44,813 nt of DNA from contig JAHDHU010000012.1 of NCBI GenBank assembly GCA_020631135.1, positions 11,799 through 56,611 on the forward strand. The letters are read 5' to 3'. The notes below the pieces were generated by a model. It was not told the DNA's origin and did not search any database. It saw only the letters and a list, made by a program, of their open reading frames with translations. Every line of letters begins with the position of its first letter. Position 1 is the stretch's first letter. Made by a program: the position numbers and the translations under genes. This DNA comes from Saprospiraceae bacterium. GTDB lineage: Bacteria; Bacteroidota; Bacteroidia; Chitinophagales; Saprospiraceae. Positions 1 through 44,813 of this stretch are shown piece after piece.

Positions 1-300
1 GACAATTGGTTTCATGATTTAAATAAAATTTATTCCAATAGGAAAAAAATAGCTTTCGAAATTTTGGACCATTTAAAATGTAGTTATGCTAAAGAAGGAG
101 CGGGACTATTTGTTTGGGCCAAAGTACCAACCCAAAATGGAAAAAAAATCACTGATTTGGTATTTGAAAAATCTGCTGTATTTATAACACCAGGCTTCAT
201 TTTTGGTGATAAAGGAAAAAATTATATACGTATTTCTTTGTGCGCCGAAGAACATAGAATGAAAGAAGCATTAAACAGAATAAAAAATGTAAAATGGTAA
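1..300 (+). CDS. Aminotransferase class I/II, C-terminal part (cut by window start)
   Basis: The frame is open from base 1 and ends in TAA at 298-300, so only the last 99 residues are present. The text near the end (PGFIFGDKGKNYIRISLC) matches the C-terminal region of PLP-dependent fold-type I aminotransferases, where the Arg binds the substrate carboxylate; GLFVWAKVP is also typical. The catalytic lysine lies upstream of the window. It overlaps tyrA by 7 bases and is followed by DAHP synthase-chorismate mutase, so I infer it transaminates an aromatic or prephenate-derived 2-oxo acid in Phe/Tyr synthesis. Exact substrate specificity cannot be read from this fragment. Confidence 0.85.
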   Translation, partial: DNWFHDLNKIYSNRKKIAFEILDHLKCSYAKEGAGLFVWAKVPTQNGKKITDLVFEKSAVFITPGFIFGDKGKNYIRISLCAEEHRMKEALNRIKNVKW

Positions 301-1142
301 ATGTGTCCATAATCGGAATAGGATTAATAGGTGGTTCAATGGCTTTGGAATTAAAAAGTCAATTGAACGTTAAAGTGGTAGGTGTAGAAAAAAATACATC
401 ACATCAAGAAATCGCATTGAATCGAAATTTAGTTGATGAAATAAGTGAACTCGAAACAGCAGTAAAACTTGCGGACATCATTGTGGTTTCAACTTCTGTC
501 GACAAAATTGAAACTGTTCTGTGTGAGGTACTGGATCATATTAAACCATCTGCTACTGTGATTGACGTAGGTTCTACAAAAAATCATATATGTCAAGCCA
601 TTGCTAATCATCCAATGCGAAATCGTTTTGTAGCTTGTCACCCTTTGGCCGGAACAGAAAACTCTGGACCTAATGCCGCCATCCGTAATCTCTTTATGGG
701 AAAGAAAAATATTATTTGTGAAAAAGAAAAAAGTGATTTAGATGCAGTCGATACAGCAGTAAAACTTTTTGAGAGTTTCGGTATGAAATCTTACTATTTA
801 TCACCAGAAGATCATGACAAACACTTAGCCTATGTTTCGCATCTTTCACACATCAGTTCTTTTACTCTTGGGCTAACTGTTTTAGACATAGAAAAGGACG
901 AACATCAAATAATGAACCTTGCCAGCACAGGGTTTTCTTCTACTGTAAGATTAGCCAAAAGTCTTCCAGAAACTTGGGCACCAATTTTGGATAAAAACGC
1001 TGTAAACATCTGTTCAGCACTGGATCAGTATATTAAATATCTCCATCAGTTTAAAACCGCATTATCTACGAATGATACAGATAGACTTTATGAATTGATG
1101 AAAAATGCCAATAAAATTAAAGACATTCTCAAACCATCATAA
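294..1142 (+). CDS. tyrA: Prephenate dehydrogenase
   Basis: Predicted NAD(P)-dependent oxidative decarboxylation of prephenate to 4-hydroxyphenylpyruvate, in tyrosine synthesis. The 282-residue protein opens with a Rossmann dinucleotide loop (GIGLIGGS, residues 8-15). It carries the family motif HPLAGTENSGP, whose His (about residue 116) aligns with the catalytic His of TyrA enzymes. The C-terminal helical dimerisation half is present and no ACT domain is seen, so feedback control may lie elsewhere. The ATG overlaps the end of the aminotransferase gene by 7 bases and the stop directly abuts the next start, so translational coupling within one operon is likely. Confidence 0.93.
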   Translation: MVNVSIIGIGLIGGSMALELKSQLNVKVVGVEKNTSHQEIALNRNLVDEISELETAVKLADIIVVSTSVDKIETVLCEVLDHIKPSATVIDVGSTKNHICQAIANHPMRNRFVACHPLAGTENSGPNAAIRNLFMGKKNIICEKEKSDLDAVDTAVKLFESFGMKSYYLSPEDHDKHLAYVSHLSHISSFTLGLTVLDIEKDEHQIMNLASTGFSSTVRLAKSLPETWAPILDKNAVNICSALDQYIKYLHQFKTALSTNDTDRLYELMKNANKIKDILKPS

Positions 1143-2225
1143 ATGAATAAAAGAAAAGAGAAAACCTGGTTAACAATCGACAAAAGACCAATCGTAATTG
1201 CTGGTCCTTGCAGCGCAGAATCAGAGAAGCAAGTTCTGGAAACTGCACAGAGACTCAAAGCCACAGATCGAGTGGATATCTTGAGAGCAGGAATATGGAA
1301 ACCCAGGACTCGTCCAAACTCATTTGAAGGTGTAGGAATGGTTGGACTTCCGTGGATGGTAAAAGCCAAAGAACTGACCGGATTTCCAATAACGGTCGAA
1401 GTGGCTAAAGCCTCTCATGTAGAAAGTTGTCTTCAATTTGGAATCGATATTTTATGGATAGGTGCAAGAACCACCGTTAACCCTTTTGCGGTTCAAGAAA
1501 TAGCAGATGCACTAAAAGGAGTAGAAATTCCAGTATTGGTGAAAAATCCTATCAATCCAGATCTTTCATTATGGTTAGGAGGAATTGAAAGACTTGAAAA
1601 AGCAGGAATCAAAGAAGTGGGCGCAATACACAGAGGTTTCTCAAATCTTGGAGAGAAATTTTATCGAAACCGACCGCAATGGCAAATCCCTCTTGAATTT
1701 AGAAGACATCGCCCTGATATACCTATGATCAATGATCCAAGTCATATATGTGGGAGAAGAGATATTCTCCAACAAGTTGGACAAAAAGCCATGGATCTTG
1801 ATTTTGATGGTTTGATGATTGAATCTCATATCGACCCTGACAATGCCTGGAGTGATGCAAAACAACAAATTACACCTGAAGTTTTAGGTACAATGATCCG
1901 AGATATGGAACTGAGAGAGGATTATGAGGATGTACAACCTCTTCAAAGTAAACTAGAATATCTACGTCAAGAAATAAACCACATTGATGACGAACTAATG
2001 AATTTGTTGTCTAATAGAATGAATATTGCTAGACAAATTGGTAAATACAAAAAAGATAATAACATGACCATCCTTCAAATCAAAAGATGGAATCAAATTA
2101 TTGAAAAGAGTATTAATCACGCCAATGAAAACAAACTAAGCAAAGAATTTGTAATGAAATTTATAGCTGCCATCCACGATGAAAGCATAAATCAACAAGA
2201 AAAAATCTTTCGTGAAAACGATTAA
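1143..2225 (+). CDS. Bifunctional 3-deoxy-7-phosphoheptulonate synthase / chorismate mutase
   Basis: Fusion of two shikimate-pathway enzymes, 360 residues. Residues about 15-260 are a KDOPS-like (type I beta) DAHP synthase, with GPCSAESE at 21-28 and WKPRTRPNSFEG near 52-63; it would condense PEP with erythrose 4-phosphate. Residues about 268-355 are an all-helical AroQ-type chorismate mutase (LRQEINHIDDELMNLLSNRM), which turns chorismate into prephenate. This order, with the mutase at the C-terminus, is common in Bacteroidota, where the mutase domain can also act as allosteric sensor. The ATG follows the tyrA stop with no gap. With its neighbours it covers the first step and the last steps of Tyr/Phe synthesis. 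Confidence 0.93.
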   Translation: MNKRKEKTWLTIDKRPIVIAGPCSAESEKQVLETAQRLKATDRVDILRAGIWKPRTRPNSFEGVGMVGLPWMVKAKELTGFPITVEVAKASHVESCLQFGIDILWIGARTTVNPFAVQEIADALKGVEIPVLVKNPINPDLSLWLGGIERLEKAGIKEVGAIHRGFSNLGEKFYRNRPQWQIPLEFRRHRPDIPMINDPSHICGRRDILQQVGQKAMDLDFDGLMIESHIDPDNAWSDAKQQITPEVLGTMIRDMELREDYEDVQPLQSKLEYLRQEINHIDDELMNLLSNRMNIARQIGKYKKDNNMTILQIKRWNQIIEKSINHANENKLSKEFVMKFIAAIHDESINQQEKIFREND

Positions 2226-2247
2226 CCAAAGCAATCATTCGAGTGTT

Positions 2248-2255
2248 TATATTTG
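2248..2255 (+). promoter_or_regulatory. Candidate -7 box TATATTTG ahead of the 2275 gene and uvrB
   Basis: Exact match to the Bacteroidota -7 consensus TAnnTTTG, ending 19 bases before the ATG at 2275. No clear TTG -33 element lies about 20 bases upstream. It suggests that the unknown gene and uvrB are transcribed separately from the aromatic operon. Confidence 0.45.
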
Positions 2256-2274
2256 TGATAGTTAAAAAGAAACA

Positions 2275-2820
2275 ATGAATATCGATAGTTTAAAATCTAA
2301 AGTGGCGCTCTATAAAGAAACTTTACAAAACACCATAGATTATAGAAAAGAATGGGAGCCAAACATAAAACCATTACTTCTCAAAACACTCGAAAACTTA
2401 AACAAAAAGACTAAACTAGGTGCAAGTGTTGAAGTAAAAGAAAATTTAGAAAATTTAGAAGTTGTTATACTCAATCTTGGAAAAGAAGAAAGTGGAATTA
2501 AAGAAATAATTCCTGATAGTGAACTAAAAAGACAACTGATAAAGAGCAATGGTGCCCTCGTTTTCCAACAGCTCTTCAATGGAAAAATAATGATAATGAT
2601 TATTTATCCATACATCGAAGGGTATGGAGAGCCACGTCCACCAAAGAATGTTGAAATCGTCAGGCCGGACGAAATGAATGAAGGCTACATCATGAGATAT
2701 TTTGATGAACTCATCAGAGAGGTCACCGCATGGGAAGACTATGATGACGATCAACCAACCATGAATAAAATTGGATTTGGAACACAACAAATGATACTTC
2801 AAGAAAACGCTGAAAGCTAA
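2275..2820 (+). CDS. Conserved-looking hypothetical protein
   Basis: I do not recognise this 181-residue protein. It has no signal peptide or membrane segment and looks cytoplasmic. The first half is lysine-rich and helical. The middle has a hydrophobic beta-rich stretch (GKIMIMIIYPYIEGYGEP, about residues 103-120), and the end is acidic (WEDYDDDQP). It starts at an ATG 19 bases after a good -7 box and ends 18 bases before uvrB on the same strand, so the two are probably co-transcribed. That context alone does not show a repair role. Confidence 0.75.
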   Translation: MNIDSLKSKVALYKETLQNTIDYRKEWEPNIKPLLLKTLENLNKKTKLGASVEVKENLENLEVVILNLGKEESGIKEIIPDSELKRQLIKSNGALVFQQLFNGKIMIMIIYPYIEGYGEPRPPKNVEIVRPDEMNEGYIMRYFDELIREVTAWEDYDDDQPTMNKIGFGTQQMILQENAES

Positions 2821-2838
2821 TCGTCTAGATATAACTGG

Positions 2839-4863
2839 ATGAGCATCTACAAGTTAAATTCTAAGTTCGAACCAACTGGAGATCAACCTCAAGCAATCGA
2901 TCAACTGGTTGGTGGTATTAATGATGGAGAAGAAGCACAAGTTCTTCTAGGAGTGACTGGTTCTGGAAAAACATTCACAATGGCTAAAGTCATTGAGAAA
3001 ATAGAAAAGCCAGTTCTCATCCTTACTCACAATAAAACATTGACGGCTCAGTTATACGGTGAGTTTCGGGAATTCTTTCCAGACAATGCCGTAGAGTACT
3101 TTGTTTCTTATTATGATTATTATCAACCAGAGGCGTACATGACCTCTAGCGATACCTACATCGAAAAAGATCTACAGATTAATGAAGAAGTAGATAAATT
3201 AAGATTGCGAGCTTCCTCCTCTCTAATGTCAGGAAGAAGAGATATAATAATTGTTGCGTCCGTATCTTGTATTTACGGTATGGGTAATCCAGATGACCTA
3301 AAAGCTGGAATCATAAGATTAAAAAAAGGTCAATTGATAACTCGAAACTCTTTCCTTTACACCTTAACGGAAAGTTTATATTCAAGAAGTGAAATTGATT
3401 TTAAAAGAGGGACCTTTCGAGTCAGAGGAGATACAGTAGACATTCATCTACCCTATGTGGATTACGGTTATCGAGTGACATTTTTTGGGGACGAAATTGA
3501 AAATATAGATCAAATAGAATTAGAAACAGGTAAAAGGATTACCTCCTTAGATTTTGCCGCTATTTTTCCTGCAAATCTTTATCTCGCACCCAGAGAAAAA
3601 CTCAATCAAATCATTAAAATGATTGAGGATGAATTACATGAACATGAAAAATTCTTTAAAGCCGAAGAACGATACCTAGAAGGCAAAAGAATCAAAGAAC
3701 GGGTCCAGTTTGATTTAGAAATGATTCGAGAACTTGGATACTGCAGCGGTATTGAAAATTACTCACGATTTTTTGATGGTAGAAAACCAGGTACCCGACC
3801 TTTCTGTTTGTTAGATTACTTTCCAGATGATTGGGTCATGTTTATTGACGAAAGTCATGTGACCATTCCCCAAGTGAGGGGAATGTGGGGAGGCGATCGT
3901 GCGAGAAAAATAAATCTTGTAAATCATGGGTTTAGGCTACCCTCTGCACTGGACAATCGACCTTTGAGTTTTGAAGAATTTGAAAGTTTACAAAACCAAG
4001 TTGTATTTGTCAGCGCAACTCCTGGCAATTACGAACTCGAAAGAACCGAAGGTTTGGTTGTGGAGCAAATCGTGAGACCAACGGGTCTTTTAGATCCTCC
4101 GATAGATGTACGACCAAGTATGAATCAAATTGATGATCTGTTGGACGAAATTCATCAAAGAATCCAGAAAGATGAACGCGTACTTGTCACCACGCTAACG
4201 AAGAGAATGTCTGAAGAACTCTCAAAATATTTAGCAAGGGTTCAAATCAAAGTTCGATATATACACTCTGAAGTCGATACCATGGATCGTGTTGAAATAT
4301 TACGTGACCTTAGACTTGGTGAATTCGATGTACTTGTGGGAGTAAATCTTTTGAGAGAAGGTTTGGATCTCCCTGAAGTTTCTCTCGTTGCAGTGTTGGA
4401 TGCAGATAAAGAAGGCTTTTTAAGGAATGTTAAATCTCTCACCCAAACGGCTGGAAGAGCAGCTCGAAATTCTAATGGAATGGTAATATTTTATGCAGAC
4501 AAAATAACCAACAGCATGCAACTTACCATTGACGAGACCAACCGAAGGAGAGATATTCAGATGGCCTACAATAAAAAACACAACATCACTCCGAAAACTA
4601 TTTTTAAATCTAAAGAGGACATCTTAGCTTCCAAATCCATCTTGGATATTCGAGGAAAGAAGTCCAAAGCATACGTTGAATCAGAAGAACCTTCAGTTGC
4701 TGCCGACCCAATCATAAACTATATGAGTCGTGATCAATTGGAAAGATTAATTGGAGAAACCGAATCGAAAATGAAAGCTGCCGCAAAAGATTTAGACTTT
4801 ATTACTGCTGCTCAGTACAGAGATGAGCTGATGGCATTAAAAAAGAAGCTTAAAGCGAAATAA
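2839..4863 (+). CDS. uvrB: Excinuclease ABC subunit B (UvrB)
   Basis: DNA damage-verifying helicase of nucleotide excision repair; it takes lesions from UvrA and recruits UvrC for incision. At 674 residues it is full length. Visible parts are Walker A GVTGSGKT (38-45), the beta-hairpin region that clamps one strand (YYDYYQPEAY), helicase motifs in the C-terminal RecA-like half (DVLVGVNLLREGLDLPEVSLV and QTAGRAAR), and a UVR domain at about 630-665 that contacts UvrC. Start ATG is at 2839. No uvrA or uvrC lies in the window. Confidence 0.98.
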   Translation: MSIYKLNSKFEPTGDQPQAIDQLVGGINDGEEAQVLLGVTGSGKTFTMAKVIEKIEKPVLILTHNKTLTAQLYGEFREFFPDNAVEYFVSYYDYYQPEAYMTSSDTYIEKDLQINEEVDKLRLRASSSLMSGRRDIIIVASVSCIYGMGNPDDLKAGIIRLKKGQLITRNSFLYTLTESLYSRSEIDFKRGTFRVRGDTVDIHLPYVDYGYRVTFFGDEIENIDQIELETGKRITSLDFAAIFPANLYLAPREKLNQIIKMIEDELHEHEKFFKAEERYLEGKRIKERVQFDLEMIRELGYCSGIENYSRFFDGRKPGTRPFCLLDYFPDDWVMFIDESHVTIPQVRGMWGGDRARKINLVNHGFRLPSALDNRPLSFEEFESLQNQVVFVSATPGNYELERTEGLVVEQIVRPTGLLDPPIDVRPSMNQIDDLLDEIHQRIQKDERVLVTTLTKRMSEELSKYLARVQIKVRYIHSEVDTMDRVEILRDLRLGEFDVLVGVNLLREGLDLPEVSLVAVLDADKEGFLRNVKSLTQTAGRAARNSNGMVIFYADKITNSMQLTIDETNRRRDIQMAYNKKHNITPKTIFKSKEDILASKSILDIRGKKSKAYVESEEPSVAADPIINYMSRDQLERLIGETESKMKAAAKDLDFITAAQYRDELMALKKKLKAK

Positions 4864-4872
4864 GGATTGAAT

Positions 4873-5799
4873 TTAATTTAGCCCAGCGCTTCGCATTGCA
4901 TCTATCAACAAATTTGTACGAAGAATTTGTCCTTCTTTAATCAAATGATAATGCGTATCAAAATGTAAACTGTCAGGAGTTGAAAACTCCAAAGAATTGC
5001 CTAATACATTAATGTCGCTTTTAGCTAGTAATGAATCTAAATATTCTATTTTTTCTCTGTTTACTTCATATGAACTCCGATTCAAACAAGGAAATGAAAA
5101 ATACATTGAAGCGTTTTTCTCTTTTACAAAAATGTCGAAATCAATGACATATTCATATGCCACATTATTAAAATCACCTTTCAATGGAACTTTATGAACT
5201 CCCTTACTCCGTGGTAGTTTCCAGTGTTTAATCGCATCTCCATGAGAATTGAATGATTTTCTGTGATAAGCATTTACAATATCTAAAGAACCTCTAAATG
5301 ATCTCAAGTAGGATCTTATTTTCACAAATGATTCACGAGGAAGAAATTTTAAAACAACTAAAAATTGTTTCAAGTTTAAGTTTCTAAAGTTTTGCGGATA
5401 GACATTTAGGCCTTGTACCATTGCCTGAGCACCGTTAAAAAGATCATTGTAAAAATGACTATACTCCGGAGAAAAAATTATCACATCTCCTTCCTTTACA
5501 AAGGGTTTTATATCATCTATGATATATTTTAAACCATAACCAGCATGTATCGCTGTATTAATCACATCCTTTCCAAATTCTTCTTCAATCAGTGGAGAAA
5601 GTATTCCAAAACTCAAATTAGAACCACCAACTAAAATTATTCTAGCACCATTATTACTCTTTTCTAACAACTTATGTTTATCGTAAATTGAATAATGTAT
5701 GTTTTCTTTTATCAGTCGACTTGGAATAAAAAACCCAAGTAAAATAATCGACAGAATCATTAGAAAAAAAACTAAACACTTGGTCAAAAAATGTTTCAT
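4873..5799 (-). CDS. SGNH-like membrane-anchored protein paired with the MBOAT acyltransferase
   Basis: A 308-residue protein with an N-terminal membrane anchor (about residues 6-25) and an extracytoplasmic domain. VGGSNLSFG (about 58-65) resembles SGNH block I with Ser60 as possible nucleophile, and DTHYHL (281-286) resembles the block V Asp/His pair. Proteins of this kind sit beside AlgI-type acyltransferases and finish or assist O-acetylation of exported polysaccharides (compare AlgJ/AlgX, PatB). It starts 6 bases after the MBOAT stop on the same strand, so a two-gene operon is very likely. The polymer is unknown; the SGNH call rests on short motifs. Confidence 0.7.
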   Translation of the reverse strand: MKHFLTKCLVFFLMILSIILLGFFIPSRLIKENIHYSIYDKHKLLEKSNNGARIILVGGSNLSFGILSPLIEEEFGKDVINTAIHAGYGLKYIIDDIKPFVKEGDVIIFSPEYSHFYNDLFNGAQAMVQGLNVYPQNFRNLNLKQFLVVLKFLPRESFVKIRSYLRSFRGSLDIVNAYHRKSFNSHGDAIKHWKLPRSKGVHKVPLKGDFNNVAYEYVIDFDIFVKEKNASMYFSFPCLNRSSYEVNREKIEYLDSLLAKSDINVLGNSLEFSTPDSLHFDTHYHLIKEGQILRTNLLIDAMRSAGLN

Positions 5800-5805
5800 C
5801 CTGTT

Positions 5806-7251
5806 TTAAAATTGAAAATATATGAATTCTTGTTTGGTGCCTGGAAATGAAAAAATTAAACTCACTAACAATAAATAAATACTCCATCTCCAAATAAAAT
5901 GCAGTTTATACGTTAGTACTAGGCCATGTTCTTTTTCACGTTGAATCCACTCAACAAATAAAAGAATAAACAATGCGAAAGTGGTAATATAAAATGTAGG
6001 TTTTGCAAATAGCTCAGGAGCTTGAAAAAAACTGCGAGAAAAAATTCCATTGATGAATTCTAAACTTTCTGTTACTGATTTAGATCTAAAAAACACCCAT
6101 GCTATACAAACCAATGAAAATGTCGTCAACATCTGAAAGATTTCCCTCAGGCTAGGGATCAATTTTCCTTCGGCAACATTGTTTGTAAACGTTCTATTTC
6201 TACCTGTGAGCAACAATGGAAGAAAATATAAAGCATTTAATACACCCCAAACAATAAAGGTCCAATTTGCACCATGCCAAAAACCACTGACGATAAAAAT
6301 TGCGAAAGTGTTTCGAATTTTCTTTTGCATTCCTACTCTACTTCCCCCTAATGGAATATAGAGATAATCCCTAAACCAAGTCGAAAGAGAAATATGCCAT
6401 CTTCTCCAAAATTCTGAAATATCTCTCGAAAAGTACGGGAAGGCGAAATTCTTTTTAAGATTAAAACCAAAAAGCCTTGAAGTACCAATAGCAATGTCAG
6501 AATAACCAGAAAAATCTCCATAAATCTGAAAAGCGAAAAACACAGCACCTAAAAATAATGTGCTTCCAGAGAGCTCTGAATAATTCGAAAATACTTCATT
6601 TACATAAGCAGCACAATTATCAGCAACAACAACTTTTTTAAATAATCCCCACAAGATTTGTCTTAATCCATCAGCTGCTCCTTGCGCATTAAAAACCCTT
6701 TTTGCATAAAACTGCGGCAGTAAATTTGTGGCTCGCTCAATAGGACCAGCAACAAGCTGAGGGAAAAAACTCACATATGAAAAGAATGAAACAAGGTTCT
6801 TTGAAGGCTCGAGGTTTTTTCTATATATATCAATTGTGTAACTAAGTGTCTGAAAAGTATAAAAACTTATTCCAACCGGTAAAACAATATTTAATCGACT
6901 TGGCTCAAGTGAACCACCAAAAATTGTGAAAGCATCCACAAAACTGTCAATGAAAAAATTGTAATACTTAAAAAATCCAAGAAAACCCAGATTAACCGCA
7001 AGGCTAGTAAACAGCAACAACTTACGCTTTGACTCTACGGTTTCTCTGTGTAAGCGATTACCAATCAGATAATCAACAATAGAGCTAAAAATGATAAGCG
7101 ATAGAAATCTATAATCCCACCAACCATAAAAAACATAACTCGAAAGCAATAAAAAAGCGTTCTGGAGACGTAGATTTTGGTTTACAATAAACCAATATAT
7201 TAGAAATACAAGTGGTAAAAAAATTGAAAACTCAATTGTATTAAATAACAT
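5806..7251 (-). CDS. MBOAT family O-acyltransferase (AlgI-like)
   Basis: Polytopic inner-membrane protein of 481 residues from the MBOAT/AlgI-DltB family, which passes acetyl groups from the cytoplasm to an extracytoplasmic acceptor. It has the family opening (FNTIEFSIFLPLVFLIYW), the LPVGISFYTFQ segment, FPQLVAGPI, FSRDISEFWRRWHISLSTWFRDYLYIPLGG, and the catalytic-site motif FWHGANW with His at about residue 326. The next gene on the same strand encodes an SGNH-like partner, 6 bases away. With no glycan synthesis genes nearby, the acceptor (capsule, exopolysaccharide or other surface glycan) cannot be named. Confidence 0.93.
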   Translation of the reverse strand: MLFNTIEFSIFLPLVFLIYWFIVNQNLRLQNAFLLLSSYVFYGWWDYRFLSLIIFSSIVDYLIGNRLHRETVESKRKLLLFTSLAVNLGFLGFFKYYNFFIDSFVDAFTIFGGSLEPSRLNIVLPVGISFYTFQTLSYTIDIYRKNLEPSKNLVSFFSYVSFFPQLVAGPIERATNLLPQFYAKRVFNAQGAADGLRQILWGLFKKVVVADNCAAYVNEVFSNYSELSGSTLFLGAVFFAFQIYGDFSGYSDIAIGTSRLFGFNLKKNFAFPYFSRDISEFWRRWHISLSTWFRDYLYIPLGGSRVGMQKKIRNTFAIFIVSGFWHGANWTFIVWGVLNALYFLPLLLTGRNRTFTNNVAEGKLIPSLREIFQMLTTFSLVCIAWVFFRSKSVTESLEFINGIFSRSFFQAPELFAKPTFYITTFALFILLFVEWIQREKEHGLVLTYKLHFIWRWSIYLLLVSLIFSFPGTKQEFIYFQF

Positions 7252-7395
7252 TAAACTTGCTTTGGTTTAAATTCCTAAGATTTCTTTTTACGTTCAATTA
7301 ATGATCGATTGTCAATACTGAGTTTGCTCTTTTAAAATAGAAAATCAAAACTAATCATCTAATTTAAACTTTGGCCTATTTTTACAAACCGAATT

Positions 7396-8715
7396 ATGGC
7401 AACACAACGAAGCGTAGCATTTCAAACCCTAGGTTGTAAACTCAATTACTCCGAAACATCTTCGATCAAACGTCAGTTTGAAGATCACGGATACCTCACT
7501 GTACCCTATTCTCAACCGGCTGATATTTATGTGCTCAACACTTGTTCTGTTACAGATTTTGCGGACCGAAAATGTCGTAAAGCAGTAAGATCTGCCTTAA
7601 AAACCAATTCGGATGCACGCGTAGTAGTTATAGGTTGTTACGCTCAGCTAAAACCTAAAGAGATTTCTCAAATAGAAGGAGTAGATCTAGTCCTGGGTGC
7701 TACTGAAAAATTCAATATCCTAAACTATATCGACGATCTTTCTGCTACCAATGATCGTGGAATGATACACGCTGGGGACTTGCAAGAACTAAAAACTTTT
7801 GAAAACGCATACTCCATTGGTGATCGAACCAGATCGTTTTTGAAAGTTCAAGATGGCTGTGATTACAAATGCAGTTTTTGCACCATACCCCAAGCTCGAG
7901 GAAAAAGTCGCTCTGATAGTATTGATAATATTGTAAGAAGTGCAAACAAAATTGCAGCAGCTGGTGTTAAAGAAATCGTTTTAACAGGAGTAAACATTGG
8001 TGACTTTGGTTTGACCTATAAAGATGACAAAGCAATCAGGAGCAATGGCAGTTTTTTAGATCTGATAAAAGAACTGGACAAAGTAGACGGCATTTCAAGA
8101 TTTAGAATTTCATCAATTGAGCCAAACCTCTGTCATGATGAAATCATAGAATTTGTTGCCACATCGAAGCGATTTGTACCACACTTTCATATGCCACTCC
8201 AATCAGGTTCGAATAAGATTTTAAAAGAAATGCGTCGACGTTACAAACGAGAATTATATGTTGATCGCGTGCAAAAAATTAAATCATTGATGCCACATTC
8301 TTGTATCGGAGTGGATGTGATCGTAGGATTTCCCGGAGAATCCGAAAAAGATTTTCTCGAAACCTATCATTTTTTAAATGAATTGGATGTCTCATACCTG
8401 CATGTTTTTACCTATTCGGAAAGAAACAATACCCTGGCAGCCGCCGCAGCAAATTCAGTCTCTATGGAAGAAAGGCGTCGCAGAAATAAAATGCTTTCTA
8501 TTCTATCAGAAAAGAAGAAAAGAAATTTTTACGAACAACACCTAGGTACAGAACGAGTTGTACTTTTTGAGAAGAGTAAAAAAGACGGTAGGATGACCGG
8601 TTTTACAGACAATTATGTCAAAATCGAAACCAAGCTCAAGGAAGAATTAATAAATTTCGAATCGCTTTCTACGCTCGAAAAGATTTCAGAAGATGGGCTA
8701 GTCCATCTTAGATAA
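7396..8715 (+). CDS. mtaB: tRNA t6A37 methylthiotransferase (MtaB-like)
   Basis: Radical SAM methylthiotransferase, 439 residues, predicted to convert t6A37 to ms2t6A37 in tRNAs that read ANN codons. The N-terminal UPF0004 domain supplies the ligands of the auxiliary cluster (TLGCKLN with Cys14, NTCSVTD, GCYAQ). The radical SAM triad CxxxCxxC is at Cys155/159/162 (GCDYKCSFC). A TRAM-like C-terminal part follows. The GCKLN signature fits MtaB better than MiaB or RimO. It is monocistronic as far as visible and divergent from the MBOAT operon. Confidence 0.93.
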   Translation: MATQRSVAFQTLGCKLNYSETSSIKRQFEDHGYLTVPYSQPADIYVLNTCSVTDFADRKCRKAVRSALKTNSDARVVVIGCYAQLKPKEISQIEGVDLVLGATEKFNILNYIDDLSATNDRGMIHAGDLQELKTFENAYSIGDRTRSFLKVQDGCDYKCSFCTIPQARGKSRSDSIDNIVRSANKIAAAGVKEIVLTGVNIGDFGLTYKDDKAIRSNGSFLDLIKELDKVDGISRFRISSIEPNLCHDEIIEFVATSKRFVPHFHMPLQSGSNKILKEMRRRYKRELYVDRVQKIKSLMPHSCIGVDVIVGFPGESEKDFLETYHFLNELDVSYLHVFTYSERNNTLAAAAANSVSMEERRRRNKMLSILSEKKKRNFYEQHLGTERVVLFEKSKKDGRMTGFTDNYVKIETKLKEELINFESLSTLEKISEDGLVHLR

Positions 8716-8814
8716 ATCAGTTTTTTCTTCTGGCATTGATTCTAAACTTGTATCTCAAATGACATAAGTTGGGTGCTCTTTTAATTATCTTTCTGATTAT
8801 ATCATAGGGTATCC

Positions 8815-10422
8815 ATGATGAGACACGTAGTATTATTTATAGTTCTTTTATATTCCTCTGAGATCTTAGCTCAAAAAGACTATGGTCTCATTGACCATGA
8901 TATTAACCAAGGCAGAGTGATTGATGTTTTGTATACAGATTCAGTCATCTATTATAGTTCTCAAGGCAACAGTCCTATGATGAGCAATTTTTGTGCAATC
9001 GACACAAATGGAATTATTGACAGAAAAGTTATTTACTCAAACCTAAGTTCCAGTTCCAAGATTATTAATGTTGATCCGGATACTTTAATCTCAGTGTATT
9101 ATCATTTGGTGGATTATGATATTGGTCTAGCCGGTCTCGCTATTTTAATTCAAACATCCAATATGGATTCGGTATTCTATTTTGATTTTGAAGACCCCAT
9201 TTTCAACTGGAGTGAATTATACTATTTTCAGGATTTCGAATTTCTCGATAGCATGATTATAGGTTCACAATCAAACAGATTGATGTTTTTAAATCTTTTT
9301 TCTGAAGAACTGAGTACTTACGACTTCAATGAGTCATCCAACTTCAACTTCGTTAGAAACAAGAAAGAGGTGTTTATGTATAATGATACCTCCATTTATA
9401 AGATATATACTGATAAAACTGTCGAACTAATTCACGAAACAGAGGATGATTTATTCTTAATTCAATCAAACAATAGCGATACTTTGTTTTTAGTGTTTGA
9501 TCAACATATAGAGGCAATTGATTTAAGTAATTTATCTTCTACACAATTATTTGACTATGATTTACCCAATAAGGTTAGCGTACAATTAATCAATGACCAT
9601 TTTGTGGTAAAGTCCCGAGATGATTTTGACTTTGATTTTTATACACTCGATTTCCAAGGAAATGAAAATCTCATTTATGAAGGAGTTTACACATCAAATG
9701 ATGCAAGAATAATAAATGGTGACCTTTATACCGTCGAATCACCTGGATATCCTGTTTTCAAGAAAACTTCTTTAAACCAATCTTCAGAAACTGCCGAATG
9801 CCGAGATGTTGATTTGGAATATGCTAGCATAGTGCATATAGAAAAAGAAATTTGGTGGACTAGCACAGACCCAACTACTGGCGAACCAATTGTTCAAGCA
9901 GAGAATAAATATGTTTATGATCTTGTAATTGAAAACTTAACCCAAGACACCATTTACACATTAGATATTTATTCTAATGTTTTCTTTCCTTTTGCATTTG
10001 GACCGTCTCAATTTCTTAGAATTAATGTAAAAAATTTATTGCCCTTTGAGCAACGCATAATCACAGGACAATTTAGTTCATACTATTACGATGTTGTTTT
10101 GGACAAATTGACTTTTTCGATTCCTGGTGCTGATCATTTTCTTGATTGTAATCCGGAAAACAATTCTTTTGAAGTGGTGGATATACCATCAAGTGAAATA
10201 AACATTAGCAGTGAACCTTTAAATATGTTCCCCAACCCCAGCTCTGATTTTCTTTTTTTTTCTCAGGTCTTTGAAAAAGAGATTCCATATAAAATATTTA
10301 GTCAAAATGGCAAAACCATAAGTAAAGGAAAAGCCCGTAATTCCATAGACGTAAATCACATCCCGAAAGGTCTCTATTATATTGAAATAGGAAAAGCTGT
10401 TTTTAAATTTATAAAAAATTAA
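8815..10422 (+). CDS. Secreted protein of unknown function with T9SS type A sorting domain
   Basis: A 535-residue exported protein. An N-terminal signal peptide (hydrophobic core LFIVLLYSSEILAQ, probable cut after AQ) is followed by about 430 Asp/Tyr/Phe-rich residues that I cannot place in a family; recurring beta-strand-like segments suggest a propeller or beta-sandwich, but no repeat unit was confirmed. The last 70 or so residues (from NMFPNPSSDFLFF to GLYYIEIGKAVFKFIKN) form a T9SS type A sorting domain, which directs outer-membrane passage and surface attachment or release. Two ATGs lie in a row at 8815 and 8818; either may be used. It probably stands alone. Confidence 0.85.
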   Translation: MMRHVVLFIVLLYSSEILAQKDYGLIDHDINQGRVIDVLYTDSVIYYSSQGNSPMMSNFCAIDTNGIIDRKVIYSNLSSSSKIINVDPDTLISVYYHLVDYDIGLAGLAILIQTSNMDSVFYFDFEDPIFNWSELYYFQDFEFLDSMIIGSQSNRLMFLNLFSEELSTYDFNESSNFNFVRNKKEVFMYNDTSIYKIYTDKTVELIHETEDDLFLIQSNNSDTLFLVFDQHIEAIDLSNLSSTQLFDYDLPNKVSVQLINDHFVVKSRDDFDFDFYTLDFQGNENLIYEGVYTSNDARIINGDLYTVESPGYPVFKKTSLNQSSETAECRDVDLEYASIVHIEKEIWWTSTDPTTGEPIVQAENKYVYDLVIENLTQDTIYTLDIYSNVFFPFAFGPSQFLRINVKNLLPFEQRIITGQFSSYYYDVVLDKLTFSIPGADHFLDCNPENNSFEVVDIPSSEINISSEPLNMFPNPSSDFLFFSQVFEKEIPYKIFSQNGKTISKGKARNSIDVNHIPKGLYYIEIGKAVFKFIKN

Positions 10423-10436
10423 ATTTGGATAATTAC

Positions 10437-10454
10437 ATTCGGCGGATGCCGAAT
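10437..10454 (+). other. Short perfect hairpin
   Basis: Seven-base-pair stem ATTCGGC / GCCGAAT with a GGAT loop, between the T9SS-sorted gene and the DUF1232 gene. No T-run follows, so it is not a standard intrinsic terminator. It may be an mRNA 3'-end stabiliser or a transcript boundary. Confidence 0.4.
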
Positions 10455-10500
10455 AAGAAATAAAATGAACTATTACTCCCTCTATTAGCGTTTTAATTCT

Positions 10501-10956
10501 ATGAAACTTGATCCAAAAATGCTGACTAGGATTTTAGATTCTTTTCTTTTCGAAAAAATTCTTGAGAAAGCTTCATTTCTGATTACAAAAAATCGGAAGC
10601 TTTCAAGTGTTGCCATTGCTGCTTTGAAGAAGCTTATTAAAACAAGAAGCTTATCAGAGCTAGGTCAGGGAATCATGAGACAAATAAAGCTATTGTCTTC
10701 TCTTACTTATTTTTACGCCAAAGGTCAATATACCGATCTTTCCAAACGAAGTATGATTATTATCGTAGGAAGTATTTTATACTTTATTCTGCCTATAGAT
10801 CTTGTACCAGATTTTATACCGGGCATGGGTTATCTTGACGACATTACCTTAATTGGTTGGGTCTTTTCTACGCTTTCCAAAGAGATAGATTTGTTTGAAA
10901 AATGGTACAAAAAATACAATATGGCCGAAACCATCAAATACATTGATTTAGATTAA
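10501..10956 (+). CDS. DUF1232 (YkvA-like) membrane protein
   Basis: A 151-residue protein with a DUF1232/YkvA core at about residues 75-130: YFYAKGQYTDLSKRSMIIIV, then FILPIDLVPDFIPGMGYLDD. The hydrophobic helix followed by the PxDLxPDxIPxxGYLDD motif is diagnostic of the family. The molecular role of DUF1232 proteins is not established. The N-terminal half is helical and lysine-rich. The following MscS gene is on the same strand but has its own promoter candidate, so co-transcription is uncertain. Confidence 0.85.
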   Translation: MKLDPKMLTRILDSFLFEKILEKASFLITKNRKLSSVAIAALKKLIKTRSLSELGQGIMRQIKLLSSLTYFYAKGQYTDLSKRSMIIIVGSILYFILPIDLVPDFIPGMGYLDDITLIGWVFSTLSKEIDLFEKWYKKYNMAETIKYIDLD

Positions 10957-11008
10957 GCACTTTTAGGTCCAACTACACCTTAAAGTTTAGAATTATTTTT
11001 CGGATTAA

Positions 11009-11016
11009 TATATTTG
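11009..11016 (+). promoter_or_regulatory. Candidate -7 box TATATTTG ahead of the MscS gene
   Basis: Exact TAnnTTTG match. It overlaps an in-frame TTG at 11014, which would therefore lie upstream of the transcription start. This is the main reason to prefer the ATG at 11035 as start of the channel gene. Confidence 0.5.
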
Positions 11017-11034
11017 CATCCAATTTTAGAAGAG

Positions 11035-11853
11035 ATGAACATCGAAAACATTACAGCAAAGGCAACGTCATTGCTTATTGATTATGGACCTCAAGTGCTT
11101 ATGGCAATCTTGACCCTAATTGTAGGATTTTGGATTATTAAAAGAATTGTAAATTTTGCCTCAAAGGCAATCCGCACTGCTGGTACTGATGAAACTTTAG
11201 CCAAATTCTTAGCATCTCTACTCAATATTGTGCTTAAAATCATGCTTTTATTATCGGTAGCTGGAATGTTTGGAATTCCAACCACCTCATTCATAGCGAT
11301 ATTTTCAGCTTTGATGGTCGGTATAGGGATGGCACTAAACGGCACCTTAGGTCATGCAGCTGCTGGTGTCATGCTTATGATTTTTAAACCTTACAAGGTT
11401 GGAGACTTAGTTAAGATAGGTGGAGGATCAACCCTTGGCACAGTCGATAGCATTAACGCCTTCAACACCGTTCTGAAAACATTGGATAACAAACGAATTA
11501 TAATTGGAAATGCCAATGTAACAGGAAATGACATTACCAACATTTCTGGTCAAGGAGAGGTTGGAGTAGAACTTACTTATGGAATTGGTTATGGCGATGA
11601 TATAGACAAAGCCAAAGAAATCATTTTAGAAGTTGGACGTCAATGTCCATATATCTTAGGAAATCCTGCACAAGGTGTGGTAGTCGCCAATTTAGGCGAT
11701 AGTTCTGTAGATTTGGCAACTCGACCTTTTTGCAAATCTGAGCACTATTGGGACGTAATGTTTTATATGCAAGAAAATGTGAAAAAAGAGTTTGACAAAC
11801 AAAACATTGGTATTCCCTATCCTACTATGGATGTGAATGTGATTTCCAATTAG
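11035..11853 (+). CDS. Small-conductance mechanosensitive channel (MscS family)
   Basis: Inner-membrane tension-gated channel that releases solutes on hypo-osmotic shock. With the ATG at 11035 the protein has 272 residues, close to the classic MscS size. Three membrane helices are followed by the pore-lining TM3 (GMALNGTLGHAAAGVMLMIF, with the Gly/Ala pattern typical of MscS), the beta domain (PYKVGDLVKIGG, NANVTGNDITNIS) and the cytoplasmic alpha/beta domain. A longer form from TTG 11014 is open, but that codon sits inside a -7 promoter box. A second, more divergent MscS-family gene is at 19348. Confidence 0.93.
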   Translation: MNIENITAKATSLLIDYGPQVLMAILTLIVGFWIIKRIVNFASKAIRTAGTDETLAKFLASLLNIVLKIMLLLSVAGMFGIPTTSFIAIFSALMVGIGMALNGTLGHAAAGVMLMIFKPYKVGDLVKIGGGSTLGTVDSINAFNTVLKTLDNKRIIIGNANVTGNDITNISGQGEVGVELTYGIGYGDDIDKAKEIILEVGRQCPYILGNPAQGVVVANLGDSSVDLATRPFCKSEHYWDVMFYMQENVKKEFDKQNIGIPYPTMDVNVISN

Positions 11854-11888
11854 ATGTTAAAGTAAGCGTTTGGAATTTTTTAAATTGT

Positions 11889-12743
11889 CTAATTTGTAAT
11901 TGTTACTTCAAACACAACCTGTTCAGCTACATTTCGAACTCCATCATTGGCGCCGACAGAAAACAGATAGTCTCCGTTTACTAATTGAAGCGGAACTTCA
12001 TACTCAAAATTGAATTCATAAAGTTTATCGATCGTTTGATCAAAAGGAAAAACCTGGTCAGTAACAAACGTATTTCCAGACTCCAGTCTTGTATAGGTCA
12101 AATACAAGACTCCATTACCTCCATCACTTAATGATCTTTCATCCGTAACCTGCCCAGCAAAACTTATCGTTTGTCCTTTTTCTATGGTAAACGTACTTTC
12201 TAAGGGATCAGTCACATTCAATATAGGCGCAACATCATCTAAAGGATTCTTGATTTTTAAAGCAAAAACATTAGCTGCTGGATTGTCATTTCCAGATTCA
12301 TCTATTACCTGAATTTGAAAATGATAATTACCACTGGTCACATTACTTGGAACATCTAAAACCCTGGATACCACAGAACTCAAGCCTGAAATATCTTGAA
12401 TATCTAAAACTGTCCAATCTTCTGTTTCATTATTTACGTTCGGAACCACATCGATTGCACCACCTCCCAGACCATGACCATGACAATCAAAATTATTATG
12501 TATATCAATCTTATATTGAGATAGTGCTTGGTCATCATTAAAAACTACATCAAAAGCCAATTCATCTCCTCCTGTTAAGTTGAAAACCGTGGGTTCAATT
12601 GTACCACAGATGACGTCTTCTGAAGGTGTCGGTAAGTACTGGACAACTTCCATTGTAGGTGACGTTAAATCTATGTTATCCTCGCATCCCATAAAGATCA
12701 AAATGCCGACAAGAACAATATATTTAATTTTTATCAAGTTCAT
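11889..12743 (-). CDS. DUF4625 lipoprotein of the metal-linked TonB locus
   Basis: A 284-residue lipoprotein: signal peptide with lipobox FMGC (Cys at residue 20), then two DUF4625-like Ig-type segments. The first carries the family signature IDIHNNFDCHGHG, a His/Cys cluster that could bind metal. The second half repeats the beta-sandwich pattern (ILNVTDPLESTFTIEKGQTISFAGQVTDERSLSDGG is split over 12200-12100). DUF4625 proteins are found beside TonB receptors in Bacteroidota. This gene is divergent from the receptor at 12804 across 60 bases, so both promoters must share that gap. I infer a surface or periplasmic metal-binding accessory; the ligand is unproven. Confidence 0.85.
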   Translation of the reverse strand: MNLIKIKYIVLVGILIFMGCEDNIDLTSPTMEVVQYLPTPSEDVICGTIEPTVFNLTGGDELAFDVVFNDDQALSQYKIDIHNNFDCHGHGLGGGAIDVVPNVNNETEDWTVLDIQDISGLSSVVSRVLDVPSNVTSGNYHFQIQVIDESGNDNPAANVFALKIKNPLDDVAPILNVTDPLESTFTIEKGQTISFAGQVTDERSLSDGGNGVLYLTYTRLESGNTFVTDQVFPFDQTIDKLYEFNFEYEVPLQLVNGDYLFSVGANDGVRNVAEQVVFEVTITN

Positions 12744-12803
12744 TATTTGTTATTCAAATTAGAATTTATTTACTTTTAATTTCTCTCTTCCATACCCTAA
12801 TTA

Positions 12804-15185
12804 ATGCTAAACTTTTCAATCAGGATTTTATTTATTTGTACAATAATTTTGTGCCAAACAAACTTATTTAGTCAGGTAAGTGGACTCGTTTCTGATGAAC
12901 ATAATTTACCCTTACCTGGTGCAACGGTTTTGCTTTTTCCGGACAGCACACAAACCATAACTGATTCTAAAGGGCGATTCGAATTCCAAAATCTAACTGA
13001 TTATCGTTACGAAATCAGGTGCTCTTATATCGGATTTGTGACTGATACCACATTCGTGAATGTAGAAAGTGGCAAATCTCAATACCTAAAAATATTTCTA
13101 GATCACGATTACAATATTATTCAAACGATAGTTGTATCTGATGAACATGCCAAGCTTGAACAAACACTTCAAAATGAACATATACACGAAGATTTTCTTC
13201 AAAGAAACCTAGAAGGCTCGTTTGCGAAAACCATTGAGAAACTTCCTGGTATCAGTGCAATAAACGTTGGTGTCGGAATTGCAAAACCAGTAATTCGAGG
13301 TCTTTCATCTAACCGAATTATTGTAAACCATCAAGGTATAAAACAAGAAAGTCAACAATGGGGAAGCGATCATGGATTAGAAATTGATCAATTTGATGTA
13401 GAAAGTGTGGAAATCATCAAAGGACCAGGTTCTTTACAATATGGCTCAGATGGACTAGGTGGTGTAATAAATATTATGCCTGACAAGATATTACCTAAAA
13501 ACACTTTTTCTGGTAGTATTCTTGGCGTTCACAAAACCAATAATTTTCACTGGGGTGGCTCAGCAAAATTAGGTTTAAATCTAAATGATTGGTTTTTGAC
13601 TACCCGTTACTCTAAACAAGAATTCTCCGACTATGGTGTACCGGATTCCACATTTACTTACAATTCGTTTGCCCTTCCTATTTATGATGAAAGGCTAAAG
13701 AATACTGCAGGCAAAGAAAACAACATTAGTATAAATGCAGGTGTGAAAAAATATTGGGGTATCACCCGTCTTTTATACAGCCATTATTCACTCCAAGCTG
13801 GTTTGTTCAGTGGTGCAATCGGTATTCCAAGATCTTATGCCTTAACACATGATGGAAGTTATAGAGATATTGATGTACCGAGTCAAGAAGTTGATCATTA
13901 TCGAGTTTCTCTTAATCAAATAATCTTTTTTGGAAACAACCACTTAGCTTTTGATGTCGGATTTCAACGAAATTTGCGAAGAGAATTTTCGGAACCGGAA
14001 TTCCATAGTATTCCCATTACGCAGTTGGAAGATCCAAATGACAAATTGGCCATTGAGCTTTTGCTCGAAACATTCAGCATCGCAGGTCATTATGAACATA
14101 TCTATCCAAACCATTGGAAAAATATTATTGGCACAAATGTACAATGGCAACACAATCAGCGTGATGGATTCGAACATTTGCTTCCGGAATTCAAAACTTT
14201 CCGAGGAGGTTTATATTCCATCACAGAAAAAGAAATGAACGAAAATTTGCTGATGAACGCCGGTCTTCGTTTTGATCTTGGTCGAAACAATACTGAATTT
14301 TACCGTCAATTTATTTGGGACAGCAATGTCAATATTGTAGACTCATTAATCTCCCCTGCAACCGATGACCTGTTTTTTAATTGGTCGGCATCAGTGGGTT
14401 CTAATCTAAAACTCAAAGATGGCATTTGGACAATCAAAGCAAATATTGGTAAAAGCTTTAGAGTACCCTATCCAGCCGAAACAGTTTCAAACGGTGTCCA
14501 TCATGGAACGTTTCGACATGAAGTTGGCACTCCTGATTTAAAATCCGAACATGGTTATCAGCTTGATCTTGGAGCTCATTGGCAAAAATCTAAGTTTAGT
14601 GGTAGTCTCGCCCTATATTTCAATTATTTTGACAATTACATTTATTTAGGTCCAACCTTTCCAGCACGTTTTTCACCGTTACCAGAAGCTGGTCAAATAT
14701 TTAGATATAGACAAGATGATGCCATATATACCGGATTTGAAATTCAATGGGAGTGGCTGGCATCTCACAAAATCAAGTTGAATCAAGCAATAGATTTTAT
14801 TCAAAGCTATAATCCTAAAACCAACCTAGCACTACCCTTTACTCCTCAACCTTCTATAAGGACTGACTTCAATTTTAATCCAGTTGAAAACAACTTATTT
14901 GAAGAATCTTACATACAGCTTTCTCATCAATATCACTTTGCAGCCTCTGGCGCTTCAAGAACTGATAGATCTGAACAAAACACTCCAGCATATCAGTTAT
15001 TCGATATCGGAATCGGCACTAATCTACATCTGGGAAAACAAGAAATAAATATTAATTGTCAGGTGCAGAACTTTTTCAACACCAAATACTTGGCACACTT
15101 AAGTCGCTATCGTCTTATCAATGTTCCTGAACAAGGAAGAAACATTGTGATAACAATAAAGGTCCCTTTCAACGGTAAGTTATAA
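12804..15185 (+). CDS. TonB-dependent receptor with carboxypeptidase-like N-terminal domain, probable metal uptake
   Basis: Outer-membrane active transporter, 793 residues. A signal peptide (to about residue 24) is followed by a CarbopepD_reg-like domain (VSGLVSDEHNLPLPGATV, about 25-105), a plug domain (ISAINVGVGIAKPVIRGLSS, VESVEIIKGPGSLQYGSDGLGGVINI) and a 22-strand-type barrel that ends in the C-terminal segment NIVITIKVPF. His residues between the regulatory and plug domains (SDEHAKLEQTLQNEHIHEDF) and the flanking His-rich small proteins fit a Zn/Cu-type receptor better than a siderophore one; this is inference. No SusD homologue follows, so it is not a SusCD glycan system. Confidence 0.92.
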   Translation: MLNFSIRILFICTIILCQTNLFSQVSGLVSDEHNLPLPGATVLLFPDSTQTITDSKGRFEFQNLTDYRYEIRCSYIGFVTDTTFVNVESGKSQYLKIFLDHDYNIIQTIVVSDEHAKLEQTLQNEHIHEDFLQRNLEGSFAKTIEKLPGISAINVGVGIAKPVIRGLSSNRIIVNHQGIKQESQQWGSDHGLEIDQFDVESVEIIKGPGSLQYGSDGLGGVINIMPDKILPKNTFSGSILGVHKTNNFHWGGSAKLGLNLNDWFLTTRYSKQEFSDYGVPDSTFTYNSFALPIYDERLKNTAGKENNISINAGVKKYWGITRLLYSHYSLQAGLFSGAIGIPRSYALTHDGSYRDIDVPSQEVDHYRVSLNQIIFFGNNHLAFDVGFQRNLRREFSEPEFHSIPITQLEDPNDKLAIELLLETFSIAGHYEHIYPNHWKNIIGTNVQWQHNQRDGFEHLLPEFKTFRGGLYSITEKEMNENLLMNAGLRFDLGRNNTEFYRQFIWDSNVNIVDSLISPATDDLFFNWSASVGSNLKLKDGIWTIKANIGKSFRVPYPAETVSNGVHHGTFRHEVGTPDLKSEHGYQLDLGAHWQKSKFSGSLALYFNYFDNYIYLGPTFPARFSPLPEAGQIFRYRQDDAIYTGFEIQWEWLASHKIKLNQAIDFIQSYNPKTNLALPFTPQPSIRTDFNFNPVENNLFEESYIQLSHQYHFAASGASRTDRSEQNTPAYQLFDIGIGTNLHLGKQEININCQVQNFFNTKYLAHLSRYRLINVPEQGRNIVITIKVPFNGKL

Positions 15186-15225
15186 AAGGTATTGGCAAAG
15201 ACACTTTGGACCCTACCAATACCTT
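15186..15225. terminator. Bidirectional terminator-like hairpin between convergent genes
   Basis: Ten-base-pair stem AAGGTATTGG (15186-15195) / CCAATACCTT (15216-15225) with a 20-base loop. It lies between the end of the TonB receptor and the end of the convergent lipoprotein gene. It has no long T-run, so terminator efficiency is uncertain. Confidence 0.55.
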
Positions 15226-15232
15226 AAACCTA

Positions 15233-15634
15233 TTATTGAAGACAAAACTCAGCTTCCGAAATCTCTTTTTCTTCACAATCATGATCCTTGCAAGCTTCTA
15301 CTTCTATGTGAAAGCAAGTACCTGAAGGATAACTACATAAATCCATTGCACCTTCTATCTCAAAGGTTTTGTCATGATTATGCTCATCGTATTCGAAAAC
15401 AACATCATCTACATCTCCTTCCCTATGAATAAGAACCTCGACTTCATGATTTTCTTCAGATGCACTGATTTCAATGTGAACATTTACATCGGCACAGTCA
15501 GCCATTGCCACTGTACCACCATCAACTGGTTCATCAAATGTGATGGTAATTTCATTTCCATCTTCATCACAACCAGTGATAAACAAGCCAAATAAAACAA
15601 AGGCTAATAAGTAACTAAATTGGAATTTTTTCAT
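15233..15634 (-). CDS. Small acidic His-rich lipoprotein
   Basis: A 133-residue lipoprotein if started at the ATG at 15634 (MKKFQF), which gives a clean signal peptide and lipobox FITGC; a 12-residue extension upstream is open but adds nothing useful. The mature part is very acidic and carries DEHNHDKTFE and CKDHDCEEKE, possible metal ligands. It looks like one beta-sandwich domain similar in style to DUF4625, but I cannot assign it firmly. It lies 154 bases downstream of the small secreted protein on the same strand and converges on the TonB receptor, so it is likely part of the same locus. Confidence 0.75.
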   Translation of the reverse strand: MKKFQFSYLLAFVLFGLFITGCDEDGNEITITFDEPVDGGTVAMADCADVNVHIEISASEENHEVEVLIHREGDVDDVVFEYDEHNHDKTFEIEGAMDLCSYPSGTCFHIEVEACKDHDCEEKEISEAEFCLQ

Positions 15635-15788
15635 AATTAAATTTTTAACGAAAAAAAATACTTGATACAAGTCATAATTCTCGTCTATAAATATGATTCA
15701 AGAATAATTTTTAATAAGAAAGTATACAACGAGTGATATCGCTGAAAGCTATTTACAAAGCATTAAGGCTTCTGTTAAATCAAACAAA

Positions 15789-16130
15789 CTAAACTGCCAA
15801 AATTTGAGGTGGCCCTCGTAAAAAAGAAAAATGATGTTTCGGTATTTGATATAAATCTTCGGAAAGAATTCCCTTGTCTTCAATTATTCGCTCCGAACAC
15901 TTTATCTCCAAAGTAAGGTCAACAAATTGAGATGGTTCAAATTGAAACAAACAAATTCCACATATATCGTGACCATTATTTGATTCTATAAAACTTTGTT
16001 CACTAGAATCCAAAAATGTATCATGACCATGACCGCAAATCTTATGTACACTCTGCAGAACAAGCGCCTGAGAAATGAGTACCACTAAAAACATTGCGGT
16101 TATCGAACGATATATTGGATTAAAGTTCAA
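15789..16130 (-). CDS. Small exported Cys/His protein at the metal-uptake locus
   Basis: 113 residues from a TTG at 16130, which follows an in-frame TAA by two codons. An ATG start at 16094 would lose the basic residues before the hydrophobic signal (MFLVVLISQALVLQS), so TTG is preferred. The mature part has CGHGHD and HDICGICLFQF (a CxxC) and ends in LRGPPQILAV. Small proteins with this Cys/His content and an RGPP tail occur next to TonB receptors in Bacteroidota; function is not known to me. Two overlapping promoters and a perfect palindrome lie directly upstream, pointing to control by a repressor. Confidence 0.7.
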   Translation of the reverse strand: MNFNPIYRSITAMFLVVLISQALVLQSVHKICGHGHDTFLDSSEQSFIESNNGHDICGICLFQFEPSQFVDLTLEIKCSERIIEDKGILSEDLYQIPKHHFSFLRGPPQILAV

Positions 16131-16144
16131 AACTTACTGATCTA

Positions 16145-16182
16145 CAAAGTTAAGCAAATATAGGATAAATGCAACACTGTTG
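16145..16182 (-). promoter_or_regulatory. Two overlapping Bacteroidota promoters ahead of the Cys/His protein
   Basis: On the minus strand two promoter readings fit. One has TTG, a 20-base spacer and TATATTTG (box at 16155-16162). The other has TTG, a 19-base spacer and TAACTTTG (box at 16145-16152). Both -33 TTG elements lie inside the palindrome at 16170-16184. The boxes end 24 and 14 bases before the TTG start codon. Confidence 0.6.
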
Positions 16183-16184
16183 CA
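16170..16184. promoter_or_regulatory. Perfect 7-1-7 palindrome, candidate Fur/Zur-family operator
   Basis: TGCAACACTGTTGCA is a perfect 7-1-7 inverted repeat, the layout typical of Fur-superfamily boxes (Fur, Zur, PerR). It covers the -33 region and spacer of the promoters of the Cys/His protein gene, where a bound repressor would block RNA polymerase. Assignment to Zur rather than another dimeric repressor is inference from the His-rich gene set. Confidence 0.55.
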
Positions 16185-16220
16185 AAGTATGCTTAATGCT
16201 GACATATCTCGAAAGAAAAT

Positions 16221-16256
16221 AAAAAAAGCCTCGACATTATTAAGTCGAAGCTTTTT
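16221..16256 (-). terminator. Intrinsic terminator of tRNA-Gln
   Basis: On the minus strand a stem of about 13 pairs (AAAAAGCTTCGAC / GTCGAGGCTTTTT with one G.T pair) runs into T-rich sequence just after the 3' end of tRNA-Gln. Confidence 0.75.
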
Positions 16257-16258
16257 AG

Positions 16259-16330
16259 TTGACCCACTAGGACTCGAACCTAGAATGACGGTACCAAAAA
16301 CCGTAGTGTTGCCAATTACACCATGGGTCA
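16259..16330 (-). tRNA. tRNA-Gln (anticodon TTG)
   Basis: Full cloverleaf on the minus strand. The acceptor stem is TGACCCA / TGGGTCA, the anticodon stem ACGGT / ACCGT encloses the loop TTTTGGT with anticodon TTG, and the T arm contains GGTTCGAGTCC. The unusual U1-A72 pair is normal for tRNA-Gln. The CCA end is not encoded. It is followed by its own terminator. Confidence 0.95.
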
Positions 16331-16394
16331 TCCATTTAATGGACTGCAAAATTAAAATAATTCTATTGTACAGTAAAGACTGGAGCTTATTTTT

Positions 16395-16943
16395 TTAATC
16401 CACTTTTTTATAGATCGAATTCAGATTCCTTCCCTGGTTATCATAATCCAATCCATAACCTATAACAAATTTGTCTTCAATAGACGATCCTATATAATCA
16501 ATTTTATAATTATGTAGAAAAGCCTCTCTTTTAAAAAGCAAAGAAGCCAATTTAATACTAGCAGCACCCGATGCTGTCAGAACTTTTAAAAATTCATTTA
16601 ATGTATTACCGGTATCGATGATATCTTCTATTACGATAATGTCTCGATCTTTCACATCTAATTCCAATCCCAAAAGTTTTTCAATATTTCCACTGGATTC
16701 AAGTCCTTGATAGCTTTTGAGTTTCACGAATGTGGATTCGCAATCAAAAGGAATTTTTCTAAGCAAATCTGCAGCAAAGACAAAAGCTCCATTTAATACA
16801 ATGATAAAAAGAGGAGATTTTTCCTTAAAGTCATCATAAATGGTTTGGGCCATTTGTTCTACAATGGATTGGATAGAATCCTTATCTATGTAAGGTTCGA
16901 ACTTTAAATCACCAAATTCAACTAGCTTCGGATTATAATCCAT
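16395..16943 (-). CDS. hpt: Hypoxanthine phosphoribosyltransferase
   Basis: Purine salvage enzyme that makes IMP/GMP from hypoxanthine/guanine and PRPP. With the ATG at 16943 it has 182 residues, normal for the family; a TTG three codons upstream is also open. The PRPP-binding loop VIVIEDIIDTGNTL is intact, the N-terminal PPi-loop region is LFIIVLNGAFVFAADLLRKI, and SFVKLKSYQG covers the flexible loop. The start overlaps the end of the M28 peptidase gene by 11 bases, so the two are coupled. tRNA-Gln lies just downstream on the same strand. Confidence 0.93.
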   Translation of the reverse strand: MDYNPKLVEFGDLKFEPYIDKDSIQSIVEQMAQTIYDDFKEKSPLFIIVLNGAFVFAADLLRKIPFDCESTFVKLKSYQGLESSGNIEKLLGLELDVKDRDIIVIEDIIDTGNTLNEFLKVLTASGAASIKLASLLFKREAFLHNYKIDYIGSSIEDKFVIGYGLDYDNQGRNLNSIYKKVD

Positions 16944-18330
16944 ACTTATCAATTAAAACAACCAAACTAGTGATGGCTGCAGCGCCCATTTTTAATTCTC
17001 TAGGATTTACTGCGTCGATTCGATCAATACTTGTATGGTGGTAATCAAAATATCTTTGAGAATCCGGTCTAAAACCTATCAACAAACCTTTTTGAGATTT
17101 AAGTGGATTAATATCAGCACCTCCACCTCCTTGCTTTAAGGATAAATCATAAGGAGAAAGAAAATCTTCAAAGGCTTTAAAATTTGTGAACAACTTTTTA
17201 AATACCTCATCTTCCGATGTACAACTAAATCCTCTTGGCGTAAATCCACCCGCATCAGATTCTATTGCTGCTATATGAAATTCATTGTTTTTATTGGATT
17301 CCTCAGCATAGGCTAAACCTCCGCCTAGACCATTTTCTTCATTCATAAACATTACACACCTTATGGTTCTCTTCGGACGATAGTTTAATTTATTTAAAGC
17401 ATTTATTACCTCCAAAGAATGTACACAACCAGCACCATCATCGTGAGCTCCACCTCCGACATCCCAAGAATCTAAATGTCCCCCTACCAAAATAATTTCT
17501 TCGGGAAATTCAGAACCTTTGATTTCACCAATCACATTATAAGAAACTGCATCCGGCAAAATACGAGGGTTGTTTTTTATTTTAGTCTCTACTTTTATAC
17601 CCTTCTTGATTAAATCAGAAATAAAATTTGCGTCGTTTGTTGAAATCGCCAACGCTGGGATTTTTTTAACACCATCGGTATAAACTGAAACACCTGTATG
17701 AGGATTGTCATCTTGTCTCAAAGTCATAGAACGAACCAAAACTGCAAGTGCACCATGTTTTGCTGCCCGAGATGCCCCAAAGACTCTCTGATCCACTGCA
17801 CCTCCATAAGCATTAAAGGTTCTTATTTGACTAGGATCCATAGGTCGATTAAAAAAAACAATTTTTCCTTCTAATTTTTCTGGACCCATTTTATCCAATG
17901 TGTCTAAACCAAAGACTTCGATAATTTCTGCTTTAATAGCTTTTCTACCAGTACCTATCGTATTACCAAGAGAGAGTGCGTTGAGTTCTTTGATCATCAT
18001 TAAGCCATCTTCCCACCACTTTATATTCACTTCCTCCTTATCTCCCCTTTCCCATACGGGAACGGTACAAGCCTGTTTCCAAACGGTATCCATATCCATA
18101 TTCGACATCAAGCTATATGTATAATTGACAGCATTTTCAGCATTTGGGGAACCCGCAAGCCTTCCTCCAACGTTCTCAGATAAATGGGTAAGCCATTCAT
18201 AGCATTTACCTTCCTTTAGAATAGTAGTATAAATCTCTTTGATGAAGAAAGCTTCATCATCTTGTGCCGATAAGCTGAAAGATAAAAAGATCAGCAGCAG
18301 TAGACTTAGATTTTTATTTTTATAGTTCAT
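16933..18330 (-). CDS. Secreted M28 family zinc peptidase (carboxypeptidase Q-like)
   Basis: A 465-residue exported aminopeptidase/carboxypeptidase with a signal peptide ending at LSAQ. The PA-type insert (IVFFNRPMDPSQI, about residues 150-250) is followed by the M28 catalytic domain with co-catalytic zinc ligands: His285 in GGHLDSWDVGGG, Asp in HDDGAG, Glu pair in MNEENG, Asp in IESDAGG and His in YHHTSID. All ligands are present, so activity is likely, cleaving peptides or dipeptides in the periplasm or outside. A possible -7 box (TACCTTTG, 18335-18342) ends only 4 bases before the ATG, giving almost no leader. Confidence 0.92.
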   Translation of the reverse strand: MNYKNKNLSLLLLIFLSFSLSAQDDEAFFIKEIYTTILKEGKCYEWLTHLSENVGGRLAGSPNAENAVNYTYSLMSNMDMDTVWKQACTVPVWERGDKEEVNIKWWEDGLMMIKELNALSLGNTIGTGRKAIKAEIIEVFGLDTLDKMGPEKLEGKIVFFNRPMDPSQIRTFNAYGGAVDQRVFGASRAAKHGALAVLVRSMTLRQDDNPHTGVSVYTDGVKKIPALAISTNDANFISDLIKKGIKVETKIKNNPRILPDAVSYNVIGEIKGSEFPEEIILVGGHLDSWDVGGGAHDDGAGCVHSLEVINALNKLNYRPKRTIRCVMFMNEENGLGGGLAYAEESNKNNEFHIAAIESDAGGFTPRGFSCTSEDEVFKKLFTNFKAFEDFLSPYDLSLKQGGGGADINPLKSQKGLLIGFRPDSQRYFDYHHTSIDRIDAVNPRELKMGAAAITSLVVLIDKYGL

Positions 18331-18457
18331 AACTCAAAGGTAAAGCATAGAAAATGACTAGTTTATTCATTTATTGCCGAAATTTAGGCACTTGTAGGTA
18401 ACTTTCAATTTTTTCAAACGTCAAAAAGCAAATCTCTAATATGGGAGTACCCCGACC

Positions 18458-19024
18458 ATGTTGAATTTTTTAATGATCAACTTACTAAATCCATTGATAA
18501 CTGGGAGTGTTAAGAGTGCCTTAACCGATGAAGAGGTTATAAAGCGCTATCTGGAAACCAGTGAACGAAAATACTATAGTATACTATATGATAGATATAG
18601 TAACAAGGTATTTGGTAAATGCATCTCTTTACTAAAGAGTGAGAGTAAGGCTGAGGACGCTACACAGGATATATTCATCAAAATTTTGTTGAATTTGTCA
18701 AAGTTTAGCGGAAAATCTAAGTTTTCTACTTGGGTTTATTCGATAACCTATAATTATTGTATTGATTTAATTCGACGGAAGAAAAAAGATCCGAGTGTAT
18801 TGATGGATAATATAGCAGATTCGCACGATCCTATCGAAGAAGTAGAAGATCAATTTCTTTTAGAGACGAATATCAAACGATTAAAAATTATTCTGGAAGA
18901 AATTCCAGTAGGCGATAAATCCATTTTATTGATGAAATATCAAGATAGCTTGTCCATCAAGGAAATTGGAGAAATGTTGGACAAATCAGAAAGTGCAATT
19001 AAAATGAAAATTAAACGGGCATAA
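18458..19024 (+). CDS. ECF-type RNA polymerase sigma-70 factor with probable premature stop
   Basis: A 188-residue sigma factor. Region 2 (YYSILYDRYSNKVFGKC to FSTWVYSITYNYCIDLIRRKKK) and region 4 with its helix-turn-helix (LSIKEIGEMLDKSESAIKMKIKRA) are complete. It probably reads extracytoplasmic stress. Translation stops at TAA 19022-19024, yet the same frame stays open for 13 more codons (LKFKKAYYEKYKD) to TAG 19064-19066. That extra tail is what the C-terminus of related Bacteroidota sigma factors usually looks like. Either the stop is a real shortening or a base error. The start could also be the ATG at 18473. Confidence 0.85.
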   Translation: MLNFLMINLLNPLITGSVKSALTDEEVIKRYLETSERKYYSILYDRYSNKVFGKCISLLKSESKAEDATQDIFIKILLNLSKFSGKSKFSTWVYSITYNYCIDLIRRKKKDPSVLMDNIADSHDPIEEVEDQFLLETNIKRLKIILEEIPVGDKSILLMKYQDSLSIKEIGEMLDKSESAIKMKIKRA

Positions 19025-19107
19025 TTGAAATTCAAAAAGGCCTATTATGAAAAGTATAAAGATTAGTTAAGGAAAACAATAATTTTCAAGAACTAGAACG
19101 ACAAGAA

Positions 19108-19308
19108 ATGGAACAACGAAGAGTGCCCTCTAAAATTAAAGATGGTATCGATTCTCAGGTTGGGTTTTTCCAATTTGTGGGCAATCTCTTTGAGTTGTAT
19201 TTACCTAGGATGATCGATTTATTTGTTCATAGAATGTCAAATAAAAACGAAAACACGACGGGTAATGGATCATCTTCAAATGGTGCTCCTAAATATCCAA
19301 ATCAATAA
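19108..19308 (+). CDS. Short partner protein of the sigma factor, likely 5'-truncated
   Basis: 66 residues from ATG 19108. The frame is open back to 19060, and the codons from 19069 read AAG GAA AAC AAT, where the expected start of such partner genes would be ATG GAA AAC right after the sigma stop. The true start may thus have been lost by one base change, leaving this internal ATG. The protein has an amphipathic/hydrophobic stretch (FFQFVGNLFELYLPRMIDLFV) and a Ser/Asn/Gly-rich tail. Small membrane-associated proteins often follow ECF sigma genes; I cannot name a function. Confidence 0.55.
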   Translation: MEQRRVPSKIKDGIDSQVGFFQFVGNLFELYLPRMIDLFVHRMSNKNENTTGNGSSSNGAPKYPNQ

Positions 19309-19347
19309 TCAATTAGTTAAACTTCCTTTTTAAACACTTGCTTTAAT

Positions 19348-20172
19348 ATGAGCATAAATTTATTCTTCTTGCAAATGCCCAAACTTCTTTCTGATTTATT
19401 GTCCAGTTTTATGGACTCTGTCCCTGGAATACTTGGAGCTATTGCAGTTATAATTATCGGTCTGATCGTTTCGAAAATGATCAGAAAACTTGTTAAATCT
19501 CTTTTTGAAAAAATAGGTTTAGACAAAATCGGTGATAAACTCAACGAAATAGAAATAGTCAACAAGAGCAACATTAAAATCAAACTAAGCTCAGTTTTGT
19601 CTACGATCATTTATTACTTCTGTATTCTTATATTTTTAGTTGGAGCGACAGATGTATTAGGCATGGAGTCCATTTCATCCTTGGTTAGTCAAGCAGTAAA
19701 GATGATACCTAATATCATCACAGCCATGTTAATTTTAATAGGTGGTATTTTATTATCCGACGCGGTTAAAAATATGGTTACCACCACTTGCGATTCTTTG
19801 GGTATACCTTCCGCAAAACTAATAGGCAACTTACTTTTCTACTTTTTGTTTTTGACCGTTTTTATACTTGCACTATCACAAGCTGGAATAGAAACTGCTT
19901 TCCTTGAACAAAATCTTTCGATACTCATTGGAGGAGTTGCATTTGCTTTCGCCATCGGTTATGGATTCGCCTCAAAAGATGTTGTTTCAAACTTTTTAGC
20001 TTCCTATTATTCTAACAATATTGTTAAAATCGGAGATAAGGTAAGTATCGAAGGTGTGACGGGACAGGTTGTGGACGTCTCAAAGTCGTCAATCGTTGTA
20101 CAAACAGACAATAGTAGAGTCATCTTCCCTTTAAACAAAGTAACAACTCAGAAAATAGAAATTTTTAAATAA
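19348..20172 (+). CDS. MscS-related mechanosensitive channel with extra N-terminal helices
   Basis: 274 residues, with about five predicted membrane helices: near 22-45, 80-102, 118-136, 157-178 and a pore-like helix GGVAFAFAIGYGFASKDVVSNFLA (about 196-219). A short beta domain (VKIGDKVSIEGVTGQVVDV) follows, and the protein ends before the usual alpha/beta vestibule. This CmpX-like layout differs from the classic channel at 11035. It may gate ions or only share the pore fold. It lies 39 bases after the short sigma partner gene, so the three genes may form a stress-response operon. An ATG at 19378 is an alternative start. Confidence 0.85.
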   Translation: MSINLFFLQMPKLLSDLLSSFMDSVPGILGAIAVIIIGLIVSKMIRKLVKSLFEKIGLDKIGDKLNEIEIVNKSNIKIKLSSVLSTIIYYFCILIFLVGATDVLGMESISSLVSQAVKMIPNIITAMLILIGGILLSDAVKNMVTTTCDSLGIPSAKLIGNLLFYFLFLTVFILALSQAGIETAFLEQNLSILIGGVAFAFAIGYGFASKDVVSNFLASYYSNNIVKIGDKVSIEGVTGQVVDVSKSSIVVQTDNSRVIFPLNKVTTQKIEIFK

Positions 20173-20206
20173 AATTTTATTATATATAAATTTTTATAAT
20201 ATTTAA

Positions 20207-20214
20207 TAATTTTG
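20207..20214 (+). promoter_or_regulatory. Candidate -7 box TAATTTTG ahead of the DUF3078 gene
   Basis: TAnnTTTG match 33 bases before the ATG at 20248, set in a very AT-rich upstream stretch. The leader ends in an A-rich run (GTTAAAAAATG), common ahead of well-expressed Bacteroidota genes that lack a Shine-Dalgarno. Confidence 0.5.
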
Positions 20215-20247
20215 CAAACAACCAATTAAACTTAAACTAGTTAAAAA

Positions 20248-21231
20248 ATGAAAAAATTTATTTTACTTTTTTTTGCAGGAATCTTCGCCTTTGGCCTTAG
20301 CGCTCAAGAAGAAATGACTCTTGAACAATTAAAAGCTAAGAAAGCTGAAAAACAAGCTGCAGCTGATGCCTTATTAGGTGAAGTTGCTTCTCTTCAAGGA
20401 AAGATCGATACTTATCCAGGGTGGAAATTTGGAGGATTAGGTGTTTTAGGTTTCAATCTATTTGATAATAAAGCATGGTACTCTATTCCACAAGCGCACT
20501 CTAGCCAAAATTCTTTAGGATTAGGTTTTACCGCTTTCGCGAATTATGACAAAGACAAAATATTTTGGAGAAATAATTTAATCATCAACATGTCTAAGAC
20601 TAATGCAAAACAATTTGATGATGATGCGACTGTAGAAACAATTGCAGACAAACTTAGTATTACTTCTTTAGCAGGTAGAAAAATCAATGACAAATTGGCT
20701 ATCTCTGTAGAAGGTTCATATGTTTCATCTGTGTTAAATTTCAATGACCCAGGTCAACTTACAGTAAGTGCGGGTGTAACATGGTTACCAATTACAGATT
20801 TAGTTGTAGTAATTCACCCAATTGGATATCAGCTTAATTTCCCTGATGCAGATTTCAACTCTACAGCAGGTGCAAAAATAGGTGCGACTTATACTAAAGA
20901 TTTATTCGCGGGTATTAAATGGAATTCTGCCCTATCTGCATTCTTCTCATATGGTGAAGGAGAAAACAAATCTTACCCAGGTCAACCTGATTATTCTAGA
21001 GGCGAAATGTCTAACTGGACATGGGAAAACGGTTTAGCTTTCAGTGCTTGGAAAGGTATTGGAGTAGGTCTTAACTTAGGTCTTGCTGGAAACAAGCAAT
21101 TAGTAGATGCTTTTAGAACGAAGACTGATGATGATGGAAATCTAATTTATGTTGAAGGAGAGGATGACAGTAGAAGTGAGAATAATCCATTACAGATGTA
21201 TTATAACTTAGGTTTATCTTATAATTTCTAA
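20248..21231 (+). CDS. DUF3078 outer-membrane beta-barrel-like protein
   Basis: A 327-residue exported protein with a signal peptide ending at LSAQ. A short lysine/alanine-rich coiled segment (EQLKAKKAEKQAAADALLGEVASLQGKID, split over residues 25-53) is followed by the DUF3078 region (GWKFGGLGVLGFNLFDNKAW) with alternating hydrophobic beta strands, closing with an aromatic residue (LGLSYNF), typical of an outer-membrane barrel. Function of DUF3078 is not established. The good promoter, A-rich leader and strong terminator suggest high expression as a single-gene unit. Confidence 0.85.
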   Translation: MKKFILLFFAGIFAFGLSAQEEMTLEQLKAKKAEKQAAADALLGEVASLQGKIDTYPGWKFGGLGVLGFNLFDNKAWYSIPQAHSSQNSLGLGFTAFANYDKDKIFWRNNLIINMSKTNAKQFDDDATVETIADKLSITSLAGRKINDKLAISVEGSYVSSVLNFNDPGQLTVSAGVTWLPITDLVVVIHPIGYQLNFPDADFNSTAGAKIGATYTKDLFAGIKWNSALSAFFSYGEGENKSYPGQPDYSRGEMSNWTWENGLAFSAWKGIGVGLNLGLAGNKQLVDAFRTKTDDDGNLIYVEGEDDSRSENNPLQMYYNLGLSYNF

Positions 21232-21258
21232 GAGAAAAACAAAACGACTTTATATATG

Positions 21259-21292
21259 TCCCGACTTACTGATGTAGGTCGGGATTTTTTTT
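21259..21292 (+). terminator. Intrinsic terminator of the DUF3078 gene
   Basis: Stem TCCCGAC / GTCGGGA with a 12-base loop followed by eight T, 27 bases after the stop codon. Confidence 0.88.
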
Positions 21293-21377
21293 GATATGCA
21301 TCAATGTGACTCTCCTTGTCATGCTCGAGATAAACACTTTTTTTATCTTGCACCTCTCTTGAATAGAACCAAACTCA

Positions 21378-24164
21378 ATGGCTGAAAAAAAACTCTTTCT
21401 TCTAGATGGTCACGCTTTAGTATATCGTGCGCACTACGCATTTATCAATCGTCCTCTCATAAACTCAAAAGGATTCGATACTTCGGCGATAACTGGATTT
21501 GTACGGACTTTATGGGATCTGATAAAGTCTCAAAAACCTACACACATAGCCGTATCGTTTGATCTTTCAGGACCAACATTTCGTCACGAAATGTATCCAC
21601 CGTATAAGGCAAATAGAGATGCCCAACCAGAACAAATTACAGCCGCCCTACCCTATATCGAAAAAATTATTGAGGCCTTTAAAATCCCTATTGTCAAACT
21701 GGCCGGATACGAAGCTGATGATGTCATTGGTACCTTATCCAAACAAGCAGAAAAAGAAGGATTTAAAGTATACATGGTAACTCCAGATAAAGACTACGCA
21801 CAACTCGTCAGCGAAAATATCTTTATGTATAAGCCTGCACGTTCTGGAAATGATGTTGATATTTTAGGTGTTCCAGAAGTACTGGAAAAATGGGACATCG
21901 CCAAAGTCGAACAGGTCATCGATATTTTAGGGCTTCAAGGTGACAGTGTGGACAACATCCCTGGCATTCCCGGAATCGGGGCCAAAACTGCAGTCAAACT
22001 TCTCAAATTATATGATTCTGTAGAAGGCTTGATTGCCCATGTGGACGAACTTAAAGGAAAGCAACAAGAAAAGGTGAGAGATTTTGCAGAACAAGGTATT
22101 CTATCTAAAAAGTTGGCAACCATAGATATAAATGTGCCCATTCAATTTGATGCTTCTACTTACATAATTGAGGAATTAGATAAGGAGAAAATGTCTGCGC
22201 TCTTTAAAGAATTAGAATTTAGAACACTGGCAAAACAAATATTGGGAGAAGGACAATCTGCAGGAACACAACAAAATTTATTTGGTACTCCTTCTTCTGT
22301 TGCCAAAAGACAAGATTTTAATAAAACGGATGCTTTCTCAATAGCTGAAAACAACATAGAAAACGTCAAACACGATTATCAACTTGTCAATAATCCCACT
22401 TCGAGAAAAGCACTCATCGAAAAATTAAAAAAAGAGAAGATTATATCCTTCGATACAGAAACTACCGGCATCGATGCGCATCAGGCAGAATTGGTCGGCC
22501 TTGCATTTAGCTTTAAAGCAAAGGAAGCTTTTTACATTCCTTTTCCTGAAGATCAAGAAGAAACGAAAAGTATTTTAAGTGAATTCAAAGAGGTTTTAGA
22601 AAATCCATCCATTGCCAAAATCGGTCAAAACATAAAGTATGATATGACCATGATGAAATGGTACGGTGTAGATGTACAAGGCGAATTGGAAGATACGATG
22701 ATTCTACATTATTTGGTAGAACCTGATCAAAGGCATAAACTCGATTATTTATCCGAAGCTCTGCTCAAATATAAAATGGTTCCAATTACAGATCTCATTG
22801 GAAAAAAAGGGAAAAATCAATTAACAATGAGATCCGTGGATGTAGAAAAGGCCGCAGAATATGCTGGTGAAGATGCGGATATAACCCTACAGGTATACCA
22901 AGAACTTCTCAAAAAAGTAAAGGAAGAAAAAGTAAACGACATCTACGAAAAAATTGAAGAACCATTGATCAAAGTACTTTGCGATATGGAATTTGAAGGT
23001 GTCAAAATAAACCCTGATTTCTTAAATAAGTATTCAGAAGTTTTAGGCGGCCAAATCCAAGAAAGACAAAAGCTAATCTACGAAAAAGCCGGGGTCGAAT
23101 TTAACATCGCATCACCGAGACAAGTTGGTCAAGTTTTATTTGAAAAACTCAATATACCTTATCGATGGAGAAAAACCAGTTCTGGTCAATATTCAACGGA
23201 TGTTGAAAAACTTACTGAACTTTCTCGAGATCATGAAATCATTAAAGATATTTTAGAATTTAGAAAGTTCGCAAAATTAAAATCTACCTATGTAGATGCA
23301 TTGCCCAAATTGATCAATCCTAGAACAGGAAGAATCCATACCAATTACAATCAATCTCGGGCCGCAACAGGAAGATTAAGTTCAGAAAATCCAAATCTTC
23401 AAAACATTCCAATTCGAGATCAAGCAGGTAGAGAAATTAGGAAAGCTTTTATTCCAAGAGATAAAGATCATATCCTTGTTGCTGCGGATTACTCTCAAAT
23501 CGAGTTGAGGTTAATTGCAGAAATAAGTAAAGACGAATCGATGATGGAAGCCTTTATTCAAGGAAATGATTTCCATAGGGCTACTGCTGCAAAGGTGTAT
23601 AATGTTTCTTATGAAGACGTTACAGCTGATCAAAGAAGAAATGCTAAAACTGTCAATTTCAGTATAACCTATGGAGCTGGATCGACCAATCTTTCTAGGC
23701 AACTCAACATCAAAAGAGGAGAAGCCAAAGAATTGATTGAAAATTATTTTACTCAGTTTTCAGGGCTCAAAAAATACATGGATAGCACTGTTGATTTCGC
23801 TAGGGAAAATGGATTTGTACAAACACTTTTGGGCAGGAAGAGAAAGTTAAGAGATATTAATTCTAGAAATAACTTAGCTCGATCAAATGCCGAAAGAATG
23901 GCCATCAACACACCAATCCAAGGTACAGCTGCTGATATGATCAAATTAGCAATGATCGATTTACATCAAGCCATGCGTGAAAAAAATCTTGTCTCTAAAA
24001 TGATCATGCAAGTACATGACGAATTAGTATTTGATGCGAGGAAAGATGAATTAGATCAGCTCAAAGCACTTATTGACGATAAAATGAAAAATGCGATTCC
24101 CAACTTGACAGTTCCTATCGTTGTAGAAATAGGTACTGGAGAAAATTGGTTAGAAGCACACTAA
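21378..24164 (+). CDS. polA: DNA polymerase I
   Basis: Repair and Okazaki-fragment polymerase, 928 residues, full length. An N-terminal 5'-nuclease domain (about 1-290: FLLDGHALVYRAHYAF, YEADDVIGTL, GIPGIGAKTA) is followed by a 3'-5' exonuclease domain (about 335-530) with an intact DEDDy set, including Asp359/Glu361 in FDTETTG and YAGEDAD. The polymerase domain has AADYSQIELRL (Asp704), the O-helix RRNAKTVNFSITYGAG and the second catalytic Asp in VHDELVF. Proofreading thus appears functional, unlike in some polA lineages. lpxD-like follows 9 bases later. Confidence 0.98.
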   Translation: MAEKKLFLLDGHALVYRAHYAFINRPLINSKGFDTSAITGFVRTLWDLIKSQKPTHIAVSFDLSGPTFRHEMYPPYKANRDAQPEQITAALPYIEKIIEAFKIPIVKLAGYEADDVIGTLSKQAEKEGFKVYMVTPDKDYAQLVSENIFMYKPARSGNDVDILGVPEVLEKWDIAKVEQVIDILGLQGDSVDNIPGIPGIGAKTAVKLLKLYDSVEGLIAHVDELKGKQQEKVRDFAEQGILSKKLATIDINVPIQFDASTYIIEELDKEKMSALFKELEFRTLAKQILGEGQSAGTQQNLFGTPSSVAKRQDFNKTDAFSIAENNIENVKHDYQLVNNPTSRKALIEKLKKEKIISFDTETTGIDAHQAELVGLAFSFKAKEAFYIPFPEDQEETKSILSEFKEVLENPSIAKIGQNIKYDMTMMKWYGVDVQGELEDTMILHYLVEPDQRHKLDYLSEALLKYKMVPITDLIGKKGKNQLTMRSVDVEKAAEYAGEDADITLQVYQELLKKVKEEKVNDIYEKIEEPLIKVLCDMEFEGVKINPDFLNKYSEVLGGQIQERQKLIYEKAGVEFNIASPRQVGQVLFEKLNIPYRWRKTSSGQYSTDVEKLTELSRDHEIIKDILEFRKFAKLKSTYVDALPKLINPRTGRIHTNYNQSRAATGRLSSENPNLQNIPIRDQAGREIRKAFIPRDKDHILVAADYSQIELRLIAEISKDESMMEAFIQGNDFHRATAAKVYNVSYEDVTADQRRNAKTVNFSITYGAGSTNLSRQLNIKRGEAKELIENYFTQFSGLKKYMDSTVDFARENGFVQTLLGRKRKLRDINSRNNLARSNAERMAINTPIQGTAADMIKLAMIDLHQAMREKNLVSKMIMQVHDELVFDARKDELDQLKALIDDKMKNAIPNLTVPIVVEIGTGENWLEAH

Positions 24165-24173
24165 ATCAAAAAT

Positions 24174-25103
24174 TTGGATTTTCAAGAAAGTATAAAACTG
24201 TCAGATATATTTAGACCATTCGAATGTGTAATCGTAGGGGATGATTCCGCTTTCGCGAATGGGATCAATGAGATACATCGTGTACGAGAAGGCGATATTA
24301 CCTTCGTTGATCATGAAAAATATTATAAGAAAGCGCTAAGTTCTGATGCTTCATTTATAATCATCGATCAAAAAGTGGATCAAAACTTTGGGAAAACATT
24401 GATCGTTTGCGAAAACCCATTTGATGTTTACGAACAAATCGTAAAAACTTTGCGTCCTTTTATTTCGGTTGCAAATACAGAAAATCAAATTATCGATCCA
24501 AGTGCCATTATCGAACCTAATGTACAAATAGGAGCAAATGTTAGCATCGGAAAAAATTGTTATATCCAGTCCAATGTATACATAGCTTCATACACGATTA
24601 TTGGAGATAATGTGATCATTCAAAGTAATAGCTCGATTGGGACAGATGCGTTTTACTTCAAGAAAAAAGCTGAAATTTATCAAAAATGGACCTCAGGAGG
24701 TTCAGTGATTATCGAGGACAACGTCGATATTGGTGCAGGATGTACTATAAACAAAGGAGTGTCTAGTGAGACGATCATTGGAAAAGGCACTAAAATAGAT
24801 TGTCAAGTTCATGTTGGTCATGGAGTAATTATTGGAGAAAATTGTTTGCTGGCAGCTCAAGTAGGCATTGCAGGTAAGTCCAGATTAGGTGACAATGTAG
24901 TTTTATATGGTCAGGTAGGAGTGGCTCAAAATATTCAAATTGGAGAAAATACTGTTGTTTTGGCTAAATCTGGAGTGTCAAAAAACCTAGATGCCAATAA
25001 AGTTTACTTCGGTTATCCAGCAGTTGAGGCCAAAGAAAAATATCGTGAATTGGCAACTTTACGACAAATGACGAGGGATAAAATGAAAAAAGCGACCGAA
25101 TGA
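24174..25103 (+). CDS. LpxD-like UDP-3-O-acylglucosamine N-acyltransferase
   Basis: 309-residue acyltransferase of the LpxD group. An N-terminal uridine-binding domain (about 1-100: NEIHRVREGDITFVDHEKYY) is followed by a left-handed beta-helix of hexapeptide repeats (about 105-280), with the catalytic-type His in HVGHGVIIGENCLLAAQVGIAG. It would N-acylate UDP-3-O-acylglucosamine in lipid A synthesis. It is somewhat shorter than typical LpxD (about 340), and Bacteroidota often carry a second, divergent LpxD-like protein, so this may be the paralogue. The start is a TTG at 24174, 9 bases after polA; no ATG fits. Confidence 0.85.
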   Translation: MDFQESIKLSDIFRPFECVIVGDDSAFANGINEIHRVREGDITFVDHEKYYKKALSSDASFIIIDQKVDQNFGKTLIVCENPFDVYEQIVKTLRPFISVANTENQIIDPSAIIEPNVQIGANVSIGKNCYIQSNVYIASYTIIGDNVIIQSNSSIGTDAFYFKKKAEIYQKWTSGGSVIIEDNVDIGAGCTINKGVSSETIIGKGTKIDCQVHVGHGVIIGENCLLAAQVGIAGKSRLGDNVVLYGQVGVAQNIQIGENTVVLAKSGVSKNLDANKVYFGYPAVEAKEKYRELATLRQMTRDKMKKATE

Positions 25104-25205
25104 TCGCTGATTTCTCTCTCAAAATTTATTGTGTTACCTAGGAAAATCAATCCTTCAATAGGTAAAGGTGCTTTAAAGACGAGTTATTTTACGAGTGTCA
25201 CATTT

Positions 25206-25760
25206 TTATTTCCATTTAATATTACAACCCATACTAGGAACTTGATTTTCTATTTGAGGTGAATTCGAAATAACATTATCCAAAGCGGTTCTCAAATCCG
25301 CGCCATCCAACTTTTTACCATTTCCAGGGCTGCTTTCATCCAATCTTCCACGATAACTTAATTCGTCTTTGCCATTAAATACATAGAAATCTGGAGTACA
25401 AGCAGCATCATAGCTTTTAGCTACTTCTTGCCTTTTGTCATACAGATAAGGAAAAGGAAATTGGAGCACTTTAGCTACTAATCTCATCTTATCAGGATCA
25501 TCATCTGGGTAATTCTCCACATCATTAGAGCTTATCGCGATAAATGAAACCCCTTTCGATCTATATTCGTTTGCGATGCGCAAGATCTCGGGGTTGACAT
25601 GAATAACATAAGGACAGTGGTTACAAATAAACATTACCACTGTTGCGACTTCTGATTTAAGTTGGTCAAAGCTCATGTAATTACCTGAAACGGTATCCAT
25701 AAGTAAAAAATTAGGAGCCTTAGTACCTAAAGGCAACATATTCGATGGAGTCAATGCCAT
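25206..25760 (-). CDS. Thioredoxin-like/AhpC-TSA family protein
   Basis: 184 residues without a signal peptide. Thioredoxin fold with CNHC at Cys46/Cys49 (MFICNHCPYV), a cis-Pro region at ACTPDFYVFN and a further Cys near the end (MGCNIKW). This matches the PRX_like1 group of the AhpC/TSA-related family, predicted to act in cytoplasmic thiol redox or peroxide reduction; the physiological substrate is not known. It is the last gene of a minus-strand run, 9 bases after the VanY-like gene, so co-transcription is likely. Confidence 0.88.
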   Translation of the reverse strand: MALTPSNMLPLGTKAPNFLLMDTVSGNYMSFDQLKSEVATVVMFICNHCPYVIHVNPEILRIANEYRSKGVSFIAISSNDVENYPDDDPDKMRLVAKVLQFPFPYLYDKRQEVAKSYDAACTPDFYVFNGKDELSYRGRLDESSPGNGKKLDGADLRTALDNVISNSPQIENQVPSMGCNIKWK

Positions 25761-25769
25761 AATTTTTAA

Positions 25770-26555
25770 TTAATGTTTACAAGAACTGTTTATTCCCAAA
25801 ATATAATTTTCGATGATTTTGACAGAACCCGCTGTTTGATCACCTTTAAAACCTTGAATGTCTTCAATTTTCAAATTTTCTTTGGCGAATGCCAATATTT
25901 CATCTGATTCCGGCATATAGCTGTAATGCCATTTTTCTTCATTATACCCTTCTTTTCTATTTGGTCCTTTCTCACAGTAAACCTGACAATATCCAAACTT
26001 GTGAGCATTTTCGGATAACCATTGATAAACCTTGGCACCTTCTCCTTTTTCAAACCAATGATTGTCAAAAGAATTTAGATCTATGTCCGTTCCCCAATGA
26101 TGTCTGCTGCTTCCGGGCATAGAACTATACTCTAAAATTTTGAGTGATCTCTCAACTTGATCTTCAATTTTAGAAGCATTGGTTCCATCAGATAATATTC
26201 GTTGACCAGTCCATTTTCTTTCCCAAATTCCTTTTTGATAATCGAAGTTTCTTGCTGCGGATCGAATGATCAATTTTATGCCATCATTTGAAGCACTCTC
26301 GAACATTTTTTTAAACGCCTCAAAGGCGTCTTTTCTCATCCATTGCCCTGGACGATCTGCAAACTTTATTGGAATCTCTACAAAGTCGATTTCGTGTTTC
26401 GGGTCAAACTTACCTGTTACATAATCGATCGTATGATATTTTTTCACTTCTTTGGTTTGGATTAATTCAATCGGTTTTTCACTCGATTTTTGTGTTTCGA
26501 CTGGAGCGTTGCAAGCACTAAAGATCAATATAAATGTCAACAACCAAATTCTCAT
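25770..26555 (-). CDS. VanY-type M15 D-alanyl-D-alanine carboxypeptidase lipoprotein
   Basis: With the ATG at 26555 the protein has 261 residues and a clean lipoprotein signal (LIFSAC, Cys15). An upstream open extension is rejected because it would put charged residues ahead of the signal and overlap the preceding gene. The catalytic domain has SRHHWGTDIDL (His and Asp zinc ligands) and EKWHYSY (catalytic Glu and third zinc His), intact for M15B enzymes that trim the terminal D-Ala of peptidoglycan stems. The TAA of the preceding gene and this ATG share one base (TAATG), which indicates translational coupling. Confidence 0.92.
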   Translation of the reverse strand: MRIWLLTFILIFSACNAPVETQKSSEKPIELIQTKEVKKYHTIDYVTGKFDPKHEIDFVEIPIKFADRPGQWMRKDAFEAFKKMFESASNDGIKLIIRSAARNFDYQKGIWERKWTGQRILSDGTNASKIEDQVERSLKILEYSSMPGSSRHHWGTDIDLNSFDNHWFEKGEGAKVYQWLSENAHKFGYCQVYCEKGPNRKEGYNEEKWHYSYMPESDEILAFAKENLKIEDIQGFKGDQTAGSVKIIENYILGINSSCKH

Positions 26556-27976
26556 TAAACGGATTCTTTTCTTTTGTCTATCGGACAAAAAAGTCCTTTA
26601 CTTCTAATCAATTCTGTCAACTCTTCGGGTACCATTACTTCCCAACCTTCTCTACCTTCACAAATAGCATCATGTACATTATCTGGATAAATGCTCAATA
26701 GTTCAGCATTGTATTTTTCAATTCCCACGATTTGATTGCTCTCCAGTAGATGTTTATACAAAAAGGTAATACCTTCCGGAACCCTCAATGTATAGGCCGT
26801 CATTATTGTTTCTTGGTTATCTTCTAGCGCTGGATAAACATAAATTTTTATGTTTTTAGTAAAGAGCTCCCCAAAGGCTACCAAAAGTCTTCCATCTTTA
26901 TTGTTTTGGTATTTCGACTCTATGATCTCGTACAATTCCCTAACCCCAATCACCAACCCAAGATTTTGAATCTTATAATCAGATAAGTAATTAATCAAGT
27001 TTTGGTGATTGCTACAATTTGTAACCATTACGCGCTTACCCATGGCACAAAGAAGATCAGCCCGGGAAGTAAAATCAAATTCATCAATCTCACCATTTTG
27101 TTCAAGGTTTTCTAAAGTAAGCTCGGCCAACATGTAAGCGCGGTCATTGTCCACCTTCCCTTCATTCTTGAATTGCTCAAATGACTTCTCAAACACATCA
27201 AGGCTTACCAAGGTTGGCGGTTGATAATGTCCTCGTACTACCATGAGATGTTTCTTATACAGAAATTCAGAAGCGTGAATGCTATTAGAATTTTCATCAA
27301 AAATGGTTACATCTGTTAATCCTTCTTTGACCAAATACAAACCCATCAATCTATTGTCAATTTGCTTGAAATCAGGACCAGTTAATTGGAGCATATCTAC
27401 TTCGACCCTTCCGTCTAAAGCATCGAGCAGCGATCGAACGAAATGTTGAGGATTCTTATAATGATGGAAACAGGCATAAACTAAATTTACACCCAATACA
27501 CCTATGGCTTCTTGTTGTAATCTGGTGTTGTTATCCAGCATCTTTGTATGGATAACAACTTGATTCGGCTCCTTTTGATTTGGGTCCAATTGAAACCTGA
27601 CACCCATCCAACCGTGTCCCTTATTGGTTTTGTGATAATTAATGGCCGATACCGTATCCGCAAAAACAAAAAATCTTGTGTTTGGTCTTTCTGCAGCTAG
27701 TCTTTCTTCCATCAAGGCATACTCATGATCCAACATTTTATATAACCTTGATTCACAAACGTATCTACCCGATTCTTCTTCTCCATAAATGGCATCAGAA
27801 TAGGTTTTGTCGTAGGCCGACATTGTTTTTGCTATAGTTCCTGATGAGGCTCCCACGTGGAAAAAATTATTTGCAACTTCTTGGCCAGCACCTATTTCAG
27901 AAAATGTACCATAAATTTTTTCATCTAAATTTATCTCTAATGCTTTTTGCTCAGTTTGTATTAATTGATACTCCAT
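26555..27976 (-). CDS. Large conserved protein of unclear function (sometimes labelled NAD-biosynthesis-like)
   Basis: 473 residues, cytoplasmic by sequence. The N-terminus (DEKIYGTFSEIGAGQEVANNFFHVGASSGTIAKTMSAYD, from residue about 18) and the segment FFVFADTVSAINYHKTNKGHGWMGVRFQ are recognisable as a family shared by several phyla. Members I remember carry names such as nicotinate-nucleotide adenylyltransferase, but no (H/T)xGH nucleotidyl-transfer motif is visible, so I do not adopt that name. It is translationally coupled to the VanY-like lipoprotein. The start is the ATG at 27976. Confidence 0.7.
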   Translation of the reverse strand: MEYQLIQTEQKALEINLDEKIYGTFSEIGAGQEVANNFFHVGASSGTIAKTMSAYDKTYSDAIYGEEESGRYVCESRLYKMLDHEYALMEERLAAERPNTRFFVFADTVSAINYHKTNKGHGWMGVRFQLDPNQKEPNQVVIHTKMLDNNTRLQQEAIGVLGVNLVYACFHHYKNPQHFVRSLLDALDGRVEVDMLQLTGPDFKQIDNRLMGLYLVKEGLTDVTIFDENSNSIHASEFLYKKHLMVVRGHYQPPTLVSLDVFEKSFEQFKNEGKVDNDRAYMLAELTLENLEQNGEIDEFDFTSRADLLCAMGKRVMVTNCSNHQNLINYLSDYKIQNLGLVIGVRELYEIIESKYQNNKDGRLLVAFGELFTKNIKIYVYPALEDNQETIMTAYTLRVPEGITFLYKHLLESNQIVGIEKYNAELLSIYPDNVHDAICEGREGWEVMVPEELTELIRSKGLFCPIDKRKESV

Positions 27977-28050
27977 TATTCTTCTTAAGGTGCAAAGATA
28001 AGGGATAGAAAAACTTCATTTGTGCTCTAAAGCTTAAAATGACTCTTCAC

Positions 28051-28081
28051 TTGAGACAAAGCATAGTTAATAGTAACTTTA
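28051..28081 (+). promoter_or_regulatory. Promoter of the di-haem peroxidase gene
   Basis: TTG (28051-28053), a 20-base spacer and TAACTTTA (28074-28081), one mismatch to TAnnTTTG. The box ends 4 bases before the GTG start codon, which implies a leaderless or nearly leaderless mRNA. Confidence 0.5.
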
Positions 28082-28085
28082 CAAT

Positions 28086-29501
28086 GTGAAAAAATTAAGT
28101 GTTGTATTGTTTTTTCTCTTGGGCACATATTTGGTGTTTTCGGGTACCATAGATTTAAGTGCATTTTTTAATTATGCCTATCAAGATGTCCCAGACTACA
28201 TAGTTCAAGACAACGGTGATAATAATCCGATCACAGATGAAAAAGCAACCATCGGTCGGGTTTTATTCTATGATAAACAACTCTCTGCTGATCTTAGTAC
28301 AGCATGTGCCAGCTGTCACTTACAAGAATTTGCTTTCGGAGATACTAGTCTTGTCAGCCAAGGAGCAAATGGGCTAACAGGAAGACACTCCATGAGATTA
28401 ATAAATTCTAGATTCTCGGAAGAAAACAGTTTCTTTTGGGATAAACGCGCAAGCACCCTGGAAGATCAAACTACTATGCCCATCCGAGATCATGCTGAAA
28501 TGGGATTTAGTGGAACAAATGGGGATCCCGATTTTGATGATTTATTAAACCGACTTAATGATCTTGATTATTATGGTCAACTGTTTGAATTTGTTTACGG
28601 TGATCAAACAGTTACAGAGGATAGAATTCAAGAATGCTTGGGACAATTTATCAGAAGCATCCAGTCCTTTGATAGCCGTTATGATGAAGGCCTAGCTCAA
28701 ACAAATGATCCAAACGTGCCTTTTCCAAATTTTACTGTGATTGAAAATTTGGGCAAGGACCTATTTATGGAAGCTAGTAATTTTGATACAGACGCTAACA
28801 GAATATCCGGGGGTGCAAATTGTAATTCTTGTCATCGCGCTCCAGAATTTGACATAGATCCCGTTTCAAGAAATAACGGAGTTGTTCTAGAAGTAGATGG
28901 TAGTGTTAATTTCGAAATTCATCGGTCTCCTACCCTCAGGGATTTATTTAATCCTACTACTGGACAACTGAATGGGCCTTTGATGCATAATGGTAATTTT
29001 CAAAATTTAGGCGGAGTTATTCAGCACTATAACAATTTAGGGAATAACCTACCTACCAGCTTTATTCCGCAGCTTGATACCAGGTTAAGAGTTGGGAGCA
29101 ATGCCCAAAAATTAAATCTTGACAATCAAGAAATCATGGCGCTTTCTAGCTTTCTAAGAACTTTGACTGGAACGGATGTTTATACAAACGAAAAGTGGTC
29201 AGATCCTTTTGATGAATTTGGTAACATTGAGATTTTTGATCCTTCGCTTTCTTCCATTGATATAAATCCATTTGAAACAAGTATATACCCAAATCCTTCT
29301 TCAGATTATGTAAACATCGAAGGAAAAAAAATCCACACAATTAGCATTGTAGATTTACAAGGCAAATTGGTAGTAGAATTTAAAGACATTGAACCTACTG
29401 GGAGAATCATCGACATTCGTCAATGTAAACCAGGTATATATGTCATAAATCTCATTCACGAAAGTGGAGTTATAGCTTCAAAAAAGCTTATTAAACTCTA
29501 G
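28086..29501 (+). CDS. Di-haem cytochrome c peroxidase (MauG/CCP family) with T9SS type A sorting domain
   Basis: 471 residues from GTG 28086, with a signal peptide. Two haem c sites are present, CASCH (Cys74-His78) and CNSCH (Cys246-His250), with the CCP/MauG pattern between them. This family reduces hydrogen peroxide or oxidises protein or small substrates in the periplasm. The last 80 or so residues (SIYPNPSSDYVNIEG onward) form a T9SS type A sorting domain, so the enzyme is probably sent to the cell surface or outside instead of staying in the periplasm. It probably stands alone. Confidence 0.92.
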   Translation: MKKLSVVLFFLLGTYLVFSGTIDLSAFFNYAYQDVPDYIVQDNGDNNPITDEKATIGRVLFYDKQLSADLSTACASCHLQEFAFGDTSLVSQGANGLTGRHSMRLINSRFSEENSFFWDKRASTLEDQTTMPIRDHAEMGFSGTNGDPDFDDLLNRLNDLDYYGQLFEFVYGDQTVTEDRIQECLGQFIRSIQSFDSRYDEGLAQTNDPNVPFPNFTVIENLGKDLFMEASNFDTDANRISGGANCNSCHRAPEFDIDPVSRNNGVVLEVDGSVNFEIHRSPTLRDLFNPTTGQLNGPLMHNGNFQNLGGVIQHYNNLGNNLPTSFIPQLDTRLRVGSNAQKLNLDNQEIMALSSFLRTLTGTDVYTNEKWSDPFDEFGNIEIFDPSLSSIDINPFETSIYPNPSSDYVNIEGKKIHTISIVDLQGKLVVEFKDIEPTGRIIDIRQCKPGIYVINLIHESGVIASKKLIKL

Positions 29502-29550
29502 ATCGATCATCGGGCTTTATAATTAATTACTAAGCCATTACCTTTGTCCT

Positions 29551-31416
29551 ATGTTTCCAGTATATGATGTAATAGTAGTTGGTGCAGGCCACTCTGGTTG
29601 TGAAGCTGCAGTGGCAGCAGCGAATATGGGTTCCAAAGTTTTATTGGCAACAATGAACATGAACACCATCGCTCAAATGTCATGTAATCCTGCTATGGGT
29701 GGTGTTGCCAAAGGTCAAATCGTAAGAGAAATAGATGCTCTTGGTGGCTATTCGGGAATTGTCACAGATCACACGATGATCCAATTTAGGATGCTTAACA
29801 AATCCAAAGGTCCTGCAATGTGGAGCCCAAGAGCACAAAGTGATCGAATGCTTTTTGCAGCCAAGTGGAGAGAAATGTTAGAAGCCCATCATAACATTGA
29901 CTTTTGGCAAGAAATGGTTACCGGTCTAATTATTAAAGATGATAGATGCTTGGGCGTGCAAACAGGTATTGGATTGGAGATCCGTTCTAAATCCGTGATT
30001 TTAACCAATGGTACTTTTTTAAATGGTTTAATTCATATCGGTGAAAAACAATTTGGTGGTGGTCGTGCAGGTGAAAAAGCCTCAACTGGAATCACAGCAC
30101 AATTGACTCAACTTGGTTTCGAATCTGGAAGAATGAAAACGGGAACTCCACCAAGAGTGGATGGAAGATCGTTGGACTGGGATAGAATGGAAGTGCAAGA
30201 TGGAGATAAGAATCCATCAAAGTTTTCTTACACGGACACTCCTAAATTAACAAAACAACGTCCTTGTCACATTAGTTATACCAACCCTAAAGTACACGAG
30301 TTGTTAAAAACAGGATTCGATAAATCTCCAATGTTTAATGGTAGGATTAGAGGTTTAGGTCCAAGGTATTGTCCCTCTATAGAAGATAAAATTGATCGAT
30401 TTGCGGAGAGAGATAGACACCAACTATTTGTTGAACCTGAAGGTTGGAACACAGTAGAAATTTATGTGAATGGATTTTCTTCTTCCTTACCAGAAGATGT
30501 TCAGTTTAAAGCCCTTCGAAAAATTGAAGGTTTCGAAAATGCTAAAATGTTTCGCCCTGGTTATGCTATAGAATATGATTTTTTCCCACCCACACAACTA
30601 AAAACCAACCTCGAAACTAAATTGGTTCAAAATCTGTTTTTCGCTGGTCAAATAAATGGTACTACCGGCTATGAAGAAGCTGGCTCCCAAGGTTTAATGG
30701 CAGGTTTAAACGCACATTTAAAAGTGAACGAATTGGATCCGTTTATCCTAAAAAGATCCGATGCCTATATCGGTGTTTTAATTGATGACTTGGTAAATAA
30801 AGGTACCAATGAGCCATACAGAATGTTTACCTCTAGAGCCGAGTATAGAATATTACTTCGCCAAGACAACGCAGACCTTAGATTAACTCCCCTTGTTAAA
30901 AAACTAGGGATGGAAGGCTTAGACGAACGGATGGAACAAGTAGAAAAGAAGAAACAAGAAGTAAGCGCCATTGAAAAGTTTATTAAAAATTTGTCTATTA
31001 CTCCAGAAGAAACAAACGACTTATTAGAGCAAAAAGGGTCAGCTAAGCTAAACCAAAAAGTAAAAGCGATCAGTGTCTTATCTCGTCCGCACATTGGGCT
31101 AAAAGACATGGTGAAAACCAATGGTAATCTTTCTACTTTCCTAAATTCGTATAATCAAGAGACCATAGAACTTGCAGAAACTGGTTTAAAATATGAGGGT
31201 TATATAAAAAAGGAAAAAGAAATGGTAGAAAAAATGAATCGTTTAGAAGAACTCTACCTAAATGAAGATATGGACTACCATGGATTACAATCGCTTTCTT
31301 CTGAAGCTCGAGAAAAATTAAGTCAAATCAAACCAAGAACAATTGGACAAGCAAGTAGGATTAGTGGCGTTAGTCCATCCGATATTTCTGTCCTTTTGGT
31401 TAAGGTTGGTCGATAA
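29551..31416 (+). CDS. mnmG: tRNA uridine-34 5-carboxymethylaminomethylation enzyme MnmG
   Basis: FAD-dependent partner of MnmE that adds the (carboxymethyl)aminomethyl group to U34 of tRNAs reading split codon boxes. 621 residues, full length. FAD-binding loop GAGHSG (11-16), the invariant MSCNPAMGGVAKGQIVREIDALGG region, GTFLNGLIHIG, and the C-terminal helical domain that contacts MnmE and tRNA. A possible -7 box (TACCTTTG, 29539-29546) ends 4 bases before the ATG. It is convergent with the EEP gene at its 3' end, only 2 bases apart. Confidence 0.97.
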   Translation: MFPVYDVIVVGAGHSGCEAAVAAANMGSKVLLATMNMNTIAQMSCNPAMGGVAKGQIVREIDALGGYSGIVTDHTMIQFRMLNKSKGPAMWSPRAQSDRMLFAAKWREMLEAHHNIDFWQEMVTGLIIKDDRCLGVQTGIGLEIRSKSVILTNGTFLNGLIHIGEKQFGGGRAGEKASTGITAQLTQLGFESGRMKTGTPPRVDGRSLDWDRMEVQDGDKNPSKFSYTDTPKLTKQRPCHISYTNPKVHELLKTGFDKSPMFNGRIRGLGPRYCPSIEDKIDRFAERDRHQLFVEPEGWNTVEIYVNGFSSSLPEDVQFKALRKIEGFENAKMFRPGYAIEYDFFPPTQLKTNLETKLVQNLFFAGQINGTTGYEEAGSQGLMAGLNAHLKVNELDPFILKRSDAYIGVLIDDLVNKGTNEPYRMFTSRAEYRILLRQDNADLRLTPLVKKLGMEGLDERMEQVEKKKQEVSAIEKFIKNLSITPEETNDLLEQKGSAKLNQKVKAISVLSRPHIGLKDMVKTNGNLSTFLNSYNQETIELAETGLKYEGYIKKEKEMVEKMNRLEELYLNEDMDYHGLQSLSSEAREKLSQIKPRTIGQASRISGVSPSDISVLLVKVGR

Positions 31417-31418
31417 GG

Positions 31419-32450
31419 TCATGGTAGTTTAAGATCTACTATTAAAGGAAAATGATCTGACCATTCCTGATCAACAACTTCATGTTTCAACACTTCGATT
31501 TCTGAATCAAGAAACACGTAATCGATCCTTAAAAAAGGTATACTTCCCGCAAAGGTTGGCTCAAAGCCTTTTCCCTTTTGTCTGAAGCTATCTTTATGTT
31601 CTTTAATCATTTGTTTATAAACATAAGAATACGGTGGTTCGTTAAAATCTCCGCAAACAATCACCGGGTGTGGCGATTTTGCGATTTCCATCAATACTTG
31701 ATCAACTTGCTGAGATCTTATTTTAGACTCTTTTAAGTATTTTTTTAAAACACCTTTTGTTTCTTCAATGTTCTTTTCATAATCTCTATCCAAATCATTT
31801 ATAGCTTCCAAATCTGAACTACTAATTTGATTGGATTTAAGATGAACACTATAGACTCGGTACATTTTCCCCCGAATATCTACATCAATCCAAACAACAG
31901 AATTGGTTTTATTGTTAAAATCGATTTTACCTTTGTTTTGAATTGCATACTTTGAATAAATTGAAGTTCCTGAACTTGAAAAATGAAATTTGTCATAATC
32001 CAATAATTCATTTTCCCATTTCTTTCGACTAGCAGATTCCTGAAATGCGATTATATCAATTTGACGTGTTACAATATCTTTAGGCAGCCATTTGTTCCGT
32101 CGTTTTTGAGTCTTTTTATCTAGAAAATAATTTCCACCCAGATTATACGACATTACACGAACTGTCTGAGTATCTCCCGACTGTGATTCTAATCCCCAGT
32201 TAAAAAAATTGAGAAATGAGTTACATACCAAAAGAAGTCCAACAAAGGATAAGAAAGAATTTTTTGGTTCGATTATTAACCAGTATAAAATAACAAGAAT
32301 ATTAAGAGCGCACATTACTGGAAAACTCAAGGCTAAAATAGATGCGATAGAAAAAGTATTTGGATTTACATGTGCCGCTACACAAGAAATTAAAGTAAAT
32401 ACAACAAGAAGTACATTGAGACCATAAAGTCCCTTTTTAATTACTTTCAC
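31419..32450 (-). CDS. Membrane-anchored endonuclease/exonuclease/phosphatase (EEP) family protein
   Basis: 343 residues. Three N-terminal membrane helices (to about residue 90) precede an EEP domain with the expected metal and catalytic motifs: VMSYNLGG, IIAFQES (metal Glu), VHLKSN, VCGDFNEPPYSY (Asp/Asn) and WSDHFPLIV (Asp-His). Substrate may be a phosphodiester in lipid, nucleotide or nucleic acid; the membrane anchor argues against a classic nuclease. It is the last gene of the mutL-rhomboid operon, overlapping the second rhomboid gene by 14 bases. Confidence 0.88.
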   Translation of the reverse strand: MKVIKKGLYGLNVLLVVFTLISCVAAHVNPNTFSIASILALSFPVMCALNILVILYWLIIEPKNSFLSFVGLLLVCNSFLNFFNWGLESQSGDTQTVRVMSYNLGGNYFLDKKTQKRRNKWLPKDIVTRQIDIIAFQESASRKKWENELLDYDKFHFSSSGTSIYSKYAIQNKGKIDFNNKTNSVVWIDVDIRGKMYRVYSVHLKSNQISSSDLEAINDLDRDYEKNIEETKGVLKKYLKESKIRSQQVDQVLMEIAKSPHPVIVCGDFNEPPYSYVYKQMIKEHKDSFRQKGKGFEPTFAGSIPFLRIDYVFLDSEIEVLKHEVVDQEWSDHFPLIVDLKLP

Positions 32451-33330
32451 TTTGACTGGCCTTATCTAAAATTTCCTTTTCTTCTTTACTCAAACTTTCG
32501 ATACCCTCGGCTTTTATTTTATCAAGAATCGTATCGACACTTAATTGGATTGAGTTATTCTTTTTAATAGGTTTTTTATCTACCAATTTTGATTTGTGTG
32601 CCACGTGCATCGCTTTGTTCTTTTTCACTTTTTTCTTGCGATCCATTAATTTTTCAATTGGCTCAGTCAGTGAATAACCTCTGCGTAAACTCGTCACGCT
32701 AAGCCAACCAAAAAAAGCTCCTCCCAAATGAGCAAAATGACCACCCGAATTAGATGCAGTTAAATAGAGTAAATCCAATACTATAACTGCTAAGGCTACA
32801 TATTTTAGTTTGACATTACCTATCAGAATAAAACGCAACGAATAGTCTGGAGCTGTAACCGCTGTAGCCAAAATAATAGCAGAAACGGCTGCTGATGCAC
32901 CCATCGCTATGGATCCACTAATGGTCGGTATTATTGTGGCTACAATTAAATATGTCATCGCTCCAAATAGTCCTCCCATCAGATACGTGGGTAATACTTT
33001 TTTATCTCCAACCAAATCACCAAAAATTCTACCTATCCAAAACAACCACATCATATTCCAGAAAAGGTGCCAAGCACCTTCGTGCAAAAACATATGAGTA
33101 ATTAGAGTCCACGGATGAAACAAAACCTCTTTCAAAGAAGATGAAAGTGCAAGATTTTCATTCACCACAGTATCATATAACCAACCTGTTGATTGTGCCT
33201 GCCAATCGTACCCAAAAATTCTCAATAATATGACAAATAGAAAAACAAAACAATTGACCAAAATCAAGCGAGTAATCATGTTACCGCTTCGAAAAGATTG
33301 CTGAATGTCGCGTTTTATTGAATCAAACAT
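32437..33330 (-). CDS. Rhomboid family intramembrane serine protease with charged tail
   Basis: 297 residues, six predicted membrane helices. The catalytic Ser is in MGASAAVSA and the His in HFAHLGG, with HLFWNMMWLFWIG in the second helix supplying the oxyanion-side His/Asn; all are consistent with an active rhomboid. Unlike its upstream neighbour it carries about 85 extra residues at the cytoplasmic C-terminus, lysine-rich and probably helical. Its ATG follows the stop of the first rhomboid with no gap. Substrates are unknown. Confidence 0.92.
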   Translation of the reverse strand: MFDSIKRDIQQSFRSGNMITRLILVNCFVFLFVILLRIFGYDWQAQSTGWLYDTVVNENLALSSSLKEVLFHPWTLITHMFLHEGAWHLFWNMMWLFWIGRIFGDLVGDKKVLPTYLMGGLFGAMTYLIVATIIPTISGSIAMGASAAVSAIILATAVTAPDYSLRFILIGNVKLKYVALAVIVLDLLYLTASNSGGHFAHLGGAFFGWLSVTSLRRGYSLTEPIEKLMDRKKKVKKNKAMHVAHKSKLVDKKPIKKNNSIQLSVDTILDKIKAEGIESLSKEEKEILDKASQSESN

Positions 33331-33951
33331 TTACGAGTATCTTCTGCTTTTCCAATATCGGATCAATAAAAACCCAGTCAATGCACCTCCCAAATGAGCA
33401 AAATGAGCAAACCCTGTTTCTGTTCCAGCCAATCCATTGTAAAGGTCATAAGCAATGTAACCGGCAGCCAGCCATTTTGCTTTGATCGGTACTGGTATCG
33501 GTATAATCATCAGACTATGATTTGGATAAAGTGTGGCATAAGCAACGACTACACCGTAAACCGCACCCGAAGCTCCTAAAACTGGATTCTGTGCACCAGT
33601 AGCATAACCTACAATAATGTGCGCCAAAAGAGCCCCAAATCCAGCCAACAAATACAAATACAAAAACTTTTTCTCGCCTAATGTCTGCTCCACATAGGTA
33701 CCCAAAAAGAACAGGCCGAGCATATTCATAATTATATGACCAGTACCTCCATGCATAAACATATGCGTGATAATTTGGTGAACCTCAAAATTTCCCGACC
33801 CAGGAAAATGAAAACTTAAAAATCTTGCAAGTTGTTCGATACTCCATCCAAAAGCATTCGCAACCGGACTGAAATAAACAGCAAAAAACATGATTGCATT
33901 TATAATGATTATGTTGAGTATAATCTTCGTTATTTTCGGAATTCCTACCAT
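33331..33951 (-). CDS. Rhomboid family intramembrane serine protease
   Basis: 206-residue minimal rhomboid of six helices. HIIMNMLGLFFLG in helix 2, the catalytic Ser in LGASGAVYG and the catalytic His in HFAHLGGAL are all intact. It cleaves membrane proteins within the bilayer; substrates are not predictable here. Start ATG directly abuts the mutL stop and its own stop directly abuts the next rhomboid start, a pattern of strict translational coupling. Tandem rhomboids after mutL suggest an operon of convenience more than a shared pathway. Confidence 0.93.
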   Translation of the reverse strand: MVGIPKITKIILNIIIINAIMFFAVYFSPVANAFGWSIEQLARFLSFHFPGSGNFEVHQIITHMFMHGGTGHIIMNMLGLFFLGTYVEQTLGEKKFLYLYLLAGFGALLAHIIVGYATGAQNPVLGASGAVYGVVVAYATLYPNHSLMIIPIPVPIKAKWLAAGYIAYDLYNGLAGTETGFAHFAHLGGALTGFLLIRYWKSRRYS

Positions 33952-35769
33952 CTAATCAGTAAAACGTTTTTTTATGTCATCAAGTTCTATAGTAATGAAG
34001 CATTTTCTACCAGAAGGACTTCTATAAGGAGATTGACAAGCAAAAAGCTGATCAATTAAATCTTGCATTTCTTCCAATCCCAAAGACGTTCCTCTTTTTA
34101 AACTCGTCTTTATGGCAATCGATCTTGACAAATTTTCCTCCATTACATCCGAAAAATCCATGTCTTCTAAATACATCTGTATCATGGACTCTAAACTTTG
34201 TTTAACACCTTGAGAAACATCAAAACCGTGAGGTAAGCTTCTTACTATAAAACTGTTTCCTCCAAAATCTTCAATTCCAAATCCCATTGCATTTATTTGC
34301 TCTAACAAGGATTTTAAAATTTCAGCATTCGCTGAATCTAATTCTATGGTTTCAGAAAAAAGCTGCTGTTGCACATTCTCACTTGAAGAATTAGAAAGAT
34401 TTAGATTCTTCTCAAATAATATTCTCTCATGAGCCGCCTGTTGATCAATAATTATTAGACCAGATTTAATTTGAGAAAGGATATAACTTTTTTGAATTTG
34501 ACTCGGCTTCTTTTTTGATTCAGACATTTCGTCAAAGTCTAAATCTCCTGACATTTTACTGCTGATCGTTATGGCTTCTTCTCCATCCGATTGAGAACTA
34601 TTGTTTTGGAGACCATCATAAACGCTTTGCCAATTGCTCGCATCTGGCTTGGCAACTTTTGAACCACCTAATGAAGAAAAAGATTGTTTTTGGTCAAATC
34701 CTGAAAAAGTATTACTCGAAGCAATGTTTCTTTCAAAAGTAGATTGTGGAATCTCTTCAAAATCTATGACTGGTGTCAATGTATAACGCCCAATCGCATG
34801 TCGAACCGCCACCTTAATGTAGTTATATATCAAGCGCTCTTCTTCAAACTTTATTTCTTGCTTTGTGGGATGAACATTAATGTCAATTTTTTCTGGATCA
34901 AGTTTTATAAATAGAACAAACAATGGATAATTATCTTTTGGAATCAATTCTTCATAGGCTGATTTAATCGCATGATTCAGATAATTACTTTTAATAAATC
35001 TTTTATTAACAAAAATAAATTGTTCACCTTTTGTTCTTTTAGATGCCTCTGGTTTTCCAGCATATCCATCAATTACGATCCAATCAGTCGCTTCTTCTAC
35101 TGGAACTAACTTTTCGTTATAGGTTTTTCCAAAAATTGATACAATTCGCTGTCTTAAATTTCCACTAACAAGATGATACTGTTCGACTTCGTTATGATAA
35201 AAATAAAACTGAATTTCTGGATGTGCCAAAGCTATACGAATGAATTCATCGTTGAGGTGTTTTAATTCAGTCGGATCAGATTTCAAAAATTTTCTTCGAG
35301 CCGGTACATTAAAAAAGAGGTTCTTGACTTGAATGTTAGTACCCTGATTTGCTGAGCAAGATTCTTGCTTCTCGACTTTAGAGCCCTTGATGACGATCTT
35401 TGTACCTAATTCATTAATCGCAGTTTTACTGATCATTTCTACATGGGCGATGGAGGCAATCGAAGCCATTGCTTCTCCCCTAAAACCCATTGTATTTATT
35501 TTAAATAAATCAGCAGCACTCTTGATCTTCGAAGTGGCGTGTCGTTCAAAACACATCCGTGCATCGGTCTCAGACATACCTTTTCCGTTGTCGATTATTT
35601 GAATCAGTGTTTTACCGGCATCTTTAATCATAATGCTTATTTCGGTTGCTTGTGCATCAATGGAATTTTCCAAAAGCTCTTTCAATACAGAAGCCGGCCT
35701 TTGAATCACTTCTCCAGCCGCAATTTGATTGGCAATCGAATCGGGTAGTAATTTTATTATATCGGACAT
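33952..35769 (-). CDS. mutL: DNA mismatch repair protein MutL
   Basis: 605 residues. An N-terminal GHKL ATPase (LPDSIANQIAAGEVIQRPASVLKELLENSIDA region, NGKGM, GFRGEAMASI, QGTNIQVKNLFFNVPARRKFL) is followed by a linker and a C-terminal dimerisation domain (about 420-605). In lineages without MutH that domain is an endonuclease with DQHAx2Ex4E. Here the motif reads DQQAAHERILFE (442-453), with His replaced by Gln, and the CPHGRP zinc-site element reads SPSGRK (584-589). Nicking may be altered or lost; I do not know how common this is in the group. Confidence 0.95.
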   Translation of the reverse strand: MSDIIKLLPDSIANQIAAGEVIQRPASVLKELLENSIDAQATEISIMIKDAGKTLIQIIDNGKGMSETDARMCFERHATSKIKSAADLFKINTMGFRGEAMASIASIAHVEMISKTAINELGTKIVIKGSKVEKQESCSANQGTNIQVKNLFFNVPARRKFLKSDPTELKHLNDEFIRIALAHPEIQFYFYHNEVEQYHLVSGNLRQRIVSIFGKTYNEKLVPVEEATDWIVIDGYAGKPEASKRTKGEQFIFVNKRFIKSNYLNHAIKSAYEELIPKDNYPLFVLFIKLDPEKIDINVHPTKQEIKFEEERLIYNYIKVAVRHAIGRYTLTPVIDFEEIPQSTFERNIASSNTFSGFDQKQSFSSLGGSKVAKPDASNWQSVYDGLQNNSSQSDGEEAITISSKMSGDLDFDEMSESKKKPSQIQKSYILSQIKSGLIIIDQQAAHERILFEKNLNLSNSSSENVQQQLFSETIELDSANAEILKSLLEQINAMGFGIEDFGGNSFIVRSLPHGFDVSQGVKQSLESMIQMYLEDMDFSDVMEENLSRSIAIKTSLKRGTSLGLEEMQDLIDQLFACQSPYRSPSGRKCFITIELDDIKKRFTD

Positions 35770-35771
35770 CT

Positions 35772-36086
35772 CTATATTCCTTCCAAAAATTCAATAAATT
35801 TTGAAGACCTAATGATAACAATCGAAAGCAATGTTAATATAATGATGATGTATAGTAAAGTACGGTTAGATTTACTTTTGACCTGCGATTTATAGGTTTC
35901 ATCCACTCGGTACTTTGCTCTCAAACCAGCTTGTATTCTATTTTTAGCCAATTCTGTCTTATCAATATCCTTGTCATCGTATTTTTTTAAACGTTCTTCT
36001 AATTCCTCTTTTTGAGGATCATAGAAACGAGGTATATAGTCAAAGTTTCTATGTTTGGTACGTTTATTAAATCCGAAAAGAGACAT
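35772..36086 (-). CDS. Small single-pass membrane protein ahead of mutL
   Basis: 104 residues. A basic, charged cytoplasmic N-terminal part (DPQKEELEERLKKYDDKD) is followed by one hydrophobic helix near residues 77-93 (LLYIIIILTLLSIVIIR). I know no function. It opens the operon that continues into mutL 2 bases later, and a -7 box lies 17 bases before its ATG. Similar small genes are seen near mutL in Bacteroidota, so conservation of the pair may be real, but the sequence gives no activity. Confidence 0.75.
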   Translation of the reverse strand: MSLFGFNKRTKHRNFDYIPRFYDPQKEELEERLKKYDDKDIDKTELAKNRIQAGLRAKYRVDETYKSQVKSKSNRTLLYIIIILTLLSIVIIRSSKFIEFLEGI

Positions 36087-36102
36087 TTATTAAGCTTTAC
36101 AA

Positions 36103-36110
36103 CAAATATA
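36103..36110 (-). promoter_or_regulatory. Candidate -7 box TATATTTG of the mutL operon
   Basis: Exact TAnnTTTG on the minus strand, ending 16 bases before the ATG at 36086. No well-placed TTG -33 element is seen; the nearest is 25 bases upstream. Confidence 0.45.
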
Positions 36111-36222
36111 AGTGATAAGTTTTGCAGCAGGGTATCAAGAAATACTCTTCTGCAAGTTCAAGCTAATCAAAAGGATTAATTTACATTTATGCTTTGTAAA
36201 ACCTACCAACATTGTGTAAACA

Positions 36223-38115
36223 ATGAGTGACCAGATAAAGCATGAATGTGGCCTTGCAATGATAAGGTTGCTAAAACCCTTAGAATATTACCACGAAAAG
36301 TATGGATCTGCTTTTTACGGTCTCAATAAGCTGCAGTTGCTATTGCAAAAGCAAAGGAATAGAGGACAAGATGGAGCAGGTATAGCTACCATTAAATTAG
36401 ACTCTAAACCCGGAACACGTTACATAAGTCGTAAACGATCAAACAGCCCTCAATATCTTGTTGATTTATTTAATCAAGTATTTCAAAGATTTGATGATTG
36501 TACAGAAGATCAGTTAAATGATCCTGTTTGGTTAAAAGAAAATAAACCCTACCTCGGAGAATTATTACTAGGTCATCTAAGGTATGGCACACATGGATCC
36601 AATTCGATCGAAACGGTACATCCCTTTTTAAGATTAAACAACTGGATATCACGTAATCTCGTGGTGGCTGGAAATTTTAATTTGACCAATGTCCAAGAAC
36701 TGTTTAGTGAGCTCATCGAACTTGGTCAATATCCTAAGGAAATGTCGGATACGGTTACAGTAATGGAGAAGATTGGGCACTTTCTAGATGACGAAGTTCA
36801 ACGATTGTTTAATTGGTTCAAACCAGAAGGTTATTCAAATCAAGATATAAACAAACTCATAGCAGAACACTTAGATGTTCAAAGAATATTACAACGCAGT
36901 TGCAGAAAATTCGATGGAGGTTATGTAATGGCTGGAATGGTTGGACATGGAGATGCTTTTGTCTTAAGAGACTCATCGGGGATTAGACCTTGTTTCTTTT
37001 ATCATGATGATGAAATCGCTGTAATAGCTTCTGAACGACCAGCAATCCAGACAGCCTTAAATGTAAAATATCATGATGTTAAAGAATTAAAAATTGGTCA
37101 TGCGCTCATTATTAAAAAGAATGGAGTTATTTCCGAAGTTCCAGTAAAAGATCAAATTGGAAGAAAATCTTGCTCCTTTGAACGGATATATTTTTCAAGA
37201 GGTACAGATAAAGATATTTATCTAGAAAGAAAAAAATTGGGGAAATTGTTGGCTAAGAAAGTACTTGGTGCAGTAAACCATGATTTTGAAAACACTATTT
37301 TTTCGTTTATCCCAAATACAGCGGAAGTTGCCTTTTACGGCCTAGTTGAAGGATTGCACGATTCCATTGCCGAATGGCGAAAAGAAAAAATTCAAGAAAT
37401 AAATGGAAAAGCTACCTCCGAACAATTAGAAAAAATTTTTAACATAAAACCAAGGATCGAAAAATTGGTTGTCAAAGATGCCAAAATGCGGACCTTCATT
37501 GCCAATGATTCTTTACGAGGACAAATGGTATCTCATGTTTACGATGTAACCTACGGGATGGTAAAAAACAAGCTAGATACCGTCGTTTTGATCGATGATT
37601 CGATTGTTCGTGGTACCACATTGCGTGATAGTATCATCCAAATAGTATCTACTTTACAACCTAAAAAAATAGTGATCGTTTCTTCTGCGCCGCAGATTAG
37701 ATACCCGGATTGTTACGGTATCGATATGTCTAAAATGAAGAACTTCGTTGCTTTCAAAGCATTGTTACATCTTTTAGACAGGGATGACAAAATGCATCTC
37801 TTGGATGAAACTTATAAAAAATGTAAGGCACAATTAGATCTTCCTCCCCATGAAATGAAAAATGAAGTGAAGTCCTTATATGCAAATTATAGTTACGAAG
37901 AAGTTTCGAAAACCATAGCTAAAATCGTTACCCCTGATAACATAAGTCCTGAAATAGAAGTTATTTACCAAACTGTAGAAGATTTACATGAGGCCTGCCC
38001 AAACAATACAGGAGATTGGTATTTTACTGGTGAATACCCTACACCAGGTGGAATCAGAGTCGTGAATAAAGCATTCGTAAATTTCATGGAAAAAAACAAC
38101 AATAGGGCTTACTAA
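36223..38115 (+). CDS. Long-form amidophosphoribosyltransferase (PurF-like)
   Basis: Predicted glutamine PRPP amidotransferase (first step of purine synthesis), 630 residues against about 470-510 for usual PurF. The N-terminal glutamine amidohydrolase nucleophile is Cys9 (MSDQIKHECGLA), which would be exposed after propeptide removal; RNRGQDGAGI and HLRYGTHGSN follow. The phosphoribosyltransferase half has VVLIDDSIVRGTT (Asp458/459) and APQIRYPDCYGIDM. Extra length lies in an insert near 185-225, another near 375-410, and a C-terminal extension. Bacteroidota may hold both a short PurF and this long form, so it could be a paralogue with another amine or role. Confidence 0.85.
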   Translation: MSDQIKHECGLAMIRLLKPLEYYHEKYGSAFYGLNKLQLLLQKQRNRGQDGAGIATIKLDSKPGTRYISRKRSNSPQYLVDLFNQVFQRFDDCTEDQLNDPVWLKENKPYLGELLLGHLRYGTHGSNSIETVHPFLRLNNWISRNLVVAGNFNLTNVQELFSELIELGQYPKEMSDTVTVMEKIGHFLDDEVQRLFNWFKPEGYSNQDINKLIAEHLDVQRILQRSCRKFDGGYVMAGMVGHGDAFVLRDSSGIRPCFFYHDDEIAVIASERPAIQTALNVKYHDVKELKIGHALIIKKNGVISEVPVKDQIGRKSCSFERIYFSRGTDKDIYLERKKLGKLLAKKVLGAVNHDFENTIFSFIPNTAEVAFYGLVEGLHDSIAEWRKEKIQEINGKATSEQLEKIFNIKPRIEKLVVKDAKMRTFIANDSLRGQMVSHVYDVTYGMVKNKLDTVVLIDDSIVRGTTLRDSIIQIVSTLQPKKIVIVSSAPQIRYPDCYGIDMSKMKNFVAFKALLHLLDRDDKMHLLDETYKKCKAQLDLPPHEMKNEVKSLYANYSYEEVSKTIAKIVTPDNISPEIEVIYQTVEDLHEACPNNTGDWYFTGEYPTPGGIRVVNKAFVNFMEKNNNRAY

Positions 38116-38166
38116 GTTGACTTTATTATCAGTGCTTTATATATGGTAAATTAGCACAATATGTGT

Positions 38167-38174
38167 TAACTTTG
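38167..38174 (+). promoter_or_regulatory. Candidate -7 box TAACTTTG ahead of the SPOR gene
   Basis: Exact TAnnTTTG, 51 bases before the ATG at 38226. No clear -33 TTG was found. Confidence 0.4.
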
Positions 38175-38225
38175 CTCTATCCTATCCTAAAAGTTTTTGA
38201 TTAAACCTTAATTACGTTTTGCTTT

Positions 38226-38819
38226 ATGAGAGTTATCAAGATTATCCTATATCTCTTTTTGATGTTTATGGTTTACATTTGGTTGTCTACATTCTTTAAG
38301 TCATGTAACAATGATAATGTAATCACCGATGTAGTAGAAACTGTGGAGGAAAGTGCCGAAGACCTCGTTGACGAGGGAGAAGACATTCTTGAAGAAGCAG
38401 ACGAATTTTTTGAAGAAGAAGATATCAATTATGAAGAATTGGATGCTGATCAAGACTTTGAGGACGATGACACCTATGAAGAAGATGTAGAATTTGAGCC
38501 TCTCGAAGAAAGTGAAGAAGAGGATTATGAAGAAGAAACCGTGGAGGCCGCCCCTGTTGCACCTTCTAAACCTAGGGTAAGCACCAATACTTCTGGAAAT
38601 TACTTTGTCATAACTGGAAGTTACTTGCTCAAATCCAATGCTGTAGAAATGAGATCTAAGCTGGAACGATTAGGGCATGATGCAGAAATCTTGAATTTTG
38701 ATGGCTCAGAATATCATGCAGTCACTTCTGGTAGATATAGAAACTATGAAGACGCTACATCTGTTTCGAGAGAACTATCTGGAAAAGGAATAGATAACTA
38801 CGTGCATCGTAGAAAATAG
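38226..38819 (+). CDS. Membrane-anchored SPOR-domain protein with acidic linker
   Basis: 197 residues: one N-terminal membrane helix (about 5-24), a very acidic Glu/Asp-rich linker (about 38-108), a Pro/Ala hinge and a SPOR domain (about 122-195, YFVITGSYLLKSNAVEMRSKLERLG). SPOR domains bind denuded glycan strands at division sites, so a periplasmic role in septal peptidoglycan is likely. No division gene is nearby. The downstream gene is convergent, 5 bases away. Confidence 0.9.
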   Translation: MRVIKIILYLFLMFMVYIWLSTFFKSCNNDNVITDVVETVEESAEDLVDEGEDILEEADEFFEEEDINYEELDADQDFEDDDTYEEDVEFEPLEESEEEDYEEETVEAAPVAPSKPRVSTNTSGNYFVITGSYLLKSNAVEMRSKLERLGHDAEILNFDGSEYHAVTSGRYRNYEDATSVSRELSGKGIDNYVHRRK

Positions 38820-38824
38820 CTTTT

Positions 38825-39652
38825 CTATTTATTGATAAAATATTTATCCAATTCTTTTTTGGCAACTGGTAGTTTAGCATTAAAATTTGGTCGGTGACTA
38901 AAATATAAGCTGACCAGGATATAAGTCAAATCAACAACTTCGTATCCTAAGGCAGCTAGTAATTTATCCTTTTTAAAACCGCTAATCGCTTCCACATCTT
39001 CCCATGTGGCTTTTTCTAACTCAGACAAGTCCCAAGTAGGGTTCTCTTTTATTATGGCTTCACCAAAAGCGTGGTAGGCAATGTTATAATACTTGTCAGG
39101 ATGATTTATTGCATTGATTAAATATGGCGTCATCAAAATAATCACGCCATCTTCAGCCTCAGTTTCGACGATGTGAAGAAATTGCTTTTTAGGCGATCCA
39201 AAGGGGTGTTGGTATAAAAAAATTCGATCAAAATCTCCAATCAAAAAATCTTCTTGATAAAGGGTCATTTCGACGGCATGACAAGCTACCAAAATTTTTA
39301 AATCCTCTGGCACCGTTTTTTTTTCTGATGCTACTCCTTTAAATAATCTAGCTTCTAGATATAATGAAAGTCTATCTCTAAATTTCAGCCTGTCCTCTTC
39401 TTCCAGAATTTTATAAAAGCGATGTCGATTTTCTAAATACTCGATGACTGGTGGATCAAGTTCATTAGGATTTTTAAGGTGCCAAGAATAGTCCATTTCA
39501 TTTCTCATATAATAAATGGCTATGGCCAGAGCCAACGGCAATAAAATCCAATTGATATTTAGCAAGTCAAACTGAATACTCATAATACCTATCATCAAGG
39601 CAGATAATACCAGCAAAGACATCAAAATTTGTGAAGGTGAGTACAGTTTCAT
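38825..39652 (-). CDS. M90/MtfA-like membrane protein without zinc motif (paralogue 1)
   Basis: 275 residues: two N-terminal membrane helices, then an MtfA-like (peptidase family M90) domain recognisable from RHRFYKILEEEDRLKFRDRLSLYLEARLFKGV and the LYQHPFGSPKKQF region. In MtfA the zinc motif is HExxH. Here the matching place reads HAFGE (His194-Glu198), so the first Glu and second His are gone and zinc-dependent proteolysis is unlikely. It is homologous to the protein at 40432, with which it is divergent across tRNA-Phe and a repeat array. A binding or scaffold role is possible. Confidence 0.8.
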   Translation of the reverse strand: MKLYSPSQILMSLLVLSALMIGIMSIQFDLLNINWILLPLALAIAIYYMRNEMDYSWHLKNPNELDPPVIEYLENRHRFYKILEEEDRLKFRDRLSLYLEARLFKGVASEKKTVPEDLKILVACHAVEMTLYQEDFLIGDFDRIFLYQHPFGSPKKQFLHIVETEAEDGVIILMTPYLINAINHPDKYYNIAYHAFGEAIIKENPTWDLSELEKATWEDVEAISGFKKDKLLAALGYEVVDLTYILVSLYFSHRPNFNAKLPVAKKELDKYFINK

Positions 39653-39790
39653 ATTCTCTATTAAAACTAAAAACTTTATCTAGAGTAGCTTTGGTATATC
39701 GGGTCCTATTTTTTTATCGGATTGAACGAGAAAGCAGAATCATTTAAAAGCGAACTCCACTTAGTAGATCAAAAAAAACTACGGTGGACA

Positions 39791-39843
39791 GGCCGAGGTT
39801 TTTACTCTCCTGGAATCGAACAATGGATATGATCAAAGGTTAT
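39791..39843. repeat. Partial, degenerate copy of the tRNA-Phe-side repeat
   Basis: Contains the CCGAGG-TTTTTAC end of the hairpin and the block CTCCTGGAATCGAAC seen in the full units, but lacks the roughly 90 bases between them. It is the outer edge of the array. The 39653-39790 stretch before it holds no gene; an imperfect hairpin (TCCAC..TAG / CTAC..GTGGA) is near 39759-39787. Confidence 0.6.
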
Positions 39844-40008
39844 CCTCATAAAAAACCCTCAACGTTTACACGCCGAGGGTTTTACTTTTCCACCCGCTTC
39901 TAATGAAGCGGTTCTTTCATTATCGATTGACATTCAGTCAATCAATTTTGCTAAAGCAAACCTTTCAAGAATCTCCTGGAATCGAACATGTCTTATGCTC
40001 AGGAGCAT
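39844..40008. repeat. Tandem repeat unit A (165 bp), hairpin-rich
   Basis: First full unit of a direct repeat. In order it holds a CCCTC..GAGGG terminator-like hairpin flanked by A and T runs, CCGCTTC / GAAGCGG, GATTGAC / GTCAATC, TTTGCT / AGCAAA and CTCCTG / CAGGAG hairpins. The last one encloses the sequence GGAATCGAAC, which resembles a tRNA T arm on the minus strand. No coding frame is evident. Confidence 0.85.
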
Positions 40009-40174
40009 CCTCATAAAAAACCCTCAACATTTTACACGCCGAGGGTTTTACTTTCCCACCCGCTTCTGATGAAGCGGTTCTTTCTTTATCGATTGACATT
40101 CAGTCAATCAATTTTGCTAAAGTAAACCTTTCAAGAATCTCCTGGAATCGAACATGTCTTATGCTCAGGAGCAT
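40009..40174. repeat. Tandem repeat unit B (166 bp), hairpin-rich
   Basis: Differs from unit A at only a few positions, mostly in loops (CTAAT versus CTGAT in one hairpin loop, and the loop of the first hairpin). One change, GCAAA to GTAAA, keeps a G.U pair if the plus strand is transcribed. Confidence 0.85.
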
Positions 40175-40216
40175 CCTCATAAAAAACCCTCAACATTTTA
40201 CACGCCGAGGGTTTTT
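40175..40216 (-). terminator. Terminator of tRNA-Phe, also the truncated third repeat copy
   Basis: On the minus strand AAAAACCCTC pairs with GAGGGTTTTT across a 15-base loop, directly after tRNA-Phe. The same 40 bases open units A and B, so the array repeats this terminator three times. Confidence 0.8.
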
Positions 40217-40217
40217 G

Positions 40218-40290
40218 TGGTGCCTCCAGGAATCGAACCAGGGACACATGGATTTTCAGTCCATTGCTCTACCAACTGAGCTAAGGCACC
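40218..40290 (-). tRNA. tRNA-Phe (anticodon GAA)
   Basis: Complete cloverleaf on the minus strand: acceptor GGTGCCT / AGGCACC with discriminator A, D arm AGCTCAGTTGGTAGAGC, anticodon loop CTGAAAA with GAA, and T arm CCTGGTTCGATTCCTGG. A terminator follows after two bases. The CCA end is not encoded. Confidence 0.97.
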
Positions 40291-40367
40291 AGCCTTGCTT
40301 TAGAAGCGGTTGCAAATTTATATTCTTTTTTTCTTTTCCACAAGGTATAAGCAAAGTTTTTTATTTT

Positions 40368-40375
40368 TAATTTTG
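40368..40375 (+). promoter_or_regulatory. Candidate -7 box TAATTTTG ahead of M90-like paralogue 2
   Basis: TAnnTTTG match 56 bases before the ATG at 40432. No clear -33 element. Confidence 0.35.
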
Positions 40376-40431
40376 GTTTTTCAATTTTTCACCTGTTCCT
40401 TTTCAAAGAAAAGGCATTATTATGAGAAAAT

Positions 40432-41319
40432 ATGTTTTCACGAATAGTCGCTTTTCCATTTATCATGGCACTTGGTTGGTGTCTTTATAATATATACCAC
40501 TATTATGACTCCAATCCTCAAGAGACTAATATCTATATGATTGGTGTCGCAGTATTGGCAGTCATTTTATCTATCATTTATATTTTTAGTCCGCAGATAG
40601 ATTGGTGGTGGTTCAACCGTAATCCTCCCAAGATGCACGAGAAGCTACGTATGCTTTTGCAAAAATATAATCGTTTTTATAGAAACCTAACCGTAAAAGA
40701 AAAAGAGCGCTTTCGCAAAAGAGTGTCTTTATATATGCATGCGCATGAATTTAAACCGATGGGAGGCCCCGAAACCTTGCCCGAAGATGTGCGCGGCTTT
40801 ATAGCCGCCGCCGCCGTTCAGCTTACCTTTGGACAAAAAGATTTTACATTAGAACCATTTGAGCATATTATATTATATCCAGGAGCATTTCCTTCACCTC
40901 AATATCCGAAGCATTTGCACAACTCCGAACATTACAAAGAAGATGGAGTTATTATGTTTTCTATAAAATCAGTAATGGATAGCACTACATTATCGCCACG
41001 TGCTTATCATGTATTATTGCACGAATATGCTAGTGTCTTTGAAACCATAAATCCTAAAATGGATTTTCCTGCTTTAGACGAAAGTATTTGGGAAACCCTA
41101 GAAAGCATTAGTGGCATGAGCAAAGAATTTGTTCATGAGTCTATTAATATACCTAAAGTGTCGCCTCGTCCTGTGAGTATTCATCACTTTTTTGTCTTTC
41201 CAGAAAAATTTCAAGAAAAACTGCCTACACTATATAATAGGTATAAAGAAATTTTCAATCTTGACCCTTGCGAAATGCACGAACCTGTACTTGAGTGGCG
41301 CAATCTTCAGATTGCGTAA
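40432..41319 (+). CDS. M90/MtfA-like membrane protein without zinc motif (paralogue 2)
   Basis: 295 residues with two N-terminal membrane helices, then an MtfA-like domain (PEDVRGFIAAAAVQLTFGQKDF, HIILYPGAFPSPQ). The HExxH site reads HEYAS (His197-Ser201), keeping His-Glu but losing the second His ligand. The family then expects a downstream acidic ligand; WETLES is at that place. Catalysis is doubtful. Codon use here is richer in GC than in nearby genes (a GCC run near 40804). The last six codons and the stop lie in a palindrome (41300-41317), so the tail LEWRNLQIA may come from a REP-like insertion that reset the 3' end. Confidence 0.8.
   Translation: MFSRIVAFPFIMALGWCLYNIYHYYDSNPQETNIYMIGVAVLAVILSIIYIFSPQIDWWWFNRNPPKMHEKLRMLLQKYNRFYRNLTVKEKERFRKRVSLYMHAHEFKPMGGPETLPEDVRGFIAAAAVQLTFGQKDFTLEPFEHIILYPGAFPSPQYPKHLHNSEHYKEDGVIMFSIKSVMDSTTLSPRAYHVLLHEYASVFETINPKMDFPALDESIWETLESISGMSKEFVHESINIPKVSPRPVSIHHFFVFPEKFQEKLPTLYNRYKEIFNLDPCEMHEPVLEWRNLQIA
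41300..41317. repeat. REP-like palindrome forming the 3' end of the M90-like gene
   Basis: Perfect 8-bp arms CGCAATCT and AGATTGCG around a TC loop. It codes the last residues of the upstream protein and abuts its stop codon. Confidence 0.55.
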
Positions 41320-41347
41320 AATGGATCTGTCAAAATTTAATGAGCAT

Positions 41348-41383
41348 ATGACATCGAAGTTATAAACTTCGACGAGCGGGGTC
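41348..41383. repeat. REP-like hairpin
   Basis: TCGAAGTT / AACTTCGA arms with a three-base loop, enclosed by TGAC and GTCA. The remainder of 41320-41541 holds no gene that I can see; an AT-rich run with several T tracts precedes radC. Confidence 0.5.
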
Positions 41384-41541
41384 AGTAATATTTTAGCTCA
41401 AATCCATCCAAAAATGCCCATTTTAGGGCTTCAAATGTTAAGAAAGCCTTAAAAAACACCTTTTTTCGATTTTTTTATGAAAAAATTTATGGAATTATAG
41501 CTTTTGGTGAGTCTTTAATGTGAACGCTGATAATTGAGAAC

Positions 41542-42246
41542 ATGAATACTGACGAACACACCAACACACTAACAATCAAAGCATGGGCCGAAGAAGATCG
41601 GCCACGAGAAAAAATGCTTCTTAAAGGAAAAAATATTTTGACAGATGCAGAATTAGTTGCCATATTGATTGGCTCTGGTTCAAGAGAAGAAACCGCAGTC
41701 GCTTTGTCGCAACGCATTCTACAATCTGCCGAAAATAACTTAAACGATTTAGGGAGATACTCGATAGCTGATTTTGTAAAGTTTAAAGGTATCGGTGAAG
41801 CCAAAGCCATTAGCATAGTTGCTGCGCTTGAATTGGGTCGCCGCCGTCAGTTGTCGGATGTAAAAGAACGTCCGAAAGTAACCAGCAGTCGAGATGCTCA
41901 TAATGCCATCGCACCCATTTTGATGGATTTGACACACGAAGAGTTTTGGGTTTTGATGCTCAATAGAGCCAATGAAATCACCCGTAAAGTTTGCATCAGT
42001 AGAGGAGGAGTAGCTGGCACAGTAGTAGATGCAAAGATAGTTTTCAAAAAAGCCCTAGAAAGTATGGCTTGCTCTATTATTCTTTGTCATAATCATCCAT
42101 CAGGTAATACTAAACCCAGCCAAGCTGATGTTAATATTACAGAAAAGTTGGTCAAAGCGGGCAAAACACTCGACATCAATGTATTAGACCATTTAATCAT
42201 AACAGACCGAGGCTTTTATAGCTTCGCTGATGAAGGAATGATGTAA
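41542..42246 (+). CDS. radC: RadC/JAB-domain family protein
   Basis: 234 residues. An N-terminal helix-hairpin-helix region (about 15-85, FVKFKGIGEAKA) is followed by a JAB/MPN metalloprotease-like domain with HxHPSGNTKPSQAD, giving metal ligands His183, His185 and Asp196. Although called RadC, a repair function has been questioned; such genes are often found on mobile islands and phages. Here the long non-coding stretch and an ABC exporter follow. Start ATG is at 41542. No transposase or integrase is seen next to it. Confidence 0.93.
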   Translation: MNTDEHTNTLTIKAWAEEDRPREKMLLKGKNILTDAELVAILIGSGSREETAVALSQRILQSAENNLNDLGRYSIADFVKFKGIGEAKAISIVAALELGRRRQLSDVKERPKVTSSRDAHNAIAPILMDLTHEEFWVLMLNRANEITRKVCISRGGVAGTVVDAKIVFKKALESMACSIILCHNHPSGNTKPSQADVNITEKLVKAGKTLDINVLDHLIITDRGFYSFADEGMM

Positions 42247-42402
42247 ATCTCAGAAACCGATTCATCTTTCCACTAAAATTTAGAAGTAGCATAATAGCTG
42301 CTCTATTTTCCAAATCACACCACACACACACCTATTTGAAAAGAAAGTTTACAATTTAGTTTAAACACTTTTTAAAGTCGTCCTCTTACACTTTGAAATA
42401 GC

Positions 42403-42425
42403 CAAAGGTTTAGAATAAACCTTTG
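42403..42425. promoter_or_regulatory. Perfect inverted repeat with 10-bp arms after radC
   Basis: Arms CAAAGGTTTA and TAAACCTTTG around GAA. No T-run follows, so it is more likely an operator, or the 5' border of the structured stretch, than a terminator. Confidence 0.5.
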
Positions 42426-43013
42426 TGCGAATCAAAAAAGTAAAGGCGAATAATTCCAAAGTTTAGAAATTATTTTTACCAGATATAATGAACGGTTTTG
42501 GACATGGATTACCCCCTATCGATGTCTGAACAAGATACCGATGTATTGTCCAAAACCAATCTTTTGACATTGTTAGAAAATTACACGATACGCTGAAGTG
42601 AAGAAGCTCGTACTGTGAGAAATAGAGTTTTAAAAAAACTCTATGAAAGCAAACTACAAATACTATGACACTAAAGCAAAGTCTGTTTGCCTAGTTCTAT
42701 GAGATGGGCAGGTAATCTAAACCAAAAGAAGGAGATTAAAATCGGTTAGTATTACAACAAACGGACTTGCTTTTTTACAAAGTTAATAATGATAAAGGGT
42801 TAGTACACTGTAAGGAAATCTACAAACAGAACCATAAACCAAGATATCCCAAACCGATTAGCTCCGATTGACACATACCCCTTTTGTGAAAATCGGAGCA
42901 ACTTAAAGAAACGTTAATATCCCTTTAGAGGGAATTATATAAAGATTTTTTATGTAGTAGCCATAAAAATAGTGTGTGTTTTTAGTTAAAAACGGAGACG
43001 TTTTTCATGCTAG
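42426..43013 (+). ncRNA. Candidate long structured RNA or leader upstream of the ABC exporter
   Basis: The 840 bases between radC and the ABC gene have no good coding frame but many paired elements. There is an 11-bp stem at 42494-42504 / 42547-42557 with a second stem inside. TAGAGTTT / AAACTCTA spans 42623-42643. A long-range stem links 42674-42689 with 42758-42773 (AAGTCTGTTTG / CAAACGGACTT type, with G.U). AATCGGTT (42740-42747) can pair with AACCGATT (42852-42859), which makes a pseudoknot with the previous stem. GCTCCGATT / AATCGGAGC spans 42861-42899. It ends in hairpins and a strong terminator. I could not match it to RNase P, tmRNA, SRP, 6S or a group II intron. Confidence 0.45.
42978..43005 (+). 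promoter_or_regulatory. Mutually exclusive hairpins ahead of the terminator
   Basis: GTTTTTAGTTAAAAAC (42978-42993) and AAAAACGGAGACGTTTTT (42988-43005) are both perfect hairpins that share the A-run at 42988-42993, so only one can form at a time. This is the layout of an attenuation switch, but AT-rich sequence can produce it by chance. Confidence 0.35.
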
Positions 43014-43044
43014 GAGTGTATCGAAGGGTACACTCTTTTTTTTT
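43014..43044 (+). terminator. Strong intrinsic terminator 42 bases before the ABC gene
   Basis: Perfect 7-bp stem GAGTGTA / TACACTC, 8-base loop, then nine T. It ends the non-coding stretch on the plus strand, so either an independent RNA stops here or it regulates read-through into the exporter. Confidence 0.85.
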
Positions 43045-43086
43045 GTACCTTTACCAACCTTCCAGCACTTCAATTGTTAAAAAGTA

Positions 43087-44813
43087 GTGAGTAATACCAA
43101 TCAAAAATTTGATTATCAACTATTAGGTCGGGTTATCCGTTTGGCGAAGCCGTATCGTACTATTTTTATAATGGCGAGTTTGCTGGCTATATTCTTAGCT
43201 CCACTTGCAATTGCTCGACCTTACTTGATACAAGTCATGGTTGACGATTATATTTTTAAATATGATTTGTCAGGGATGCTCAATGTAGCTCTGCTCATTG
43301 TGGGGATTTTGCTTGTTCATGTGATTGTTCAATACTTTTTTATTTATTCGACAAGTTGGTTGGGACAATCTGTGATAAGGGATTTGCGGGTCAAAGTTTT
43401 TAATCATATTTCAAATTTTAGGTTAACCTATTTTGATACGACTCCTATTGGTACTTCGACCACTCGTACCATCAATGATATTGAAACCATAAATACCATT
43501 TTTTCGCAAGGGATTATTACGATTATTGCCGATTTATTAACACTTTTTGCGGTTTTGGCAGTGATGTTTTATACCTCTTGGAAACTGACTTTGATTTGCT
43601 TGGTGACGATGCCTTTTTTGATAGTCGCAACTTATATCTTTAAAGAAAAGGTAAAAGCGGCTTATCAAATTGTTCGTACGCAAATTTCTAAAATGAATGC
43701 CTTCTTACAAGAACGCATTACGGGAATGCGCATCATTCAAATTTTTAATGCGGAAGAACAAGAGATGGCGAAGTTCCGAGAAATCAATCGAGAATACACG
43801 CAAGCCAACCTAAACTCTATATTATATTATGCGATATTTTTTCCTGTGATAGAAATTATATCAGCTGCGGCTTTGGGACTTTTGGTTTGGTGGGGAGCAA
43901 GAGGTTATTTGACGGGCGATGTGACACTTGGAGCTTTTGTGGCTTTTCCATTGTATTTGTCGATGCTATTTCGTCCGATGCGGATGTTGGCTGATAAATT
44001 TAATACCCTTCAAATGGGTTTGGTCGCAGCCGAACGGGTTTTTAAAGTCTTGGATAGAGATTATGTGATTGAAAATAAAGGGACGCTCCAAGCCAGCGAA
44101 CTCAAAGGCGACGTCGCCTTTGATGACGTCACCTTTGCCTACGTCGCTCGTGAATATGTTTTAAAAAATATTTCCTTCAACATCAAAGCTGGAGAAACAT
44201 TGGCGGTTGTTGGTAGTACAGGTTCTGGAAAATCAACTATCATTAATATTCTCAATCGTTTTTACGAAATCAACGATGGAAAAATTACCATTGATGGAAT
44301 TGATATTCGAGATTTTGAACTCCATAGTTTGCGCCAACGCATTGCCGTTGTTTTGCAAGATGTCTTTTTGTTTTCAGGTTCTGTATTAGAAAATATTACC
44401 CTTCGAGATAAGAATATCACCAAGGAACAAGTCATCGAAGCGTCCAAAATGATTGGTGCACACGAATTTATCATGCGTTTGCCTGGTGGTTACGACTACG
44501 AAGTGATGGAACGAGGTGCGACGCTTTCCATGGGACAACGCCAACTCATTTCCTTTGTTCGCGCATTGGTTTTTGACCCCGATATTTTGATTTTAGATGA
44601 AGCTACTTCATCTATCGACCCTGAATCCGAGGCGGTTATTCAATATGCAATTGAAAAACTCATCAGCAAACGCACTTCTATTATCATTGCTCACCGACTT
44701 TCGACGATTCGTCATGCCGATAATATTTTAGTTTTGGACAAAGGAGTTATTCAAGAATTTGGTCCGCACCACGAACTCCTCCAAATCGAAAATGGTCACT
44801 ACCGAGAATTGTA
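43087..44813 (+). CDS. ABC exporter, fused membrane and ATPase domains (MsbA/multidrug type), cut by window end
   Basis: 575 residues are visible; the frame runs off the window and lacks perhaps 10-30 residues. The start is a GTG at 43087, just two codons after an in-frame TAA at 43078. Six membrane helices (about 1-325) with the type IV exporter pattern (TYFDTTPIGTSTTRTINDIE) precede a nucleotide-binding domain: Walker A GSTGSGKST with Lys382, a Q-loop VLQDVFLFSG, signature LSMGQRQ, Walker B ILILDEATS and the H-loop IIAHRLST, all intact. It should export a lipid, peptide or drug, probably as a dimer with itself or a neighbour outside the window. A long structured stretch and terminator sit directly upstream. 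Confidence 0.95.
   Translation, partial: MSNTNQKFDYQLLGRVIRLAKPYRTIFIMASLLAIFLAPLAIARPYLIQVMVDDYIFKYDLSGMLNVALLIVGILLVHVIVQYFFIYSTSWLGQSVIRDLRVKVFNHISNFRLTYFDTTPIGTSTTRTINDIETINTIFSQGIITIIADLLTLFAVLAVMFYTSWKLTLICLVTMPFLIVATYIFKEKVKAAYQIVRTQISKMNAFLQERITGMRIIQIFNAEEQEMAKFREINREYTQANLNSILYYAIFFPVIEIISAAALGLLVWWGARGYLTGDVTLGAFVAFPLYLSMLFRPMRMLADKFNTLQMGLVAAERVFKVLDRDYVIENKGTLQASELKGDVAFDDVTFAYVAREYVLKNISFNIKAGETLAVVGSTGSGKSTIINILNRFYEINDGKITIDGIDIRDFELHSLRQRIAVVLQDVFLFSGSVLENITLRDKNITKEQVIEASKMIGAHEFIMRLPGGYDYEVMERGATLSMGQRQLISFVRALVFDPDILILDEATSSIDPESEAVIQYAIEKLISKRTSIIIAHRLSTIRHADNILVLDKGVIQEFGPHHELLQIENGHYREL

Follow-up and report, generated by a model that had tools for sequence, protein, structure and literature searches.

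The 840 bases that separate radC from an ABC exporter gene in the Saprospiraceae contig studied here hold no credible gene, and raise the question of what is encoded, if anything, between the two. The window, i.e., the whole stretch of DNA that was analysed, measures 44,813 nucleotides, and the original prediction described within it about 640 bases (42403-43044) as strongly paired and free of any credible gene, suggesting either a structured RNA of its own or an extended regulatory leader. Coding capacity is indeed poor, as 42403-43044 wholly contains four open reading frames of at least 30 codons, two on the plus strand (32 and 34 codons) and two on the minus strand (35 and 33), none longer than 35. 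In our analysis, the gap probably hosts a large, lineage-specific structured noncoding RNA placed behind radC and perhaps co-transcribed with it, whose features are collected in Table 1. The 3' end first proposed was retained, while the 5' limit had to be moved outwards to approximately 42324.

Table 1. Position of the features at the radC-ABC exporter locus (numbering of the window).
Feature	Position	Strand	Remarks
radC	41542..42246	+	Constant upstream neighbour; Pfam PF04002, PF20582
Proposed structured RNA, ~721 nt, 3' of radC	42324..43044	+	Homologues, fold z, terminator; putative ends
Candidate closing helix P1, 5' strand ACACACACCUAU, one C bulged	42324..42335	+	Complement of 42969-42979 but for C
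Perfect hairpin CAAAGGUUUA/UAAACCUUUG	42403..42425	+	Present in window
Hairpin GGUUUUGGACA/UGUCCAAAACC	42494..42557	+	Counterpart in G097, 22/22 cells paired
Perfect hairpin AUAGAGUUUU/AAAACUCUAU	42622..42644	+	Present in window
Long-range stem 42673-42689 / 42758-42773	42673..42773	+	Predicted fold of window
Possible pseudoknot, arms 42740-42747 and 42852-42859	42740..42859	+	Exact complements in window
Hairpin GCUCCGAUU/AAUCGGAGC with inner stem	42861..42899	+	Outer 8 pairs identical in 3/3 sequences
Invariant 44-nt block before terminator	42966..43009	+	Identical in 3/3 sequences; holds most of P1 3' strand region
Intrinsic terminator	43014..43044	+	Stem 43014-43035, then nine T
ABC exporter, cut by contig end	43087..44811	+	Downstream neighbour; Pfam PF00664, PF00005

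The search for homologous copies by blastn, suggested with the original prediction as a check, was extended to 398 genomes of the family with two candidates scored per genome, and 166 of them, the window's own included, gave a match at E ≤0.1. Among the matches listed, two are true homologues beyond the window, on contig C205 of genome G097 (95% identity over 106 nt and 84% over 87 nt) and on contig C74 of genome G188 (88% over 88 nt), both belonging to genus g94; the others among those listed consist of words of about 19-50 nt and were not counted as real. The longest word identical to the window RNA reaches 79 nt in G097 and 44 nt in G188, and the longest one identical to the window radC 18 and 20 nt, respectively, with an overall radC DNA identity of 73.6% and 65.0%. 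The G097 RNA spans approximately positions 281 to 1,600 of locus L016, or about 1,320 nt including a run of 100 N whose true length is unknown, and the G188 RNA runs on the minus strand from about 2038 to 1505 of locus L017 (about 530 nt), with an ambiguous 5' limit, the whole-length alignment preferring a similar stretch nearer radC. Since the whole-length MAFFT alignment misaligns much of the interior, comparisons among the three sequences rest on separately aligned blocks. For every pair among the window, G097 and G188, translated comparison (tblastx) matched the 3' block in each of the six frames, hence no reading frame is preferred, and no small open reading frame common to the three RNAs was visible; a protein-coding gene was consequently dropped as an explanation.

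In all three genomes the RNA lies directly 3' of radC and on the same strand, inspection by eye recognised no promoter between the two, and a terminator stands at the end, as would be expected of a long 3' untranslated region of the radC mRNA that in cis protects or destabilises the messenger and insulates the next gene. We regard this reading as unlikely in view of the distances found in relatives. Of 80 ABC loci, 29 also hold a radC match, and together with three further loci (contig C11 of G000, the window's own assembly, and its genus mates G001 and G002) and G097 they make 33 distinct radC-ABC loci, the window not being counted and duplicates being counted once. The spacing between aligned ends is 74-220 nt in 23 of them, and a simple 3' end would need neither an invariant 44-nt block nor a domain of 530-1,320 nt. 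The remaining ten gaps measure 410-1,640 nt: the one in G097 holds the RNA, open reading frames of at least 100 codons occur in six (L011, L051, L052, L058, L104, and L109), and those of L048, L055, and L121 contain neither a separate open reading frame of that size nor a match to R1, a covariance model built on the 3' block. In genus mate G001 the insert is a DUF6624 gene (L011, 3353-3955, minus strand) which, along with the other open reading frames in five loci, indicates that the radC-ABC junction seems to accept insertions.

Unlike radC, the gene that follows is not constant, G188 having a different gene where the window and G097 have the ABC exporter. This bears on the possibility that the RNA regulates the next gene as a leader or attenuator, in which alternative hairpins before the terminator would decide on read-through. 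The 44-nt block does contain two mutually exclusive hairpins, GUUUUUAGUUAAAAAC (42978-42993) and AAAAACGGAGACGUUUUU (42988-43005), which use one strand in common and are both invariant, and in the window the terminator ends only about 42 nt before the start of the ABC gene. However, the next gene of G188 starts about 300 nt further on, no ABC match was found in the 12 kb fetched around its RNA, and the terminator stem takes part in neither of the exclusive hairpins, with no anti-terminator identified. Given that G188 has another next gene but keeps radC, and that a terminator precedes the ABC gene, the RNA is not supported as a leader of the exporter, and we consider an attenuator of whichever gene follows quite improbable. 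Of the two options originally offered, the RNA of its own is thus the supported one, backed by homologues, some compensatory changes and a conserved terminator, and the extended leader of the ABC gene is unlikely.

The structural elements originally described were largely recovered. At least five perfect or near-perfect stems had been claimed, and hairpins at 42403-42425, 42494-42557, 42622-42644, 42861-42899, and 42919-42935 are all present in the window, as are the long-range stem and, at the end of the stretch, the terminator with its run of T. In addition, pairing of ACACACACCUAU with AUAGUGUGUGU (42969-42979) could close the whole RNA as a helix, here named P1, and a strand resembling its 5' side occurs at the 5' ends of the homologues (AAACACACCUAU in G097, ACACACACCUAA in G188). 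Summing two registers, the P1 GU repeat reaches a pairing probability of 0.75-0.91 in the window (0.72-0.97 in G188), and the UA pairs next to the bulge only 0.2-0.4. The predicted folds of the window and G188 include P1; in G097, whose sequence has an assembly gap, the corresponding strand is predicted to pair elsewhere. No counterpart of the hairpin at 42403-42425 was identified in G097 or G188, nor one of the hairpin at 42494-42557 in G188. The long-range stem shares with a stem of G188, matched by position and by eye, the AAAGCA...UGCUUU base, and the upper part differs. For the claimed pseudoknot, exact complementarity of the arms was confirmed and comparative support was not obtained: in G188 the motifs AUUGG/CCGAU fit by eye, giving five pairs with wobble that chance could produce, and in G097 the partner region probably falls within the assembly gap, so that the pseudoknot is to be taken as a possible element.

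Compensatory changes, in which both partners differ and pairing is preserved, affect two base pairs in each of three helices (six in total) in comparisons of two or three sequences. With respect to G097, all 11 pairs of the hairpin at 42494-42557 are kept, two of them with changes on both sides; in the hairpin at 42861-42899, compared in three sequences, the five inner pairs include two double changes and leave three cells unpaired; in the terminator, nine of nine pairs are kept in the three sequences, again with two double changes. The seven pairs of the hairpin before the terminator never vary among the three. Nevertheless, this covariation is not significant, as the observed score was reached by 109-123 of 500 column shuffles in each of three tests, and a structure slid by -2 outscored the true one in two of them, those of the hairpin at 42861-42899 and of the terminator (0.205 vs. 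0.154 and 0.208 vs. 0.167). The slid structures pair much worse than the true one, and with only two or three sequences such tests have little power.

Folding was more stable than that of shuffled sequences, with z scores of -4.8 for the interval 42403-43044 (0/20 shuffles) and of -7.7 on the plus and -5.4 on the minus strand for the interval 42317-43044 (0/60 shuffles each; the remaining sequences of this set were shuffled 30 times each). Three parts of 500 nt of the window RNA scored from -4.5 to -5.6 on the plus and from -1.9 to -3.9 on the minus strand. Controls taken on both strands ranged from -3.2 to +0.7 for six segments of the same length and from -4.3 to +1.3 for twelve segments of 500 nt; the strongest one, 15801-16300 (-4.3 and -3.8 on the two strands), includes a tRNA and apparently intergenic DNA. 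In the homologues, the values were -6.1 on the plus and -4.6 on the minus strand for the G188 RNA, and -6.2 and -5.6 vs. -3.4 and -4.5 for parts of the G097 RNA. Without its terminator, the G188 RNA dropped to -3.1 (plus) and -3.7 (minus), no more than the radC-ABC gap of L048 (-4.0). With two other long gaps, those of L055 and L121, at -3.0 and -0.1, the three values indicate that strong folding is not rare in the intergenic DNA of these bacteria. The L048 gap (3553-4013), from another Saprospiraceae genome, contains repeats of the type GGTTTTCGAATATCGTGTGTCTTTC, as judged by eye. Exact complementary words within 400 nt of each other are also enriched in the window RNA, with 16 words of eight bases vs. 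6.7 on average after shuffling (16 reached in 3 of 200 shuffles) and four of ten bases vs. 0.47 (four reached in 2 of 200). A triple helix between the U run and the A-U hairpin was considered and dropped.

Further members were sought with R1. Among 397 genomes of the family, eight gave a match at E ≤0.005, two of which are real, namely G097 and G188; the other six (L131-L136) have neither radC, nor ABC, nor a good match to the three RNAs in about 1.5 kb of flanking sequence to each side, and at least four look by eye like plain terminators. Among 396 genomes of the order, matches at E ≤1e-4 were confined to four: G000, G097, G188, and a terminator of G067. The two samples overlap and were searched with stricter filters and eight candidates scored per genome, settings under which weak members could be lost. 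Out of 83 loci (77 of the 80 ABC loci and six others), six matched at E ≤1, and the two real ones, L125 and L126, are the same places in G097 and G188. No further member was therefore found with R1 in the family genomes, the order genomes or the loci. Of the short blastn matches, L018 and L019 were read in their surroundings, and neither shows the RNA. A match of 28-29 nt in G043 (L002) was rejected, lying inside an open frame of 1,009 codons which we take to encode an efflux-pump-like protein. G247, also of genus g94, has no RNA match, which says little as its assembly contains no radC match either. A housekeeping role is made less likely by the lack of matches in the three genus mates of G000 and in the other family genomes sampled.

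The right end of the contig, in an assembly that is 73% complete, differs in affinity from the left part. In the left part of the window, UvrB (one gene) shares 85-88% identity with its counterparts in G001 and G002, which are genus mates, and 75-77% with those of the three g94 genomes. At the contig end the affinity is reversed, RadC being 76% identical to that of G097 and 52-61% to those of three genus mates (68% to that of G188), and the ABC protein 83% to that of G097 vs. 64% to those of G001 and G002; the best-matching named records of the ABC gene are from Saprospiraceae. Similarity to G188 and G097 starts about 105 bases before radC, near 41437, a boundary for which only G188 tests the sequence further upstream because only 122 bases precede radC on the contig of G097. 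Close by lie two diverged paralogues about 30% identical to each other (38825-39652, minus strand, and 40432-41319, plus strand), the product of the latter matching Pfam Peptidase_M90. Moreover, a second radC-ABC pair, on contig C11 of G000, resembles the genus mates more closely (RadC 58-66%, ABC 73-74%). Given the reversed affinity and this second pair, everything from about 41437 up to the end of the contig (44813) may derive from a g94-like donor or may be a chimeric contig end.

The differing affinity of the left part of the contig and of the radC-RNA-ABC stretch is also what could be expected if the latter carried the degraded remains of a mobile element, or else a site acting at the DNA level, for recombination or protein binding; the 44-nt block would suit a DNA site too, and the G097 copy has extra sequence resembling inverted repeats. 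Yet the RNA occurs as a single copy in each of G000, G097, and G188, second matches of the model in the last two (E 0.03 and 0.06) looking like plain terminators. It has no match in phages, and among plasmids only words of 30-36 nt were shared, each with two plasmid records. Compensation, moreover, keeps the pairing of the terminator, and taken together these observations make a remnant or DNA site very improbable. In viral contigs, searches for four exact patterns returned 0, 2, 0, and 0 stretches, and the two correspond to an 18-base palindrome.

Rfam 15 includes the large RNAs OLE, GOLLD, ROOL, HEARO, and raiA, as well as group I and group II introns. Scanning the window against it with cmscan, another of the checks suggested beforehand, returned no family at the locus at the gathering score, the whole window yielding two tRNAs only, and at E ≤10 the hits at the locus were weak, unrelated and far below the gathering score; the statement that none of the usual large bacterial RNAs is recognisable here agrees with this result. 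tmRNA (RF00023) and RNase P RNA (RF00010) are also large RNAs whose ends pair to close the molecule, but neither matches at the locus. tmRNA was found above the cut-off elsewhere in four of six genomes (G097, G001, G188, and G247, and not in G000 or G002) and RNase P RNA at other places in the three genomes G000, G097, and G188; since both sit elsewhere in G097 and G188, the RNA is not a strayed copy of either. Another RNA bearing the name of the same gene, the radC RNA motif, sits before radC, whereas the RNA of the window lies behind it and has no Rfam match. That motif (RF01754) is presented as a likely cis-regulatory RNA of Proteobacteria (PMC2864571). The closest kind is that of OLE, GOLLD, and ROOL, which are also large and rich in helices, with an interior not highly conserved and a poorly understood function (PMC12286853); the present RNA differs in having no Rfam 15 match and in being represented by three Saprospiraceae-type sequences behind radC. 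Among the papers listed from the open-licence literature, titles and abstract openings name no such RNA, and we propose with moderate confidence that it constitutes a new family among the large ornate bacterial RNAs.

If the locus does encode a structured RNA in its own right, it would be transcribed from the plus strand, with a promoter in the 3' flank of radC or else as a processed product of transcription reading through from radC, and the intrinsic terminator would set its 3' end. Its two ends would be joined by P1, enclosing a domain of several helices whose interior would be free to vary in length (from about 530 to 1,320 nt), with the 44-nt module as the fixed part. As this module is kept letter by letter, loops included, recognition of its sequence by a partner is suggested, and it would most likely be the site read by a conserved protein or RNA, while its two exclusive hairpins could give it two states. 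In this view the molecule would work in trans, as the RNA component of a complex, and be a counterpart of OLE, GOLLD, and ROOL restricted to its lineage. A more speculative proposal, to which we assign a low probability, is that a new class of large RNA travels with radC as a unit between Saprospiraceae lineages, its two-state module recruiting a partner perhaps connected with RadC and the rest of the molecule being left free to evolve.

To our knowledge few large structured bacterial RNAs have been recognised, most of them lacking an assigned function. If real, the RNA described here would combine a narrow distribution, a letter-perfect module within a fast-changing molecule and a constant neighbour, and would thereby offer a defined bait for its partner. 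It would also illustrate how RNAs of this kind escape curated libraries when confined to poorly sampled lineages.
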